From Deltaproteobacteria bacterium (GTDB taxonomy: Bacteria > Desulfobacterota > Syntrophorhabdia > Syntrophorhabdales > Syntrophorhabdaceae): a stretch of DNA of 64,000 nucleotides. Position 1 is the first letter of the stretch, and each line of letters starts with the position of its first letter. A program made the translations under genes and the position numbers. This document shows, piece by piece, positions 1 through 64,000 of the stretch. Under the pieces are notes generated by a model that did no database searches, was not told the DNA's origin, and saw only the letters and a list, made by a program, of their open reading frames with translations. The DNA lies in the NCBI GenBank assembly GCA_029553295.1, contig JAKPCK010000130.1:1-64000 (forward strand), in the 5' to 3' direction.

Positions 1-138
1 TTGCATATCAAGGTGTTCAGATAATGTTTTCATGGCATTTAAGAGATTTTTTTCCAGCTCAAAGGATGAGTTGAGTATCATACTCACATCGAGCAGGGCT
101 GCCAATTCTTCATTTTTTCTCTTTAATGTCTCCATCAT
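1..138 (-). CDS. NifA-like sigma-54 activator, N-terminal fragment (runs off window)
   Basis: The reverse strand from 138 down to 1 stays open for 46 codons, starting with two adjacent ATG codons (138 and 135). The peptide reads KRKNEELAALLDVSMILNSS, then SFELEKNLLNAMKTLSEHLDM. This heptad-like opening (a LLD/LYE-xS-xIL-S-S-x-(D/E)LE pattern followed by a helix ending in LSEHL) is typical of the start of the GAF domain in NifA-type bacterial enhancer-binding proteins. The gene is divergent from a sigma-54 promoter and an amtB-glnK operon, which fits a nitrogen-related activator. No clear Shine-Dalgarno sequence precedes either ATG. The AAA+ and HTH parts lie outside the window, so other GAF-containing regulators or kinases remain possible. 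Confidence 0.6.
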   Translation of the reverse strand, partial: MMETLKRKNEELAALLDVSMILNSSFELEKNLLNAMKTLSEHLDMQ

Positions 139-236
139 TGAATTTTTATAACATATTTGTAAAAAGATTACAATTTTGTTTTATCCTTTACACACATAGT
201 TTAAATAAAGTCCTTTATTTTCAAAATATTATTGTC

Positions 237-251
237 TGGCACGGTCTTTGA
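237..251 (+). promoter_or_regulatory. Sigma-54 (-24/-12) promoter
   Basis: TGGCAC at 237-242 and TTGA at 248-251 are separated by 5 bases, matching the consensus TGGCAC-N5-TTGC(A/T) except at the last C. The GG of -24 and the TG of -12 are in the correct spacing. It lies about 45 bases before the porin-amtB-glnK genes and faces away from the NifA-like gene, so nitrogen-controlled transcription of the operon is likely. Confidence 0.7.
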
Positions 252-293
252 TTTAGAAGAGGCATATTTATCAAAAACTAAGGAGGTGCTTTA

Positions 294-1124
294 ATGAAAA
301 AAATTAAGTTAATGGTGGTCTTTTTTATTTTTGGCTTAATATTTTTTCCCCAAATATCCCAGGGGGAGCAGGCTAAAGATGTAACCGGCTCTGTAGCATT
401 AGCTACCTATAACCAGTATATCTTCAGGGGTTATGAGATAGGTAAAAGCAGCCTTGTTATCCAGCCGTCTATGACAGTATCTTTGAAAGGTTTTTCAGCC
501 ACCTTATGGGGTAATATGGATACCAACCAGAGAAACACCAGGACAGCCACATTCAATCAGGAATTTAAAAAAGGCTGGAATGAGACCGATTTGACCTTAA
601 GCTATACGCATGAAATCAAAAACCTATCCATAACAGGTGGTTACATATACTACGGGACAAAATATGCGGACGAAACTGAAGAGGTTTTTGTTGCCCTGTC
701 CTACAAGACCATAGCCAACCCTACCATTACCGTATACAGGGATATAGCAAACTATAAAGGCACATATATAAACCTCGGTCTATCCCATTCATTCCCCATA
801 TACAAAAAGATGACCATAGATTTAGCATCGGGCTTTGGCTATTTCATAGGAGAGAGTGACTACTGGAAGACCTATGAAAGAAGCACTGGCACATACACAG
901 GGAGCAAATACAGAGGTTTTCATGATGGTATGGTAAAGATGGGTCTTACTATCCCTGTTAAAAAGGTATTCTTAATACAGCCTACAGTCCAATACTGGTT
1001 CCCTTTGTCATCGCATGCAAGAAAGGAATATCCCACACCGGCAGACATTAAAGACTCCTATAACCCAAACGGCCCTGTGAAATACAACCTCGTATACGGC
1101 GTGGGATTCACATACAATTTCTGA
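294..1124 (+). CDS. TorF-type putative outer-membrane porin
   Basis: This is a 276-residue protein. Residues 1-24 form a Sec signal peptide (Lys-rich start, hydrophobic core, small residues before the GEQ). The mature N-terminus carries a VALATYNQYIFRGYE stretch resembling the conserved L-x-S-x-Y-(I/V)-F-R-G start of the TIGR02001/TorF family. The rest is alternating aromatic and polar beta-strand sequence ending in an aromatic residue pair (YNF), as outer-membrane barrels do. A strong AAGGAGGT ribosome site precedes the ATG. It is the first gene after the sigma-54 promoter and is followed by amtB, so it may admit ammonium or small nitrogen compounds through the outer membrane; that role is inferred from context only. 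Confidence 0.75.
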   Translation: MKKIKLMVVFFIFGLIFFPQISQGEQAKDVTGSVALATYNQYIFRGYEIGKSSLVIQPSMTVSLKGFSATLWGNMDTNQRNTRTATFNQEFKKGWNETDLTLSYTHEIKNLSITGGYIYYGTKYADETEEVFVALSYKTIANPTITVYRDIANYKGTYINLGLSHSFPIYKKMTIDLASGFGYFIGESDYWKTYERSTGTYTGSKYRGFHDGMVKMGLTIPVKKVFLIQPTVQYWFPLSSHARKEYPTPADIKDSYNPNGPVKYNLVYGVGFTYNF

Positions 1125-1192
1125 TGGGTATTTAAAATGATAGCAACAGGCTGGAAGCACATTAAAATAAAAATTTAAAAGGAGGTTCGAAA

Positions 1193-2569
1193 ATGGATTC
1201 AAAGGTTGTTTTAGACACTATATGGGTTTTGGTGACCGCAATGCTCGTTTTCTTCATGAACCTTGGTTTTGCCATGGTAGAATCAGGTTTTGCCCGTTCT
1301 AAAAACTGCGTTAATATCTTATCAAAAAACTTTATTGTCTTTGCCGTATCATCTTTGGGATTTTTAGTTCTTGGGTGGGGTTTGATGTTTGGCGATGGTA
1401 ACCCATTTATAGGCCTAAAGGGGCTTTTATTTTTAAGTGGCGCTGATAATTCACCGGCAACAGGGGATGCCTATAGAGGTGTATACTCAGCCATAAACTG
1501 GACAGGTGTACCACTTTTTGCCAAATTCTTTTTTCAACTTGTTTTTTGTGGTACAGCAGCAACTATTGTTTCTGGCGCTGTGGCTGAAAGAATCAAATAT
1601 AAATCATTTATTGTATTTACTTTTATAATGGCGATCTTTATTTACCCTGTTATAGGTCACTGGATATGGGGAGGAGGATGGCTTTCAAAACTCGGTATGT
1701 TCGATTTTGCTGGCTCTACTGTTGTCCATTCTGTTGGCGGTTGGGCTGCCCTGGCAGGGATATGGATGCTTGGACCCCGCTTTGGAAAATATAGAAAGGA
1801 TGGCAAAATAAATCCTATACCTGGCCACAACCTTAGTATTGCTACAATGGGGGTTTTTGTTCTCTGGCTTGGTTGGTTCGGTTTCAATCCAGGTTCAACA
1901 ATGGCTGCAGACCCAGCTGCAATCTCTCATGTTGTGTTAACAACAAACACAGCGGCAATAGCAGCAGTTTTAAGCTCTACCATAATAGCATGGCTTATAC
2001 TTGGAAAACCTGACTTAGGAATGACGCTCAATGGTTGTCTGGCTGGTCTTGTGGCAATCACCGCCCCCTGTGCCTTTGTAGGCGTTGTGAGTTCATTAAT
2101 TATAGGTGCAGTAGCCGGTATCCTTGTGGTTTTAGCAGTTATCTTTTTTGATAAGGCAAAGATTGATGACCCAGTAGGGGCTTTATCAGTGCATCTTGTA
2201 AATGGAATTTTTGGAACCTTAGCGGTTGGTCTGTTTGCTCAGGATAAAATTACAGGGACAGCAACAGGCAATGGATTGTTTTTTGGAGGAGGTATGACGC
2301 TCCTTGGTGCCCAGTTTATTGGAGTGGTTGCATCAGGTGCCTTTACTTTTGTGGTAGCACTTATGGCATGGCTGGCAATCAAGGCAGTAATGGGTTTAAG
2401 GGTATCCCTTCAAGAGGAGATTGAGGGTCTTGATATTGGTGAACATGGTAATAGCGCCTATCCAGAATTTCTCACAAGAAAACCGATTTATTCAGTGTAC
2501 TCTTATGTGCCAAAGGAAACCACAGTCCCTGCAAGCGAGACATCTTTAATTAAGGAGGGAACATTATGA
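1193..2569 (+). CDS. amtB: Ammonium transporter AmtB
   Basis: This 458-residue integral membrane protein of the Amt/Rh family conducts ammonium across the inner membrane. It has about 11 hydrophobic helices. Recognisable motifs include FAMVESGFARSKN in helix 1, the twin-histidine regions (VVHSVGGWAALAG near residue 180 and SVHLVNGIFGTLAVG near residue 330), and the GWFGFNPGS helix. An AAAGGAGGT site precedes the ATG. The TGA stop overlaps the next ATG as ATGA, so amtB is translationally coupled to the PII gene glnK, the usual gate-keeping partner. Expression probably depends on the sigma-54 promoter upstream of the porin gene. Confidence 0.96.
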   Translation: MDSKVVLDTIWVLVTAMLVFFMNLGFAMVESGFARSKNCVNILSKNFIVFAVSSLGFLVLGWGLMFGDGNPFIGLKGLLFLSGADNSPATGDAYRGVYSAINWTGVPLFAKFFFQLVFCGTAATIVSGAVAERIKYKSFIVFTFIMAIFIYPVIGHWIWGGGWLSKLGMFDFAGSTVVHSVGGWAALAGIWMLGPRFGKYRKDGKINPIPGHNLSIATMGVFVLWLGWFGFNPGSTMAADPAAISHVVLTTNTAAIAAVLSSTIIAWLILGKPDLGMTLNGCLAGLVAITAPCAFVGVVSSLIIGAVAGILVVLAVIFFDKAKIDDPVGALSVHLVNGIFGTLAVGLFAQDKITGTATGNGLFFGGGMTLLGAQFIGVVASGAFTFVVALMAWLAIKAVMGLRVSLQEEIEGLDIGEHGNSAYPEFLTRKPIYSVYSYVPKETTVPASETSLIKEGTL

Positions 2570-2904
2570 AACATATAATTGCAATAATACGTCCCGAGAA
2601 ATTAGATAGCGTGCGTAACGCTTTAGAAAAGGTTGGCTGTTCTGGTTTAATGATCTCAGAGGTTTCAGGTCACGGTAAGTAAAAGGATATAATTCAACAA
2701 TGGCGAGGAGAAAAATACAAGGTAGATCTCATACCCAAGGTCAGAGTGGAAATGGTGGTTAAAGATAGCGACCTTTCAGTGATAAAAAAGACCATTATTG
2801 AAAGTGCAAGAACAGGTGAAATCGGTGACGGCAAGATATTTATTTCAGATGTAATTGACGTGACTAAAATCAGGACAGGTGAAGAAGGTGAGCAGGCATT
2901 ATAA
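2566..2904 (+). pseudogene. glnK: GlnK/PII signal protein interrupted by in-frame stop at codon 39
   Basis: Read through, the frame gives 112 residues, exactly the usual PII length, from MKHIIAIIRPEKLDSVRNAL to TGEIGDGKIF and IRTGEEG near the C-terminus. Codon 39 (2680-2682) is TAA. In E. coli GlnB and GlnK, residue 39 is Gln at the base of the T-loop, and CAA to TAA is one transition. The rest of the T-loop is intact, with Tyr51 (uridylylation site in proteobacteria) present and Trp at position 46. No in-frame ATG follows soon after the stop, and neighbouring genes use TAA as a normal stop. It is either a very recent nonsense mutation or a base-call error; the ORF is otherwise undamaged. Confidence 0.8.
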
Positions 2905-2980
2905 TTCATCATATGTTGCGATAAACAGGCAATATATCAATTAATGCTTTGCCAATAGGCTAATTATTAAGTGTTATATA

Positions 2981-3018
2981 GAGGTGTCTAATCTATCCAC
3001 ACATAGAATAGACACCTC
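2981..3018. terminator. Imperfect long hairpin between glnK and the glutamate synthase genes
   Basis: GAGGTGTCTA (2981-2990) pairs with TAGACACCTC (3009-3018). An inner TCTAT/ATAGA stem (2992-2996 with 3003-3007) follows after one mismatch, leaving a six-base loop. There is no clean T-run, so it may be a terminator/attenuator for the amtB-glnK transcript or a dyad operator in front of the glutamate synthase operon. Confidence 0.4.
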
Positions 3019-3101
3019 AACATTATTTAAAAAGCGCATGAATAACATGTGGCATGTAATATGCATATAGTCTTTTGGCAAGAATAAAGAGGAGAAAAGA
3101 T

Positions 3102-4268
3102 ATGTGCAGGCTTTCTGCAATCACATCGGCAAATTTTGTATCACCCATGGAAAATATCTATGCCCTTGAGACCATGAAAGAAGGGCATGATGGCTCAGGC
3201 ATGGGGCTTGTTTTAAAGGACCTGGGAGGTGTATTTAAAGACCTAAAAGACTACCCTATCCTCTCCGGCATATGTAATGAAAAGGGAAAAATAGTACTGG
3301 ATGAATATATGAAGGCCCAGGGTTTCAAACTACTCTACGAGTGGTCACCTGATATAAGGCCCGTAAAAGGCATTACCAAAAGAGGGCATTATTTTGCAAG
3401 GGTATACGATTATCCTCAGGAATATAAAGAAAAATCCCATGAGGAGAAAGAGACCCTCTTGCTTTTCACAAGGATAATATTAAGGCAGATGGGAGAGGAC
3501 GATGGTTCCATTATTGTATTTAGTTTTTATCCTGATATCGTAACTCTAAAAGAGGTTGGCGATCCTTTAGCCTTGGGTGAATTCTTTAACCTTGAAACCG
3601 GTGATTTAATGGCAAAGATCATCCTTGCTCAGGGCAGGCAGAATACAAACTACTCTATAAACCTGTATGCATGTCATCCATTTTTCATCCAGGGTTTTGC
3701 CACAATGACAAACGGTGAAAACACTGCCTTTGTTCCTATAAGGGATTATCTTAAATCCAAAGGTTTTATAGGCTACTCAGGTTATGAAAGCGATAGCGAG
3801 GTTTTTACCCACATCCTCCATTTTACAGTAAAAAGGCTTAATATCCCTCTCGTTTATTACAAGGACATCATTACCCCTTTAAAATCTCAAGAGATAGAAA
3901 ATAGACCAGATAGAGATGCCCTTATACTTTTAAAAAGGTCTTTGAGATATTTAACTATTGATGGACCAAACTGTGTCATAGGCTTCACACCCGACGGCAC
4001 ATGCTTTATGGTGCAGGATGCAAAGAAATTGAGACCCGGCGTTGCAGGCGGCATCCCTGGAAAATACTGCCTTATGTCCGAGGTCTGCGGTATTGATAGG
4101 GTTATCCGTGAAAGAGACAAAACAAAAGATGTATACCCCATGAAATACGATATGGTGATAATTCCACCAGGGGCAGGTGAAATCTTGGTGTGGAATCAGC
4201 TAAAGGCAGATTTTATAATGGGGTATAGAGAAAATCCCATAAATAGAACGGCAGGTGTTATTCAATGA
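3102..4268 (+). CDS. Glutamate synthase, class II glutamine amidotransferase subunit (archaeal-type GltB1)
   Basis: This 388-residue Ntn-type glutaminase domain releases ammonia from glutamine for the FMN subunit encoded next. The start is set at 3102 because ATG is followed directly by TGC, giving the N-terminal nucleophile Cys (MCRLSAI) required by class II amidotransferases; an AGAGGAGA site lies 7 bases upstream. The 27 bases in frame upstream would bury the Cys. Further motifs include GHDGSGMG near residue 30, MTNGEN near 200, and GYSGYESDSEVF near 225. The stop overlaps the next start (ATGA), so the three glutamate synthase genes form one operon. Confidence 0.85.
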   Translation: MCRLSAITSANFVSPMENIYALETMKEGHDGSGMGLVLKDLGGVFKDLKDYPILSGICNEKGKIVLDEYMKAQGFKLLYEWSPDIRPVKGITKRGHYFARVYDYPQEYKEKSHEEKETLLLFTRIILRQMGEDDGSIIVFSFYPDIVTLKEVGDPLALGEFFNLETGDLMAKIILAQGRQNTNYSINLYACHPFFIQGFATMTNGENTAFVPIRDYLKSKGFIGYSGYESDSEVFTHILHFTVKRLNIPLVYYKDIITPLKSQEIENRPDRDALILLKRSLRYLTIDGPNCVIGFTPDGTCFMVQDAKKLRPGVAGGIPGKYCLMSEVCGIDRVIRERDKTKDVYPMKYDMVIIPPGAGEILVWNQLKADFIMGYRENPINRTAGVIQ

Positions 4269-5914
4269 AATTAGAATCTGAATCCAACCAGTTAACACTG
4301 AAAGATTTTCCATATATTGTCCAATGGAAAGAAGACAGGTGTAAAAGATGTGGTCAGTGCACATCCATTTGTCCGGTAGGTGCGATTAAACCTTCAGTGA
4401 AAATGATTAGAACCGTTGAATCAGAGGGTATGTTGCCTCAGCCAAAGGTAAGGGTTAAGGCCATCCATATCATGGAACAGGTAAAGGACATGGAACACTA
4501 TTGCACAGGCTGTGCCATGTGTCAGTTTGTCTGTCCCAACGAGGCAATAGAGCCAGTATATAATCCACAGAACAGATTCTTTCACTTTAAAAACACATCT
4601 GGTGAACCTTATAGAAGGGGTGGCAGGAGAAATGACCCAAACCCTTCAACCTTAGATAGGATAAAATTTACTCGCATCTCCATGCTCACAGACCCTGCTC
4701 TCGATGCAGGCAGGCACGAATTCAGGATAAGGACCTACCTCGGGAGGTTACTTCAGCCCCATGACCTACCTCTTGTAAGTGCAGGCGGCAGGATAGAGAT
4801 AGAAAAAAAAGACACTTTCATACCACCTGTTAGGGAAATCTTCCCTGTTATTATAGGCTCCATGTCTATAGGTGCCTTATCTCCACCTATGTGGGAAGGT
4901 CTTGCCATGGGTGTTGCATACTTAAATGAGGTGGAAGGTATACCTGTTGTTATGGCTACAGGTGAAGGAGGGGTTCCATCGAGACTGCTTAAGTCCCGTT
5001 ATCTGAAATACTTCATACTTCAAATTGCCTCAGGATATTTTGGCTGGGATGAGATCATCCATAGCCTGCCTTATATGGTAGAGGACCCTGCTGCCATCGA
5101 GATAAAATACGGTCAAGGCGCAAAGCCCGGTGATGGAGGCTTACTTATGGCACAGAAGGTAATAAAACTTATTGCAAAGATAAGGGGCGTGCCAGAGGGG
5201 GTAGATCTTGCATCACCGCCCACACATCAGACAAAATACTCCATAGAAGAGGCAGTGGCAAAGATGATACAATCCATGTCCATGGCATTCGGTTTTAGAG
5301 TGCCTGTATACCCCAAGATATCGGGGACAAAAACAGCACTGGCTGTACTCAATAATCTTGCAAGAAATCCATATGCTGGGGCCCTTGCCATAGACGGTGA
5401 AGACGGTGGCACTGGTGCGGCATATAATGTATCCCTTGATAAGATGGGTCATCCCATTGCATCCAATATCAGGGACTGCTACCTTGAACTGGTAAAGCAG
5501 GGAAAACAGAACGAGCTACCCCTTATTGCAGGAGGTGGCATTGGTAAAAAGGGAAATCTTGCTGCAAATACTGCAGCCCTTATCATGCTCGGCGCCTCTG
5601 CTGTTCAGGTGGGTAAATATATCATGCAGGCAACAGCAGGCTGTCTTGGTGATGAGCTGAATAGATGCAATATCTGTAATACAGGTAAATGCCCGAGGGG
5701 CATTGCAACACAGGATCCAAAACTCTACAGAAGACTTGATTCAGAAAAGGTGGCAGAGAGACTTGTGGAGGTATTCCGTAGTTGTGATGTAGAGCTTAAA
5801 AAAATATTTGCCCCGTTGGGTAGAAGCACTGAATTACCCATCGGCATGTCGGATGCCTTGGGTAGTGATGATGCCCATATGGCAGAAAGGTTGGGTATTG
5901 CCTATGTATGCTAA
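4265..5914 (+). CDS. Glutamate synthase, FMN-binding synthase subunit with ferredoxin domain
   Basis: This 549-residue protein converts 2-oxoglutarate plus ammonia to glutamate. The N-terminus holds two [4Fe-4S] ferredoxin motifs (Cys26-29-32-36 and Cys80-83-86-90). Residues ~150-510 are the FMN-binding TIM barrel: GSMSIGALSPPMWE, GEGGVPSRLL, KYGQGAKPGDGG, DGEDGGTGAA and IAGGGIGKKGN are all visible. The CNICNTGKCPRGIAT segment near residue 463 supplies the [3Fe-4S] cluster cysteines and the conserved arginine. The classic GltB is about 1500 residues; here it is split into separate proteins as in archaea and many anaerobes. It overlaps both neighbours by a few bases. Confidence 0.92.
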   Translation: MKLESESNQLTLKDFPYIVQWKEDRCKRCGQCTSICPVGAIKPSVKMIRTVESEGMLPQPKVRVKAIHIMEQVKDMEHYCTGCAMCQFVCPNEAIEPVYNPQNRFFHFKNTSGEPYRRGGRRNDPNPSTLDRIKFTRISMLTDPALDAGRHEFRIRTYLGRLLQPHDLPLVSAGGRIEIEKKDTFIPPVREIFPVIIGSMSIGALSPPMWEGLAMGVAYLNEVEGIPVVMATGEGGVPSRLLKSRYLKYFILQIASGYFGWDEIIHSLPYMVEDPAAIEIKYGQGAKPGDGGLLMAQKVIKLIAKIRGVPEGVDLASPPTHQTKYSIEEAVAKMIQSMSMAFGFRVPVYPKISGTKTALAVLNNLARNPYAGALAIDGEDGGTGAAYNVSLDKMGHPIASNIRDCYLELVKQGKQNELPLIAGGGIGKKGNLAANTAALIMLGASAVQVGKYIMQATAGCLGDELNRCNICNTGKCPRGIATQDPKLYRRLDSEKVAERLVEVFRSCDVELKKIFAPLGRSTELPIGMSDALGSDDAHMAERLGIAYVC

Positions 5915-8291
5915 AAAACTGGAGCTTTTAAATGAACAAATAGGTATACTTGAATGGCTCGATGAAAAAACCGCTATCATAAAGGGAAATACAGGAAAAG
6001 AGCGTATATCCTCACGATTGCTTGAAGAGCAAATCCAGAAGGCAGTCAGTGAAGGTGCAAGAAATTTAGAGATATACGCAGATGGTCAGCACGGAATAGG
6101 TGGAATACTCTGGCCAAGAGGGGAGACTATAGAGATTATGGTCTATGGTCCTGTTGGTCAGAGGTGCGGTTCCATGGGGATGTTTGGGACTGAGATTTTA
6201 ATAAATGGTTGTGCCTCCGACGATGTGGGGTGGTTAAACTGCGGTGCAAAAATCACAGTCCTTGGCGATGTGGGAAATGGTGCATTTAATGCCGCTGCGC
6301 AGGGTATACTCTATGTTCAAGGTAGCGGTGGTGCAAGGTGTGATACCCTTACAAAACACAACCCCAGATTTGACCCGCCCCAATCCTGGTATCTAAGAGA
6401 TGTAGGGGATAGTTTTGCCGAATTCAAGGCAGGTGGTATTTCTGTTGTATGCGGTGTGAACCCGAGAAACCCTGATAGTGTCCTTGGATATAGACCGTGT
6501 GTGGGCATGGTAGGTGGGATAATATATTTTAGAGGTGATATTCAGGGATTTAGCGAAAAGGATGTAAGGCTCCTCGACATCTCTGAATCAGACTGGACAT
6601 GGTTAAAAGAAAATATGATACCTTTTCTGTCTGCCATAGATAGACTTGACCTATACAATGAGCTTTCATCTAATTTAGAAGAATGGAAAAAACTTGTCCC
6701 TTTTACCCCTGAAGAAAGAAGGGCAAAAAGACACTTTTCCCTGTCCATTACAGAGTTCCGTAAAAGACAGTGGGAGAAGGAGGTTGGTGAAGGTGGTATC
6801 TTTGCAGAATATATAGACCATGAGAGATGGTCTGTAATACCCTATATAGTCACAGGTGAATTAAGACGCTTTAAACCTGTGTGGTCAAATGAAAAATACG
6901 ACCCACCCTGTGCCTATGCTTGTCCAACCCACATCCCTACCCATAAAAGGGCAAGACTTTTAAGGGAAGGAAAGATAAACGAGGCCCTTGAATTGATGCT
7001 TATGTATTCACCCATACCTGAGGTGGTCTGTGGCGAGATCTGTCCAAATCTCTGCATGGATGCTTGCACAAGGGCAAGACATGATTTACCCATCAATGTT
7101 GAAACCCTTGTTAAGATAAAAAAGGAGATTACCTTACCAAAACCCCAGAAACCTACTGGAAAAAAGGTGGCAATCATTGGCGGAGGACCTGCAGGTATGA
7201 GTGCAGCATGGCAACTTGCCTTAAAAGGCCACGAAACACATTTATACGAGTCATCAGATAGACTGGGTGGAAAGATAGACCAGTGCATCCCAAAGGAAAG
7301 ATTGTCTATCCATGTACTTTATAAAGAACTCAATCGTTTTAAGGAAATAGGGGTTGGTCTCCATCTTGATACATATGTGGATGGAGAGTTATTCAAAGAT
7401 ATATACAAAAATAATGATGCCATAATTATTGCCTGTGGTGCCCACAAACCAAGAAGGCTTGAATTTCCAGGCTCTGAACATACCATAACTGCCTATAAAT
7501 TTTTAAAGATGATAAATCAAGGTAAAAAACCTGATCTGACAGGTAAAAAGATCCTTGTAATCGGTGCGGGAAACGTAGGTATGGATGTGGCATCAGAGGC
7601 ATACGTTTACGGTGCAGAGGAGGTTGTGGCAATAGATATTCAGAAGCCTGCTGCGTTTGGAAAAGAGCTCGAGATTGCCAGAAAAAAGGGTGTTAAAATT
7701 ATCTGGCCTAAAAACATAGAACGTTTTGATAATGTAGAGGGAAAGGTATATTTCAGTGACGGCTCCTCCATAGAGGCCCAGATTGTTATTGTATCTATTG
7801 GTGATATGCCGGTTCTTGATTTTATCCCTTTCTTTATCCATTCAGAAAACGGCTGGATCAAGGTAAACGAATTCTATCAGACATCAGACCACAAAGTATA
7901 TGCCATAGGAGATGTGACAGGCCTTGGTCTTGTAACCCATGCAATAGGCCATGGAAAAATTGTGGCAGATTATGTCCATGACCGACTTATAGCAAAACCA
8001 TATTCATTTACAAAAAAGGGAGTGATTCCCTACAAACGTATTAAAAAGGAATATTACGATTTTTCAAGGATTGAAATGAATGACCCATCAAAAGAGGCAG
8101 AAAGATGTCTTTCATGCGGTATGTGCAGGAATTGCCACATATGCGAGACCACATGTCACTGGGGTGCAATTAAAAGGATTGAACATAGTGATGGTTCTTT
8201 TGAATATACTGTGGATGATGAAAGATGTATTGCCTGCGGGTTCTGTGTGGAGGTCTGTCCATGCGGTGTATGGGAGATGAGACAGAATTGA
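5904..8291 (+). CDS. Glutamate synthase GXGXG domain fused to GltD-like NAD(P)H oxidoreductase
   Basis: This 795-residue fusion begins at ATG 5904, overlapping the previous stop by 11 bases; an earlier in-frame ATG at 5808 would add residues without homology. Residues ~60-225 form the GXGXG right-handed beta-helix that structurally ends classical GltB ([21 protein letters not shown]). Residues ~335-390 are a cysteine-rich Fe-S segment as in GltD and dihydropyrimidine dehydrogenase. The FAD site follows at ~422 ([15 protein letters not shown]), the NAD(P) site at ~525 ([17 protein letters not shown]), and two C-terminal [4Fe-4S] motifs ([25 protein letters not shown]) complete it. It probably passes electrons from NAD(P)H or ferredoxin to the FMN subunit. 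The GXGXG-GltD fusion is an unusual grouping. Confidence 0.88.
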
Positions 8292-8355
8292 AAGGATTTG
8301 CAAAAGCATAAGAAATCTGATTTATTATTACGCCAAAAATCTTAAGGGAAATGAT

Positions 8356-9492
8356 ATGACCGAATCAAAAAAGGCACTACTTGCTTTAGCTGATGGAACT
8401 GTCTTTGAGGGCTATTCTTTCGGTGCAGAGGGAGAGGTTTCAGGAGAGGTTGTTTTCAATACATCCATTACAGGCTATCAGGAGATACTCTATGACCCGT
8501 CCTACAAAGGTCAGATCGTGACCATGACATATACAGAGATGGGGAATTATGGCATAAACATCGAGGATATTGAATCGAGAAAGACCTGGGTGGAAGGGTT
8601 TATCGTAAAAGATGCATGCTTTTATCCCAGCAACTGGCGTACCACAACCACCCTTGATGACCATCTGAAAACACAGGGGATTGTGGGTATCTATGGTATT
8701 GATACAAGGGCACTTACAAAACACATAAGGGAAATGGGTGCAATAAACGGTGTAATATCCACCTTTGATTTAGACCCCTTTAACCTTGTTAGAAAGGCAA
8801 AGGCCCATCCATCTATGAAAGGTCTTAATCTCGTTGATTATGTTACATGCGATAAGCCATACAAATGGAATGAAGGTTTATGGGAATTAGAACAGGGCTA
8901 TAAAAAACCTGTTGAAAATGAGATAAGTTTCCATGTGGTGGTCTATGACTTCGGTGTAAAATACAACATCTTAAGAAATCTTGTAAATGTGGGATGCGCC
9001 ATTACTGTTGTCCCTGCCCATACCCCATATACAGAAGTACTAAGATTGAATCCTGATGGCATTGTCTTATCCAATGGACCAGGGGATCCTGAGCCTGTCC
9101 AGTATGCTGTGGAAAATATAAGGCATTTGATTGGCAAAAAACCCATATTTGGTATATGTCTGGGACATCAGCTTCTGGCACTTGCCCTGGGAGGAAGAAC
9201 ATATAAACTGAAATTCGGCCACAGGGGTGCAAACCAGCCTGTTATGGATATGAGGACAAAAAAGGTGGAGATTACATCTCAAAACCACGGTTTTGCCGTG
9301 GATATAGATAGTCTCAATGGCATTGCAGAGATTACCCATATAAACTTAAACGACAAAACCGTTGAAGGTCTGGCACACAAAAAACTCCCTATATTTTCAG
9401 TCCAGTATCATCCAGAGGCATCCCCAGGCCCCCATGATGCAGCCTATCTCTATGAACTATTTATAGAGATGATGGAAAAACATAGAAAATAA
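8356..9492 (+). CDS. carA: Carbamoyl-phosphate synthase small subunit CarA
   Basis: This 378-residue glutamine amidotransferase feeds ammonia to CarB for carbamoyl phosphate synthesis (pyrimidines, arginine). The N-terminal domain has the typical [20 protein letters not shown] segment. The class I amidotransferase domain (residues ~190-375) carries the nucleophile Cys in GICLGHQ and the His/Glu pair in [12 protein letters not shown]. It begins 64 bases after the glutamate synthase fusion and is followed 14 bases later by carB, so it belongs to the same amide-nitrogen gene string. Confidence 0.97.
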
Positions 9493-9506
9493 AAAAAGGA
9501 TTTTAG

Positions 9507-12500
9507 ATGCCGAAAAGAACAGACTTAAAGAGCATACTCATAATAGGGTCAGGACCCATTATCATAGGTCAGGCCTGCGAGTTCGACTATTCAGGCACAC
9601 AGGCATGTAAGGCATTAAAAGAAGAAGGTTACAGGGTTATACTTATAAACTCAAACCCTGCCACGATCATGACAGACCCTGAACTGGCTGATGTAACCTA
9701 CATCGAACCTATAACACCTTATATGGTTGAAAGGATTATAGAAAAAGAAAGACCTGACGCGCTTCTTCCCACCCTTGGCGGTCAGACTGCCCTAAATGTA
9801 TCTTTAAGGGTAGCAGAGGACGGTTACCTTGAGAGATTTAATGTGGAGATGATAGGGGCAAATGTAGATGCCATTAAAAAGGCTGAAGACAGAAGTCTAT
9901 TTAAAGAGGCAATGAAAAAGATAGGGCTTTCTGTGCCTGAAAGTGGATATGCGAGGTCATTATCTGAGGCATTAGAGATTGCCGACCGCATAGATTTCCC
10001 TCTTATAATAAGACCCTCCTTTACATTAGGCGGCACAGGGGGGAACATTGCCTACAACAGGATAGAGTTTGAAAGGTATGTCCAGTTCGGCCTCGATGCA
10101 AGCCCTTATCATGAGGTTTTAATCGAAGAGTCTGTTATAGGCTGGAAGGAATTTGAACTCGAGGTAATGCGAGATAAAAAGGACAATGTAGTAATCATCT
10201 GTTCCATAGAGAACCTCGACCCCATGGGAATCCATACAGGTGATTCCATCACTGTTGCCCCTGTCCAGACACTAACGGATAAGGAATACCAGATCATGAG
10301 GGATGCGGCCATAAAGATAATCAGGGAGATAGGTGTGGATACCGGCGGGTCAAACATCCAGTTTGCTGTAAACCCCCAAAACGGAAAGATGTATGTAATA
10401 GAGATGAACCCCAGGGTATCAAGATCCTCGGCACTGGCAAGTAAGGCCACAGGCTTTCCCATAGCAAAGATTGCAGCCAAACTTGCCATTGGTTATACCC
10501 TTGACGAGATACCCAACGACATAACAAAAAAGACACCTGCCTCTTTTGAACCAACCATAGACTATGTGGTCGTGAAGATCCCCAGGTTTGCCTTTGAAAA
10601 ATTCCCTGATGCAGACCAGACGCTCACAACACAGATGAAGTCTGTAGGTGAGGTCATGGCCATAGGCAGGACATTCAAAGAGGCTTTCCATAAGGCAATA
10701 AGGTCACTTGAGATTGGTGAGTATGGGCTCGTCAGAAAGTCCACTGATATTGATGAAATTATAAAAAAATTAAGGACACCCAACTGGGAGAGGGTATGGT
10801 ATATAGCGGATGCCATAAGAGAGGGCATGTCCATAGATGAGATATATGAATACACAAATATAGACAGATGGTTCTTGAACAACATTGCAGAGCTTGTGGA
10901 GTTTGAAGAGGGGCTTAGAGAACATCCTGGCCATGATAAAATATCTCTTTTAAGGAGGGCAAAAGAACTCGGTTTTTCAGACAGATTCCTTGCAGAGATT
11001 TTACAGTCAGAGGAAAAAGAGATAAGAAAGGCAAGGATGGCATCGGGTATTTTCCCTGTCTATAAGACCGTAGATACATGCGCTGCAGAATTTCCTGCAT
11101 ACACCCCTTATCTATATTCCACCTATGAAAAACCCTTTTATGTTGTGGATGAAGAAAATCATACCTTGAGAAATACCACAGAGTGCGAATCAAACCCCAC
11201 AGAACGAAAAAAGGTGATGATTCTTGGTAGTGGTCCCAATAGAATTGGCCAGGGGATTGAGTTTGATTACTGCTGTGTCCACGCTGCATTCGCATTAAAG
11301 GAAGAAGGATTTGAGACCATAATGGTAAACTGTAACCCCGAGACCGTATCAACGGATTATGACACCTCAGACAGGCTTTATTTTGAGCCGCTTACTTATG
11401 AGGATGTCCTATCCATTGTAGAGAAGGAAAAACCATACGGCATCATAGTCCAGTTTGGAGGCCAGACACCTTTAAAGCTTGCAGTGCCTCTGGCACAGGC
11501 AGGGGTTAATATACTCGGGACATCCCCTGACTCCATTGACAGGGCAGAGGACAGAAAAAGATTCGATGAACTCCTCACAAAACTGAACCTGAAAAGACCT
11601 GAAAGCGGCACTGCAAGGACATGGCAAGAGGCAATAAATGTCGCAAAATCCATAGGTTACCCTGTTATGGTCAGACCGTCCTATGTCTTAGGGGGAAGGG
11701 CAATGGAGATTGTATACGATGAGGATAGCCTTGTAGCATATATGAAAAGGGCACTCGAGGCGTCACCAGAACACCCCATCCTTATAGACAGGTTTCTTGA
11801 AAATGCCATAGAGGTAGATGTGGATGCCATAGCCGATGGGGATGATGTGGTCATCGGTGGTATTATGGAGCATATAGAGGAGGCAGGCATACATTCTGGG
11901 GATTCGGCCTGTTCTATACCACCTTATTCCCTTTCAAAAGACATAACAGATGAGATAAAGAGACAGACCATCATGCTGGCAAAAGAATTAAATGTTATAG
12001 GGCTTATGAACTGCCAGTATGCAATAAAGGACGGGCAGATTTATATCCTTGAAGTAAACCCCAGGGCATCAAGGACCATACCTTTTGTTAGTAAGGCTAC
12101 TGGCAGACCCCTTGCAAAGATTGCGGCAAAACTCATGGTAGGAAAAAAACTAAATGACCTGGGTATAAGAGAGGAGATTGTCCCTGGTTATACCTCTGTG
12201 AAAGAGGCTGTATTTTCTTTTATAAAATTTCCTGGTGTAGATACCATATTAGGGCCTGAGATGAAATCTACAGGTGAGGTCATGGGCACAGACTGTGATT
12301 TCGGCAGGGCGTTTGCAAAATCACAAATTGGTGCAGGCTATATACTGCCTACAAAAGGCACGGTATTTATAAGTGTAAATGATGAGGATAAACCCCACAT
12401 ACTACCTGCTATAAAGATCCTCTCGGAGTGTTGCCTGAATATAGTTGCCACAAAAGGCACTGCAAGATTTCTAAATGACAACGGTATTGATGCCCGTGTT

Positions 12501-12791
12501 GTAAAGAAGATGACAGAGGGTAGACCCAATGCAGTGGACAAAATTAAAAACAACGAGATTTCTATGATTATAAATATACCGAAAGGGGCAAAATCAGTTA
12601 AGGAATCATACTACATAAGAAGGGCAGCCCTTGTCTATAACATCCCCTATTTTACCACAGTAGCAGGTGCAAAGGCAGTAGCCCACGCAATATCAGCCCT
12701 TGTAAGAGAAGAAATCCACGCCACACCCATTCAGGAACACTACATGCTGAACAGAATATGTAATAATCTGGGGGCAAGATATGAAAGATAA
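9507..12791 (+). CDS. carB: Carbamoyl-phosphate synthase large subunit CarB
   Basis: This 1094-residue protein has the duplicated architecture of CarB. The first ATP-grasp half begins with [21 protein letters not shown], and the second half begins near residue 570 with [22 protein letters not shown]-terminal MGS-like allosteric domain occupies ~940-1080. It is full length with both catalytic halves apparently intact ([13 protein letters not shown] and [13 protein letters not shown] are the paired metal-site motifs). Its 3' end overlaps nadE by 11 bases. Confidence 0.97.
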
Positions 12792-14490
12792 TATAAGGAT
12801 TGCCATGGGTCAGATAAACTGCACGGTGGGTGACCTAAAGGGCAATAAGGATAAAATACTCGATTACATTCTCAAGGCAGAATCCATAGGTGCAGATATA
12901 GTATGCTTTCCTGAGCTTGCCATAACAGGGTATCCCCCTGAGGATTTAGTCCTTAAACCCCGCTTTGTCCAGGAAAATATAGATGTTATAAATGGTATAT
13001 CAAAAAATGTGGGAGAGATGATTGTGGTGTGCGGGTTTATTAACCAGGAAGAAGACAGGATTTACAATGCAGCGGCGGTTATGTATGGAGGCTCTATCAG
13101 GGGTATCTATCACAAGGCACTGCTACCCAATTACGGTGTGTTTGACGAAAAAAGGTATTTCAAATCAGGTGGAGAACCCATTGTGTTCTCCTATGGACCC
13201 ATTAGATTTGGTGTAAACATCTGTGAAGACATATGGTTTAAAGAGGGTCCGACCCGACTTCAGGCAATGGCATCTGCAACCCTGATTTTAAATATTAATG
13301 CCTCCCCATATCATGCAGGTAAGATTAAGACAAGGGAGGCAGTGCTCACAGAGCGGGCAAGGGAGCACAATATAGCCATTGTGTATACAAATTTGGTAGG
13401 CGGACAGGATGAGCTTGTCTTTGATGGTGGCAGCATGGTGGTTGACAGGGATGGTTATGTAAATGCAAGGGCAAATCAGTTTAAGGAGGAGTTATGTATT
13501 TATGACATGCCCGTACCACACCTCACAAATGTATATGATAATCAACAGAAAAAGGCAAAACAGTGGTCTCACAGGATAATAGAGATTGCAGATAAAATCC
13601 CTGTAAAGGATAGGCCCAAGGTTGATTTAACCCCTTACACACCCCTTGGCCCCGAAGAAGAGATTTACAATGCCCTTATTCTGGGCCTAAAAGACTATGT
13701 AGTAAAAAATAGATTTAAGACTGTAGTTATTGGCTTAAGCGGTGGAATAGACTCTTCCCTTGTCTGTGTTATTGCCTGTGATGCAATAGGCAGTGAAAAT
13801 GTTGTGGTTGTATTCATGCCATCTCGTTATACATCCCGTGAATCAAGGGAAGATGTCTACGGGCTTTCAAAAAATCTCAAGATAAAATTGCTCGAGATCC
13901 CCATCGATTCCATTTTCAGTGCATACCTTGATACCTTAAACCCTTATTTTAAAGGCATGGATGAGGACATCACCGAGGAGAATATCCAGGCAAGGATAAG
14001 GGGAAATATTATTATGGCGCTTTCCAATAAATTCGGCTGGCTTGTTCTCACAACAGGAAATAAATCAGAGATGAGCGTAGGCTATGCAACCCTATACGGA
14101 GATATGGCAGGCGGATTTGCCGTGATAAAGGATGTACCAAAGACCCTTGTATACGGGCTCGCCCGCTACAGGAATTCCAGAGGAATTGTAATACCTGAGA
14201 GGGTCCTTACAAAAGAGCCCACAGCAGAACTCAAACCAAACCAGAAGGACTCAGATACACTCCCGCCCTATGATACCCTCGATGCCATACTAAAGGCATA
14301 TATAGAAGAGGACAAAGAATTAGATGAGATAGTATCTATGGGCCTTGATGCAGATACTGTGAAAAAGGTGCTGCGCATGGTGGATATAAACGAGTATAAA
14401 AGGCGACAGGCACCCCCTGGCATAAAGATTACACCCAAGGCATTCGGCAGAGACAGAAGGATGCCCATAACGAATAGGTATAGGATGTAG
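12781..14490 (+). CDS. nadE: Glutamine-dependent NAD+ synthetase
   Basis: This 569-residue two-domain enzyme makes NAD+ from deamido-NAD+ using glutamine. The N-terminal nitrilase-type glutaminase (1-265) shows the Glu-Lys-Cys triad in [31 protein letters not shown] and [10 protein letters not shown]. The C-terminal synthetase (290-569) has the P-loop [11 protein letters not shown] and the [18 protein letters not shown] motif. It starts inside the end of carB, indicating translational coupling, and closes the group of glutamine-using genes before the dsr operon. Confidence 0.96.
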
Positions 14491-14562
14491 ATGGTAAGCC
14501 TTTAAGGGGTTTTTGTAAGTGTCTTTAAGTCTTTAAAAAATCACATTCTTTTACAAAAATAA

Positions 14563-14590
14563 TTGACAAGTTTGGACAATATGTTACTAT
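14563..14590 (+). promoter_or_regulatory. Sigma-70-type promoter for the dsr operon
   Basis: A perfect -35 TTGACA (14563-14568) is followed after 16 bases by TACTAT (14585-14590), 4 of 6 matches to TATAAT. It lies in the 141-base gap between nadE and dsrA, about 35-40 bases before the dsrA ATG, and is the only good promoter I see ahead of the dsr run. Confidence 0.55.
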
Positions 14591-14631
14591 CTCTTTAAGG
14601 TTTTATTCAGTTAAAATTTAGGGGGTGAATT

Positions 14632-15795
14632 ATGAGTGACGAGACACCTTTGCTCGACGAACTCGAAAAAGGACCATGGCCAAGTTATGTAACCCAGATA
14701 AAGCGTGCGGCAAAGAAGAAAAAGGCTGCAAAGGACCTCCTCGGTATCCAGGAACTCTCGTACAAGGACAGGGTAACCCACTGGAAACACGGTGGTATTG
14801 TGGGTGTTACAGGATATGGGAGCGGTGTTATAGGTAGATACTGTGACCAGCCGGAAAAGTTCCCGGACGCTGCCCAGTTTCATACAATGAGAATAAACCA
14901 TCCAGCAGGTTGGTTTTATAACACGAAATCCTTGAGAGAAATCTGTGATACCTGGGAGCAATACGGCAGCGGTCTTACAAACTTCCACGGTTCTACAGGG
15001 GATATCATCCTCCTCGGTACAACAACAGAGAACCTCCAGCCCTGTTTCGATGCCCTGACAGAAAAGGGTTATGACTTAGGTGGCTCAGGTTCTGCCTTAA
15101 GAACCATTACAGGTTGTGTGGGTCAGGCAAGGTGCGAGTGGTCGAATTTCGATACCTTGAATCTTGTGTATGACCTGACCATGGAATTCCAGGACGAGAT
15201 CCACAGACCCCGCTGGCCTTATAAGTTCAAGATCAAGGCATCCGGCTGTCCCAACGACTGTGTGGCAGCCATTGCAAGGGCTGATTTCACCATCATAGGG
15301 ACATGGAGAGATAGCTTGAGGATTGACCAGACTGCCATCAGAAATTATGTGGACAATGGCTTTGAGATTAAAACCCTTGTAGTGGACAAGTGTCCATCAG
15401 GTGCCTTAGAATGGGATGATAGGACAAAAGAACTGAAACTCAATGCAGAAGACTGTGTCCGCTGTATGCACTGTATAAACAAGATGCCAAAGGCAATAAG
15501 ACCGGGTACAGATTGCGGTGCCACAATCCTGGTAGGGGGAAAGGCGCCCATCATCAAAGGCGCATACCTGTCATGGGTACTTATTCCCTTTATAAAGGTA
15601 GAGCCGCCCTATGAGGAGATTAAGGACCTCTTGAGAAAGATATGGGACTTCTGGGATGAAAACGGTCGCACCAGAGAGAGGCTTGCAGAACTCATAGAAA
15701 GGGTTGGCTTGAAGAATTTCTTAAAAGAGATAGGCATACCGCCTGTCCCTCAGATGGTCTACAAACCCAGGGCAAACCCGTATGTATATTTTTGA
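14632..15795 (+). CDS. dsrA: Dissimilatory sulfite reductase alpha subunit DsrA
   Basis: This 387-residue subunit of the alpha2beta2 siroheme enzyme reduces sulfite with DsrC as co-substrate. Motifs include [11 protein letters not shown] and [12 protein letters not shown] near the N-terminus. The siroheme-[4Fe-4S] ligand cysteines appear in [11 protein letters not shown] and [14 protein letters not shown], and an inserted ferredoxin domain has CPSGAL plus [21 protein letters not shown] site precedes the ATG. Compared with my recollection of Desulfovibrio DsrA (about 437 residues), it lacks an insert of roughly 20 residues before the ferredoxin domain and a C-terminal tail of roughly 20 residues, ending soon after the NPYVYF motif. 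It is cytoplasmic and partnered with dsrB. Confidence 0.95.
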
Positions 15796-15828
15796 TGTTT
15801 AATGTTAAAAGTTGAGTTTTGAATAAAA

Positions 15829-15860
15829 AACATTGAACACAGAACATTGAACATAGAACA
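15829..15860. repeat. 14-base tandem repeat in the dsrA-dsrB spacer
   Basis: AACATTGAACACAG (15829-15842) is followed directly by AACATTGAACATAG (15843-15856) and then AACA. The flanking bases (TTTAATGTTAAAAGTTGAG) are built from similar short words. It sits just before the dsrB ribosome site AAAGGAGGG. Function unknown; it looks like an intergenic microsatellite. Confidence 0.75.
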
Positions 15861-15878
15861 AAACAAAGGAGGGCAATT

Positions 15879-16943
15879 ATGGGAAGGACAGATATAGGGC
15901 CACCGGATTACAGGGATATGCTCCCCCCGGTGATAAAGAAAAATTATGGAAAGTGGAAATATCACGAGACCATAAGGCCGGGTGTTCTAAGGCATGTCTC
16001 CGAATCAGGAGATGAGGTCTATACAGTAAGGACAGGTTCTCCCAGACTTCTGTCCGTAGATTTTATAAGGGACATCTGTGATGTTGCCGATAAATACTGT
16101 GATGGCTATTTGAGATTTACAAGCCGTTATAATATCGAGTTTATGACAGACAAAAAGGCAAATGTGGATGCCCTGATAGAGGAATTAAAAAGGCTCGGTC
16201 TTCCTGTGGGAGGAACGGGCAATGCCATATCGAATATCGTCCACACCCAGGGATGGATCCACTGTCACAGTGCAGCAACAGATGCCTCGGGTCTTGTAAA
16301 GGCCATAATGGACGAACTGTATGATTATTTTACGAGTATGAAACTGCCTGCCTATGTGAGAATTGCCGTTGCATGCTGTATAAATATGTGCGGTGCTGTT
16401 CACTGCTCTGATTTGGCCATAGTGGGTGTCCACAGAAGACCACCGAAGATAGACCATGAAAAGGTCCTTGCCCAGTGCGAGATACCCACGACCATCCAGT
16501 CCTGTCCTACAGGGGCTATAAGGCGGCACCCTGACCCCAATGTAAAGAGTGTTGTTGTCCGTGAGGACCTATGCATGTATTGTGCCAACTGTTTTACCGT
16601 ATGTCCTGCCATGCCCCTTGCAGACCCTGAGGGTGACGGCGTGGCCATCTATGCCGGTGGTAAGGTGTCCAATGCAAGAAAACCACCCATGTTCTCAAGA
16701 ATGGTTGTGCCTTTCTTACCAAATAATCCTCCTCGCTGGCCAGAGGTAGTCAACGTGATAAAAAAGATCGTGGAGGTATATGCATCCCATGCAAAGAAAT
16801 ACGAGAGGATGGGTGAATGGATAGAGCGTATCGGCTGGGAGAAATTCTTTAAATTAACGGATATCCCTTTTACAGAACAGCATATAGATGATTTTACCCA
16901 TGCAGTGGAGACATACAGAACCACGACACAGTTTAAGTGGTAA
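15879..16943 (+). CDS. dsrB: Dissimilatory sulfite reductase beta subunit DsrB
   Basis: This is the 354-residue partner of DsrA. The opening [18 protein letters not shown] and the cofactor-binding [10 protein letters not shown] segment are DsrB-like. The cluster ligands appear as Cys in [11 protein letters not shown] and as [13 protein letters not shown] ferredoxin insert provides CPTGAI and [15 protein letters not shown]. The C-terminus ([16 protein letters not shown]) is typical. A strong AAAGGAGGG site precedes the ATG. The 83-base gap after dsrA holds a tandem repeat. Confidence 0.96.
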
Positions 16944-16966
16944 AAAAAGCCCAAGGAGGTAGAACC

Positions 16967-17170
16967 TTGTCTGACGAGATAACCCCTGAATTAAAACAGA
17001 AGATCATAGATTATCTAAAGACAGTATCCAAGGCAAAGAACAAAGAGGTGGCCCGGGCAATAGATGCGGACAAACACCTTGTGGATAAGGCCATTGCCGA
17101 ACTCAGCAAGGAGGGTAAGATAGAGTACATCTATCTCGGTGCATCCTTTATTAAACTGAAAGAAGATTGA
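16967..17170 (+). CDS. dsrD: DsrD-like winged-helix protein
   Basis: This small protein of 67 residues occupies the position of DsrD, directly after dsrB and before dsrN. The start is taken as TTG 16967 because AAGGAGGT lies 7 bases upstream; an in-frame ATG at 16937 would overlap the dsrB end and lacks a site. The sequence (ELKQKIIDYLKTVSKAKNKEVARAI, then DKAIAELSKEGKIEYIYLGASFIKL) fits a winged-helix fold: three helices and a beta-hairpin ending in a Tyr-rich wing. DsrD is reported to stimulate sulfite reduction. It is about 10 residues shorter than Desulfovibrio DsrD and divergent, so family membership rests partly on position. Confidence 0.7.
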   Translation: MSDEITPELKQKIIDYLKTVSKAKNKEVARAIDADKHLVDKAIAELSKEGKIEYIYLGASFIKLKED

Positions 17171-17202
17171 TTTTTCGTATGGTTTATGGGGTTTGAACTC
17201 AT

Positions 17203-18630
17203 ATGCCTGCCCGAATGATGATTGCAGCACCATCAGGCAGAAGCGGTAAGACCATCATAACTGCTGGAATCTGTGCGGCTTTAAGAAAAAGGGGTCTTGT
17301 GGTTCAGGCCTTTAAAAAAGGACCGGACTATATAGACCCCTCATGGCTTACTGCTGCCTCAAAAAGACCGTGCAGGAATCTCGACCTATATATGATGAAA
17401 AAGGATGTAATCATAAAAACCTTTTACAGGGCATCAGAGGATGCAGATATCTCCATCATAGAGGCAAATATGGGTTTTTATGATGGTGTGAAACCTGATG
17501 GAAGAGATAGCCCTGCAGGCCTGGCAAGGCTCCTCGATGCACCTGTTATCTTTGTGGTTAACTGTTTACGTATAACAAGGAGTGTGGCAGCAATAATCCA
17601 GGGGTTTATGGGGTTTGAACAAGGAAGTAACATAAAAGGGGTCATTCTGAACAATGTCTCAGGTCAAAGGCACGAAAAAAAACTCACAGACAGTATAAAA
17701 AGGCACTGCCGTGTCCCTATCATAGGTGTTGTGCCCAAATCTTCATCCTTGAATATCAAAGAAAGACATCTCGGGCTCATCCCTTCTGTGGAGAACCATG
17801 AAAAAGAAGACCTGATCAACAATATGGCCCGATTTTTTGAGAGGTATATAGACATGGACAGGATACTGTCTATTGCAGAAGGCCCTGTTGTTAAAAAACC
17901 CCATAACAACATATCTGGTACATACAAAAATACAAAGAAAAGTCCACGGGTAAAGCTGGGGATATTCTACGATAAGGTGTTCAGTTTCTATTATCCCGAA
18001 AACCTCGAAGCCCTTGAAAAAAACGGTGCCGAACTTGTATATATTGACTCCATGAAAGACACTGCACTACCCAATGTCCACGGTCTTTACATAGGAGGGG
18101 GATTTCCTGAGTTATACGGGTCTGAGATTACAAAAAACAGGTCTCTTTTGTTAGAGCTAAAGAGGGCTATTGAGGGCTGGATGCCTGTTTACTGTGAGTG
18201 TGCAGGGCTTATGTATTTATGTAGTGGTATAAAGACCCATGAAGGGTTTTTTGAAATGGCAAAGATTATACCGTCTGTTGTGGAGATAAAGGGGTCACCT
18301 CAGGGACATGGATATATGGAGGCCGAGGTAATCACAGAAAACCCGTTTTTTAAAAAGGGAGTAAAGATAAAAGGCCATGAATTTCACTATTCAAGGCTGA
18401 TAAAGGACAGGGATTTACCATGTGCCTTTAGGGTTTTAAGGGGTCATGGAATAGACGGATATAATGATGGTATAGTGTATAAGAACATGTTTGCATCTTA
18501 CATGCATATCCATGCTGCAAGTGTGCCTTATTGGGCAAAAAATTTTGTTCAGATTGCAGAAAGGTATAAAAACTGTAATATGGATATGCAACAGGTTATA
18601 AAAAAGGGGGTGTATTGTAATGCCGGATGA
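17203..18630 (+). CDS. dsrN: DsrN, CbiA/CobB-type amidase (siroheme amidation)
   Basis: This 475-residue protein is related to cobyrinic acid a,c-diamide synthase. The N-terminal P-loop ATPase part shows MIAAPSGRSGKT near residue 5, and the class I glutaminase-like C-terminal part shows YCECAGLMYL near residue 330 with the nucleophile Cys. In dsr operons this protein is DsrN, proposed to amidate siroheme for sulfite reductase. Its place between dsrD and dsrC supports that over a role in cobalamin synthesis, although cobyrinate amidation cannot be excluded. It overlaps the next gene by 11 bases. Confidence 0.88.
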   Translation: MPARMMIAAPSGRSGKTIITAGICAALRKRGLVVQAFKKGPDYIDPSWLTAASKRPCRNLDLYMMKKDVIIKTFYRASEDADISIIEANMGFYDGVKPDGRDSPAGLARLLDAPVIFVVNCLRITRSVAAIIQGFMGFEQGSNIKGVILNNVSGQRHEKKLTDSIKRHCRVPIIGVVPKSSSLNIKERHLGLIPSVENHEKEDLINNMARFFERYIDMDRILSIAEGPVVKKPHNNISGTYKNTKKSPRVKLGIFYDKVFSFYYPENLEALEKNGAELVYIDSMKDTALPNVHGLYIGGGFPELYGSEITKNRSLLLELKRAIEGWMPVYCECAGLMYLCSGIKTHEGFFEMAKIIPSVVEIKGSPQGHGYMEAEVITENPFFKKGVKIKGHEFHYSRLIKDRDLPCAFRVLRGHGIDGYNDGIVYKNMFASYMHIHAASVPYWAKNFVQIAERYKNCNMDMQQVIKKGVYCNAG

Positions 18631-18820
18631 AAGTAAGATAGTTCAATGTCCTGTATGCCATACAGAGATAGAGGTGGGTTCTCAGGTGGCAAAACTCTAC
18701 GGTGCGGTAAGGGCAGCGCCGAGGGCACAGAGTAATTACGAAGGCAAAGATTATTTTTTCTGCTGTAAGGCATGCAAAAAAAAGTTTGATGAAGACCCAA
18801 AAAAATATATCAAAAAATAG
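18620..18820 (+). CDS. YHS-domain small protein within the dsr operon
   Basis: This 66-residue protein contains Cys10-x2-Cys13 (CPVCH), then a YFFCCKACKKKFDEDPKKYI ending. The latter is the hallmark of the YHS/TRASH-type metal-binding domain (Cys48, Cys49, Cys52 here). The four or five cysteines could bind a zinc or iron ion. It starts inside dsrN and ends 11 bases before dsrC, so it is co-translated with core sulfite reduction genes. It is not one of the standard named Dsr proteins; metal delivery or redox sensing is a guess. Confidence 0.75.
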   Translation: MPDESKIVQCPVCHTEIEVGSQVAKLYGAVRAAPRAQSNYEGKDYFFCCKACKKKFDEDPKKYIKK

Positions 18821-18831
18821 GAGGTTAACAG

Positions 18832-19149
18832 ATGGCAAAAACAGTTCTCGGAGGAATTGAGGTCGAGATCGATGAGGATGGATTCATCCAGGAGCCTGAA
18901 AAATGGAACCAGGCCATAGCAGAGGACCTGGCAAAGCTCGAACAGGCATACCCCATGTCAGATGAGCACTGGAAGGTCGTGAACTACTTAAGGGATTATT
19001 ATCTCAAATACGAGATAGCACCGCCTATAAGGATGCTTGTAAAACAGACAGGGTTTGATTTAAAAAAGATATATCAACTATTTCCATCTGGACCGGCAAA
19101 AGGGGCATGCAAGATCGCAGGGCTACCAAAACCCACAGGGTGTGTATAA
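18832..19149 (+). CDS. dsrC: DsrC sulfur-carrier protein
   Basis: This 105-residue protein is the co-substrate of DsrAB, leaving the enzyme as a trisulfide that is reduced at the membrane by DsrMK(JOP). The C-terminal arm carries both essential cysteines, Cys93 and Cys104, spaced CX10C and ending in GCV, which distinguishes true DsrC from TusE or RspA-type relatives. Upstream, DEHWKVVNYLRDYY and PPIRMLVKQTG are conserved family segments. A good GGAGGT site precedes the ATG. Confidence 0.97.
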   Translation: MAKTVLGGIEVEIDEDGFIQEPEKWNQAIAEDLAKLEQAYPMSDEHWKVVNYLRDYYLKYEIAPPIRMLVKQTGFDLKKIYQLFPSGPAKGACKIAGLPKPTGCV

Positions 19150-19206
19150 AAAAAAGAGGAAGATGCAGGGTTTAAGGGTACAGGGTTTAGAAGCATCTAA
19201 CCTTAT

Positions 19207-20127
19207 ATGCCCTTAAACCATGTGGATTTTATGGAGATATTTATCGCAATCCTTACCTACTTTGCATACATATTCATCGTAGTTGCCTATACGGTGAAGA
19301 TTGTTAAATATCTGAAACTACCCATACATCTCCGGTGGGAACTCTATCCAGTTATCCATGAAGATGCCTACCACTACGGTGGGTCATGTTTTGAAAATAC
19401 CAACTGGTGGGAAAAACCGAGAAAGATACGAAATATAAAAGGTTTTTTGTGGCTTCTAAAAGATTATTTCACCCTCCATGACTATCTTAAACAGAATCTC
19501 TTCTACTGGCTGGGGCTATATCCCTGGCACATAGGTTTCATATTCATAATAACCTTTCATATACTCTGTTTTTTTGGCGCCCTTTTTATGGTATCGGGCA
19601 TATCTATCTCCCATAACTCGCAGGATATATTAGGAATAATCATATACTATGCAATACTTTTTACAGGTGTATTAAGCTTCATATCAGGGGCAATAGGGAG
19701 TATCATAATCCTCATAAACAGGGTCATTGATAAAAACTTAAAGACCTATGCCTCACCACTACAGTTTTTAACGTATATTTTTACCCTGATCGTTTTTTTG
19801 AGCGGTCTTTACTCTTGGTATTATGTTGACCCAAAACTGGAGGAATACAGAGAGTTCTGGGTGGGTCTTTTAACCTTTAATTTTATAGGTGTTGAAACAG
19901 CAACAATGGTGCACATAATACTGTTTGATCTATTTCTCATATATCTTCCCTTTACCCGCTCCCTTCATTATATAACCCGTTTTTTTGCATTTTTCTTGAT
20001 AAGGTGGGATGATAAACCCAACATAAGAGGCGGGGATATGGAAAAGAGAATAGAAGGGCAATTTGAAAACAGGATAAACTGGTCAGGACCCCATATAATC
20101 ACAGGAAAATCTTGGAGAGAACAGTAG
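19207..20127 (+). CDS. dsrM: DsrM-type membrane cytochrome b (first copy)
   Basis: This 306-residue protein resembles the nitrate reductase gamma subunit family and is predicted to hold two b hemes and exchange electrons with the quinone pool. About six hydrophobic segments are visible from residue ~10 to ~280. A soluble insert contains HLRWELYPVIHEDAYHYGGS, and histidines (FHILCFFGALF, MVHIILFDLF) are candidate heme ligands. No convincing ribosome site precedes ATG 19207 or the alternative ATG 19231. The gene abuts dsrK. It is the first of two DsrMK pairs in the operon; this copy sits next to dsrC and is not followed by JOP. Confidence 0.85.
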   Translation: MPLNHVDFMEIFIAILTYFAYIFIVVAYTVKIVKYLKLPIHLRWELYPVIHEDAYHYGGSCFENTNWWEKPRKIRNIKGFLWLLKDYFTLHDYLKQNLFYWLGLYPWHIGFIFIITFHILCFFGALFMVSGISISHNSQDILGIIIYYAILFTGVLSFISGAIGSIIILINRVIDKNLKTYASPLQFLTYIFTLIVFLSGLYSWYYVDPKLEEYREFWVGLLTFNFIGVETATMVHIILFDLFLIYLPFTRSLHYITRFFAFFLIRWDDKPNIRGGDMEKRIEGQFENRINWSGPHIITGKSWREQ

Positions 20128-21723
20128 ATGGATATATTGGACCTGGGTAAAGATATAGACGTGCTTATAAATATAGAACCAGAAGACCTCATACCCCTTC
20201 CTTATCCTTATGATGACCCGGCAAACGAACCTTTAATAAAGAAATTGACAGATGATCAGAAAAAGCGATACGAGGCATCCCTTGATGGTGTTATTGCCAT
20301 AGGCATACCAAAACCCACCACAAAGGAAGAGGAAGAGACATTTGTAAGAAGGTTTCTATCAGGTCTTGAGAAACTTTTGTCCCTGGAGAACAACTGGACT
20401 TTTCTTCAGCCCCTATATCACTCCCTTGAATACTGTGTTAAGTGCCAGCTCTGCAATGATGCATGCCCTGCCTATATAGCATCAGGTAGAAAGGAGATAT
20501 ACAGACCTACCTACAGGCCTGAGATACTCCGTCGTATAATCAATAAATACATAAAAAAGAAACATCCTTCGCTTTTAAAACTCACAGGCAGCGATATAGA
20601 GCTCAACTGGCAGCTTGTGGCAAGGCTCGGTGAACTTGCCTACCGCTGCACCTTATGCAGAAAGTGTGCCCAGGTATGTCCCCTCGGTGTGGATAACGGG
20701 CTTATCAGCCACGAGATAAGAAAGATATTCAGTCAGGAGATGGGGATTGCCCCTAAGGAACTCCATGAATCAGGCACCATGCAGCAGCTCAAGACAGGCT
20801 CATCCACAGGGATTACGCCTAAGGCCCTTGCCAATATCATAGAGTTTATGGAAGAGGAGATAGAGGAAAAGACGGGTAAAAAGATAAAGATCCCCGTGGA
20901 TAAAGAGGGTGCAGATATACTTCTTATACACAATGCAGGGGAATTTATATCCTGGCCAGAAAATACCATGGCCTTTGCCATCATCTTCGATGCAGCTCAT
21001 ATTGACTGGACGCTCTCCAGTGACCTTGCAGGCTACGATGCAGTAAACTACGGCGTCTGGTATGATGACATCCAGCTTGCCAGGATTGCCAGACGCCATG
21101 CCGAGATAGCAAGGGCACTGAAGGTAAAAAAGATAAATGTAGGTGAATGCGGGCATGCCCATAAGGCCATGATTGTTGTGGCAGACAGGGTCCTCACAGG
21201 GGAGCTAAATATCCCGAGGGAGAGTGCACTGCCCATCCTGGCAGATATTGTTCTAAACGACAGGATTAAACTCGACCCCTCGAGAAACAACTTTCCTGTT
21301 ACGCTCCATGACCCGTGCAACATGGTGAGGCTTATGGGTATTGTGGAGCCACAGAGACAGATACTCAGAAAAATCTGTCCCCAGTTCAGGGAGATGGAAC
21401 CCCACGGCGTGGATAATTACTGTTGCGGTGGTGGCAGTGGATTTGCTATCATGCAATCCATGAATTTTCCGGACTGGCGAAGCGTGGTGTCAGGAAGGAT
21501 AAAATTAAAGCAGATCCTTGAGGTATTCCAGGATGTTATCTCAGTGGATACAAAAAAGTATGTATGTGCCCCCTGTTCCAACTGTAAGGGTCAGATAAGG
21601 GATCTGTTTGCCTTCTACAATGTGTTTGAAAGGTGTAATATCTTATACGGTGGCCTTGTGGAGCTTATCGTCAATGCCATGGTGGATATAAAAAAACCTT
21701 TTATAGAATGGGAGTGGAGATAA
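20128..21723 (+). CDS. dsrK: DsrK-type iron-sulfur CCG-domain protein (first copy)
   Basis: This 531-residue HdrD-like protein is thought to reduce the DsrC trisulfide at the cytoplasmic face. Two ferredoxin motifs occur (CVKCQLCNDACP near 108 and CTLCRKCAQVCP near 175). Two CCG-type cysteine sets follow: GECGH, HDPCN, NYCCGGGSG and CAPCSNC, which build the non-cubane [4Fe-4S] site of heterodisulfide reductases. The ATG directly follows the dsrM stop. It is clearly related to, but different from, the second DsrK encoded 3 kb downstream. Confidence 0.92.
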   Translation: MDILDLGKDIDVLINIEPEDLIPLPYPYDDPANEPLIKKLTDDQKKRYEASLDGVIAIGIPKPTTKEEEETFVRRFLSGLEKLLSLENNWTFLQPLYHSLEYCVKCQLCNDACPAYIASGRKEIYRPTYRPEILRRIINKYIKKKHPSLLKLTGSDIELNWQLVARLGELAYRCTLCRKCAQVCPLGVDNGLISHEIRKIFSQEMGIAPKELHESGTMQQLKTGSSTGITPKALANIIEFMEEEIEEKTGKKIKIPVDKEGADILLIHNAGEFISWPENTMAFAIIFDAAHIDWTLSSDLAGYDAVNYGVWYDDIQLARIARRHAEIARALKVKKINVGECGHAHKAMIVVADRVLTGELNIPRESALPILADIVLNDRIKLDPSRNNFPVTLHDPCNMVRLMGIVEPQRQILRKICPQFREMEPHGVDNYCCGGGSGFAIMQSMNFPDWRSVVSGRIKLKQILEVFQDVISVDTKKYVCAPCSNCKGQIRDLFAFYNVFERCNILYGGLVELIVNAMVDIKKPFIEWEWR

Positions 21724-21735
21724 TAGATAGGTAAA

Positions 21736-22248
21736 ATGGGTTTAAAAGACATACTTGTAGAAAAAAGGTCTGAAATACTAAATGCATGGTCTGACATGAT
21801 TATGGATACGTATCCCCCTGATGCAGCAGTTTTTTATAAAACAGAAAAGGACAGGTTTTTAAACCCTGTGGGATATATAGTCAATGAAGGGATAGGACAT
21901 ATATACGATGGGCTTCTCAATGGAGGTAGTGCAGAAACCCTTGCCTATGCCATTGACAGGATTATAAGGGTCATGGCTGTCCAGGATATCCCTCCATCAA
22001 AGGCCGTGTCCTTTGTTTTTATGCTAAAAAAGGTATTGAAAGACTTAATTGGCATAGATACTACCAACAATGTCATTATCCAAGAGTTAAACGACCTTTA
22101 TGATAGGATAGAGGAGACAGCCCTTGTTGCATTCGATGTGTATATGGGTTGCCGTGAGGATATAAGCCGCATAAGGATGGATGAGATAAGGCAACATGGA
22201 TATGGGGCAACAATGAATCCTCATATCTTAAAAAGAAGAAGGGGATAA
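21736..22248 (+). CDS. RsbRD N-terminal domain-like protein in the dsr operon
   Basis: This 170-residue soluble, helical protein begins with KDILVEKRSEILNAWSDMIMDTYP, a pattern I associate with the RsbRD N-terminal (globin-like sensor) family. It continues with ALVAFDVYMGCREDISRIR. No membrane segment or catalytic motif is visible. It is encoded between two DsrMK pairs, 12 bases after the first dsrK and overlapping the second dsrM start, so it is almost certainly co-expressed with them. A sensor or assembly role is possible but unproven. Confidence 0.7.
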   Translation: MGLKDILVEKRSEILNAWSDMIMDTYPPDAAVFYKTEKDRFLNPVGYIVNEGIGHIYDGLLNGGSAETLAYAIDRIIRVMAVQDIPPSKAVSFVFMLKKVLKDLIGIDTTNNVIIQELNDLYDRIEETALVAFDVYMGCREDISRIRMDEIRQHGYGATMNPHILKRRRG

Positions 22249-23258
22249 TGAAGATAGCCCTGCCTTTTTTCGCCATTGCAGCTATTGTCGCTGTTATCTA
22301 TTCAGGCGTAAAGTTCTATAACCTTCAAATATTTTTCGGTATTGTCTTGCCGTATATATGCTTTACATTGGCTATTGTAGGTTTTATAGCAAGGATAATA
22401 AGGTGGGCAGCATCACCTGTGCCCTTTCATATAACAACTGTCTGCGGTCAGCAGAAATCCCTTCCATGGATCAGTCACAGCAAGATAGAGAGCCCCACTA
22501 CAGGCATGGGGGTTTTATTAAGGGTCATAGGTGAGACCATTGTTTTTCGCTCCCTCTTCAGAAACGACAGGGCCTCACTCTATAAAGACAAAAGTAGGGT
22601 TATTTACAGCAGCGATAAACTCCTGTGGGCAGGGGCATTATTATTCCACTGGTTTCTTTTTATTATTGTCTTGAGACACCTCCGCCTGTTTTTGGAGCCT
22701 GTCCCCTACTGGGTTATAACCCTTCAGAATATGGACGGTATCCTCGAGACCACAATCCCGGGTGTCTATATCAGCAATGTCATTGTATCCCTGTCTGTTT
22801 TATATCTCATTCTCAGGAGGTTCAGGTCGAGGATAAGATACATATCCCTCCCTGCTGATTATTTTATACTTTTTCTCCTGGGCAGCATAATACTATCCGG
22901 TATCCTTATGAGGCATATATACAGGGTGGATATCCTCGATGCAAAGGCATTTATCATGGGGCTTATATACCTCAAACCCCTTGTCCACGAGGGCTTGGGC
23001 GCCATGTTCTATGTCCATCTTGGCCTTGTAAGTGTTTTGTTCATGTATATACCTCACAGTAAACTCATGCATATGGCAGGAATATTTTTGAGCCCCACAA
23101 GAAACCTAAAAAATGACAGCAGGATGAAAAGACACATAAACCCATGGGGCTATCCAGTAAAGGAACATACATATGACGAATGGGAGGAGGAGTTTAAAGA
23201 TGCCCTGAAAGAGGCAGGGATACCCCTGGAGGGTGAGGATGTAAGGTTAAGACAATAG
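22248..23258 (+). CDS. dsrM: DsrM-type membrane cytochrome b (second copy)
   Basis: This 336-residue NarI-like membrane subunit has hydrophobic helices at about 1-23, 28-50, 125-145, 165-185, 200-225 and 245-270. The internal loop has SHSKIESPTTGMGVLLRVIGET, and the C-terminal soluble part reads NPTRN-like LSPTRNLKNDSRMKRHINPW, both typical of the DsrM found in DsrMKJOP complexes. It begins at the stop of the RsbRD-like gene and is followed by dsrK, J, O and P, so this copy is the likely complex member. Confidence 0.9.
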   Translation: MKIALPFFAIAAIVAVIYSGVKFYNLQIFFGIVLPYICFTLAIVGFIARIIRWAASPVPFHITTVCGQQKSLPWISHSKIESPTTGMGVLLRVIGETIVFRSLFRNDRASLYKDKSRVIYSSDKLLWAGALLFHWFLFIIVLRHLRLFLEPVPYWVITLQNMDGILETTIPGVYISNVIVSLSVLYLILRRFRSRIRYISLPADYFILFLLGSIILSGILMRHIYRVDILDAKAFIMGLIYLKPLVHEGLGAMFYVHLGLVSVLFMYIPHSKLMHMAGIFLSPTRNLKNDSRMKRHINPWGYPVKEHTYDEWEEEFKDALKEAGIPLEGEDVRLRQ

Positions 23259-23297
23259 CAGATTTTGATAAGTGGCACGATTTTATGGATTGGTGAT

Positions 23298-24911
23298 ATG
23301 AATAAACCAGAAGAGATAGTAAAAGATATTGAGCTTACACCTAAAAAAGGGGACTGGATGACCCCTGAGGTGGAATTCAAAAAGGGGAGATATTGCTATG
23401 GTGCACCCCTGAAACACCAGCAGTATCTCGAGCTGCCAAATCCAAGGGAGTGGCAGCCGTCGGATATAGATTGGAGGTTACCTGATAACTGGCAGGAGAT
23501 AATACTAAAGGGTATGGCAGACCTCTTGAAAAAGAACCGCTCCTTTAGGCTCTTTATGGATATATGCGTGCGTTGCGGTGCCTGTGCCGACAAGTGTCAT
23601 TTCTTTATCGGTTCAGGGGATCCGAAGAATATGCCGGTTTTAAGGGCAGAGCTTCTGCGTTCTGTCTACAGGAGATATTTTACCCTCCAGGGCAGGCTCC
23701 TGGGCAGGCTTGCCGGAGCCAGGGATTTAACCGTAGAAGTCCTCAAAGAGTGGTTCTACTATTTCTATCAATGCACAGAGTGCAGGAGATGTTCGGTCTA
23801 CTGCCCCTATGGTATAGACACCTGTGAGATTACCATGATAGGGAGGGAGCTATTAAACCTTGTGGGATGTAACATCCAGTGGGTTGTAGAGCCGGCATCC
23901 AACTGTTTTAGAACAGGAAACCACTTAGGGGTGCCACCCCACGCCTTTAAAGAGACCTTTGATTTTGCCATAGACGAGATAAAAGACCTCACGGGCATAA
24001 AAATAGAGGCACCCATAAACAGAAAAGGGGCTGAGATCCTTTTTGTGGCGCCCTCTGCTGATTATTTTGCAAGCCCTCACTGGTTCACATTCCTTGGTTA
24101 CCTTATGCTTTTTCACGAGATAGGCCTTGATTATACCTGGAGTGCATACGCATCAGAAGGGGGCAACTTCGGGCTCTTCCACTCCATGGAGCTTGCAAAG
24201 AGGCTCAATGCCAAGATATATGCCGAGGCAAAAAGGCTCAAGGTGAAATGGATTTTAGGCGGTGAATGCGGCCATATGTGGCGGGTGATACACCAGTATA
24301 TGGATACATTCAACGGGCCTGCAGACTTCCTTGAGGTGCCTGTTTCACCCATTACAGGGACGAGGTTCGAGCATGCAAAATCCACCAAGATGGTCCATAT
24401 AACCGAGTTTACAGCAGACCTTATATACAACAACATCCTAAATCTCGACAAATCAAGGAATGATAAATGGAGGGTAACCTTCCACGATTCCTGTAACCCG
24501 GCAAGGAGTATGGGGCTCTTTGAGGAGCCGCGTTTCATTATAAAAAATACCTGTAATCATTTCTATGAGATGCCGGAAAATACCATAAAAGAGAGGACAT
24601 TCTGCTGTGGAAGTGGTGCCGGCCTCGGTGCTGATGAGAATATAGAGATGAGGCTCCGTGGCGGCCTGCCAAGGGCAAATGCCGTTGACTATGTACGAAA
24701 AAAGCACGGGGTTAATATGCTTGCCTGTATATGCGCTATAGACAAGGCTGCACTACCACCGCTTCTTGAATACTGGGTCCCAGGGGTTGAGGTCTGCGGT
24801 GTCCATGAGCTTGTGGGTAATGCCCTTATTATGAAAGGGGAAAAACAAAGGGAGACAAACTTAAGGGGTGAACCCCTTAATACTGAAGGAGAGGCTGAAG
24901 AAAAGGAATAG
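23298..24911 (+). CDS. dsrK: DsrK iron-sulfur subunit of DsrMKJOP (second copy)
   Basis: This 537-residue protein starts at ATG 23298; a TTG 33 bases earlier is a poorer choice. The ferredoxin motifs are CVRCGACADKC and CTECRRCSVYCP. CCG-type elements follow as GGECGHMWRV, HDSCNPARSMG and FCCGSGAGLG, with CICAIDKAALPP near the end. The RGGLPRANAVDYVRKK stretch matches the usual DsrMKJOP-associated DsrK. It acts at the cytoplasmic face in electron transfer to DsrC trisulfide and is followed by dsrJ after 4 bases. Confidence 0.94.
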   Translation: MNKPEEIVKDIELTPKKGDWMTPEVEFKKGRYCYGAPLKHQQYLELPNPREWQPSDIDWRLPDNWQEIILKGMADLLKKNRSFRLFMDICVRCGACADKCHFFIGSGDPKNMPVLRAELLRSVYRRYFTLQGRLLGRLAGARDLTVEVLKEWFYYFYQCTECRRCSVYCPYGIDTCEITMIGRELLNLVGCNIQWVVEPASNCFRTGNHLGVPPHAFKETFDFAIDEIKDLTGIKIEAPINRKGAEILFVAPSADYFASPHWFTFLGYLMLFHEIGLDYTWSAYASEGGNFGLFHSMELAKRLNAKIYAEAKRLKVKWILGGECGHMWRVIHQYMDTFNGPADFLEVPVSPITGTRFEHAKSTKMVHITEFTADLIYNNILNLDKSRNDKWRVTFHDSCNPARSMGLFEEPRFIIKNTCNHFYEMPENTIKERTFCCGSGAGLGADENIEMRLRGGLPRANAVDYVRKKHGVNMLACICAIDKAALPPLLEYWVPGVEVCGVHELVGNALIMKGEKQRETNLRGEPLNTEGEAEEKE

Positions 24912-24915
24912 TTTT

Positions 24916-25293
24916 ATGGTGAAGATAATCATAGGCCTTATTTGCCTTCTCATTATACTCTTTTCACCCGTTGGCTATAATGTAATAACGGGCAGGACAG
25001 GCTATATCCCTTTATTAAAGACACCCCAGTATCAGGGAGACTGTGTAGAGGGCACTATATACATGAGAAAGAGGCATATGGAGGTCCTTGAGAGATGGAG
25101 AAATGCCTATGTTAGAGACGGTATAAAGAGATATGTATCCATAAATGGCATCTATAATATAAGCCTCACAGGGACATGCCTTAAGTGTCATTCCAACAAG
25201 GCAGAGTTCTGTGACCGTTGCCATGATTATGGAGGAATAAAACCAGGATGCTGGGATTGTCACCATATACCTGAGATAAAGGCAGAGAAATGA
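24916..25293 (+). CDS. dsrJ: DsrJ triheme cytochrome c
   Basis: This 125-residue protein starts at ATG 24916, with AAGGAA 7 bases before it; an upstream GTG at 24868 would overlap dsrK. Residues 1-25 form an uncleaved signal anchor. Three CXXCH heme motifs lie at 88-92, 99-103 and 112-116. Cys43, in a CVEGTIYMRKRH segment, is a candidate for the unusual cysteine heme ligand known in DsrJ. It is periplasmic and part of DsrMKJOP. It overlaps dsrO by 4 bases. Confidence 0.94.
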   Translation: MVKIIIGLICLLIILFSPVGYNVITGRTGYIPLLKTPQYQGDCVEGTIYMRKRHMEVLERWRNAYVRDGIKRYVSINGIYNISLTGTCLKCHSNKAEFCDRCHDYGGIKPGCWDCHHIPEIKAEK

Positions 25294-26042
25294 ATAGGAG
25301 AGATTTTCTAAAATTTGCAGGTGTGCTGGCCTTTGGTATTGCAGCCCACCAGTCTGTAAACCTCATCTCCCAGTCCAGGGCAAGGGACGAAAAAAAATCA
25401 ACAAAGGCATGGGCTATGGCAATAAGCTTTAGTGCCTGTGCAAGGCGCGAGGGCTGCAGGGATTGTATAGATATCTGCCATCTCATACACAATGTCCCTG
25501 AGTTTGACAACCCTAAGGACGGGCTTAGATGGATATGGGCATCACCCTACGAGTCAGTATTTGCCGACCAGACAAATCCATTTAATAGGGGTATGCTGAA
25601 AAATCTCTCGGTCTTGTGTCTGTGCAATCACTGCGATAACCCGCCCTGCGTAAAGGTTTGCCCCACAAAGGCAACATGGAAAAGGGAAGACGGGATAGTA
25701 ATGATGGATTACCATAGGTGCATAGGTTGCAGATACTGCATGGCAGCATGCCCGTATGGTGCCAGGAGTTTTAATTGGCGAGACCCCAGACCTTTTATAA
25801 AGAACATAAACAAGGATTACCCCAACAGGATGAAAGGGGTTGTGGAGAAGTGCAATTTCTGCGAAGAGAGGCTCTCCCAGGGGCTCATACCTGCCTGCGT
25901 GGATATATGCCCTGAAAAGGCACTGATTTTCGGGGACTTGAATGACCCTGATTCAGAGGTCTCAAAGGTGTTAAGGGCGAGGTTCAGCATACAGAGAAGA
26001 CCCTATCTTGCCACAGGGCCAAGGGTATTCTATATCTTCTGA
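25290..26042 (+). CDS. dsrO: DsrO periplasmic iron-sulfur protein
   Basis: This 250-residue ferredoxin-type protein carries a twin-arginine-type leader (MNRRDFLKFAG). Four cysteine clusters for [4Fe-4S] centres are visible: SACARREGCRDC, CNHCDNPPCVKVCP, CIGCRYCMAACP, and CNFCEERLSQGLIPACVDICP. It is exported with cofactors and links DsrJ to the membrane subunit DsrP. Start and stop overlap or abut dsrJ and dsrP. Confidence 0.95.
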   Translation: MNRRDFLKFAGVLAFGIAAHQSVNLISQSRARDEKKSTKAWAMAISFSACARREGCRDCIDICHLIHNVPEFDNPKDGLRWIWASPYESVFADQTNPFNRGMLKNLSVLCLCNHCDNPPCVKVCPTKATWKREDGIVMMDYHRCIGCRYCMAACPYGARSFNWRDPRPFIKNINKDYPNRMKGVVEKCNFCEERLSQGLIPACVDICPEKALIFGDLNDPDSEVSKVLRARFSIQRRPYLATGPRVFYIF

Positions 26043-26048
26043 GGGTGT

Positions 26049-27212
26049 ATGATTGAGAAGGCATTAAAAGGTGGTTCGAGATACTGGTTGTGGATAGGAT
26101 TCCTCTTTGTTCTTATAATAGTCGGCTTTCTATCCTATCTAAAACAGCTTGCCCATGGCCTTGGCATCACCGGGATGGGCAGGGATGTTTCATGGGGTCT
26201 CTACATAGCAAACTTTACATTTTTTGTAGGTGTTGCCGCATCTGCTGTAGTAGTTGTCCTTCCTTACTATATCCACGACTATAAGAGATTTAAGGGCATA
26301 ACCATCTTAGGAGAGTTTCTTGCTATATCTGCTGTTATTATGACAATACTGTTTATATTCGTTGACCTTGGGGCACCATCAAGGGTGTTGAATATCATAC
26401 TGTATCCATCTCCATCCTCTCTTCTTTTCTGGGATATGGTGGTGCTGACAGGTTATCTCATACTGAACATAATAATAGGCTGGTGGTCTCTCGATGCAGA
26501 GGATAAAGAGATGGAACAGCCCCGATGGATTAGACCCCTTGTCTATATCTCCATCCCATGGGCAATAAGTATACATACGGTTACAGCCTTTATATACTCA
26601 GGGCTCATTGCAAGGTCATTCTGGCACACAGCCCTTTTGGCACCCCGCTTTCTTGCCTCTGCCTTTGCCTCAGGACCTTCACTGCTTATTATCCTCTCCC
26701 TCATTGCCAAGCGCTGGGCAGGCCTTGAGGTGGAAAGAGATGCCATAAAGAAGGTGTCTGTAATCATAGCATATGCCCTGGCTATCCACATATTCTTTGT
26801 CCTTGTAGAGATATTTACAGTCTTCTACGGTGACATGCCAGCCCATACAGACCACTTCAGGTTCCTTTTCTTAGGGGTTACAGGTAAACGTTTTCTTGTC
26901 CCCTGGGCGTGGGGCTCTGTGATATGTGCATTGATAGCCTTTATAACACTCCTTAAAAACTCCGACAGACTAAATGAAAAACCCCTTGTCTTTGCCTGTA
27001 TATTAACCATATTGTCTATATGGGCAGAAAAGGGTATAGGTCTTGTTATAGCCGGGTTTATCCCAACACCCCTTGATGAGATACCAAGGTATTACCCGAC
27101 CCTCTTTGAGGTGCTCATATGTATAGGTATCTATGCTACAGGTTTTTTGGTGCTTACGGTCTTATATAAGATTGCTGCATCAATAAGGGGCAAAAACCGT
27201 CCTTTTTCATAG
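26049..27212 (+). CDS. dsrP: DsrP, NrfD-type membrane subunit
   Basis: This 387-residue protein has about ten transmembrane helices and belongs to the NrfD/PsrC family of quinone-interacting subunits. The GRDVSWGLYIANFTFFVGVAASA start and the VDLGAPSRVLNIILYPSPSS segment are typical of DsrP. It completes the DsrMKJOP complex and ends the dsr run. The gap to the convergent HAD gene is 42 bases with only a weak AGCCA/TGGCT hairpin. Confidence 0.95.
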   Translation: MIEKALKGGSRYWLWIGFLFVLIIVGFLSYLKQLAHGLGITGMGRDVSWGLYIANFTFFVGVAASAVVVVLPYYIHDYKRFKGITILGEFLAISAVIMTILFIFVDLGAPSRVLNIILYPSPSSLLFWDMVVLTGYLILNIIIGWWSLDAEDKEMEQPRWIRPLVYISIPWAISIHTVTAFIYSGLIARSFWHTALLAPRFLASAFASGPSLLIILSLIAKRWAGLEVERDAIKKVSVIIAYALAIHIFFVLVEIFTVFYGDMPAHTDHFRFLFLGVTGKRFLVPWAWGSVICALIAFITLLKNSDRLNEKPLVFACILTILSIWAEKGIGLVIAGFIPTPLDEIPRYYPTLFEVLICIGIYATGFLVLTVLYKIAASIRGKNRPFS

Positions 27213-27254
27213 TATTCGAATAAGTACAGCCACCACTCATATATGGCTTGAGAC

Positions 27255-28040
27255 CTATGCTATCCGTAAAAAATCATTTTCCTGCATCATACCACTTGTT
27301 GCAAAAAACCTTGATAAGTCATAATCTTTTATGCTTATGGGAATATCCTTCAGGTGACTTCTGCATGATTTAAAAATCGTATCTGCGTGCAATAACATTA
27401 TCTCATTGTCCCTGTCCATATCTGAGATGGCCTTTAGATTTTCAGGCTCATTATCTATAAAGGCAAAGACCTTATATCCGAGATTTATGAAGTATTCAAT
27501 CCCTTTCTTTTTAATGCCTGATATATGGGTGTCTAAGCCTTCATTATTCATAAATAGCAGTTCATTTCTAAATGTGACACCCTTTTCTCTGCCCAGTTCA
27601 TTTAGGGCAGCGAGGGTTTTAAAACGAAGTGATTCAGGTCTCCCTGTATTTAAACCTACATAAGTATCGGGTTGCATCTGAAACAACTTTATAACATCAA
27701 AAACCCCTTTGAAAGGTTTATTTGCCTTTTTTATGGTAAGGGATGAGAGAAAAAGGTTTTCATAGCGCGAGAGGATATAAGCCTGGTCATCTTTATTGAT
27801 CGAGAGTCTATCCAGCAAAATTTTGAGATGGGCTTCATGAAAATCTATATCCGAGACCTTTACGCCTTTAAAATATTCTGTTGCGTGCTGCCTGTCAAAT
27901 TCTCTTAGCACATTGAGGATGATAAACCTCATATCCAGTATGGTCCCATCTATATCAAAGGCAATGAGAAGCCTGTCGCTGGAATATTTTGTCCTTATAT
28001 CTTTATAGTGTAACAATAGTTTTTCCATCCAGTGCTGCAT
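27255..28040 (-). CDS. HAD-superfamily hydrolase
   Basis: This 261-residue protein has the HAD nucleophile motif LLIAFDIDGTILD at residues ~24-36, GLNTGRPES for motif II (Thr), and a C-terminal acidic motif III-like FIDNEPENLKAI. The cap region between is helical. An AAGGAG site precedes the ATG. Substrate cannot be inferred; phosphatases of this type act on small phosphorylated metabolites. It is convergent with dsrP and divergent from the 28-33 kb cassette. Confidence 0.8.
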   Translation of the reverse strand: MQHWMEKLLLHYKDIRTKYSSDRLLIAFDIDGTILDMRFIILNVLREFDRQHATEYFKGVKVSDIDFHEAHLKILLDRLSINKDDQAYILSRYENLFLSSLTIKKANKPFKGVFDVIKLFQMQPDTYVGLNTGRPESLRFKTLAALNELGREKGVTFRNELLFMNNEGLDTHISGIKKKGIEYFINLGYKVFAFIDNEPENLKAISDMDRDNEIMLLHADTIFKSCRSHLKDIPISIKDYDLSRFFATSGMMQENDFLRIA

Positions 28041-28252
28041 TCTTTCTCCTTATAAAATTTTAAAAATTTGGATAAATATAAATTCAAATTGTTAAGGCAA
28101 GATAAATTTTTATTAAAATTTCCGTTAAAAACCTTTATTTTGAATTCTAATTTAAAAAATTAACAAAAAAATAATCAAATCTTAATTGTATATTAACCCA
28201 AACCCATTAGAATAATCAACAAAATGAATAATAAAATTAAAATGAGGGCAAA

Positions 28253-30667
28253 TTGGCGCTCCCAGCATCTAAAATAAAATTTAGCCATACCCCTTCTCAA
28301 TCTATAGAATATATAACAGAGATTCGGGACCTACTGGGAATAAACCAGAGGTCACCAAATATCTCTGTTGAACCATTGCCTTTTTCTTTAGGCGATGTTA
28401 CCGCAGGTGTTGAAAACGAATTCCAGACAATAGTGGAAGGCAAAAGGAATTCTGTTGACCTACCTATAGTAATTGAAGAATCCAGTTATTACAAAAATCT
28501 CATCAGGAGAATAAAAACTGGAGACGCATCTAAAAAAATCATCTCTGAGCTGGATAGATATCTACAAAATAACAAAGACAATATCTGGGAGAATAGCTGG
28601 GTTAGATTCCCAAGAAAAACCCTCGGTAAAAACCTTGATATGATCCTTGATTATGATTTAAAGGCCAATAAAAACAAACCTTATGAGGGAAAAAGAAGTG
28701 ATTGGGACAAATTCATTTTTTTTAAAGATGGCGAAGAGTTTGTAAGGTTACCGGTAAGCTATATATTAAAATTGAGTTTAAGCGATGCAACCGTGTGTGA
28801 GATCAGTGCCTCCAATATAGTTAAAGAAACAGGCATAAAACTGGTGGATAAATTTTTAAATGACAATACATCCCCGGAGGTCCTCTCATTTACCCCTGTA
28901 TTTTTAGATAAAAGCAATAATATTGGCTATGGCATTGCCAAAGAGACATCAAAACGTTTCTTTCTTATCCAGTTACTCGTCATGTATGCCAACAGACGAT
29001 TTGGTCTTATAGATTCTGGCCAAAAAATCTATGTGTATCTCTCATCCCATCCCCCGATAAGACAGAAGGCACTAAACAGCATAATATCTGATGCCTTTTA
29101 TAGGGAATTATTCATGAATCCATGTCTTTCTGGCTGGGATAAGGGGGAGGAAAAATTTCACTATATGGAGCTATGCCATCAAGTTCTATCAAGGAGTCAT
29201 CTCAATACCATTTCAAAATTAAAAGATGCAGGTATAATTACGAGAAATTTAATCGTCCTTCCTGATACATCAAATATTTCTTTAGCAAATAACGGGACGC
29301 ACATAAGCATTGGAAGCAAAAAACTCACCGAACTTCTAAAAGACCCTGACTCTAACTTTACAAACATCGATGAAAAATATCTTGGTGACCTTGTAATAAA
29401 AATAGTGGAACACTTTTTACCTCTATTTGTTGGTGCATATTCAGCTTCACCTTACAGGATTGACTTCTGGGATTTTCATCCAGAAAGGATGCTTGGGTTT
29501 CTACCCCATGAATTGGACTATACACATCTAAGAATGATCTGGCGCAGGTGGAAAAAAAAGGCAGACCTGAGTATCTTTGGACGATCCATTACCCCTTTTG
29601 GACCCCTATGGATTGATAAATTTATAGCGAAGGTATTCGGGTTGAAAGGAGATTTTGTTATAGACTTCCGATTGATTGATTATCTTGTATGCCTTCTATC
29701 TACTGAACAGAGCCCAGGGCTTGATGGCTCTATGGATAATCAGGTTCGTTTAAAAAAAGACCTGGCAAGCCTCGGGGTTTTCGACAGGAATATGTCCATG
29801 TATCTTCTCTACAGGTTAAGAGATTACGAATCAAAAGGTTTTTCAGGATTTGAAGGGCGATTCTACAGCATATTCGAAAGCATATTAGAAGATATGGGTC
29901 AGGCCGCAAGCCTTCAGGTACTTTTGACAGCGCTGGCATATAAATACATCCTCGTAGAAGGTATTACACACGGTCATATACCTGATGAGCCTACTATAGA
30001 AAGCGAGAGAAGACAGATTTTTTTCGGAACAGCCATAGGAATCCCCACCTTTTTTGTAAACAAAAACACAAAAAATAGTTTTATAAAAAGGATTTTACAA
30101 AAAACGACCGGTATTCGCTCAAGTCATAGATACCCTGGTTACATAAGGGTATATAATAGGGAATATCAGAAGGCGCTTATAAGGACTATCCAGGAAGATG
30201 CAACGGATCTTATTGAGGTGATGGGACTTGAAAACACTTTTGATTCATTGAAAAAGAGAATAGATGAACCGGAAACCTACTCTACAGCTTCACGGTTAAC
30301 AAGAGGTATACTTGGAACAACAAAAAAGAAAAATCCATTACAGCTATCTGGCGATGATTTTAATGCAGAGGCAGAGAAATATTATAGAGATAAGTTGCGG
30401 AAAAGACATATGGAAGAGGCGTTTTCTATTGTTTTAGAGGATTTTAAAAAAATAGATTCCCATTTGTTTTGTGATGGCTGTCTTTTAAAAGAATCATTGG
30501 TCTCAATAATCGGCTACACTAATGTCTCGGATTTTTTGCTGAAAAGAAAAAAAGATATCATAAGTGATTGTATCTCTGAAGATGAGATTAAAAAACTCAT
30601 TCAGCTTATGGTTCTATCCATATATATCGATATGAAAGAATATGAATCAAAAGATAAAAGACTGTAA
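28253..30667 (+). CDS. Unrecognised 804-residue soluble protein
   Basis: I do not recognise this protein. It has 804 residues, no signal peptide and no transmembrane helix. The only plausible start is TTG 28253, preceded by GAGGG at about 6 bases; nearby ATGs are out of frame. Notable stretches are YRIDFWDFHPERMLGFLPHE followed by MIWRRWKKKADL (aromatic and charged), the ITHGHIPDEPTIESERRQIFFGTAIG region, and a C-terminal basic helix with CDGCLLKESL. The region is visibly AT-rich and Lys/Asn/Ile-rich compared with the dsr operon. The stop is 8 bases before a PSD-like gene, so a shared operon and a lipid-related role are likely but inferred only. Confidence 0.75.
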   Translation: MALPASKIKFSHTPSQSIEYITEIRDLLGINQRSPNISVEPLPFSLGDVTAGVENEFQTIVEGKRNSVDLPIVIEESSYYKNLIRRIKTGDASKKIISELDRYLQNNKDNIWENSWVRFPRKTLGKNLDMILDYDLKANKNKPYEGKRSDWDKFIFFKDGEEFVRLPVSYILKLSLSDATVCEISASNIVKETGIKLVDKFLNDNTSPEVLSFTPVFLDKSNNIGYGIAKETSKRFFLIQLLVMYANRRFGLIDSGQKIYVYLSSHPPIRQKALNSIISDAFYRELFMNPCLSGWDKGEEKFHYMELCHQVLSRSHLNTISKLKDAGIITRNLIVLPDTSNISLANNGTHISIGSKKLTELLKDPDSNFTNIDEKYLGDLVIKIVEHFLPLFVGAYSASPYRIDFWDFHPERMLGFLPHELDYTHLRMIWRRWKKKADLSIFGRSITPFGPLWIDKFIAKVFGLKGDFVIDFRLIDYLVCLLSTEQSPGLDGSMDNQVRLKKDLASLGVFDRNMSMYLLYRLRDYESKGFSGFEGRFYSIFESILEDMGQAASLQVLLTALAYKYILVEGITHGHIPDEPTIESERRQIFFGTAIGIPTFFVNKNTKNSFIKRILQKTTGIRSSHRYPGYIRVYNREYQKALIRTIQEDATDLIEVMGLENTFDSLKKRIDEPETYSTASRLTRGILGTTKKKNPLQLSGDDFNAEAEKYYRDKLRKRHMEEAFSIVLEDFKKIDSHLFCDGCLLKESLVSIIGYTNVSDFLLKRKKDIISDCISEDEIKKLIQLMVLSIYIDMKEYESKDKRL

Positions 30668-30675
30668 TTGAACCC

Positions 30676-31677
30676 ATGACACAGCATCAGTTTATAGACA
30701 GAGAGGCACTAAAAGTCAAAGATGAGGTATTTTATGGAGACAGGATTATCAGGTTTATTTATTCCAAAAAAAGAGAGATGCCTTGTGTATTATACAAGAT
30801 TTTTAGCTCAAAGAGACTATCTGATTTTCTTGGCTTTTTTTATTATGACTCTTTTATTGGCTCAAAGATAACCAAAACAAAGGAGTTTATGGATAGGATG
30901 GGCATAGATTACTCTGAGTGTCTTGAGAATCCAAGGCTACTTAACACCCCTCGAAAGATCTTTGAAAGAAAAATCCTATACTGGACAAAAAGACCCATGC
31001 CAGAAGATGAGCGCTATATTGTTTCTCCTGCAGACTCTAAGGTCATGCTCGGTTCTTTTGCCGAAACATCACTTCTATATATAAAAAACAAATTTTTCCA
31101 GTATCAAGAGCTTTTAGGGATAGATAAGATGGAGTGGATCGAAAGATTTAAAAACGGTGATTTTGCCATATTCAGACTCACACCGGACAAATATCACTAT
31201 AACCACACGCCTGTCTCCGGACTTGTAATAGATTTTTACAGCATAGATGGCTATTATCACTCTTGTCACCCCGAGGCGATAGTTACACTATGCACACCCC
31301 ATTCAAAAAACAAAAGGGTCATAACAATAATTAACACTGATGTAGATGGAGGGACATGTATAGGTATTGTAGCAATGGTTGAGGTTGCCGCACTTTTAAT
31401 CGGCGACATAGTCCAGTGTTATAGCGAATATAGATATAATAACCCTCAAAACATCTATAAAGGGATATTTTTGAAGAGAGGGCAGCCAAAAAGCCTCTTT
31501 AGACCTGGTAGTTCTACTACCATTCTCCTCTTCCAAAGAGACAGGGTTGCCTTTTCTCCTGATTTAATAAAAAATAGTCGTAGACACGATATAGCAAATA
31601 TATATTCAAGGGGTTTCGGTACGCCCCTTGTAGAAACCGATGTAAAGGTGCGATCACCCATTGGGAAAAAAATATAG
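30676..31677 (+). CDS. Phosphatidylserine decarboxylase-like pyruvoyl enzyme
   Basis: This 333-residue member of the PSD family decarboxylates phosphatidylserine to phosphatidylethanolamine after self-cleavage. Motifs are SPADSKV (catalytic Asp, residue ~114), YHYNHTPVSG (His), and FRPGSSTTILLF. The last aligns with the usual GGST self-cleavage motif, with GSST here; cleavage before the second Ser would give the pyruvoyl group. No strong membrane helix is present, as in other family members. It lies between the unknown 804-residue gene and an Lgt-like gene. Confidence 0.82.
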   Translation: MTQHQFIDREALKVKDEVFYGDRIIRFIYSKKREMPCVLYKIFSSKRLSDFLGFFYYDSFIGSKITKTKEFMDRMGIDYSECLENPRLLNTPRKIFERKILYWTKRPMPEDERYIVSPADSKVMLGSFAETSLLYIKNKFFQYQELLGIDKMEWIERFKNGDFAIFRLTPDKYHYNHTPVSGLVIDFYSIDGYYHSCHPEAIVTLCTPHSKNKRVITIINTDVDGGTCIGIVAMVEVAALLIGDIVQCYSEYRYNNPQNIYKGIFLKRGQPKSLFRPGSSTTILLFQRDRVAFSPDLIKNSRRHDIANIYSRGFGTPLVETDVKVRSPIGKKI

Positions 31678-31689
31678 GTAGGTGGATCG

Positions 31690-32751
31690 ATGCCTTATAC
31701 AGACGAGATATTCGTTATCTCTATATCTCTTGCATGCATAATAATCCAGAGATGGGGTTTTAAAAACCTTCCAAAAGATAGATGGCAGATCCTTGCATCT
31801 ATTCCAATAAAAAAGAATTCTGAAAATAACTGGTCAGGTGTAAATATTACATTCTATGGCTTTTTTATAGCAACTGCCTATACCCTTGGGCTTATTTTTT
31901 CTATTTTGCTTTTGAATTCCATCTCCATATCTACAAGGACAATATTTATTATATTTTTAATCATAGGCCTTATCTGTATCCCAGCATCGAAAATAGTGGC
32001 TAAACTCATAGAAAAAAAGCAACACACCTATACTGTTGGTGGTGCATCGTTTATAGGCATCATAATCACCCCCTGGATTTTAGAGGCGATATCCTTTTTC
32101 AACAATCATTATATTCAAATTGAAAAAGGGATGATTTTTCCCATGCTAACTGCCTTTGCCATTGTCTACGCCTTTGGAGAAGGCATAGGAAGACTTGCCT
32201 GTTTAAGCTTTGGCTGCTGTTATGGAAAACCTGTTAATCAATCACCTGTCTTTATTCAGAGATTAGTAAGAAGATATGCGATTAAGTTTATGGGGGATAC
32301 AAAAAAGGCTGTATATGCTGGGGGGTATAAGGGTGAAAGACTCATACCTATCCAGTCTATCACTTCGTTTTTATACGTTAGGTCATCCATACTGGGAATG
32401 TATCTATTTCTAAAAGGATATTACTATATGGCCTTTCTTGAGGTCATAATAGTTACACAGATCTGGCGAATATTTTCTGAATTTTTAAGGGCTGACTATA
32501 GAGGGGAAGGCAAACTCACGAAATATCAAATAATGGGTATAATATCCATTTTATATTCAATAGTCATTTTGTTTTTCATACCAAGCCCTCCTGTGCTCCA
32601 CACAGATATTAAAGCTGGGTTATGGGCTTTATGGAATCCTGCAGCTATTATTATCCTTATTGCAGTCTGGTATTCCATACTTTTTATCTATGGCAAGAGC
32701 AGGGTCATTGCATCGTCAATAAATTATCGTATAATAAAAGAGAACGTATAA
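31690..32751 (+). CDS. Lgt-like (prolipoprotein diacylglyceryl transferase superfamily) membrane protein
   Basis: This 353-residue protein has about seven hydrophobic helices. Lgt landmarks by eye are TVGGASFIGI (the GGLSxHGG region), GEGIGRLACLSFGCCYGKP (the G-R-x-G-N/C-F-x-x-G motif), RLIPIQ (usually R-HP-x-Q-LYE) and FSEFLRADYRG (FIEFFR-D). The catalytic His of the first motif in E. coli Lgt appears absent. The pattern fits a divergent superfamily member that transfers a lipid moiety to a different acceptor, or an inactive relative. It follows the PSD-like gene by 12 bases. Whether the genome has a normal lgt elsewhere cannot be seen here. Confidence 0.7.
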   Translation: MPYTDEIFVISISLACIIIQRWGFKNLPKDRWQILASIPIKKNSENNWSGVNITFYGFFIATAYTLGLIFSILLLNSISISTRTIFIIFLIIGLICIPASKIVAKLIEKKQHTYTVGGASFIGIIITPWILEAISFFNNHYIQIEKGMIFPMLTAFAIVYAFGEGIGRLACLSFGCCYGKPVNQSPVFIQRLVRRYAIKFMGDTKKAVYAGGYKGERLIPIQSITSFLYVRSSILGMYLFLKGYYYMAFLEVIIVTQIWRIFSEFLRADYRGEGKLTKYQIMGIISILYSIVILFFIPSPPVLHTDIKAGLWALWNPAAIIILIAVWYSILFIYGKSRVIASSINYRIIKENV

Positions 32752-32788
32752 AAAAGACTTTAAAAGATTGCGTTATAAAAGGTTCGAT

Positions 32789-34600
32789 TTACATATCGTT
32801 TGCACATCTATACATAGGCCTTAAATCAAAAGGTTTACATACAATTCCCTCTCTGGAGGTCTTTGCCTCTTTTTTTGCCTTTGCAATCATTGCCCCAAAC
32901 TCGTCTAAGGTTATTTTTTCACGATGGGCAGGTAAACATACCACAGCTGCACTGACGGTTAAAAGTGGAAAAGCCTTTTCTATCCCATCCCTATCAACGG
33001 AGATAATATAGCCACGCCTTCTGTCCTGAGCATCATAAAGGCTTGTTACATCACTTCTGAATTTGAATATAATATCTTTTATAAGATTAATAACATGATT
33101 ACTTTCATAACCGTTTATTTTAATCCCTGCAAAGAAATCATCACCGCCTATGTGCCCGATAAAGAAATCACCTGTATTCATGGACTTTTTCAATATATCT
33201 GCAAAAAGAAGGATTGCTCTATCGCCCTGTCTAAAACCATATTTATCGTTAAAAGGTTTAAAATTATCAAAATCAAAATACACAAAAATATATGTTGAAA
33301 GGGTATCTTCCAGCGCACTCTCTATGTATTCGTTTATTATGGTATTTCCGGGGAGTTTTGTTAATGGGTTCTGGTCTCTTGCAATTGCAATATTTTTTTC
33401 ATTTAGAACCCGAATGAGGGCACGAGAACTCAAAAAACCTACATATCTGCCGTTTTCTGTAATGATTATGCCTTCTGAGTTTTCATCCACAGCAAAATAC
33501 TCCAGTATCTTCTCAATCTTATTATTTATATCTGATATGTAACACTTAACCACAAAATCCATTGTTGTCTTACCAATAGTTCTATTCATGAGCAGGTCTT
33601 TACCGTACTTTGAATAGACATATTCTTTTAATTCCTGCTCTCTTATAATGCCTAACGGCTCATTATGGCTATTGACCACCGGGAAGAAAGTTTTTGTTTT
33701 ATTACGCCTGAATGCCTCAAAAACACTCGACAGTTCTGTAAAATATCTTTTCTCGTGGTTGTATACACAGATAGGCTCTATATATTCCATTTTTTCATTT
33801 ATAAGTTGCCTGTCTATGGTAATATTCCTTTTGTCCCTGAGGCTCAGGGTTCGTATTATCTCATAGGAGTCGCATAGCTCATCAATATCTAAAACAGGTT
33901 TTTGTATAAAATAACCCTGAACAAAATCGCAGTTAATCTCCTTACAAAAATAATATTCCTTTTCATTTTCGATTCCTTCGGCAATAACAGTAATCCCCAG
34001 TATATGGGCAAGATTTACTACCTTTGCCACAAAGAGTTTTTTCTTTGAATCTGCCTCAATGCCGCTTATAAAAAACCTGTCTATCTTTATATAATCTGGT
34101 TCAGTATAGTACAGGAGTTGAAGACCTGAATAGCCTGAACCAAAATCATCTATGGCAATCTTGTATGTCTGTTTTTTATAATTCTTCAGTATCATTAAAT
34201 CATTAGAAGTGCAATCTATTTTATGTCTTTCTGAAATCTCAAAACAGACCGAATCTGGTAACATATTATATCTCTTTAATATCTCAGATGTAAGACCTGA
34301 TTTATAGTCACCGGAAAGGATTACCCTGTTTTCCAGGTTAAAAAATAGTTTAAATCTATGAAATTCGTTTATTCTCTTAAATTTTTGTATTGCCTTTTCT
34401 CGAAGCATCAAATCGAATCTGAATAAACACCCATCATTATATACGCTGTCAAATAGGTCCTGGATTGTAGGGAAACCAAAATCTTGATAATTTCTTAATA
34501 ATGCCTCAAAACCGAGGCAGGAGCCGTTATGGATATTGACAATAGGTTGAAATGCAAAATCTAAATTCTCTGCAGTCTTTTGCCATTCATCTATTGGCAT
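32789..34600 (-). CDS. EAL-CBS-CBS-GGDEF cyclic-di-GMP regulator
   Basis: This 603-residue protein starts at ATG 34600, because GGAGG lies 5 bases upstream; earlier in-frame ATGs at 34612 and 34675 lack a site, and the latter overlaps the upstream gene. The N-terminal EAL domain (1-235) shows FEALLRN, FEISERH, IDDFGSGYSGL and VIAEGIEN, so the metal-binding residues look complete. A CBS pair (~255-405) includes LTKLPGN at its end, and a C-terminal GGDEF domain (~410-580) has GGDDF, an allowed variant of GGDEF. It probably makes and/or breaks cyclic-di-GMP under nucleotide-sensing CBS control. Confidence 0.87.
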   Translation of the reverse strand: MPIDEWQKTAENLDFAFQPIVNIHNGSCLGFEALLRNYQDFGFPTIQDLFDSVYNDGCLFRFDLMLREKAIQKFKRINEFHRFKLFFNLENRVILSGDYKSGLTSEILKRYNMLPDSVCFEISERHKIDCTSNDLMILKNYKKQTYKIAIDDFGSGYSGLQLLYYTEPDYIKIDRFFISGIEADSKKKLFVAKVVNLAHILGITVIAEGIENEKEYYFCKEINCDFVQGYFIQKPVLDIDELCDSYEIIRTLSLRDKRNITIDRQLINEKMEYIEPICVYNHEKRYFTELSSVFEAFRRNKTKTFFPVVNSHNEPLGIIREQELKEYVYSKYGKDLLMNRTIGKTTMDFVVKCYISDINNKIEKILEYFAVDENSEGIIITENGRYVGFLSSRALIRVLNEKNIAIARDQNPLTKLPGNTIINEYIESALEDTLSTYIFVYFDFDNFKPFNDKYGFRQGDRAILLFADILKKSMNTGDFFIGHIGGDDFFAGIKINGYESNHVINLIKDIIFKFRSDVTSLYDAQDRRRGYIISVDRDGIEKAFPLLTVSAAVVCLPAHREKITLDEFGAMIAKAKKEAKTSREGIVCKPFDLRPMYRCANDM

Positions 34601-34631
34601 TGAATCCTCCATAAGAAAAGATAGGTGGCTA

Positions 34632-35051
34632 TTATGCAGCGTCTTTGTATTCTCTGGGGCTGTCTGTTCCTTCATTTATATTGTTGCCCATACTGATCAC
34701 GCTAATTATTCTACTGATTTTTTTTAAATCATTGTAATTTGATATAATGAAAAAAGGGTTGAATCTAAGGCCAAGGGCTATAATCTCCCTGCCATTATTG
34801 GGCAGTATTAATATGGGTATAACCCTGTAAAGATGGTGTTTGTAGGAATATAATTCAATAAGGTCAAACTCTTTTGCAGCAAAGATTACTGCAATGGTGT
34901 TTTTTTCTTTTATTGTTACCAGTCTTTTGGTGAAGGCATCTAAATTGTCAATAACAGTAATCGTATCTACTGAATTTTTATGGATATTCAAGATTTCAAG
35001 GAGTGTTTTTCCGCTTTGAGATTTACTGGGATTGAAAAATATGATTTCCAT
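34632..35051 (-). CDS. Small receiver-like protein of unknown function
   Basis: This 139-residue protein has alternating hydrophobic beta-strands and helices (MEIIFFNPSKSQSGKTLLEIL, then VIFAAKEFDLIELYSY, then RVIPILILP). The order resembles a response-regulator receiver fold, but the usual Asp/Asp/Lys acceptor set is not obvious. The stop lies 31 bases before the EAL-GGDEF start, so they probably form an operon and could signal together. It ends a little above a perfect terminator. I cannot name a family. Confidence 0.55.
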   Translation of the reverse strand: MEIIFFNPSKSQSGKTLLEILNIHKNSVDTITVIDNLDAFTKRLVTIKEKNTIAVIFAAKEFDLIELYSYKHHLYRVIPILILPNNGREIIALGLRFNPFFIISNYNDLKKISRIISVISMGNNINEGTDSPREYKDAA

Positions 35052-35078
35052 AAGCCCTCCTTTGATTTTTTAAGATCT

Positions 35079-35108
35079 AAAAAAGGGGGCATGCATGCCC
35101 CCTTTTTT
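35079..35108. terminator. Bidirectional intrinsic terminator
   Basis: The palindrome GGGGGCATGCATGCCCCC (35085-35102) has an A-run before it and a T-run after it. It lies just after the porin stop (35114, leftward) and just before the start of the small receiver-like gene, so it ends the porin transcript; it works equally in both directions. Confidence 0.85.
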
Positions 35109-35113
35109 AAATA

Positions 35114-36424
35114 TTAGAAATAATAATAGGCACCAAGCCTTACAGCATTGAGTGTCCCTGACGGCTTGCCCGTTGCTGTCCAGTAGCTTCTTGTCCCTGC
35201 TGCCCCTGTGGTATATGATGTCATTACACGGGTATATTCTGCACCGAACTTTATGGCCGGGCTTACATCATACAAGACATTGAATATCCAGTTCTGGATA
35301 TATCTCACGGCATTAGCATATTGAAAAGATGCTTGCTGGCTAAAGCTGTTTCTCTGCCAGCCAAAAAGTAGGTTGGAGGACATCTTGTCTGTAAAGTAGA
35401 ATGTCATCTGTGCCCACCCGCCTGATGTCATAGGATATTTGGCATCAACAGTTGGGTCTCCACCCGGGCTAACAGGTGTTGCACCCATAACAGTGTCATT
35501 TGGCCTGTCATAAGGGTTACCTGGTGCTGCAGGCAGGTAAAGGCCAAGACCCTGACCCATAAAAACATTACCTGTCAGTGCAAGGGCGCCTGTCTTATTA
35601 TTTGCCTTCTCTGGGATAATTGGGATGTATCCATAGAATGAACTACCCCATCTTTTGATTTGTGTTGACTTGTAGTGGTTTGCTGGCCACTGGTATGTAA
35701 CCTTTTCCTTACCCACCATACCACCGAGACCAAAAGAAAGGCTCCTTGAACCTATCTTGCCGAGGGCAGTTGACTTATACTGAAACTCAATGGATGTATC
35801 AGGCAAAAGTGCCCTGCTTTTTTCGTCGGGCTGGGTATTTCCAAAGGTATTGGTTGGTGCTGCAAGACCTATTACCATGTTAAGGTCTTTTGTAAAATTC
35901 TGGGTCAACCTTATCTGGGGAACCCTTACATTTCCCCTCATAAAGTGGTTTTCAGATGCACCCAATACATTTAATGTAGGCAAAAGACCCCATGCCTGCC
36001 ATGTATGACCTATGAGTAGCTTTGTATTTGCCCAATCCATATTCATAAAAGCATGTCTCATTCCAAATAAACCATAGGTTGCTGCTCCCTGGCCACCACC
36101 TGAACCGCCCCTAAAGTCTCCTTCAATAAATGCGCTTGTCTTGGCACCCCATGCATCTGGACCTTTAATACTCAGGTTCAGCCTTGTCTCGCCTCCAGCC
36201 CATGTAACTGCATCGTTGGAATCGTTCATATTTGCAGCAAATGCGCTTCTGTTATCTCTTGATGCAGCCCTGTAGTTATGGGTATTGTTCTGGTCTGTGT
36301 AGACTACATCAAACTTTACATAGCCACCGATAGTCACATCATACTTACTTGTTACGCTACCCGCATAAGAAACTGCAGGTAAAACAAGCAATAAAGCAAG
36401 AAACACTACCAAATACCTTTTCAT
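35114..36424 (-). CDS. Outer-membrane porin
   Basis: This 436-residue protein has a Sec signal peptide (MKRYLVVFLALLLVLPAVSYAG) and a beta-strand-rich mature part (VTIGGYVKFDVVY; AVRLGAYYYF at the end). The terminal aromatic residue is the barrel assembly signal. The order of strands and the TIGGYVKFD opening resemble DcaP-type porins. The start is ATG 36424, with AAGGAGG about 5 bases upstream (a TTG precedes it in frame). A -10-like TATAAT (36452-36457 on this strand) lies about 28 bases upstream. The gene ends at a perfect terminator and is expected to be abundant. Confidence 0.85.
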   Translation of the reverse strand: MKRYLVVFLALLLVLPAVSYAGSVTSKYDVTIGGYVKFDVVYTDQNNTHNYRAASRDNRSAFAANMNDSNDAVTWAGGETRLNLSIKGPDAWGAKTSAFIEGDFRGGSGGGQGAATYGLFGMRHAFMNMDWANTKLLIGHTWQAWGLLPTLNVLGASENHFMRGNVRVPQIRLTQNFTKDLNMVIGLAAPTNTFGNTQPDEKSRALLPDTSIEFQYKSTALGKIGSRSLSFGLGGMVGKEKVTYQWPANHYKSTQIKRWGSSFYGYIPIIPEKANNKTGALALTGNVFMGQGLGLYLPAAPGNPYDRPNDTVMGATPVSPGGDPTVDAKYPMTSGGWAQMTFYFTDKMSSNLLFGWQRNSFSQQASFQYANAVRYIQNWIFNVLYDVSPAIKFGAEYTRVMTSYTTGAAGTRSYWTATGKPSGTLNAVRLGAYYYF

Positions 36425-36731
36425 CAAGACCTCCTTAAAAATTTTTTCTGGATTATAAAAGATGTTTTTTAAGATAGGATTAAAAATCAGTTAATTTTTA
36501 GTTAAATAAACACTTTCTTAGGCATAAATCTCAAAGCGTAACCCTTGAAAAAGACTTCAAACTTTGGGGCATCTCTTCAACTTTAGAGAGATTGATAACC
36601 TCTTGTGTTGATTAGAATATTGAAATCCTTCTTCTATGTCTTTTTTTTATAAATGGCTTTGACAAACTATTGTAGACTTTGTTATACACCTTTTTGAGGG
36701 TTAAAAAATGCAATCCTTAATGTAGAGGGAG
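36425..36731. other. Divergent intergenic region between porin and small-protein operon
   Basis: This stretch of about 307 bases contains no convincing coding frame. It holds the porin ribosome site and a TATAAT (36452-36457, minus strand), an ATCTCT...AGAGAT hairpin near 36572-36593, and a promoter at 36659-36688 for the rightward small proteins. Nothing else stands out. Confidence 0.6.
36659..36688 (+). promoter_or_regulatory. Sigma-70-type promoter for small-protein pair
   Basis: A perfect TTGACA (36659-36664) is followed after 18 bases by TATACA (36683-36688). It is 44 bases before the 36732 start codon. Confidence 0.55.
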
Positions 36732-37034
36732 ATGAAAAGGCCTATGGAGTTTCTGTCATCCATTAATAGTTTTTTTGATAGCTGTCGCAAGACACTCAGC
36801 GAGTTTTTCTACGGCATGACCCTCTTTGAGCTCGAAAAAGAACTGGTAAAGGAAAAGGGTCATCTTAATAACCTGCTGCTGCTTATTGTATTCGGCGACC
36901 TTGTAGGTCTGCCCATCTTTCCTCCCTATTATTCTATGCGTCTTTTACCTTATATCATACCCCATATGGACAAATGGAAAAGGGGTCTACTGAGGGAAAA
37001 GGACTTAACCGACATCGTATCAGGTGACCTTTGA
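36732..37034 (+). CDS. Conserved small protein, paralogue of the CstA-cluster small protein
   Basis: This 100-residue protein has a hydrophobic middle (HLNNLLLLIVFGDLVGLPIF) and a distinctive C-terminal block PPYYSMRLLPY...WKRGLLREKDLTD. The same block appears in the 90-residue protein at 44277-44549 next to the ArsA-like ATPases and cstA. There is no signal peptide; the hydrophobic part could be one membrane hairpin or an interface for binding. It is followed 15 bases later by another small protein. The role is unknown, but the paralogy is clear by eye. Confidence 0.75.
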   Translation: MKRPMEFLSSINSFFDSCRKTLSEFFYGMTLFELEKELVKEKGHLNNLLLLIVFGDLVGLPIFPPYYSMRLLPYIIPHMDKWKRGLLREKDLTDIVSGDL

Positions 37035-37049
37035 ATAAAAGGAGAGGCA

Positions 37050-37280
37050 ATGGACAAAAGGTGTATATATTATGAGACATGCCCCATTCTCACCGGTAAG
37101 GCAGGTGTAGACGAGGCAACCCTAAACAACTATAAAAAGATATACTGCGAGGCAGGCAGGGATATGTGGGGTCTGTGCAGACGCTTTCAGGTCAGGGAGA
37201 TTGTAGGGAGGTGTCCAGTAGAGGTACTCCCTGATGCACCGGAAGACGCATTAGAGATTATCGAAAAATACGACCTATGA
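37050..37280 (+). CDS. Small cysteine-containing protein of unknown function
   Basis: This 76-residue protein has Cys at 5, 11, 33, 43 and 54, including YYETCPILTG and GLCRRFQVREIVGRCP. A metal- or cluster-binding role is possible. A GGAGAGG site precedes the ATG. It is in an operon with the 100-residue protein just upstream. I recognise no family. Confidence 0.65.
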   Translation: MDKRCIYYETCPILTGKAGVDEATLNNYKKIYCEAGRDMWGLCRRFQVREIVGRCPVEVLPDAPEDALEIIEKYDL

Positions 37281-37340
37281 GGTAGAAATAATTTGACTCT
37301 CCAGTAAGTCTATAGTCTGTGTTTGAGGCCAAAGGCCTAT

Positions 37341-38873
37341 TTATACTGTCATCCTTTTGTCCAGTGCCCTATACTGGACTGCCTCGGCTATATGGTGTTC
37401 CTCTATAAGCTCTTTTGCCTCAAGGTCAGCGATTGTTCTGGCTACCTTGAGTATCCTGTGATATGCCCTTGGAGATAATCCGAATTTTTCTATGGCCTTT
37501 TCAAGGAGGAGGTTACTCCCTTCACTTAAGGTGCAGAATCTCTTAATCATCCTCGTTGTCATCTGGCTGTTGGAGAAAATCTTCTTACCCTTAAACCTCT
37601 CCTCCTGGATACTGCGGGCATTTAAAACCCTTTCCCTTATCCTCCACGAACTCTCCTCCTCTTTATCCCCTGATAGCTCCCTTATTGTTACCGGGGGCAC
37701 CTCTATGTGGATGTCTATCCTGTCCAGAAGTGGTCCTGAAACCCTGGAGCGATATTTTCTTATCTGTGTGGCACTGCAGCTACAGGCCCTTCTTGTGTCG
37801 CCCCAGTAACCGCAGGGGCAAGGGTTCATGGCAGCGACAAGCATAAACCGGGCAGGGAATGTTATAGAGTGGGTTACCCTGGATATGGTAACAAACCCGT
37901 CTTCAAGGGGTTGTCTTAAGGAATCAAGGACATTCCTTTTAAACTCAGGGAACTCGTCCAGGAAAAGGACACCGTTATTTGCAAGGCTCACCTCCCCTGG
38001 TTTGGGGACATGGCCACCACCTATAAGACCTGCATCGGATATGGTATGGTGTGGCGCCCTGAAGGGTTTTTCTAATATGAGGTATCTGTCGGCGCTCAAA
38101 AGCCCTGCAATGCTATGGATCTTCGTAGTCTCTATTGCCTCTTCATAGGTAAGAGGGGGTAGTATGGAGGGCAGTCTCCTGGCAAGCATGGTCTTTCCTG
38201 AACCAGGTGGTCCTATCATGAGGACATTGTGTCCCCCGCTTGCAGCTATCTCAAGCGCCCTTTTTGCCTGTGCCTGACCCTTTATATCGGAAAAATCCAG
38301 ACCATCATGGCTGGAATGTCCATTGAGGCCACTTTCATCAACCCTATACTCCTTTAGACCACCATCACCCTTGAAAAAATGTATTATCTCCAAAAGATGG
38401 GATGCACCGAATACCTTTATATCCTTAACTACCGCTGCCTCATTCCCATTTTCACAGGGGACGATAATGTTTTTCATGCCCTCCTGGGCTGCAAGCATGG
38501 CTATGGGTAGGGCACCTCTTATGGCCTTTATACCTGCATCGAGGGATAGCTCCCCGGCTATAAAATAGTCTCTCATCTTTTCAGGCCCAATAACGCCCAT
38601 GGATGCCAGTATACCAAGGGCTATGGGTAGGTCAAAGGAAGAACCCTCTTTTCTCACATCAGCAGGTGCCAGGTTTACAGTAATCCTGTCGCTGGGAAAC
38701 TCAAATCCTGCATTCTTTATAGCAGCCCTGACCCTCTCCTTACTCTCCTTAACAGAGGTCTCCGGTAGACCCACTATATTAAATGCCGGTAGCCCATAGG
38801 ATATATCTACCTCTACATCTACTGTCTTTCCGTTAATGCCATACAGTGTGGCTGTGGATACCTTAGATATCAT
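37341..38873 (-). CDS. comM: YifB/ComM-type Mg chelatase-like AAA+ ATPase
   Basis: This 510-residue protein has the family opening (VSTATLYGINGKTVDVEVDI), the Lon-protease-like S5 fold region (LAPADVRKEGSSFDLPIAL), and an AAA+ core with Walker A GPPGSGKTMLA (residue ~220) and a Walker B-like LFLDEFPEF. It ends with a C-terminal helical domain (FGLSPRAYHRILKVARTIADL). In naturally competent bacteria ComM helps branch migration during recombination of incoming DNA. It is the last gene of a nine-gene leftward run and overlaps manC by 4 bases. Confidence 0.93.
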   Translation of the reverse strand: MISKVSTATLYGINGKTVDVEVDISYGLPAFNIVGLPETSVKESKERVRAAIKNAGFEFPSDRITVNLAPADVRKEGSSFDLPIALGILASMGVIGPEKMRDYFIAGELSLDAGIKAIRGALPIAMLAAQEGMKNIIVPCENGNEAAVVKDIKVFGASHLLEIIHFFKGDGGLKEYRVDESGLNGHSSHDGLDFSDIKGQAQAKRALEIAASGGHNVLMIGPPGSGKTMLARRLPSILPPLTYEEAIETTKIHSIAGLLSADRYLILEKPFRAPHHTISDAGLIGGGHVPKPGEVSLANNGVLFLDEFPEFKRNVLDSLRQPLEDGFVTISRVTHSITFPARFMLVAAMNPCPCGYWGDTRRACSCSATQIRKYRSRVSGPLLDRIDIHIEVPPVTIRELSGDKEEESSWRIRERVLNARSIQEERFKGKKIFSNSQMTTRMIKRFCTLSEGSNLLLEKAIEKFGLSPRAYHRILKVARTIADLEAKELIEEHHIAEAVQYRALDKRMTV

Positions 38874-39970
38874 TGCCTTGTCTTTTCAGCCTCTATCTTC
38901 CTTGCTATCTCTCTCACATCCTGGGACCTGTCTCTGTGACATACAAGGACACCTTCTTTTGATGCAACCACCACAAGATTGGATACCCCCATCACCCCTG
39001 CCTTTAAACCATCTGTATATACCACAGAGCCCTCTGTATCAATCAGTACAGCATCCCCATGGACACAGTTGCCCCTCTCGTCGGTCTCTAATACCCTGAG
39101 GAGGGCCTGCCATGTCCCTATATCATCCCATGCAAACTCCCCCTTTAACATGAGGACATTCTCTGCCTTTTCCATCAACCCGTAATCTATGGATCTCCTG
39201 GGAAGCCCCCTGTAGACATCATCTATACCCTTTTTGGTCTTTGCCTTCATTATGTCCTTTATATTCTTGAGACCTTCATGGAGTTCAGGCATATGATGTT
39301 CAATACCCTTTAGAACAGCACCTACCTTCCATATAAATATCCCACCGTTCCAGAAATAATCCCCCTCTTCCACATACTTGACCGCTGTCTCAAAGTTCGG
39401 TTTTTCAACAAACCTCTCCACCCTGTAACATGGGACGCCACCATATATATCAAAGACCTTATTGGCCTTTATATAGCCATAGCCTGTCTCTGGTCTTGAT
39501 GGTTTTATGCCTATTGTAACGAGGTAGTCACCTTTTTTTGCAAAGACAACGGCATTTGTTATGGTCCTGTTAAAACCATCTACATCCATGACATACTGGT
39601 CAGCCGGCAGTGTTACCATTACAGCATCTTTGTTTTTATCAGAGAGGGTTAAAGCAGAAAAACCTATACACGGGGCAGTATCCCTGCCCTCGGGCTCTAT
39701 GATAAAGTTCTCTTCAGGGAGACCTTCGAGTTGCTGCCTGGCAATATCAAGATGCCTCCTGCCAAGGACAACGAATATCCTATCTAAGGGCAGTATCTTA
39801 TTTATCCGTTTGACCGTGAGCTGGATAAGGGAATTATTGTTTATAATCTTTATGAAGGGCTTGGGTGCAAGCTCTGTGCTTATGGGCCAGAACCTCTCTC
39901 CCTTGCCACCCGCCATGATTACAACATAGGTATTTTCTAATATATCTGATTCTTTTAGCCCCTCTCCCAT
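38870..39970 (-). CDS. manC: Mannose-1-phosphate guanylyltransferase
   Basis: This 366-residue nucleotidyltransferase makes GDP-mannose from GTP and mannose-1-phosphate. The signature VVIMAGGKGERFWPIS lies near the N-terminus; ETGYGYI and the FVEKPN segment are typical of the family, and ENFIIEPEGRDTAPCIG contains the E-P-x-x-R-x-T-A-P motif. It lacks the C-terminal isomerase domain of bifunctional enzymes. The product is a precursor for surface polysaccharides. It is the penultimate gene of the leftward run. Confidence 0.93.
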   Translation of the reverse strand: MGEGLKESDILENTYVVIMAGGKGERFWPISTELAPKPFIKIINNNSLIQLTVKRINKILPLDRIFVVLGRRHLDIARQQLEGLPEENFIIEPEGRDTAPCIGFSALTLSDKNKDAVMVTLPADQYVMDVDGFNRTITNAVVFAKKGDYLVTIGIKPSRPETGYGYIKANKVFDIYGGVPCYRVERFVEKPNFETAVKYVEEGDYFWNGGIFIWKVGAVLKGIEHHMPELHEGLKNIKDIMKAKTKKGIDDVYRGLPRRSIDYGLMEKAENVLMLKGEFAWDDIGTWQALLRVLETDERGNCVHGDAVLIDTEGSVVYTDGLKAGVMGVSNLVVVASKEGVLVCHRDRSQDVREIARKIEAEKTRQ

Positions 39971-39981
39971 TATGATTTATC

Positions 39982-40719
39982 CTATATATGTTGGAGAATC
40001 CTCGGCAGGACCTCAGAGGCCGTCCCTTTAAGAAAATAATCTGTAATGGACGATGTAAATGGTGTATGTTCGAGGTTTATCTCCACAATAACTGCCCCGT
40101 TGGATTTTGCCTGATAGGGCAGATCTGCAGCAGGATAGACAACGCCTGATGTCCCTATGATAAACATGACCCTGCATCTTGAGACCTCATCATTTGCCCT
40201 TATCATCTCTACCATGGGTATCCCCTCGCCGAAGAAGACAACATCGGGTTTTAATGCCTGGCTACAGTTATCGCACCGGGGATATGGTGTTACATTTACC
40301 ACATGTGGCTCAAAGGGTATCTTTTTTGAACAACCAATACAGATGAGCCACCTGTGGTTTCCATGATACTCTATTACATTTGTATTCCCTGCCAGCTGAT
40401 GAAGACCATCGACATTCTGGGTAATCACAGCCTTTAAAAAACCCTTCTTCTCAAGGTCAGCCAGGGCAATATGTGCTGGGCTCGGCGATGAACTGAATAT
40501 AACACCTGCCATCTCCCTGAGCATTACCCAGACCTTTGAAGGGTTGCTTCTGAATGCACTGATGTGTGCATACTCCATGGGGTCATATTTTTCCCAGAGA
40601 CCCTGGCCACCCCTGAATGCCGGTATACCACTGTCCACTGATATGCCTGCCCCGGTAAATGCAACTACATAACCCTTTTCCTTGATAAGCTCTGCTACCT
40701 TCTTATAATCATCTGCCAT
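39982..40719 (-). CDS. cobB: Sir2-family NAD-dependent protein deacylase
   Basis: This 245-residue sirtuin shows AFTGAGISVDSGIPAFRG (NAD binding), TQNVDGLH (catalytic site), the general base His in EYHGNH, and four zinc cysteines (CIGC and CDNC). GTSGVVYPAADLP is present near the C-terminus. It reverses lysine acylation, for example on acyl-CoA synthetases. Sites and spacing fit a short bacterial CobB. A GGAGCAGG site precedes the ATG. Confidence 0.95.
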   Translation of the reverse strand: MADDYKKVAELIKEKGYVVAFTGAGISVDSGIPAFRGGQGLWEKYDPMEYAHISAFRSNPSKVWVMLREMAGVIFSSSPSPAHIALADLEKKGFLKAVITQNVDGLHQLAGNTNVIEYHGNHRWLICIGCSKKIPFEPHVVNVTPYPRCDNCSQALKPDVVFFGEGIPMVEMIRANDEVSRCRVMFIIGTSGVVYPAADLPYQAKSNGAVIVEINLEHTPFTSSITDYFLKGTASEVLPRILQHI

Positions 40720-40743
40720 TACCTGCTCCTTGTAATCATTGTA

Positions 40744-41721
40744 TTATGGCGTCTTCCACCCCTTTTTTATATCCTTAAATGCCGGCACAATGCCGAATCC
40801 ATCTGCCTTTTTCACTGCCCTCTTCACAGACTCGGCTATGACAAAGTCGCTTAAAACACCTACCATGTTTATATCGGCCTCCACATCCCCGGCAGAGACA
40901 GCAAATATAAGGTCTCCATCAAAGGTAGTGTGGACAGGACTTATGGTCTTTATGAGCCCTGCCTGTGCCATCTGGGCTATCTTTGTCACCTCTTTCTTGT
41001 TAAAACGGGCGTTTGTGGCAACAACAGCAAGGGTGGTATTGACAAGCCCGAATTGTTTCTTTGTAAAGCCCTGTTTAAGGCACTTAACTGTATCTGCAAA
41101 TTCCATCTTATCCGGTGCAACCCTTACACCTGCTATTATCTTCCCTGTGACATTGTCTATAATATCTCCAAAGGCATTTACCACAACAATAGCCCCCACT
41201 ATGAGACCATCTGGCATAATAATACTGCTCGTCCCTATGCCGCCCTTCATAGCCCGGGGTAGTTCAAAGAGTTTACCCACTGTAGCTCCTGTGCCTGCGC
41301 CTATGCTCCCCTCCTTGACAGTAATGCCGGCATTCAAACATGCCTCATAACCCATCTGGGCAGTAGGTCTTGCCCTGTAATCGCCGAAAAGGAGGTCAAA
41401 TATAACCGCTGTGGGCACGATGGGTATCCTGGTTACCCCTACATCAAACCCCACGCCCCTCTCCTCAAGATATCTCATGACCCCTGAGGTGGCATCAAGG
41501 CCGAATGAGCTACCCCCGCAAAGGAGTATGGCATGGACCTGTTCTACTATATGGTTGATACTGAGGGCGTCCACCTGCCTCGTCCCTGATGCACTCCCCC
41601 TTATATCAAGACCGCAGACCATACCCTTCTCACAGAGTATCACTGTGCAGCCTGTATAGCCTTTAAAATCAGAGGCGTGGCCTACCCTAATCCCTTCGAT
41701 GTCTGTAATAGAGTTCTGCAT
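40744..41721 (-). CDS. P1-family (S58, DmpA-like) aminopeptidase
   Basis: This 325-residue Ntn-type enzyme has the opening ITDIEGIRVGHA, LCGGSSFGLDA near residue 70, and the self-cleavage/nucleophile region GGIGTSSIIM near residue 162, with the Ser after GT. Family members cleave N-terminal residues of short peptides or beta-amino acids. It lies 24 bases upstream of the sirtuin and 13 bases downstream of purE in the leftward run. Confidence 0.88.
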   Translation of the reverse strand: MQNSITDIEGIRVGHASDFKGYTGCTVILCEKGMVCGLDIRGSASGTRQVDALSINHIVEQVHAILLCGGSSFGLDATSGVMRYLEERGVGFDVGVTRIPIVPTAVIFDLLFGDYRARPTAQMGYEACLNAGITVKEGSIGAGTGATVGKLFELPRAMKGGIGTSSIIMPDGLIVGAIVVVNAFGDIIDNVTGKIIAGVRVAPDKMEFADTVKCLKQGFTKKQFGLVNTTLAVVATNARFNKKEVTKIAQMAQAGLIKTISPVHTTFDGDLIFAVSAGDVEADINMVGVLSDFVIAESVKRAVKKADGFGIVPAFKDIKKGWKTP

Positions 41722-41734
41722 AGAAGGTCTTTGT

Positions 41735-42235
41735 TTAATCCTTCATATATTTTTTTAATTTTTCTGAGATACTGCGATCCTGGTTTTTCATATCCAGTTT
41801 CATCTTCTCGATCTTTTTCTCTATGTCTTTGTGCTTTATACCGAGAATCTTACAGGCAAGTATTGCGGCATTTCTCGATGCATCTATTCCTACTGTTGCT
41901 ACCGGGATACCCTTGGGCATCTGGACAATAGACAAAAGTGCATCCACCCCGTTTAAAACCCCCCCGCTTAGGGGCACCCCTATAACAGGTAGTGTGGTAT
42001 GGGATGCTATGACACCGGGCAGGTGGGCTGCCATTCCTGCAAAGGCTATGATAACCTCAAAGCCCTCCTCCCTTGCCTTTTTTGCATGTGCAATGGTCTT
42101 TTCTGGCTGACGATGGGCTGAGGATATGTCTATTTTGAATGACACACCCATATCATTTAAAAAATTAAGACAATCCTCTACCCTCGGCAGGTCGCTCTCG
42201 CTACCCAGTAGTATGAGTATCTTCGCCTTTTCCAT
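41735..42235 (-). CDS. purE: N5-carboxyaminoimidazole ribonucleotide mutase PurE
   Basis: This 166-residue protein has the class I PurE motifs LLGSESDLP, SAHRQPEKT, FAGMAAHLPGVIAS and GVPLSGG. It moves the carboxyl group within the purine ring intermediate. Class is inferred from the SAHRxP motif. It is embedded between ArsA-like and peptidase genes with 5-13 base gaps; no other purine genes are near. Confidence 0.95.
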   Translation of the reverse strand: MEKAKILILLGSESDLPRVEDCLNFLNDMGVSFKIDISSAHRQPEKTIAHAKKAREEGFEVIIAFAGMAAHLPGVIASHTTLPVIGVPLSGGVLNGVDALLSIVQMPKGIPVATVGIDASRNAAILACKILGIKHKDIEKKIEKMKLDMKNQDRSISEKLKKYMKD

Positions 42236-42240
42236 AATCT

Positions 42241-43221
42241 CTAAACAAAAAGATGATTTACGAGTCTATTCAGCATCTTAGCCCCTTTTACCTCTGTCTC
42301 AAAAAGAGGGATAATCGCCCTTACCCTGTCGCCGAATATCCTCCATATCTCCTCCATGTGCTCCTCCTGCATGGCTACCCTGTTGCGGACAAACTCAGGG
42401 GCATCCTCTGCCACCTGGTCTTTCTGTATTATACCATTTACCACAACACCACCTACGGGTATCCCGAAGTCATAGAACCAGTTTATAAACCTTGTAATAA
42501 CTGCTATGGGCAGGCTCTCCGGGAGTGTGGCGAAGAAAAACGCAGTAAGATTATCATCTGTCAGCAGGCTCTGGGCCTTTGCCATCCTGTCTTTAAAGCT
42601 CAGTAGATAATCCATGAGGGGGTCTGCCTCCTTCTTTTTTGAGTAAGAAAGCATCTCTCTTAAGGACTTGGCCTCCTCCCTGCTCTTTAACATCTTTTCC
42701 ACCCAGAGGGAATAGACCTTGGACATACCCAGGAGCCTCCTTGCATTGGCTGTAGGTGCTGTATCAAACACATAGAAGTCGTATTCGTCTTTGAACATAA
42801 GGTCTGTCATATTTTCAAACATGGCAGACTCCTCAAAGGCAGGGTTCATGGTCGCAGATTCTACAAAATCATCTGCCTTTGTGGTGAGGTCGGCAAATTT
42901 CAGGAACCAGTTTATCTTCTCCCTTATCTCCTGTTTTGACCTCTCTATAGTATCCTTTGTGTCTATCTCAAAAGCATAACATAGTTTTTCTTCACATACA
43001 ACTGCAGGTTTCCCGAATACATCCTGTTCAAAGAGATTGGAGAGGCTATGGACAGGGTTCGTAGACGCAAGAAGGGTTTTTTTGCCCTGCTTTGCAGCCC
43101 AAAGGGCAGCTGCACCTGCCATGACAGTCTTTCCTACGCCCCCTTTTCCGCCAAAGAAGATATATTTCAACCTTGGATGGTCCTTCATGAACTGGGTCAT
43201 ACTTATGGTAATCTGGCTCAT
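42241..43221 (-). CDS. ArsA/Get3-like ATPase with Asn at switch-I position
   Basis: This 326-residue deviant Walker A ATPase has FGGKGGVGKT at 23-32, including the signature Lys26. The switch-I segment reads ASTNPVHSLSNLF with Asn55, where Get3/ArsA have STDPAHxLSD; the corresponding Asp (Asp57 of yeast Get3) is the catalytic residue, and Asn there gives the well-known inactive mutant. Switch II is DTAPTANARRLL. The conserved NPAFEES (near 115) is also present. No arsenic genes are near, so arsenite export is unlikely. It is paired with a second ArsA-like gene and a small protein. Confidence 0.85.
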   Translation of the reverse strand: MSQITISMTQFMKDHPRLKYIFFGGKGGVGKTVMAGAAALWAAKQGKKTLLASTNPVHSLSNLFEQDVFGKPAVVCEEKLCYAFEIDTKDTIERSKQEIREKINWFLKFADLTTKADDFVESATMNPAFEESAMFENMTDLMFKDEYDFYVFDTAPTANARRLLGMSKVYSLWVEKMLKSREEAKSLREMLSYSKKKEADPLMDYLLSFKDRMAKAQSLLTDDNLTAFFFATLPESLPIAVITRFINWFYDFGIPVGGVVVNGIIQKDQVAEDAPEFVRNRVAMQEEHMEEIWRIFGDRVRAIIPLFETEVKGAKMLNRLVNHLFV

Positions 43222-43253
43222 CTTAAGACTCCTTTGATCTGTCTGTAATCAGA

Positions 43254-44234
43254 CTATGTAAACATCTTTTGGGCTAATCTCTCTATCATCTGAAGCCCTG
43301 TAACATCCCTCTCCATCTCAGGGACATAGGCAAGGATCTGGTCTTTAAAGGTCTTTTCTATTACCTCAAGATAGTGTTCCTGCATGGAAAGGCGGTGTCT
43401 CAAATATTCAGGTATCTGCTGGTTCTTCAGGTCAGTAGACAGGACCCTGTTTACAATGTATCCGCTTAAGGGGACATCGAATTTTGCAAAGAGTTCTGCT
43501 GCCTTAACTGTATCATTTATAACCATCTCTTCGGCAGTGACAACAAAAAAGAATGCTGTCTTTTGTTTGTCCGTCAATATACCGGATGATTTATTTATCC
43601 TGTCCTTTATGTATAGGAGCTCATTTAGTATGGCATCCTCATCCACGTCTTTTTCACGCCGGATGACTGCTGCCACCTGGTCATACTCCCTCATCTGCTG
43701 CCTCAAGTTTGTTATCTTGTCTATCCACTCATCATAGACAGATGCCATGCTGAGATAATAGAGTGCGTGACCCAGGGGCACAAGGTCATAGATATAGTAA
43801 TCATAACCACCCTTTACAACTATATCTACCACCTCGTCAAAGATAGCGCTCTCCTCCATGGCTGGCTCTGCTGCCGCTGCCTGGATATAGCTCTCTATCT
43901 CATCAGGTATCTTGTCCATACCATACATATCGAGAATCTTCTGTCTTATCTCTTGCTGGTATTCCTTTACCCTGCGGTCTGCATCTATCTCCTGGGCATA
44001 GAGATTGGGCATTATCTCTGTTGGTCCCTTGCCAAATATATCCTTTTTGAATATATCACTCAAGGATGCCTGCGGGTCTACAGAAAACACGAGCACCTTC
44101 TTTCCCTGTTTCGCCAGATAATAGGCTGTTGCAGCAGAAAAGGTTGTCTTTCCAAGCCCCCCTTTTCCACCGAACATGATGTAGCGTCTTTCTGGATACT
44201 GTTCAAAGATCTTTGTAAGTGAAATAGGAACCAC
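43254..44234 (-). CDS. ArsA/Get3-like ATPase (second copy, catalytic Asp present)
   Basis: This 326-residue protein is homologous throughout to its downstream neighbour. Walker A reads FGGKGGLGKT at 21-30 with signature Lys24; the switch-I reads SVDPQASLSD with Asp53 kept. Switch II differs (YDLVPLGHALYY), and EPAMEESAIF matches the partner. The start is GTG 44234, which leaves little room for the AAGGGGG site; an alternative start is unclear. The pair could form a heterodimer of one active and one inactive subunit. Role unknown; Get3-like handling of membrane segments is one option. Confidence 0.85.
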   Translation of the reverse strand: MVPISLTKIFEQYPERRYIMFGGKGGLGKTTFSAATAYYLAKQGKKVLVFSVDPQASLSDIFKKDIFGKGPTEIMPNLYAQEIDADRRVKEYQQEIRQKILDMYGMDKIPDEIESYIQAAAAEPAMEESAIFDEVVDIVVKGGYDYYIYDLVPLGHALYYLSMASVYDEWIDKITNLRQQMREYDQVAAVIRREKDVDEDAILNELLYIKDRINKSSGILTDKQKTAFFFVVTAEEMVINDTVKAAELFAKFDVPLSGYIVNRVLSTDLKNQQIPEYLRHRLSMQEHYLEVIEKTFKDQILAYVPEMERDVTGLQMIERLAQKMFT

Positions 44235-44276
44235 CCCCTTATTTTTATTGTATTCTCAAGACCAGATCTCCATTAA

Positions 44277-44549
44277 TCAAGCAAGGGCGTCTGTTAAGTC
44301 TTTCTCCCTGAGCATCCTCCTCTTCCATGTGGATATCTGAGGGACAACATAGGGAAGTAGCCTCAATGAATAATACGGAGGCAGTATTGGGACACCGAGC
44401 ATATCACCCATGGTAATAAGTATGAATAGATGCTCCATGCTTGCCCTTGTCTTCAGGGCAAACCTTGCTGAGTCATGGGCTGCCACGCCATAGACGAACT
44501 CCTTTACGGCGCCGAAAAACCCACCTTTCTTTTTCTCCTCTTTTGACAT
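44277..44549 (-). CDS. Small CstA/ArsA-cluster protein, paralogue of 36732-37034
   Basis: This 90-residue protein has a basic N-terminus, a hydrophobic part (HLFILITMGDMLGVPILP) and the C-terminal block PPYYSLRLLPY...WKRRMLREKDLTD, shared with the 100-residue protein 7 kb to the left. No signal peptide. It lies between cstA (42 bases upstream) and the ArsA-like pair (42 bases downstream). A hydrophobic segment beside two Get3-like ATPases raises the idea of a client or membrane anchor for them. Family unknown to me. Confidence 0.78.
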   Translation of the reverse strand: MSKEEKKKGGFFGAVKEFVYGVAAHDSARFALKTRASMEHLFILITMGDMLGVPILPPYYSLRLLPYVVPQISTWKRRMLREKDLTDALA

Positions 44550-44591
44550 ACCTTTCGCTCCTTTATATTTTTCCTATAATATGCAGGTCAT

Positions 44592-46277
44592 TTATGCCTT
44601 TGCAGGGGCTGCCTGAGCCCTCATAGACCTGTATCTGTTAAACGCCTTTATACCCTCTGCAGCAAGGACAAGGGCTGCAATTACAAGGAATATACCCACA
44701 ATACCCATAAGGGCATTGCCCACCAGTGCCTCTCCCTTTACAGCGCCACTCATAACCTTATTAAGGAGATTATACGATGTATAGAGGAGTGCGGCAATGG
44801 TGGTTATAAACATGAATATCATGGGATAAAATGCATATGCTGCCGGTTTTCCCTCTGACATGAGGTATGCAGTTACAAGCATGAGCGCCAGAGATGCCAT
44901 TAGCTGGTTTGCACCACCGAAGAGGACCCACAGGTACTGCCACCACCCGGTCAACACAAGGAGCATACCAAGGAGGCTTGCTATTATTGTCCCTACATGG
45001 GCATTTCTAAAGATAGGGCTTATATCACTTAATAGTTCTGATGTTGCTATCCTCATAAACCTGATGACAAGCTGCATAATGGTTATGGCCAGGACTATCA
45101 TCATAACACTACCATATGCCCTGCCTGTGGCAGCCGGTAGACCCAGTGCACCTAAAAACTTTGAAACCCCTGCTGCAAATACACCGCCCGGCCCTTTTAC
45201 AATGGCGGCTCCGTATTCTGCAGAGGAGGCATATATTGTCCCTGCAATAATCAATGCAAAAACAGCGAGCATCATCTCCACAAACATAACACCCCCGCCC
45301 ACAGGTCTGGCATCAAGTTCATTTTCAAGCTGCCTTGCAGTACCCGATGACGAAACAAGGCTATGCCAGCCTGAGATTGCGCCACATGCAATGGTAACAA
45401 ACATAATAGGCCAGATAGGCCCTATCTTGATTGTGAATCCAGTATAGGCAGGGAGGGTAAAGTTGGGGTGGAGTATAAATATACCTATTATCCCAAAAAA
45501 GAGCCCAAGGAAGACTATATACGATGCCACATAGTTGATGGGCAGGGCAAATCTCCATATGGGCAGCACTGCGGCAAAATAGCAGAAGAGGAATGCAAGG
45601 ATTGTCCACAGCCACCTGCTGTTTGCCATTGCATCCCCGATTACCACATTAGATGGCACAACCGAGCCTAACCATATACCGAAAAGTGCGATGATGACTG
45701 TTATGACTGTGGTAAGTATGATGTCTTTCCTCCATCGGTATATCATCTGTCCAGCAAGGACACCGCCTATGGTCATAAAAAGCCATGCCATGGGTGCAGC
45801 CTTCAATCCAATGGCTGTACTCACAACAACATTGCCAAATGCACCGGCAATTAGTAGGAGATAGAAATAGAGGAAGGCAAGGAGTATAAACCTTGCCCTC
45901 GGTGATATGAGCTTATGGCTTAGACCACCAAGGGATGCGCCCTCGTGTCTCATGGCAATCATGGCACTTGAGTAGTCCTGGACCCAGCCTATGAAGAATG
46001 TGCCAGCCAGTATCCATATAAGGGCAGGAAGCCAGCCCCACTGGATGGCAATGATGGGTCCTATGACCGGTGCCGCCCCTGCTATGGATTTAAACTGATA
46101 GCCAAAGAGGATATTTTTACTTGTGGGCATAAACTCCACACCGTCCATATACATCTTGGCTGGAGTAACCTTCTTTGGGTCTGCCTTCATTATCTTCGTA
46201 TCCACATATTTTGCATATACACGGTAACCGATAAAAGCGACAATAAAACCAAGGATCAATACCACAACTGAATTCAT
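44592..46277 (-). CDS. cstA: CstA-type pyruvate/peptide transporter
   Basis: This 561-residue membrane protein has about 16 hydrophobic helices and the CstA family sequence: FGYQFKSIAGAAPVIGPIIAIQWGW, GWVQDYSSAMIAMRHEG and GWHSLVSSSGTARQLENE. CstA and relatives (BtsT/CstA) are inner-membrane carriers for pyruvate and proposed for peptides. An AAGGGGG site precedes the ATG. It is the first gene of the leftward run and is fed by the promoter at 46337-46366. Confidence 0.95.
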   Translation of the reverse strand: MNSVVVLILGFIVAFIGYRVYAKYVDTKIMKADPKKVTPAKMYMDGVEFMPTSKNILFGYQFKSIAGAAPVIGPIIAIQWGWLPALIWILAGTFFIGWVQDYSSAMIAMRHEGASLGGLSHKLISPRARFILLAFLYFYLLLIAGAFGNVVVSTAIGLKAAPMAWLFMTIGGVLAGQMIYRWRKDIILTTVITVIIALFGIWLGSVVPSNVVIGDAMANSRWLWTILAFLFCYFAAVLPIWRFALPINYVASYIVFLGLFFGIIGIFILHPNFTLPAYTGFTIKIGPIWPIMFVTIACGAISGWHSLVSSSGTARQLENELDARPVGGGVMFVEMMLAVFALIIAGTIYASSAEYGAAIVKGPGGVFAAGVSKFLGALGLPAATGRAYGSVMMIVLAITIMQLVIRFMRIATSELLSDISPIFRNAHVGTIIASLLGMLLVLTGWWQYLWVLFGGANQLMASLALMLVTAYLMSEGKPAAYAFYPMIFMFITTIAALLYTSYNLLNKVMSGAVKGEALVGNALMGIVGIFLVIAALVLAAEGIKAFNRYRSMRAQAAPAKA

Positions 46278-46336
46278 ATCAACCCCCTTTTTATTTAAGT
46301 CTTTTGAGACAACCCGCAGCTATCCTTTACAAAATC

Positions 46337-46366
46337 CATATATATTTAAATAGGTTATATTGTCAA
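46337..46366 (-). promoter_or_regulatory. Sigma-70-type promoter for the cstA cluster
   Basis: On the minus strand, TTGACA (46361-46366) and TATATG (46337-46342) are separated by 18 bases. It lies about 60 bases upstream of the cstA start in an AT-rich gap. Confidence 0.5.
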
Positions 46367-46523
46367 GCTAAAATTTTTATTATTTGGCGATTATATTAAA
46401 ATCATTGGATTAAAAAATTGATTATACGATTTCTTAGTCTTGTTATGCTCTTCCTGCTTTAGAGGATTTTTTTTAGCAAAATCTATTGTCAAAAAACAAT
46501 AAATAGTTTATATAAAGGCTTTG

Positions 46524-47486
46524 ATGGCATATCTTTTTTCTATCTTGATATTTTTTTTATTCCTCCTTCCCATACCTGTATCTGCCTATAACAACAACAC
46601 AACCCCTTCAGGGGGAATAACTGCCCTGTCTTATATACTCGTTGACAGGGATACCTTTGAGATAATCTCAGGCAGGGATTACCACAGACCCCTGCCCCCG
46701 GCAAGCACAACCAAGGTAATGACCACAATAGTGGCATTGGAGACCTTAACGGGCAGCGAGACCATAGTCCCGGACAGGGGGGTCCTCAGGATCCCCAGGA
46801 CAAAACTGAACCTTGTCCCCGGTAAAAGATACAGGGCGGATGACCTTATAAAGGGTGCAATGATAGAATCTGCCAATGATGCAGCCTATGCCCTGGCAAC
46901 ATTCATAGGCGGGACAGAGGCGGATTTTGCCCTTATGATGAACAATAAGGCAAGGGAGATAGGTGCAAAAAATAGTAACTTTAAGAATGCCTCAGGGCTA
47001 TATGTCCCTGACCAGTATACCACCTGTTATGACCTCGCCCTTATATTCAGATATGCCCTGTCAAATGAGAGGTTCAGGGAGATTGTCACAACGAGATATT
47101 TTCTCTTTAAAGAGGGGAAGAAGAGTATAAGGTATCAAAACCACAACAGGTTTCTATTCTGTTTTGAACCTGCCATAGGCGGGAAGACAGGATATACAAG
47201 GGTATCAAGACACAGCTATGTGGGGGCATTTGAAAAAAACAACAGGACCTATATACTTGCAATACTGGGGAGTGAAGATAAGTGGGGGGATGCGGTAGAG
47301 ATCTTAAGGGTCCTGTATGACAGGCTCCCATCGGACAGGGAGATGAGGCTGGCAAAGGCAAGCTCTATTGTCCTTTCTTCCTATAAGGAAAAAAAGATAA
47401 GGAAGATTAAAAACAAGCCACAGACAACGCAGAAAAAAAAGATAAAGGCAAAAAAAACCATTAGAAAGCCCACCAGAACAAGGTAA
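46524..47486 (+). CDS. D-alanyl-D-alanine carboxypeptidase (S11, PBP5/DacF-like)
   Basis: This 320-residue penicillin-binding protein trims peptidoglycan stem peptides in the periplasm. Signal peptide at 1-21. Active-site motifs are Ser61-Thr-Thr-Lys64 (PASTTK), Ser116-Ala-Asn118 and Lys221-Thr-Gly223. The C-terminal third is shorter than in E. coli DacA and ends in a Lys/Arg-rich tail (KKEKKIRKIKNK-like) rather than an amphipathic anchor helix. ATG 46524 is used; a TTG precedes it. It is 5 bases from the M48 protease gene. Confidence 0.9.
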   Translation: MAYLFSILIFFLFLLPIPVSAYNNNTTPSGGITALSYILVDRDTFEIISGRDYHRPLPPASTTKVMTTIVALETLTGSETIVPDRGVLRIPRTKLNLVPGKRYRADDLIKGAMIESANDAAYALATFIGGTEADFALMMNNKAREIGAKNSNFKNASGLYVPDQYTTCYDLALIFRYALSNERFREIVTTRYFLFKEGKKSIRYQNHNRFLFCFEPAIGGKTGYTRVSRHSYVGAFEKNNRTYILAILGSEDKWGDAVEILRVLYDRLPSDREMRLAKASSIVLSSYKEKKIRKIKNKPQTTQKKKIKAKKTIRKPTRTR

Positions 47487-47491
47487 TATCC

Positions 47492-48829
47492 ATGAGGATA
47501 AGGCAATATATAGTAATAGCCCTGTTACTCGTTGTCCTCCCATTAAAAATATACGGTCTTAGTATAGAGGAGGAGAAAAAATACGGTGCCCAGATCTATA
47601 GTGAAATAGCAAACTCGGCTACCATAAATAATGACCCTTATATCTCCATGCACCTAAGATTCATAAAAGAGAGGCTCGAGTCTGTAGTAGCCATGCCCTA
47701 CCATGTAGTGCTCACTGTCATCGAATCACCCAATATGGATGCCTTTGCCACAATTGGAGGTTTTGTATATATAACCACAGGCCTTATCTCCCAGTGCGAC
47801 AGGGAGGAGGAACTGGCAGGTGTTGTTGCCCATGAGTTTGCCCACCTCGCCAGGAGGCACATCGCCAAGAGATATGAAAAAGAGAAATACCTGAATATAG
47901 GTATGTTGAGTTCAATAGCCCTTGCCATGCTTGCCGGGGATGCAAAGACACAGGAGGCAGTCCTTGCCACAGGCATTGCCTCTGCCCAGTCCATGGCCCT
48001 TAAATACTCCAGGGAGGATGAGGATGAGGCAGACAGGTTTGGCTCAAAGTTTGCTGACAGTGCCGGCTATGGTGGCTTTGGTATTGCAGAGTTCCTAAAA
48101 AAACTAAGGCTCGCTGGCGGTGATAAGGTATTGCCCCAGTATCTTCTAACACACCCCTATCATGAGGAGAGGATAATAAGGCTCGAGAGCCTCTGGCCTA
48201 ACAGAAAACCCATCCCTGATTCACCAATATTCCCCTATATCATTGTGAGGGCTAAGGTTTTAAATAAAATAAGGGGCACCCAATCAGATGATATATGGAT
48301 CAATAGATACACCAAAGATAAAAAAGACCCTCTCAATGCCTATGCGGCCTATCTTGTATATTCAAGAAGGGGCAGGATGGATGATGCATTGGAGGCTATA
48401 AAAAACATAGATTCGCCAGTCAAGGACCTCATCCTTGGTGAGGCCTTGTTAACAGCAGGCAAGTTAAGCGAGGCCGTGGATTCCCTGCGAAGGGTTCAAC
48501 CTGGTGACAGTAGCTACTATATTTCCAGGATATATCTGGCCAGGGCATATGAGGCACAGGGCGAGAGAAATCTGGCACTTGACGCATGGAGAGACCTTTT
48601 AAGATACGGCAACTCATTTCCCGAGATATTCTATAGATTTGCCATGCTCTCTGGTCGAATGGGTATGGAGGCACGGGGCTTTGAATACCTGGGCAGGTAT
48701 TATCTTGCACTGGGGCGACTCCATCTTGCTAAATCTAACTTTGAAAAGGCTATAGCAAAATACGGCATAAACTCCAAAGAGGCAAAGGAATTGATGAGAC
48801 TCCTCGAGGATGCCAAAGGACCCAAATAA
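47492..48829 (+). CDS. M48-family metalloprotease with TPR-like tail (BepA-like)
   Basis: This 445-residue protein has a Sec signal peptide (ALLLVVLPLKIYG) and a zinc site His114-Glu115-x-x-His118 (HEFAH), with the downstream acidic ligand in EDEDEADRFG. Residues ~270-445 form helix-turn-helix repeats (AYLVYSRRGRMDDALEAIKN; ARAYEAQGERNLALDAW), as in BepA, which monitors outer-membrane protein assembly in the periplasm. It follows the carboxypeptidase with a 5-base gap. Its substrate is unknown. Confidence 0.9.
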   Translation: MRIRQYIVIALLLVVLPLKIYGLSIEEEKKYGAQIYSEIANSATINNDPYISMHLRFIKERLESVVAMPYHVVLTVIESPNMDAFATIGGFVYITTGLISQCDREEELAGVVAHEFAHLARRHIAKRYEKEKYLNIGMLSSIALAMLAGDAKTQEAVLATGIASAQSMALKYSREDEDEADRFGSKFADSAGYGGFGIAEFLKKLRLAGGDKVLPQYLLTHPYHEERIIRLESLWPNRKPIPDSPIFPYIIVRAKVLNKIRGTQSDDIWINRYTKDKKDPLNAYAAYLVYSRRGRMDDALEAIKNIDSPVKDLILGEALLTAGKLSEAVDSLRRVQPGDSSYYISRIYLARAYEAQGERNLALDAWRDLLRYGNSFPEIFYRFAMLSGRMGMEARGFEYLGRYYLALGRLHLAKSNFEKAIAKYGINSKEAKELMRLLEDAKGPK

Positions 48830-49201
48830 GATAAAGATAGACTTTAGACTGCAGATAAAGACTAAACGTTTTTCTACTTTAAAATCCAATATTTCCAAAA
48901 CAGAACAAATCCATTGACGATTTATGATTTACGGTTTTTAAAGGGATGTCTCAAAAACACAGACCACAGACTTGTAATAAAAAAATCCCATTTTAGCGGA
49001 CAGTGTGTTAATCAGAGCAAGACTAGCTTTGTCCTTATAAACCTAATAAACCAGATAGAACAGTTCAAGAAGGTCTCACAGGTATTCCCCAGAATAATAT
49101 TTATCGATTATAAAAAAATTTTAAGAAAATAATATTTTATTTTTAATAAAAAGGGTAAACTATAAATGAAAATTTAACAGAAGCAATACCTAAGGTGATA
49201 C
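48830..49201. other. Intergenic region without a supported gene
   Basis: This 372-base stretch contains an open frame of 72 codons (48914-49132), but it has no ribosome site and a composition unlike the neighbouring genes, so I do not call it. The sequence includes word-like repetition (GACTTTAGACTGCAGATAAAGAC) near 48840. Its AT-rich end probably carries the promoter of the following barrel gene. Confidence 0.5.
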
Positions 49202-50176
49202 ATGAAGAATAAAATCAAAGCAAGGGCCACTTTAATAACCTTTATCTCCATCTGTTTTATTGTTCTTCTTGGATTTGATTTATTAGCCCAGACTATTTCT
49301 CCCCCTCAGATAGCCTCTGAAAGACAGATTGAGGTGGAAGACCCTGCAGGAACAGGTAAAAAGGCAATCGAGGTCCTAAAGAGACAAAAATACGAACAGA
49401 TGGCACCACCATCCCCTGGAGATGATGCCATAGGCCAGCAGTATATACTAAAAAGGAAAACAGAATATATGCCATTTTCTGTATTTGCAGATATCTCATT
49501 AAATTGGACAAGCAATGTTGCCCTGACAAAAAATAGCCCCCAGGATGATAATTTCTTTCTATATACTACAGGGGCATCATATCAGCCTATTTTAAGCAGA
49601 AATCTCCTCGGTGAGATTACCGCAACCTACCAGTGGTTTCGATACGACAGGTTTAATGAGATGGATTTTGACAGCTTTAATATAGGAGGGGGCCTGTCTT
49701 ATGCAATCCCGGAGGTGGAAAACCTCGTATTTTTTGGCAGATATAACTATAATCGTCTTACAAATTCTGATGCCACAGGTGAATATTACAGCAATAACAG
49801 CATAACCTTTGGCATATTCAAGACATTTCCCCTGGCAAGGACCCACTATATCTATGGAGGGCTCACAAGCCAATTTGGATTTGCAACACCAAAACTCTAT
49901 CAACGAGACTATCATACCTTTCTCTGTGGTTATAACATTCTTATTACAGAGAAGGTCTCCCTTGACCTCAATGCAAGGTTCTCGTATATCCCTTATCAGG
50001 AGGATGGCAGGAATGACTACAATGAGGCAGTCACTCTAAATATCTCCTATAAACCCAGGCCATGGTTGAATATCTATTTTATAGGTTTTGCTGCCTTCAA
50101 TCAGTCCAACAGGTCTGTCTTTGAGTACAATGTGGTCAATCTGGCACCAAACATCGGCATAAAGATTAGATTTTAA
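49202..50176 (+). CDS. Outer-membrane beta-barrel protein, partner of FecR-like exoprotein
   Basis: This 324-residue protein has an N-terminal signal (ISICFIVLLGFDLLAQ) and a short periplasmic linker (AGTGKKAIEVLKRQKYEQMAP). Residues ~95-324 are aromatic beta strands (FSVFADISLNWTSNVAL; ISYKPRPWLNIYFIGFAAFN) ending in IKIRF. The opening NWTSN-type strand and the linker recall surface-assembly barrels. It ends 10 bases before the 997-residue FecR-like gene, so the two may form a barrel-passenger pair. The specific role is inferred. Confidence 0.72.
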   Translation: MKNKIKARATLITFISICFIVLLGFDLLAQTISPPQIASERQIEVEDPAGTGKKAIEVLKRQKYEQMAPPSPGDDAIGQQYILKRKTEYMPFSVFADISLNWTSNVALTKNSPQDDNFFLYTTGASYQPILSRNLLGEITATYQWFRYDRFNEMDFDSFNIGGGLSYAIPEVENLVFFGRYNYNRLTNSDATGEYYSNNSITFGIFKTFPLARTHYIYGGLTSQFGFATPKLYQRDYHTFLCGYNILITEKVSLDLNARFSYIPYQEDGRNDYNEAVTLNISYKPRPWLNIYFIGFAAFNQSNRSVFEYNVVNLAPNIGIKIRF

Positions 50177-50186
50177 GGAGAGGGTT

Positions 50187-53180
50187 ATGCAACGGAAATT
50201 TAATCCCATTTTTCTAATATTATTAGCATTTTTATCTTTCTTTATCCCCTTTTCAAATTCCTGGGCAGACGATGCCTTCTTTGCATTTATAAATGGTGAC
50301 GTAAGGATAAAAAAAGAAGGAGCCCAGGACCGAACAGTTAGACTTGTTGATACAGTAAAGCCGGGCGAGGCAGTTGTGACAGGCAATGACACCCGTGTCG
50401 AAATATCCTTTCCTGATAAGTCTTTTATACGCCTTGGCTCTAATACCTCGATAAAATTTACCGAAGACAAAAAGGGTTTGACCCTTGAGAGCGGGGCAAT
50501 TCTTTTTTATGTTCCGGAAGGAACAGGGAAGGTTAGGATTGCAACAGAGAGGGTGCGTATTGAGGCAGAAGGGGCTACGGCAATGGTGGAACACACGCCA
50601 TCCAGTTATGCAAAATTCATAGTGGTTGCAGGGCAGGCACAGGGGTCGATTAATGAGAGGTTTGGTGAGTGGATTACCCTTGAGGCAGGTAAGATGCTTA
50701 TCCTTCCACCGGATTCCCGCTCATTGCCGGAGCCTGTTGATGTTGACCTGTTCCAGCTCGTAAGGACATCAGCACTTATAAATCTAAAAGGTGATAAAAG
50801 GCAGGACATCAATATACAGCTTTCAAGGGGTATTAAAGATGCTGTAAGGGAACAACAGGCATCTATCTCAAAAGGAAGCCTTATTAAGACCAATATGGTT
50901 ATTATATCAGATGCAGGCCTTGTAATTGCATCTGAAAATATGCTTAAAACCCTGGAAAACAGGGCTATAGAGAACTGGCAGGAGACAAGGACATCAGAGC
51001 CCTTGACTCTAAACAATGGTTTACCATTTTCCCTGGGTCCACAGAACAATATAAATATGGCAGGTCATATCACAAAGGCTGGTATCCAGACCGCTTCAGG
51101 TCAGGTATATGAGAACTATCCCGGGGATATATCCAGGGGTGGTTATGCAAATTATATCTTTGGCAGATCTGAATATCCCTTTGAACATTATTTAATAAAT
51201 TTTAACAACAGATTCGGATCCAGGTCCCCTATTGCCACATTTCTCTTTAATGAGCTCAATATAACCGGTGATTTTGATGTGAGTGTCCCTCCAGGGGTTA
51301 CAAACAGGTTATCCCTTGTTTCGAAAAATGGAATAAATGTGACCGGTCAAATAGATAAACTCTCTCCTAATTTAGCTGGCTTAAGCATGATTACCTCCAA
51401 TGGCCCTATAAATATCAATAAGTCTGTAATAGCATCCATTGCCCCTCGAACCGCTGTAGAACTGGCCATGGAGACCCAGGGCAGGGGGCAGTATGTAGGG
51501 GTAGATAAATGGGAGAAGGAGATGGTGCTCCCTGTGGGTGGTATATATGTCAACGCCACAGACACCAAATATGAGAACCTTTCATCAGCGGCATCTGAAT
51601 ACCTTGCACCGGATGCAACAAGGGAGGCGTCCAAGACAGGCGGTTTGGTAGATGCACGCACATATAACTATGCAGTCCAGGTTGGGCCATATCGTAATAT
51701 GAACGAAAACCCACCTTCTACCCCATTCCATTATGGTAAATATGTGGCACGATATGAGGTTACAAGGCCACTCCCTGTTGCATATTCAAAGGTAGAGAAC
51801 AACCCCCAGTTTGGGTCGGGGTTCACAGGGGGACAGCCAACAGAGCAATATAGAGCCCTGTTTAACAGGTCAGATTTGATACGTCTGGGATACCTGAAAA
51901 AAATAAGCTATGATGCCAATGATACAAGCACCCTCGATGCCCAGATAAAACCATTTTCAGATTATGCCACTACCTATATATCCAGTGCAGAGCTTGAACA
52001 GAAGGTAAAGGCAGCCTGGGAAGAGGAGATGAGCAAGAGGACCCCTGAACAGCAGGCAGAGGCCAAGAGGCTTAATGCCCAGGCAAGGGAGGTCATGCAG
52101 AGGACAACAAACAGGACTGGTGATGGTATAACAGGGGACGGGACTGCAGACAGCAAAACAATACGCTCCTATCAGGAGTTCTTTGCCTATGCCAGTGGTT
52201 CAGGCAGCAGCATTACCCTTGCAAAAGACCAGAGTCTGGCAGGATTTGGTATGGTTACCCTGGCTGCGGAAAAAGATCTCTATATTAACGGCAGCATTGC
52301 AGGTGCTGAGAATTTTTATGGTATCTCTGGCGCCGGAGATATAATAGTGCCTGAGGGAGGCCTTATTGAGGTCTTTACTGACAACAGGGCAACTGGCGGT
52401 GGCACAGCAAACCTGACAGCACAGAAAAAGATAGAGCTCGCCGGAAGGATACAGGCAAGCAGCGCACCGCAAAATTATTATAACCGATGGCAGAAGACAG
52501 GGGCTATAGATGTTAAAAGCAAGGACACCTCATTAGACCCTGATTCAATTGCCATCAACATAACCAGTAGTGGCCAGTTACTTGCCTTGATAAATTCAGC
52601 TTCATACAAAAATTCAGATGCAGGGAGGGCAAGGGTTGATATAACTGCCTTGAGCGGAAAGATAAGGGTAGATGGCCTTTCCATAAACGGGGAAAATTAC
52701 GGTAAGAACATTGTAGCAGACTACGGCGACCTCAATATAATCAACAATGGGACAAAGGGGACAATAGATATATTAAATGGTGCAGGGCTCCTGGCAGATA
52801 TTATAAAGATAAAGGCTTTGGGGACTCAAGGCGTGCTGAATATCTATGCAGGGAGTTCAATGGATGCCAATACCCAGATTGTCCTCTATGGTGGGCAATT
52901 CGACGGTGGGAAGGTGATATTTACTGGTAGCGGCCATGTCAACCTCACATCAGGTAGTGGCGGTATTATTGTCGGTGCAGACACAGTCCAGGTTAATACA
53001 GGTGTCAATGTCAATACAGGTTCGATTGCAGCAGATGTCTATGCCAATAAGCGCAACTGGAACCCTGTCTGTTCAGGTCAGCCATGCGGGGGACAGGGTT
53101 CACCTCAAGCAGGGACAATGGGGACATGGTCAATACCCCCATCCATTAAAGGTGGTGCATCTGACAGGCCCAATCTATAG
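50187..53180 (+). CDS. Large FecR-domain exoprotein with haemagglutinin-like beta repeats
   Basis: This 997-residue protein has a signal peptide (1-27) and a FecR domain at ~30-165 (DARxxx: DKSFIRLGSNTSIKF, then LESGAILFYVPEGTGKVRIATE). A middle part (170-660) has a Glu/Gln-rich helix (KVKAAWEEEMSKRTPEQQAEAKRLNAQ is near 615). The C-terminal third (~690-960) is Gly/Asn-rich with short repeated beta strands (LTAQKKIELAGRIQASS; GSGHVNLTSGSGGIIVG), as in filamentous haemagglutinin beta-helices. It ends with a Cys pair (CSGQPC). Probably surface exposed or secreted, with the preceding barrel as its partner. Confidence 0.75.
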   Translation: MQRKFNPIFLILLAFLSFFIPFSNSWADDAFFAFINGDVRIKKEGAQDRTVRLVDTVKPGEAVVTGNDTRVEISFPDKSFIRLGSNTSIKFTEDKKGLTLESGAILFYVPEGTGKVRIATERVRIEAEGATAMVEHTPSSYAKFIVVAGQAQGSINERFGEWITLEAGKMLILPPDSRSLPEPVDVDLFQLVRTSALINLKGDKRQDINIQLSRGIKDAVREQQASISKGSLIKTNMVIISDAGLVIASENMLKTLENRAIENWQETRTSEPLTLNNGLPFSLGPQNNINMAGHITKAGIQTASGQVYENYPGDISRGGYANYIFGRSEYPFEHYLINFNNRFGSRSPIATFLFNELNITGDFDVSVPPGVTNRLSLVSKNGINVTGQIDKLSPNLAGLSMITSNGPININKSVIASIAPRTAVELAMETQGRGQYVGVDKWEKEMVLPVGGIYVNATDTKYENLSSAASEYLAPDATREASKTGGLVDARTYNYAVQVGPYRNMNENPPSTPFHYGKYVARYEVTRPLPVAYSKVENNPQFGSGFTGGQPTEQYRALFNRSDLIRLGYLKKISYDANDTSTLDAQIKPFSDYATTYISSAELEQKVKAAWEEEMSKRTPEQQAEAKRLNAQAREVMQRTTNRTGDGITGDGTADSKTIRSYQEFFAYASGSGSSITLAKDQSLAGFGMVTLAAEKDLYINGSIAGAENFYGISGAGDIIVPEGGLIEVFTDNRATGGGTANLTAQKKIELAGRIQASSAPQNYYNRWQKTGAIDVKSKDTSLDPDSIAINITSSGQLLALINSASYKNSDAGRARVDITALSGKIRVDGLSINGENYGKNIVADYGDLNIINNGTKGTIDILNGAGLLADIIKIKALGTQGVLNIYAGSSMDANTQIVLYGGQFDGGKVIFTGSGHVNLTSGSGGIIVGADTVQVNTGVNVNTGSIAADVYANKRNWNPVCSGQPCGGQGSPQAGTMGTWSIPPSIKGGASDRPNL

Positions 53181-53254
53181 CAGATAAAAAGAAGATTTCT
53201 GTTGAAAAAAACTCAAAATATTATAGACTTAAACAAAAAAAGAAAGGAGGGCCT

Positions 53255-54991
53255 ATGGATAAGATTTTAAGGATAAATATGGGTGCCAAAGGTGGTCCAG
53301 AGATAAGCATCACCCCTATCGGCGAATATGCAGGTCTTGGTGGAAGAGGGTTTACATCTGCCATTATATCCAAGGAGGTGCCCCCGGCTTGTCATCCCCT
53401 TTCAGCATTTAACAAACTCGTAATAGCACCTGGTTTATTAAGCGGGACAAGGGCTGCCATGTCAGGGAGGATCTCTATAGGTTGTAAGAGCCCCCTCACA
53501 GGAGGTATAAAAGAGGCAAATGCAGGGGGACAACCCTCACAGGTGCTTGCCCGTCTTGGATATGCAGCAATAGTCATAGAAGGCAAACCAGAGGCGGATG
53601 ACCTTTACAAGGTCTTTATAAACAAGGACGGCATCAAGATTGAAAAGGACAACAGCCTCAGGATGCTGGGAAACTATGCCACTGTAGAAAAGATGAAAGA
53701 AGAGTATGGTGATAAGATCGCATGTATATCTATTGGCCCTGCAGGGGAGATGAGGCTTGCTGCTGCATCTATTGCATGCACAGATATGGAATTAAGGCCA
53801 ACGCGCCACGCAGGCAGGGGCGGTGTTGGCGCTGTTATAGGTTCTAAGGGTGTAAAGGTCATTGTGATAGATGATACAGGGACAACCATGCGGGAGCCCA
53901 AGGACCATGACCGTTTCATTAAGGCAAACGCAAGGTTCATAGAGGGGTTGAGAAAGCACCCTGTTACAGGCGAGGCATTGCCTGCCTATGGGACAAATGT
54001 CCTGACCAATATCTTAAATGAGGCAGGTGGATATCCTACCTACAACTTCAGAGAAGGGAGATTTGCCGGGGCAGCAAAGATAAGCGGTGAGACAGAGGCA
54101 GCCATGGAGACAGAAAGGGGCGGCCTTGCAACACATGGGTGTCATCATGGATGCGTTATAAGGTGCTCTGGTATATTCCACGATAAGGACGGCCATTATC
54201 TCACAAAACAGCCTGAATATGAGACAGTCTGGGCACATGGTGGCAACTGTGGCATAGATGATATGGATAAGATAGCAATGCTCGATTTTCTCGATGATGA
54301 TATTGGTCTTGATACCATTGAGATGGGTGCAACCGTTGGTGTAGCCATGGAGGCTGGTCTCATAAAGTTCGGCGATGCAGACGGGGCTATTGAGCTAATA
54401 AAAGAGGTAGGAAAGGGCACTGCCCTTGGCCGTATAATAGGTAGTGGTGCAGCAGTTACAGGTAAGGCATTCGGTGTAGAAAAGGTCCCTGTTGTAAAGG
54501 GTCAGGCACTCCCGGCATATGACCCCAGGGCTGTCCATGGTATAGGTGTAACCTATGCAACAAGCCCAATGGGTGCAGACCATACAGCAGGATATGCAGT
54601 TGCAACAAATATACTTAAGGTGGGAGGATTTGTAGACCCATTAAAACCTGAGGGTCAGATAGAACTCTCAAGAAATCTCCAGATTGCCACAGCAGCCATT
54701 GACTCCACAGGTATGTGTCTATTTATAGCCTTTGCAGTCCTTGACCAGCCAGAGACATTTGAGGCACTCCTGGAAATGTTAAATGCCTTCTACGGACTAA
54801 ACTTAACACCCGATGATGTGGTAGCCCTGGGTAAGAATATCCTCACCATGGAAAGGACATTTAACAGGCTGGCAGGTTTTACAAATGTCCATGACCGTTT
54901 ACCGGATTTCTTTAAGAGGGAGGCAGTGCCGCCGCATAATGTAACCTTTGAGATTAAAGACGAGGAGCTTGATACGGTTTTTAACTGGTGA
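53255..54991 (+). CDS. Aldehyde:ferredoxin oxidoreductase-family tungsten enzyme
   Basis: This 578-residue protein has the AOR domain order: N-terminal fold, GPAGE motif (ISIGPAGEMRLAAASI), RHAGRGGVGAVIGSKG (pterin binding), and [4Fe-4S] ligands Cys296-x3-Cys300-x3-Cys304 in GCHHGCVIRC, with a fourth Cys in DSTGMC near 490. It oxidises aldehydes or acts in anaerobic carbon metabolism with a tungstopterin cofactor. An AAGGAGG site precedes the ATG. The shortness versus 600+ residue AORs fits the small-AOR branch. Substrate unknown; a MoaD-like gene follows. Confidence 0.93.
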   Translation: MDKILRINMGAKGGPEISITPIGEYAGLGGRGFTSAIISKEVPPACHPLSAFNKLVIAPGLLSGTRAAMSGRISIGCKSPLTGGIKEANAGGQPSQVLARLGYAAIVIEGKPEADDLYKVFINKDGIKIEKDNSLRMLGNYATVEKMKEEYGDKIACISIGPAGEMRLAAASIACTDMELRPTRHAGRGGVGAVIGSKGVKVIVIDDTGTTMREPKDHDRFIKANARFIEGLRKHPVTGEALPAYGTNVLTNILNEAGGYPTYNFREGRFAGAAKISGETEAAMETERGGLATHGCHHGCVIRCSGIFHDKDGHYLTKQPEYETVWAHGGNCGIDDMDKIAMLDFLDDDIGLDTIEMGATVGVAMEAGLIKFGDADGAIELIKEVGKGTALGRIIGSGAAVTGKAFGVEKVPVVKGQALPAYDPRAVHGIGVTYATSPMGADHTAGYAVATNILKVGGFVDPLKPEGQIELSRNLQIATAAIDSTGMCLFIAFAVLDQPETFEALLEMLNAFYGLNLTPDDVVALGKNILTMERTFNRLAGFTNVHDRLPDFFKREAVPPHNVTFEIKDEELDTVFNW

Positions 54992-55035
54992 GGTCTTGGA
55001 ATAAGGTTTTGTTTTTTAGGATGTGCTGATTCGAA

Positions 55036-55626
55036 ATGAGACTGAACATAACTGTCGATAAGAGGTTTATTCCGGTTTTTCTCACACTGCTTCAAGAGGG
55101 TGTCACACTCAATGGCAATATAGGGGCAAGCGTGAGGGATACAATAAAAGAGCACCTCGATATAACCGATGAGTATATAGACAAAAAAATCAGCACAGTC
55201 CTCCTTGACAGTTCCGTAGTGGATGATATGGACAGGGCCGTAATTAAGGAAGGCTCTGTCCTTGCTTTATCAGGGGCTATGCCGGGGCTTGTAGGGGCTA
55301 CGATGAGGACACATAGTTTTTATGCATCTTTCCGTAATGCCATTACATACAGGGAAAAACAAGATGCCCACAAGGTAAAACAGGGGAGATTCCACATAAA
55401 ACTTTTCAATGTGTTGCTCAAGGAACTTGGTCCAAAGCTCCTTAAAAAGGGTATTTTAGTGGATTCTGCTAAGTTATATGAGATACTCAATGCCCAATCC
55501 GAGAAGACCGCCATGTATATAAAAGAGGTATCCCTGGATGATGTGTCATTAGACCTTGATAAAGTGAACAAGATACTCATGGATAATGATAAATCCATGA
55601 TTGAACTTGCTGTAAATTGCCTATGA
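55036..55626 (+). CDS. AOR-associated protein with ubiquitin-fold-like N-terminal part
   Basis: This 196-residue protein is not a family I can name. The N-terminal half (VRDTIKEHLDITDEYID, DSSVVDDMDRAVIKEGSVLALSGAMPGL) has the order of a beta-grasp domain, resembling MoaD/ThiS ending in a small Gly-rich turn, but without a terminal Gly-Gly. The C-terminal half is helical and lacks motifs. It sits between the AOR gene and a MoaD-like gene on the same strand (44 and 15 base gaps), so it probably takes part in cofactor insertion or maturation of the tungsten enzyme. Confidence 0.6.
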   Translation: MRLNITVDKRFIPVFLTLLQEGVTLNGNIGASVRDTIKEHLDITDEYIDKKISTVLLDSSVVDDMDRAVIKEGSVLALSGAMPGLVGATMRTHSFYASFRNAITYREKQDAHKVKQGRFHIKLFNVLLKELGPKLLKKGILVDSAKLYEILNAQSEKTAMYIKEVSLDDVSLDLDKVNKILMDNDKSMIELAVNCL

Positions 55627-55641
55627 AGGGATAAGGCAGAT

Positions 55642-55866
55642 ATGGGTGTAAGGATAAAACTCTTTGCCACTTTACGGACAGGCCGATTCTCTGAAAAGGT
55701 CTATGATATAAAACCAGGCACTACCATATCCGAGATAATAAAAGAATTGGGATTGCCCCCTGAGCAGGTGAGCATTATATTTGTAAACGGTCGTCATGCA
55801 AACCCTGATACAATTTTAAAGGACGGCGATGATGTTGCTATGTTCCCCCCTATAGGGGGGGGATGA
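55642..55866 (+). CDS. MoaD/ThiS-type sulfur-carrier protein
   Basis: This 74-residue ubiquitin-fold protein ends in Gly-Gly-Gly after MFPPIG, matching the MoaD/ThiS C-terminal activation site (one extra Gly). VKLFATLRTG and NGRHANPDTILKDGDDVAMFPP are typical strands. MoaD proteins carry sulfur for molybdopterin synthesis; next to an AOR it may serve tungstopterin formation. It starts 15 bases after the previous gene. Confidence 0.85.
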   Translation: MGVRIKLFATLRTGRFSEKVYDIKPGTTISEIIKELGLPPEQVSIIFVNGRHANPDTILKDGDDVAMFPPIGGG

Positions 55867-55939
55867 AAAATAAGGGTAAATTTTGAAGCAAGACCCTTGT
55901 AAGCTTATTTAAAGAACTTGGTTTTTTAAATCTGCCCTA

Positions 55940-56629
55940 TCAACCCTCCTGTTTCAGTTCGATTGTCTCTACCTTTACCCTTGCCAGACCTTTTTTATAG
56001 AATCCGAGCTTTTTTGCAGCCCCGGCAGAGACATCGATGATTCTATTACCTGAGTCAGGGTTGTAGTCGCTGGGAAAAGGTCCACGGTCATTAACCCTCA
56101 ATATGACCCACCTGTTGTTTTCCAGATTAGTTACCTTTACATGAGTTGGCAGGGGAAGATACCTGTGCGCTGCTGTCATGCCATTGGGGTCAAAGACCTC
56201 GCCGTTTGCAGTCATTGCACCCTTGTTGTTTTTCACTGTCTCATACCCATACCATGATGCAATGCCGGTCTCCTCGTATGTCTTTGCTGCCTCAACAGAC
56301 ATGGGGTAGTATGTCTTTCCCTTAACCGTGTAAGGGGCGTTTTTTACCCTCCCCTTTCTTATAGCCTCTTTTGGTGCCATGCCGTCTATTGTCTCTATAT
56401 CTTTATTGGTAAGAGACCAATCAATGGGTGCCTTTGCCACCTTGAAGGTAAATTTCCCTACTGTGTATACGAGACTGGTTGTCCCTGCTGTAAGCTCATA
56501 TGCACCCTTTACACCGTAGTAGGTAACCTTTACAGTCCCTTTAACAATCTTATAAGGCGTTTTAACAGCAGAGCAACTGCTCAGTGTGAGAAGGATAAAT
56601 ACAAGACAAAGGACAATAAATGTGCGCAT
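55940..56629 (-). CDS. rlpA: RlpA-type septal ring lipoprotein
   Basis: This 229-residue lipoprotein has a leader ending in LTLSSC (lipobox) and a C-terminal RlpA double-psi barrel: TGIASWYGYE, MTANGEVFDPNGMTAAHRYLPLPT, RVNDRGPFPS, RIIDVSAGAAKKLGF. The central residues (~45-95) form an extra linker. RlpA proteins degrade denuded glycan at the septum or bind it. SPOR repeats are absent. The gene is followed on the minus strand by nothing else; its 3' end converges with the MoaD-like gene. Confidence 0.88.
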   Translation of the reverse strand: MRTFIVLCLVFILLTLSSCSAVKTPYKIVKGTVKVTYYGVKGAYELTAGTTSLVYTVGKFTFKVAKAPIDWSLTNKDIETIDGMAPKEAIRKGRVKNAPYTVKGKTYYPMSVEAAKTYEETGIASWYGYETVKNNKGAMTANGEVFDPNGMTAAHRYLPLPTHVKVTNLENNRWVILRVNDRGPFPSDYNPDSGNRIIDVSAGAAKKLGFYKKGLARVKVETIELKQEG

Positions 56630-56673
56630 CCTCTCCTTTCAGGGCATTGGGCCTTAATTTTCATTGTTCAAAC

Positions 56674-57174
56674 CTATCTACCTCCATCGATAATTGCCTG
56701 CCCACGTGAGGTAAAGGATACAGCCTGCTGGTTTCTTCTTCCTATCATTATAGACTCTATAATAGGCGGGTTCACCTGTGCATTTGATGTCCACTTAACA
56801 ATAAAATTTGCCCCTGAACCGCCTTTGTAATCCGATTCCTTGATTATAAATCGGGTTGAGGCATTAACCCCAAGCCGCATGGGGGTATTTAAATATTTTT
56901 TAAGTAGTTCGCCTTTTGTATCATAGTAGTTGACCTCATTAATTGTAATAGGGTTTGTCTGGTCTATATTTCTGATGCTTACAGTTACAGCGAGGTATAT
57001 TGGTATCTCCCTGTCACCATAATATATATGGGAATAGGCAGGCACATAAACAGTCTGTCCTTTTGAGAGCCTAATATCCTGCTGAGCGAAACTATTGACA
57101 GCTATGAAGAAGATTGCAGAAAGAACAATTAAAGAGACGGGTATTGGTTTGGTGAATCTTTTGGTATATATCAT
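56674..57174 (-). CDS. DUF3124-family exported protein
   Basis: This 166-residue protein starts at ATG 57174, preceded by GGGGTG; an upstream ATG (57207) would add 11 residues before the signal peptide. Signal peptide at ~10-30 (LIVLSAIFFIAVNSFAQ). The mature part (TVYVPAYSHIYYGD; VTVSIRNID) is beta-rich and matches my memory of DUF3124. Role unknown. It is 44 bases upstream of rlpA in the leftward order. Confidence 0.75.
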   Translation of the reverse strand: MIYTKRFTKPIPVSLIVLSAIFFIAVNSFAQQDIRLSKGQTVYVPAYSHIYYGDREIPIYLAVTVSIRNIDQTNPITINEVNYYDTKGELLKKYLNTPMRLGVNASTRFIIKESDYKGGSGANFIVKWTSNAQVNPPIIESIMIGRRNQQAVSFTSRGQAIIDGGR

Positions 57175-57308
57175 AAATGCACCCCTGTTTTTTGAATAAT
57201 AATACATATTTCAATAAAGCATGACAAAAGGTTGCCATAATATGCCAATTCCATCACGAAAATAATGTTATGTTTTGGCAGGTTTTATATATTATCATCT
57301 GACAAGGA

Positions 57309-57719
57309 TTATTTTGTCTGTTTCATTTTTTCATTCAGGTATTTACCCATCTTTATATCGGTGTCCTTTACATGTTTTGTCAGCCATTCCCTTAAAAACT
57401 CAAGAATAGGTGTATAGGGCGCATAGAATTCAACGCATGCCATCTCAAAGTCTAAGACATTCTTTATAAATTCACTGTGTTCCTTTTTGTGGCTAACAAA
57501 ATCAGGGTAATCATACTCAATCATATAGCTTTCTTCTGTCATGAAATGTTCATCAAAATATTTCTTTAATCTCATGATAGTCTCAAGGCAGATTTTATAT
57601 CGGTCTGCGGCATTGGAAACAGACTCAAAGAGGTTTATTGTTTCAATAAGGCCTTTATGCTGTTCATCTATATCTTTTATGCCCAATTCCAGGGACCCAT
57701 CCCATTTTATATAGTCCAT
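57309..57719 (-). CDS. Bacteriohemerythrin
   Basis: This 136-residue protein has a four-helix di-iron oxygen-binding site: His21 (DEQHKG), His58 and Glu62 (DEHFMTEE), His77 and His81 (HKKEH), His116 and Asp121 (KHVKDTD). It binds O2 in the cytoplasm for sensing, storage or detoxification in anaerobes. It follows a gene for a cyclase with its own hemerythrin domain (13-base gap), so it could share an oxygen response. Confidence 0.95.
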   Translation of the reverse strand: MDYIKWDGSLELGIKDIDEQHKGLIETINLFESVSNAADRYKICLETIMRLKKYFDEHFMTEESYMIEYDYPDFVSHKKEHSEFIKNVLDFEMACVEFYAPYTPILEFLREWLTKHVKDTDIKMGKYLNEKMKQTK

Positions 57720-57732
57720 TTTTCTTTTCTCC

Positions 57733-59022
57733 TTAATGCTTCATCCTCAGGAATCTCCCGAGATGCCTGTCAATTTTTACAGTGTGATTGACAAGCCAGT
57801 CCATAACAAGTATCTGTGTACGAAATAAAAGAAATGCCCTGTGGGTGTTGAGGTCTTTTTTTATCTCCTCCTTAAATGCAGTAAAATAGTTTGCAAACCT
57901 CCTGTGCTGTTCTATCTGGAGGTCCAGAAAGGGGTAGCCTGTTTCCACCATGAGCCTTTCCTCAGTGTTAAAGTGCTCAACCACATAATCACTGAGAAAC
58001 TCTATTATACTGTTTAACTGTGAATAGTCATCTGCCTTCCCTATGGCATCCACTAAACTGTTGGTGTGCTCGAAGAGACTGCGGTGCTGCTCGTCAATGA
58101 CAGGATTACCTATGGTAATGGAATCATCCCAGTGGACAACAAGCCCTACCTCGCCACTGCTTTCATGGATGCCTGTCTCTATAAACCTCTGACACCTCTC
58201 CTTATAGACCTGGGCAACAGTGTCATCAGGTGCCTCACAAAGACACTGAGAGAGCAGCTCCATTGCCTCGGGTATCTCTTTCAGGTGATAATGGGCAAGG
58301 GCCTCTTCAAATATACTTTTTGTTTTTTGCTTTGCCTCTCTCAAAAAAGGCGGGTCAGCATCAAATACCTCATAGACAGACTGGCACTGTTCTTTTCCCT
58401 TTACCTTGACACGGTCTATAAAACGGATACCATAGGCATACGGGTCACGGAGACTGTAGTATGTGTGTTCGCTTATAAGTATCGGTGTCTTATAGTTTTT
58501 TGTCATGGACTCAATGCGCGATGCAAGGTTAACTGCATCGCTGATAACCGTACTTTCCATGTGATGCCTGCCACCGATTATACCGAGCATCATGAGCCCT
58601 GTGTTGAGGCCTATGCCTATCTTAATAGGGGGTGACCCTGATCTTTGACGGTCATTATTAAAGATTTCAAGCTCATGGAGCATACCCACAGCCCCTCTTA
58701 TTGCTGAATCAGCATTCTTTGGGAAAAGGGCCATTATGGCATCGCCTATATATTTGTCTATAATACCCCCAGCGCTTGCTATAACAGGCTCCATCCTTTC
58801 AAGGTAGGAGTTTATGAATGAAAAGTTTTCCCTGGGGGTCATGCCCTCGGATAGGGATGTAAAATCCCTTATATCGGAAAAGAGGATTGTCATTGTTATC
58901 TCAATGTGGTCTCCGAGGCCGATGCCTGTAATTGCCTCTTTGCCCATTAACCTCAAGACCTCATCCGGGATGAAACGGCTGTATGCCTCTATGATTTTAT
59001 CTATTGATTCCCCTGAATCCAT
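57733..59022 (-). CDS. Class III nucleotide cyclase fused to a hemerythrin domain
   Basis: This 429-residue soluble protein has an N-terminal class III cyclase domain (~40-215): metal Asp residues in FSDIRDFT and IDKYIGDAIMALFP, plus VISDAVNLASRIE. A C-terminal hemerythrin domain (~295-425) carries DEQHRSLFEH, EHFNTEERLM, EQHRRF and HTVKIDRH, so the iron ligands appear complete. A helical tetratricopeptide-like linker (EEALAHYHLKEIPEAMELLSQ) joins them. It probably makes cAMP or cGMP in response to oxygen. It is encoded with a stand-alone hemerythrin and a ferritin-like protein. Confidence 0.9.
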   Translation of the reverse strand: MDSGESIDKIIEAYSRFIPDEVLRLMGKEAITGIGLGDHIEITMTILFSDIRDFTSLSEGMTPRENFSFINSYLERMEPVIASAGGIIDKYIGDAIMALFPKNADSAIRGAVGMLHELEIFNNDRQRSGSPPIKIGIGLNTGLMMLGIIGGRHHMESTVISDAVNLASRIESMTKNYKTPILISEHTYYSLRDPYAYGIRFIDRVKVKGKEQCQSVYEVFDADPPFLREAKQKTKSIFEEALAHYHLKEIPEAMELLSQCLCEAPDDTVAQVYKERCQRFIETGIHESSGEVGLVVHWDDSITIGNPVIDEQHRSLFEHTNSLVDAIGKADDYSQLNSIIEFLSDYVVEHFNTEERLMVETGYPFLDLQIEQHRRFANYFTAFKEEIKKDLNTHRAFLLFRTQILVMDWLVNHTVKIDRHLGRFLRMKH

Positions 59023-59031
59023 AATAAACCG

Positions 59032-59526
59032 CTATTTTTTTTGTTGTGTTAGTTCTTTAATCTTATTCAAAATCTTTTCTTTATGCCTTCCTGTATCATC
59101 TACTACCTTCTGCATCAGCGTTTTATATTCAATATCATTTGTTGAGACAATTTCACCATACCTGTCTTCAAGATACCCCTTTTCTATGTCGCTGGCAATA
59201 TAGAGCAGATTATCTTTTGATATCTCGCCTTTTTTTATCTTTTCGATCTTGCTTCTGATATCCGATAGGGTTGTCTCAATAGAAAAAACATTAAAAGGTC
59301 TGCCTTTTTCAAACCGTTCAGGTGATTTTGATATGGTTTGTATTATCTGATTGATGAATTGTGCATGTTTTATCTCGTCTCTCCATATTGAGAGCCAGAA
59401 TTCTGCATCTTCCTTCCAGGTGTTGGCACAGAGGCTGTACAATTCACCTATTGTCATCTCAAACATGGCCATTTTTTTAAGGACCTCTAATATCCCTGAC
59501 AACTCACCTGACACCTTTATATTCAT
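59032..59526 (-). CDS. Ferritin-like/rubrerythrin-like protein
   Basis: This 164-residue helical protein has Glu/His pairs in a ferritin-like spacing: FEMTIGELYSLCA, WRDEIKHAQFI, IEKGYLEDRYGE and TGRHKEKI. Two such pairs form a di-iron site in rubrerythrin-type proteins. No rubredoxin domain is seen. It is upstream of the cyclase-hemerythrin gene with a 9-base gap, fitting an oxygen/peroxide or iron response. Its substrate cannot be read from the sequence. Confidence 0.68.
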   Translation of the reverse strand: MNIKVSGELSGILEVLKKMAMFEMTIGELYSLCANTWKEDAEFWLSIWRDEIKHAQFINQIIQTISKSPERFEKGRPFNVFSIETTLSDIRSKIEKIKKGEISKDNLLYIASDIEKGYLEDRYGEIVSTNDIEYKTLMQKVVDDTGRHKEKILNKIKELTQQKK

Positions 59527-59652
59527 GGTAATTCCCCTTTTTTATTTTATAGCACAAAAAAAGCCCTACAGAAACTATACAAAATGGAGGCTTTCAAATA
59601 AACATTTTTTTTGCTAAAATTGATATACAAAATCAATAAAGGGGAGGTCAAG

Positions 59653-60003
59653 GTGAAGATAACCAATCTTGAGAAGACTCCAAAGACAAAGATGGATATG
59701 GAGGGTGCTAAGGATACCTATAAACAGATACCAATATCTGCAGCAGATGGGACACCAAATTTTTCTTTTCGTGTTTTCACCATTATGCCTGGGGGTCATA
59801 CGCCCTATCACACCCATGAATTTGAGCATATAAACTATATTATCGAGGGCGAGGGTGCTGTTGTCAGGGCAGATGGTTCTCAACAAACTGTTTCGAAAGG
59901 GGATTTTGTCCTAATTATGCCTGGTGAGAGACACCAGTACAGAAATAAGGCTGGTGACAGGGCACTTGTAATTATCTGTGCTGTCCCCAAGGAGTATGAA
60001 TAG
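59653..60003 (+). CDS. Single-domain cupin protein
   Basis: This 116-residue protein starts at GTG 59653, preceded by GGGGAGG 5 bases before; an in-frame ATG at 59611 has no site. The first cupin motif is PGGHTPYHTHEFEHINYIIEG (two His, Glu and His for a metal), followed by GDFVLIMPGERHQYRN (second motif His). Such small cupins bind a metal and may act as sensors or enzymes. It is alone on this strand in the 59.6-60 kb gap. Confidence 0.87.
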   Translation: MKITNLEKTPKTKMDMEGAKDTYKQIPISAADGTPNFSFRVFTIMPGGHTPYHTHEFEHINYIIEGEGAVVRADGSQQTVSKGDFVLIMPGERHQYRNKAGDRALVIICAVPKEYE

Positions 60004-60315
60004 ATAGAGGCTATTTTTCCCGACTTTAATGGTTATTTTGATAATTTACTGATTTTAAATGAGTTTATTTTTTCAATAGGAACTACTTTTTCTATTCTAA
60101 CTGGATATTTTTTGTTGTTTTTAGTTAGCTTATCTTGAATGAAACATGAGAGATTTTAATCCCCGTTGTTTGATATATTTTTTTGCGTCTTCTGTTATTG
60201 CTGAGGCATGCCATAGAGTTATTCTGTTTCAATATGCTTTAATATGCTTAGCTGCACAGAGGCAAGAATTTCCCTTATCCTTTCCGCTGAATATGGTTTT
60301 CTGTATCTTTAATGT
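60004..60315. other. Intergenic region with a possible gene remnant
   Basis: This 312-base AT-rich stretch contains no complete gene. On the minus strand a frame of about 32 residues ending at 60130 reads WHASAITEDAKKYIKQRGLK and looks protein-like, but it is closed upstream by a stop. A separate 29-residue frame in the 60240-60300 area (RYRKPYSAERIREILAS) is in another phase. Both could be relics of a decayed gene; I cannot identify it. Confidence 0.35.
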
Positions 60316-60966
60316 CTAAAATTCCTGTGTTATCCTTGCATCGCATATATAGAGGCCTGCAGAAGAGACAAAAACAGGGTTCATATCCATCTCCTTGACC
60401 TCGCTGTGCCTTGTTATGAATTGGGAGACCTCTACGAGGAAGTCCTCTATGAGATTGATATCCATGTCCCTCTGACGTTTACTTGTGAGTATCCTGTAGG
60501 CAGACAACTCCTCTATCATGTCCCTTGCATCTTTCTTGTTTATGGGAATAATACGAAAGGATACATCTTTGATGGCCTCAACAAAAATGCCGCCCAGCCC
60601 AAACATAATAACAGGGCCGAACTGTGAATCCCTGTGTACACCCACAATAGTCTCAATACCCCTTCCAGGCATCTGCACCATAATCCCATCAAGGTCTTTC
60701 CCAGGGTATGCTGTCTTGAAATTCATTTCAAGCTCTCTAAATGCCTCTTTTGCATCAGAGGGATTATTTATGGGGTATCTTACGCCATCTATATCTGTCT
60801 TGTGGATAACATGGGATGAGGAGACCTTCATGGAGACAGGGAAACCTATCTCAGAGGCAATACGCACTGCATCATCCTCATCTTTTGCTAATCTGCTTTT
60901 CAGGACATTAAAACCCTCTTTTTCGAGGAGATAAAGGGCATCTACATTGAGGATTAGTCTCTCCAT
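60316..60966 (-). CDS. ADP-forming acyl-CoA synthetase beta subunit (ATP-grasp)
   Basis: This 216-residue ATP-grasp subunit forms an acyl-CoA synthetase with the CoA-binding alpha subunit encoded next (13-base overlap). The motifs are LEKEGFNVLKSRLAKDEDDAV near the start, GFPVSMKVSSSHVIHKTDIDGV, and FGPVIMFGLGGIFVEAIKDVSFRI. In acetogens, syntrophs and archaea the enzyme couples acyl-CoA breakdown to ATP formation. The substrate acyl group is not defined by sequence. Confidence 0.9.
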   Translation of the reverse strand: MERLILNVDALYLLEKEGFNVLKSRLAKDEDDAVRIASEIGFPVSMKVSSSHVIHKTDIDGVRYPINNPSDAKEAFRELEMNFKTAYPGKDLDGIMVQMPGRGIETIVGVHRDSQFGPVIMFGLGGIFVEAIKDVSFRIIPINKKDARDMIEELSAYRILTSKRQRDMDINLIEDFLVEVSQFITRHSEVKEMDMNPVFVSSAGLYICDARITQEF

Positions 60967-62363
60967 CTATTCCCGTCCATTGTGAGGTTTGCCTTCCAGA
61001 GATTTGCCATAGCCTTTGCAGCCCTCTCCGGTGTATGTAAGATAGCAAGGCCCTTTTGACCATCCATCTTCTCTATATCTTCATCCCATACCCCGGCAGG
61101 GGCAGTAAAACATGCTATAACAGGTTTTTTAAAGGGCTCGATATTATGAAGGAGCATGGCCATCCTTCTTGTTAATTCAAGGTTTGCCGATGCGAACATG
61201 GCAATGAATATGACACCATCTGTGTCACTGTCCTCAAGGACTGCTTCGAGGATATTGAGCATTGTCTCAGGACTATACCAGGCAGGACCCATGTCCACAG
61301 GGTTTGTCCTTATTGCCACAGGCGGCAGGAGTGTATTTATCCTGTCCTGGGTCTCTGAAGAAAATCGGGAAAGCCTAAGCCCCTCTTTTTCCATGGCATC
61401 TGCTGCAATAATCCCTGGTCCAGCCTGACCTGACAGGACTGCTATACGAGGCCCCTTAATGGGCGCACATATATCAAGGACCTTTGCTGTATCAATGAGT
61501 TCCTCTGCAGATTTGACCTCAAGGATACCTGACTGTCTGAGTGCACCTCTCCATATATTATAGTTCCCGGCTAGAGAGCCTGTATGAAATCTGCTCGCAC
61601 TGTCACCCTTTTCACTCTTACCTGCCTTGAATGCAATGATTGGTTTTTTTGTCCCTGCTGATTTTATGGTCTCAAAAAGCTTTCTGGGCTCATCAATGCC
61701 CTCTATATAAAGGGCAATCACCCTTGTTGATTTATCTTCTTTTAGGAAATACCCTAAGGCCTCGGGAAAATCAATATTCACGCGGTTTCCGAGGCTCATG
61801 AGCTTTGCCATACCCAGCCTCTCTTCCATGGCAAGGAACCCGCAGAGATGGCAGAAACCACCGCTTTGACTTATGAGGGTTACGCCCCCTTTTTTGATAA
61901 GGGAGAATTCATAGGTGAAGGATGCATTAACCCGGTCTGTAAGGTTTACAAATCCAAAGGTGTTAGGTCCTATTATAGGTATCTGGTATCCCTCGGCAAT
62001 GTCCTTTATCTCTTGTTCCAGGATCTCGCCCTGGAAATCCTCGATCTCCTTGTATCCTGCTGTGATAAGGACAACACCCTTTACATTTTTCTCTCCGCAT
62101 TCATGCAATACAGAAGGGACCATCCCTGCAGGGACAGCAACAATGCCCAGGTCTATCTCCTGCTGAATATCCTTTATGTTTGGGTATGTCTTTATGCCCC
62201 AGATGGTGTCTGCCCTGGGATTTACAGGGTAAATAGGGCCTCTGTAGCCTCCTTTTACAAGGCTCTTCATTACGTGATAACCGAGTTTTTCAAAACTGTC
62301 AGATGCCCCTATCACAGCTACAGATTCAGGGGAAAAAAGTTTTTTAAGCCTCTCGATCTTCAT
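60954..62363 (-). CDS. ADP-forming acyl-CoA synthetase alpha subunit (CoA-binding)
   Basis: This 469-residue protein has the CoA-binding Rossmann start (FSPESVAVIGASDSFEKLGYHV), the succinyl-CoA synthetase-like middle, and FHTGSLAGNYNIWRGALRQSG with the phospho-accepting His. ATP is made or used with its beta partner. The arrangement of separate alpha and beta chains is the archaeal/anaerobe type. It is followed upstream by the PAS kinase gene on the same strand (12-base gap). Confidence 0.92.
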   Translation of the reverse strand: MKIERLKKLFSPESVAVIGASDSFEKLGYHVMKSLVKGGYRGPIYPVNPRADTIWGIKTYPNIKDIQQEIDLGIVAVPAGMVPSVLHECGEKNVKGVVLITAGYKEIEDFQGEILEQEIKDIAEGYQIPIIGPNTFGFVNLTDRVNASFTYEFSLIKKGGVTLISQSGGFCHLCGFLAMEERLGMAKLMSLGNRVNIDFPEALGYFLKEDKSTRVIALYIEGIDEPRKLFETIKSAGTKKPIIAFKAGKSEKGDSASRFHTGSLAGNYNIWRGALRQSGILEVKSAEELIDTAKVLDICAPIKGPRIAVLSGQAGPGIIAADAMEKEGLRLSRFSSETQDRINTLLPPVAIRTNPVDMGPAWYSPETMLNILEAVLEDSDTDGVIFIAMFASANLELTRRMAMLLHNIEPFKKPVIACFTAPAGVWDEDIEKMDGQKGLAILHTPERAAKAMANLWKANLTMDGNRWRD

Positions 62364-62375
62364 CTTCTAATGCAG

Positions 62376-63491
62376 TCAGACCCGTGCTGTATCCATCAGG
62401 ACATCCAGATTCTTAGGGATGGAAAACCAGAACCTGCTCCCTTTTCCCGGTTGACTCTCCACTGATATTATCCCATGGTGTGCCTCTATTATAGCCCTTG
62501 CAATGGAAAGGCCTAAGCCTGAGCCCTCACCATCCCTGTTTACCCTGTGGAATGCATCAAATATATACGATAGATCCTTCTCATGGATCCCTATACCTGT
62601 ATCTGAGACCTCAACAATTGTATTGCCGGCATCAGATGAAGCCCTGACTATTACCCTCCCCCCTTCTTCAGTATATTTTATTGCATTGTCTATGAGATTA
62701 GACAATACCCTGTCTATCATCTCGGCATCAGCAGGGATAATAAAGCTATCACCTTTTTTATATTCAAAAGAAATCTGGATACCCTTTTTTTCAGCCTCTA
62801 TCTTTATCATCTCAATCTGTTTTTTTATGGCCTCCTCTATATTATACCGGGTAAGTATGGGCTTGTATTCCTTTCTATCAAACCTGGAAAAATCCAGGAA
62901 ATCTGTGATTAACCTCTTCAGTTTTTTTGTTGCCCTCTCAATAATATCTACGTAGTCTCTCTGTTTTTCTGTTAATGGCCCTGCCTTTTCTGCCAGAAGT
63001 CGCATCAAAAACCCCTCTGCAGCCACGATGGGGTTCTTCATATCATGGGCAAACATGGACAGGAGGTTTTTTCTCTCTTTTTCCAGCCTCTTTATCTCTG
63101 TTATATCCCTGAATAGTTCAGCACCACCAATAAACTCGCCGGAGATGTCGAAAAGAGGAAAGGCTACAACAACCACATCAATCCTGCTGCCGTTTTTTCT
63201 TTTCAGTTCTGTTTCTATGGCGACGGAGGGGGTATGTTTGTCAAATATGGCCCTGAATATAGGACAGGACCCCTTATCTACTGAGCCGTGGATTATCTCA
63301 AAGTGTGGCCTGCCTATGACCTCATCTTTTTTATAGCCTGTCAATTCCTCGGCTACCTGATTGAAATCATGGATATTACCGTTTTTATCGAGGAGTGTAA
63401 AACCTATAGGCAGGTTATCTATTATCATTTTATGGATATGGGGTGCTGATAATAACGATTGATTAATTATGGGTTTGTCATCATTATCCAT
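62376..63491 (-). CDS. PAS-domain sensor histidine kinase
   Basis: This 371-residue soluble kinase has a PAS domain (~20-130, IIDNLPIGFTLLDKNGNIHDFN) and a PAC-like segment with DITEIKRLEKERK. The H-box is FAHDMKNPIVAAEG (His near 146), with N-box NLIDNAIKYTEEGG, G1 DTGIGIHEKD and G2 GSGLGLSIARAI. No transmembrane segment, so it senses a cytoplasmic signal. No response regulator gene is next to it. It is upstream of the acyl-CoA synthetase pair and may control it. Confidence 0.94.
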   Translation of the reverse strand: MDNDDKPIINQSLLSAPHIHKMIIDNLPIGFTLLDKNGNIHDFNQVAEELTGYKKDEVIGRPHFEIIHGSVDKGSCPIFRAIFDKHTPSVAIETELKRKNGSRIDVVVVAFPLFDISGEFIGGAELFRDITEIKRLEKERKNLLSMFAHDMKNPIVAAEGFLMRLLAEKAGPLTEKQRDYVDIIERATKKLKRLITDFLDFSRFDRKEYKPILTRYNIEEAIKKQIEMIKIEAEKKGIQISFEYKKGDSFIIPADAEMIDRVLSNLIDNAIKYTEEGGRVIVRASSDAGNTIVEVSDTGIGIHEKDLSYIFDAFHRVNRDGEGSGLGLSIARAIIEAHHGIISVESQPGKGSRFWFSIPKNLDVLMDTARV

Positions 63492-63667
63492 GTTTTCTTT
63501 CCATCAATACAGAGCTTTCAGGTATCTTACACCTTATAGCTATAATTTTCCTTTTTTTACCAGAGGACTGTCAAGGCTTTTATAGGAAATTTCTTGATAT
63601 GGGGACACCCCCGCTAATGCAGGGTAGCTTTTGTATTTTAAAAGTTTTAGTCTATAGCCTGCCTTTA

Positions 63668-63681
63668 AGACCGTACGGTCT
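63668..63681. promoter_or_regulatory. Perfect 14-base palindrome, TetR-type operator candidate
   Basis: AGACCGTACGGTCT is a perfect dyad of the AGACCG-N2-CGGTCT form used by many TetR-family repressors. It ends 12 bases before the -35 of the promoter ahead of acsC. No TetR gene is visible in this window. Confidence 0.5.
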
Positions 63682-63693
63682 AAATGGATATGC

Positions 63694-63722
63694 TTGCTTT
63701 ATACACTGTAATTTTTTATAAT
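63694..63722 (+). promoter_or_regulatory. Sigma-70-type promoter for acsC/cdhE
   Basis: TTGCTT (63694-63699) is followed after 17 bases by a perfect TATAAT (63717-63722). The predicted start of transcription is about 58 bases before the ATG at 63787. Confidence 0.55.
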
Positions 63723-63786
63723 CCATAGACTATGTATGAAGACACCTGCCCAGGCAGATGTAATAAATAAAATAAGGGAGAATACA

Positions 63787-64000
63787 ATGGCGCTAACCGG
63801 GATACAGATTTTCAAACTTCTTCCAAAGACAAACTGCGGAGATTGTAAATATCCTACATGCCTTGCCTTTGCCATGGCCCTTGCTGCAGGCAAGGCAGAG
63901 CTTGATGCCTGCCCCCATGTATCCCAAGATGCACGGGAACAGCTATCCGATGCCAGTGCCCCGCCCATAAGACAGTTGACCATTGGCACAGGTGATTATG
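63787..64000 (+). CDS. acsC: Corrinoid iron-sulfur protein large subunit AcsC/CdhE, N-terminal part (runs off window)
   Basis: Only the first 71 codons are present. ALTGIQIFKLLPKTNCGDCKYPTCLAFAMALAAGKAELDACP contains the four Cys (C17, C20, C25, C42) of the [4Fe-4S] domain found at the start of the large subunit of the corrinoid iron-sulfur protein, which shuttles methyl groups between tetrahydrofolate and CO dehydrogenase/acetyl-CoA synthase. A GGGAG site precedes the ATG. The rest of the acetyl-CoA pathway cluster would lie to the right. Confidence 0.9.
   Translation, partial: MALTGIQIFKLLPKTNCGDCKYPTCLAFAMALAAGKAELDACPHVSQDAREQLSDASAPPIRQLTIGTGDY

Follow-up and report, generated by a model that had tools for sequence, protein, structure and literature searches.

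Why should an operon for a CstA-family transporter encode two adjacent ArsA/Get3-like ATPases, of which one has Asn in place of the catalytic Asp of switch I? The locus that raises this question lies on the minus strand of a 64,000-nucleotide stretch of DNA, the whole of which was analysed and is referred to here as the window. The cluster begins with the gene for the transporter (CstA, 561 aa; 44592–46277), the only CstA copy in this genome. This gene is followed by one for a 90-aa protein (CstX; 44277–44549), by the gene for ATPase 2, the presumed hydrolysing subunit (43254–44225, assuming the likely AUU start discussed below), and by the gene for ATPase 1, the presumed non-hydrolysing subunit (42241–43221). 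The intergenic gaps along the cluster are 42, 42 and 32 bases, and purE comes next after ATPase 1 with a 5-base gap. A preliminary description of the window had reported four genes on a single strand with gaps of 32–42 bases, and its coordinates and gaps were reproduced. The switch-I motifs also read as it had given them: STNPVHSL with Asn55 in ATPase 1 and SVDPQASL with Asp53 in ATPase 2. The corresponding switch-II segments are DTAPTANARRLL in ATPase 1 and DLVPLGHALYY in ATPase 2. The nearest named record for ATPase 1 is a Syntrophorhabdaceae MAG (97%).

Family assignments were made with profile models. Both ATPases exceeded the 135-bit cut-off of the GET3/ArsA/TRC40 superfamily model TIGR00345 (211 bits for ATPase 1 and 237 bits for ATPase 2) and passed PF02374, while the transporter scored 462 bits against a gathering cut-off of 27 for PF02554. 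CstX matched no family in Pfam and is a distant relative of the cory-CC-star proteins, scoring 36 bits against the NF041419 cut-off of 80 and containing no cysteines. The ATPases differ from Get3 proper in that one half of the presumed dimer has Asn rather than the catalytic Asp. They resemble Get3/TRC40 in superfamily, P-loop and signature Lys, and differ from it in this Asn, in the lack of a recognisable targeting partner and in the Zn-binding CXXC motif, which was absent from all ATPase 1, ATPase 2 and single-type proteins. Some Get3 proteins likewise lack CXXC (PMC10248533). BagA/BagB (Rv3679/Rv3680; PDB 6bs3), where a single solved entry contains two distinct Get3-like chains, provides a precedent for unequal partners, although the neighbourhood differs and our ATPases scored only 38–55 bits against the NCBIfam cut-offs of 400 and 521.

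The genes correspond to a system that was described in 2010 by Castillo and Saier, who reported operons that combine cstA and cstX with single-domain arsA and lack ars genes (PMC2963123); equating our CstX with theirs rests on size, place and family. These authors noted adjacent ArsA pairs in two organisms, the pairs named being those of Pyrobaculum and Symbiobacterium, observed that only Asn could replace the SXD-motif Asp, and reported that the ArsA, CstX and CstA trees indicated coevolution. In their proposal CstA is energised by ArsA, CstX possibly serves as a linker, and the ArsAs may act as homodimers (PMC2963123). It was the sole paper on CstX, CstA and ArsA together in the literature collection that was searched. 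As the linkage of these genes, including the ArsA pairs, was published at that time, it is not new. The observation made in the window is real, widespread and partly known. What we did not find described is that the Asn is tied to pairing and that ATPase 2 has a non-canonical start; the 2010 account, with its homodimers, contains neither of these features, nor the complementary switch changes reported below.

We surveyed 60 relatives, 297 genomes of the phylum and 80 named loci, which yielded 154 annotated loci, certain contigs being counted twice. Because an alignment of the diverse CstX proteins contained no stretch conserved enough for scanning named genomes, ATPase 1 was taken as the query. 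ATPase 1 was present in 126 loci and was adjoined by ATPase 2 in 125 of them, the exception ending at a contig end; this query biases the sample toward paired operons, and the single types were obtained from separate profile searches. Once identical proteins had been removed, Asn occupied the switch-I position in 118 of 118 distinct ATPase-1 proteins and Asp in 116 of 116 distinct ATPase-2 proteins. The preliminary description had made its proposal depend, in advance, on conservation of the Asn among ATPase-1 orthologues, and this dependence was borne out by an invariant residue. In operons with CstA, CstX and a single ATPase the residue was Asp in 23 of 23 cases, and switch II was ordinary. 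The complete chromosome CP070694 (G338) contains both arrangements, with one pair carrying Asn and two single systems carrying Asp. Judged by record title, the loci belong to delta-proteobacterial groups, Chloroflexi, Acidobacteria, Gemmatimonadetes, Rokuibacteriota, Actinomycetes and a Spirochaetes MAG, most surveyed records being MAGs of which some may be misbinned.

The two partners differ beyond the catalytic residue. Both subunits keep the signature Lys, the P-loop Lys, the Mg-binding Thr/Ser and the adenine Asn. In ATPase 1 the catalytic Asp is gone, and its switch II has Ala for Gly and Asn for His. ATPase 2 retains the catalytic Asp and the switch-II Gly and His that are changed in ATPase 1; its own substitutions are His to Ala in switch I and Thr-Ala to Leu-Val, Thr to Leu and Arg to Tyr in switch II. 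The switch-II substitutions are fixed within each partner and different between partners. A tree built from 66 proteins resolved ATPase 1 as one clade (support 99) and ATPase 2 as another (99), and grouped the two together (93), so that by sequence they are sister clades; several branches of this tree are long and its deeper placements are unsure. A divergent Chloroflexota pair, with motifs SLNPVHSL/DTAAVANAVRL and STDPQASL/DMPPFGHGVRM (L305 3583–5660, G422), was placed basal to both clades and already follows the Asn/Asp rule.

No natural fusion of ATPase 1 with ATPase 2 was found among the 154 loci. In some loci the two genes are in frame, and the read-through translation of ATPase 2, stop codon and ATPase 1 from such loci (L171 plus 15 others) was used as input for AlphaFold2. 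The model was of modest confidence (pLDDT 71.5, pTM 0.65). Its best PDB matches were ArsA structures, led by the closed form (9nbo, 9nbw), with TM scores of 0.68–0.70 by query and 0.77–0.79 by target over approximately 650 columns; linking two homologues in one chain favours docking. The best single-chain matches after ArsA were archaeal Get3 proteins. The predicted model fits an ArsA-type pseudo-dimer, which is compatibility and not proof.

The reading that we prefer, and hold to be slightly more probable than otherwise, is that ATPase 1 and ATPase 2 form a split ArsA-type heterodimer with one hydrolysing site, serving CstX and CstA. The two proteins would assemble into a single heterodimer equivalent to the ArsA pseudo-dimer distributed over two genes. 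ATPase 2 would supply the hydrolysing site and set the pace. Since ATPase 1 lacks the catalytic Asp and keeps the binding residues, it is expected to bind ATP and to show little or no hydrolysis. In yeast Get3 the D57N protein binds ATP without hydrolysing it, and the ATP-bound state is trapped (PMC12506534); if ATPase 1 behaves likewise, it would be an ATP-bound subunit built into the complex, leaving a single productive site per dimer. CstX, whose gene immediately precedes the pair, probably links the dimer to CstA, whose transport the dimer would energise or gate. The heterodimer of unequal subunits put forward in the preliminary description draws indirect support from constant pairing, fixed switch differences, sister clades and the ArsA-like fused model; the dimer itself we infer, as we do the absence of hydrolysis by ATPase 1, the part played by CstX and the coupling to CstA. 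NosGet3d has Glu at the catalytic position and is nevertheless an active ATPase (PMC10248533), so Asn need not mean a dead site and residual ATPase 1 activity is possible. To judge from its unusual switch II, ATPase 2 could itself be weak.

The same residues can be read in other ways. CstA-family carriers in other bacteria function without ATPases, which would suit a dimer that regulates CstA rather than powering it. As an ATP-level sensor or gate, its silent ATP-bound subunit would keep CstX/CstA in one state until slow hydrolysis by ATPase 2 reset the complex, and loss of the catalytic Asp with retention of the binding residues is what such a switch would need. However, no regulatory partner or domain was identified and the evidence fits energising equally well; we regard this version as unlikely. 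A scheme in which each ATPase forms homodimers with a job of its own, and the Asn protein serves as an ATP-binding scaffold, would agree with the full P-loops of both proteins and with what Castillo and Saier suggested for CstA-linked ArsAs (PMC2963123), but the partners were never found apart and their switch-region substitutions are fixed and partner-specific, making this arrangement quite improbable.

Only marginally better are the prospects of Get3-like targeting, in which the pair would shield hydrophobic CstX or CstA and deliver it to the membrane. Membership of the Get3 superfamily, the archaeal Get3 structural matches and the constant adjacency of CstX speak for it. Against it, CXXC is missing throughout, the cluster contains no insertase gene, and CstX, unlike a tail anchor, continues after its only moderate hydrophobic stretch into a charged C-terminal region. 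The membrane-protein targeting that had been suggested for this locus gained no positive evidence. The companion suggestion that the system is not tied to arsenic held up. The two-domain arsenite pump ArsA shares the fold and the predicted pseudo-dimer geometry of our pair, but the pair is encoded by two genes, lacks arsenic genes and has one half without the catalytic Asp. Each single-domain protein scored only about 101 bits against the cut-off of 650 for TIGR04291, which describes the two fused domains of the arsenical pump; the genes nearby are those for CstA and CstX, and operons of this kind lacked ars genes in the 2010 survey (PMC2963123). Arsenic resistance, favoured by nothing but the family name, was rejected on this score and context as wholly implausible.

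Returning to the split heterodimer, its presumed link is a constant neighbour of the pair. CstX lay directly beside ATPase 2 in 102 of 102 loci with enough sequence, and CstA was within the locus in 74 of 78, four loci having no CstA nearby; the genes do co-occur, as the preliminary description had required of its proposal. In some Desulfobacterota (L163, L117, L119, L121, L124, L186) CstA adjoins the cluster on the opposite strand, and for this reason we consider the CstX–ATPase 2–ATPase 1 core to be tighter than its link to CstA. Across nine loci, no recurring same-strand gene was recognised in the DNA between the CstA and CstX genes. The small protein had been called hydrophobic, and a hydrophobic stretch exists, but it is moderate only (best 19-residue Kyte-Doolittle mean, 1.49). 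A predicted structure of CstX by itself had too little confidence to be used (pLDDT 62.7, pTM 0.31). One CstX copy was counted in 67 loci, two in 47 and three in seven; a tree of the copies was poorly resolved. In relatives the second copy is often inside the cluster or just after it. The window has a second CstX-like paralogue outside the cluster on the plus strand (CstXb, 36732–37034), 47% identical over residues 15–89, and directly behind it is a 76-aa cysteine-containing open reading frame (37050–37280).

The mechanical gene call for ATPase 2 (43254–44234) begins with GTG at 44234. This start is probably wrong, and the alignment points instead to AUU at 44225–44223 on the minus strand: homologues open with MSL, and the codon at the place of this Met is ATT in this genome and in many relatives. 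A Shine-Dalgarno-like sequence, AAGGGGGTGG (44231–44240, minus strand), lies 5 bases ahead of it. Across the ATPase 2 loci the codon at this place was ATT in 60, ATG in 41, TTG in 10, ATA in two and ATC in one, the remainder being unclear; among distinct ATPase 2 relatives an AUH codon was found in 55 of 116 (ATT 52, ATA 2, ATC 1). No in-frame ATG, GTG or TTG occurred after the upstream stop and before the P-loop region in 16 of 123 ATPase 2 loci, compared with 0 of 126 for ATPase 1, 0 of 112 for CstX and 0 of 67 for CstA (Fisher p ~1e-9, not corrected for kinship). Within the AUH-start genes, ATT makes up 21% of internal Ile codons, as against 52 of 55 at the start place. The region ahead of the AUH start is G-rich, with G at −7 invariant (55 of 55), and the AUH-start proteins clustered at 80% identity into six groups. 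Seven changes of the AUH label were needed when it was mapped on the ATPase 2 tree, three of them forced by starred branches, so the AUH start is old and has undergone more than one gain or loss.

The infC gene of this organism (L304; G000:C156, near 108403–108897) also lacks an N-terminal ATG, GTG or TTG and likely starts with ATA behind AGGAGGTGA, so non-canonical starts appear to be used here. In Streptomyces, sigR starts with GTC behind AGGAGGTG, and SigR is kept scarcer than its partner via IF3 (PMC5472188). The infC and sigR cases are alike in the non-canonical start, and in sigR in the scarcity of one partner; they differ in that their products are an initiation factor and a sigma factor rather than a transporter ATPase. 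By sigR-type logic ATPase 2 would be the limiting subunit, and the AUU start may keep this catalytic subunit scarce in this lineage.

Taken at its widest, the locus would represent a widespread asymmetric ArsA-type heterodimer with one permanently non-hydrolysing subunit that powers or gates a CstA-class carrier, with the dose of the catalytic subunit set by a conserved IF3-sensitive AUU in Desulfobacterota and a few others; this full combination is possible but, in our view, less likely than not. The pair offers a natural D57N-type ATPase with which the capabilities of a one-site ArsA/Get3 dimer can be tested, and a concrete test case for the idea, put forward in 2010, that CstA is energised by ArsA homologues. 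If confirmed, the AUU start would add a conserved case to the very few characterised non-canonical starts (infC, sigR), and one that cannot be called by gene callers restricted to ATG, GTG and TTG.

The same genome encodes a third full-length ArsA/Get3-like ATPase (L002 1462–2415, G000:C63), which has Asp in switch I and ordinary switch motifs (SSDPTPSL, DTAPAGHTLR). From our reading of the sequence, it is flanked by an apparent pyrE and an apparent rsmD/coaD pair.
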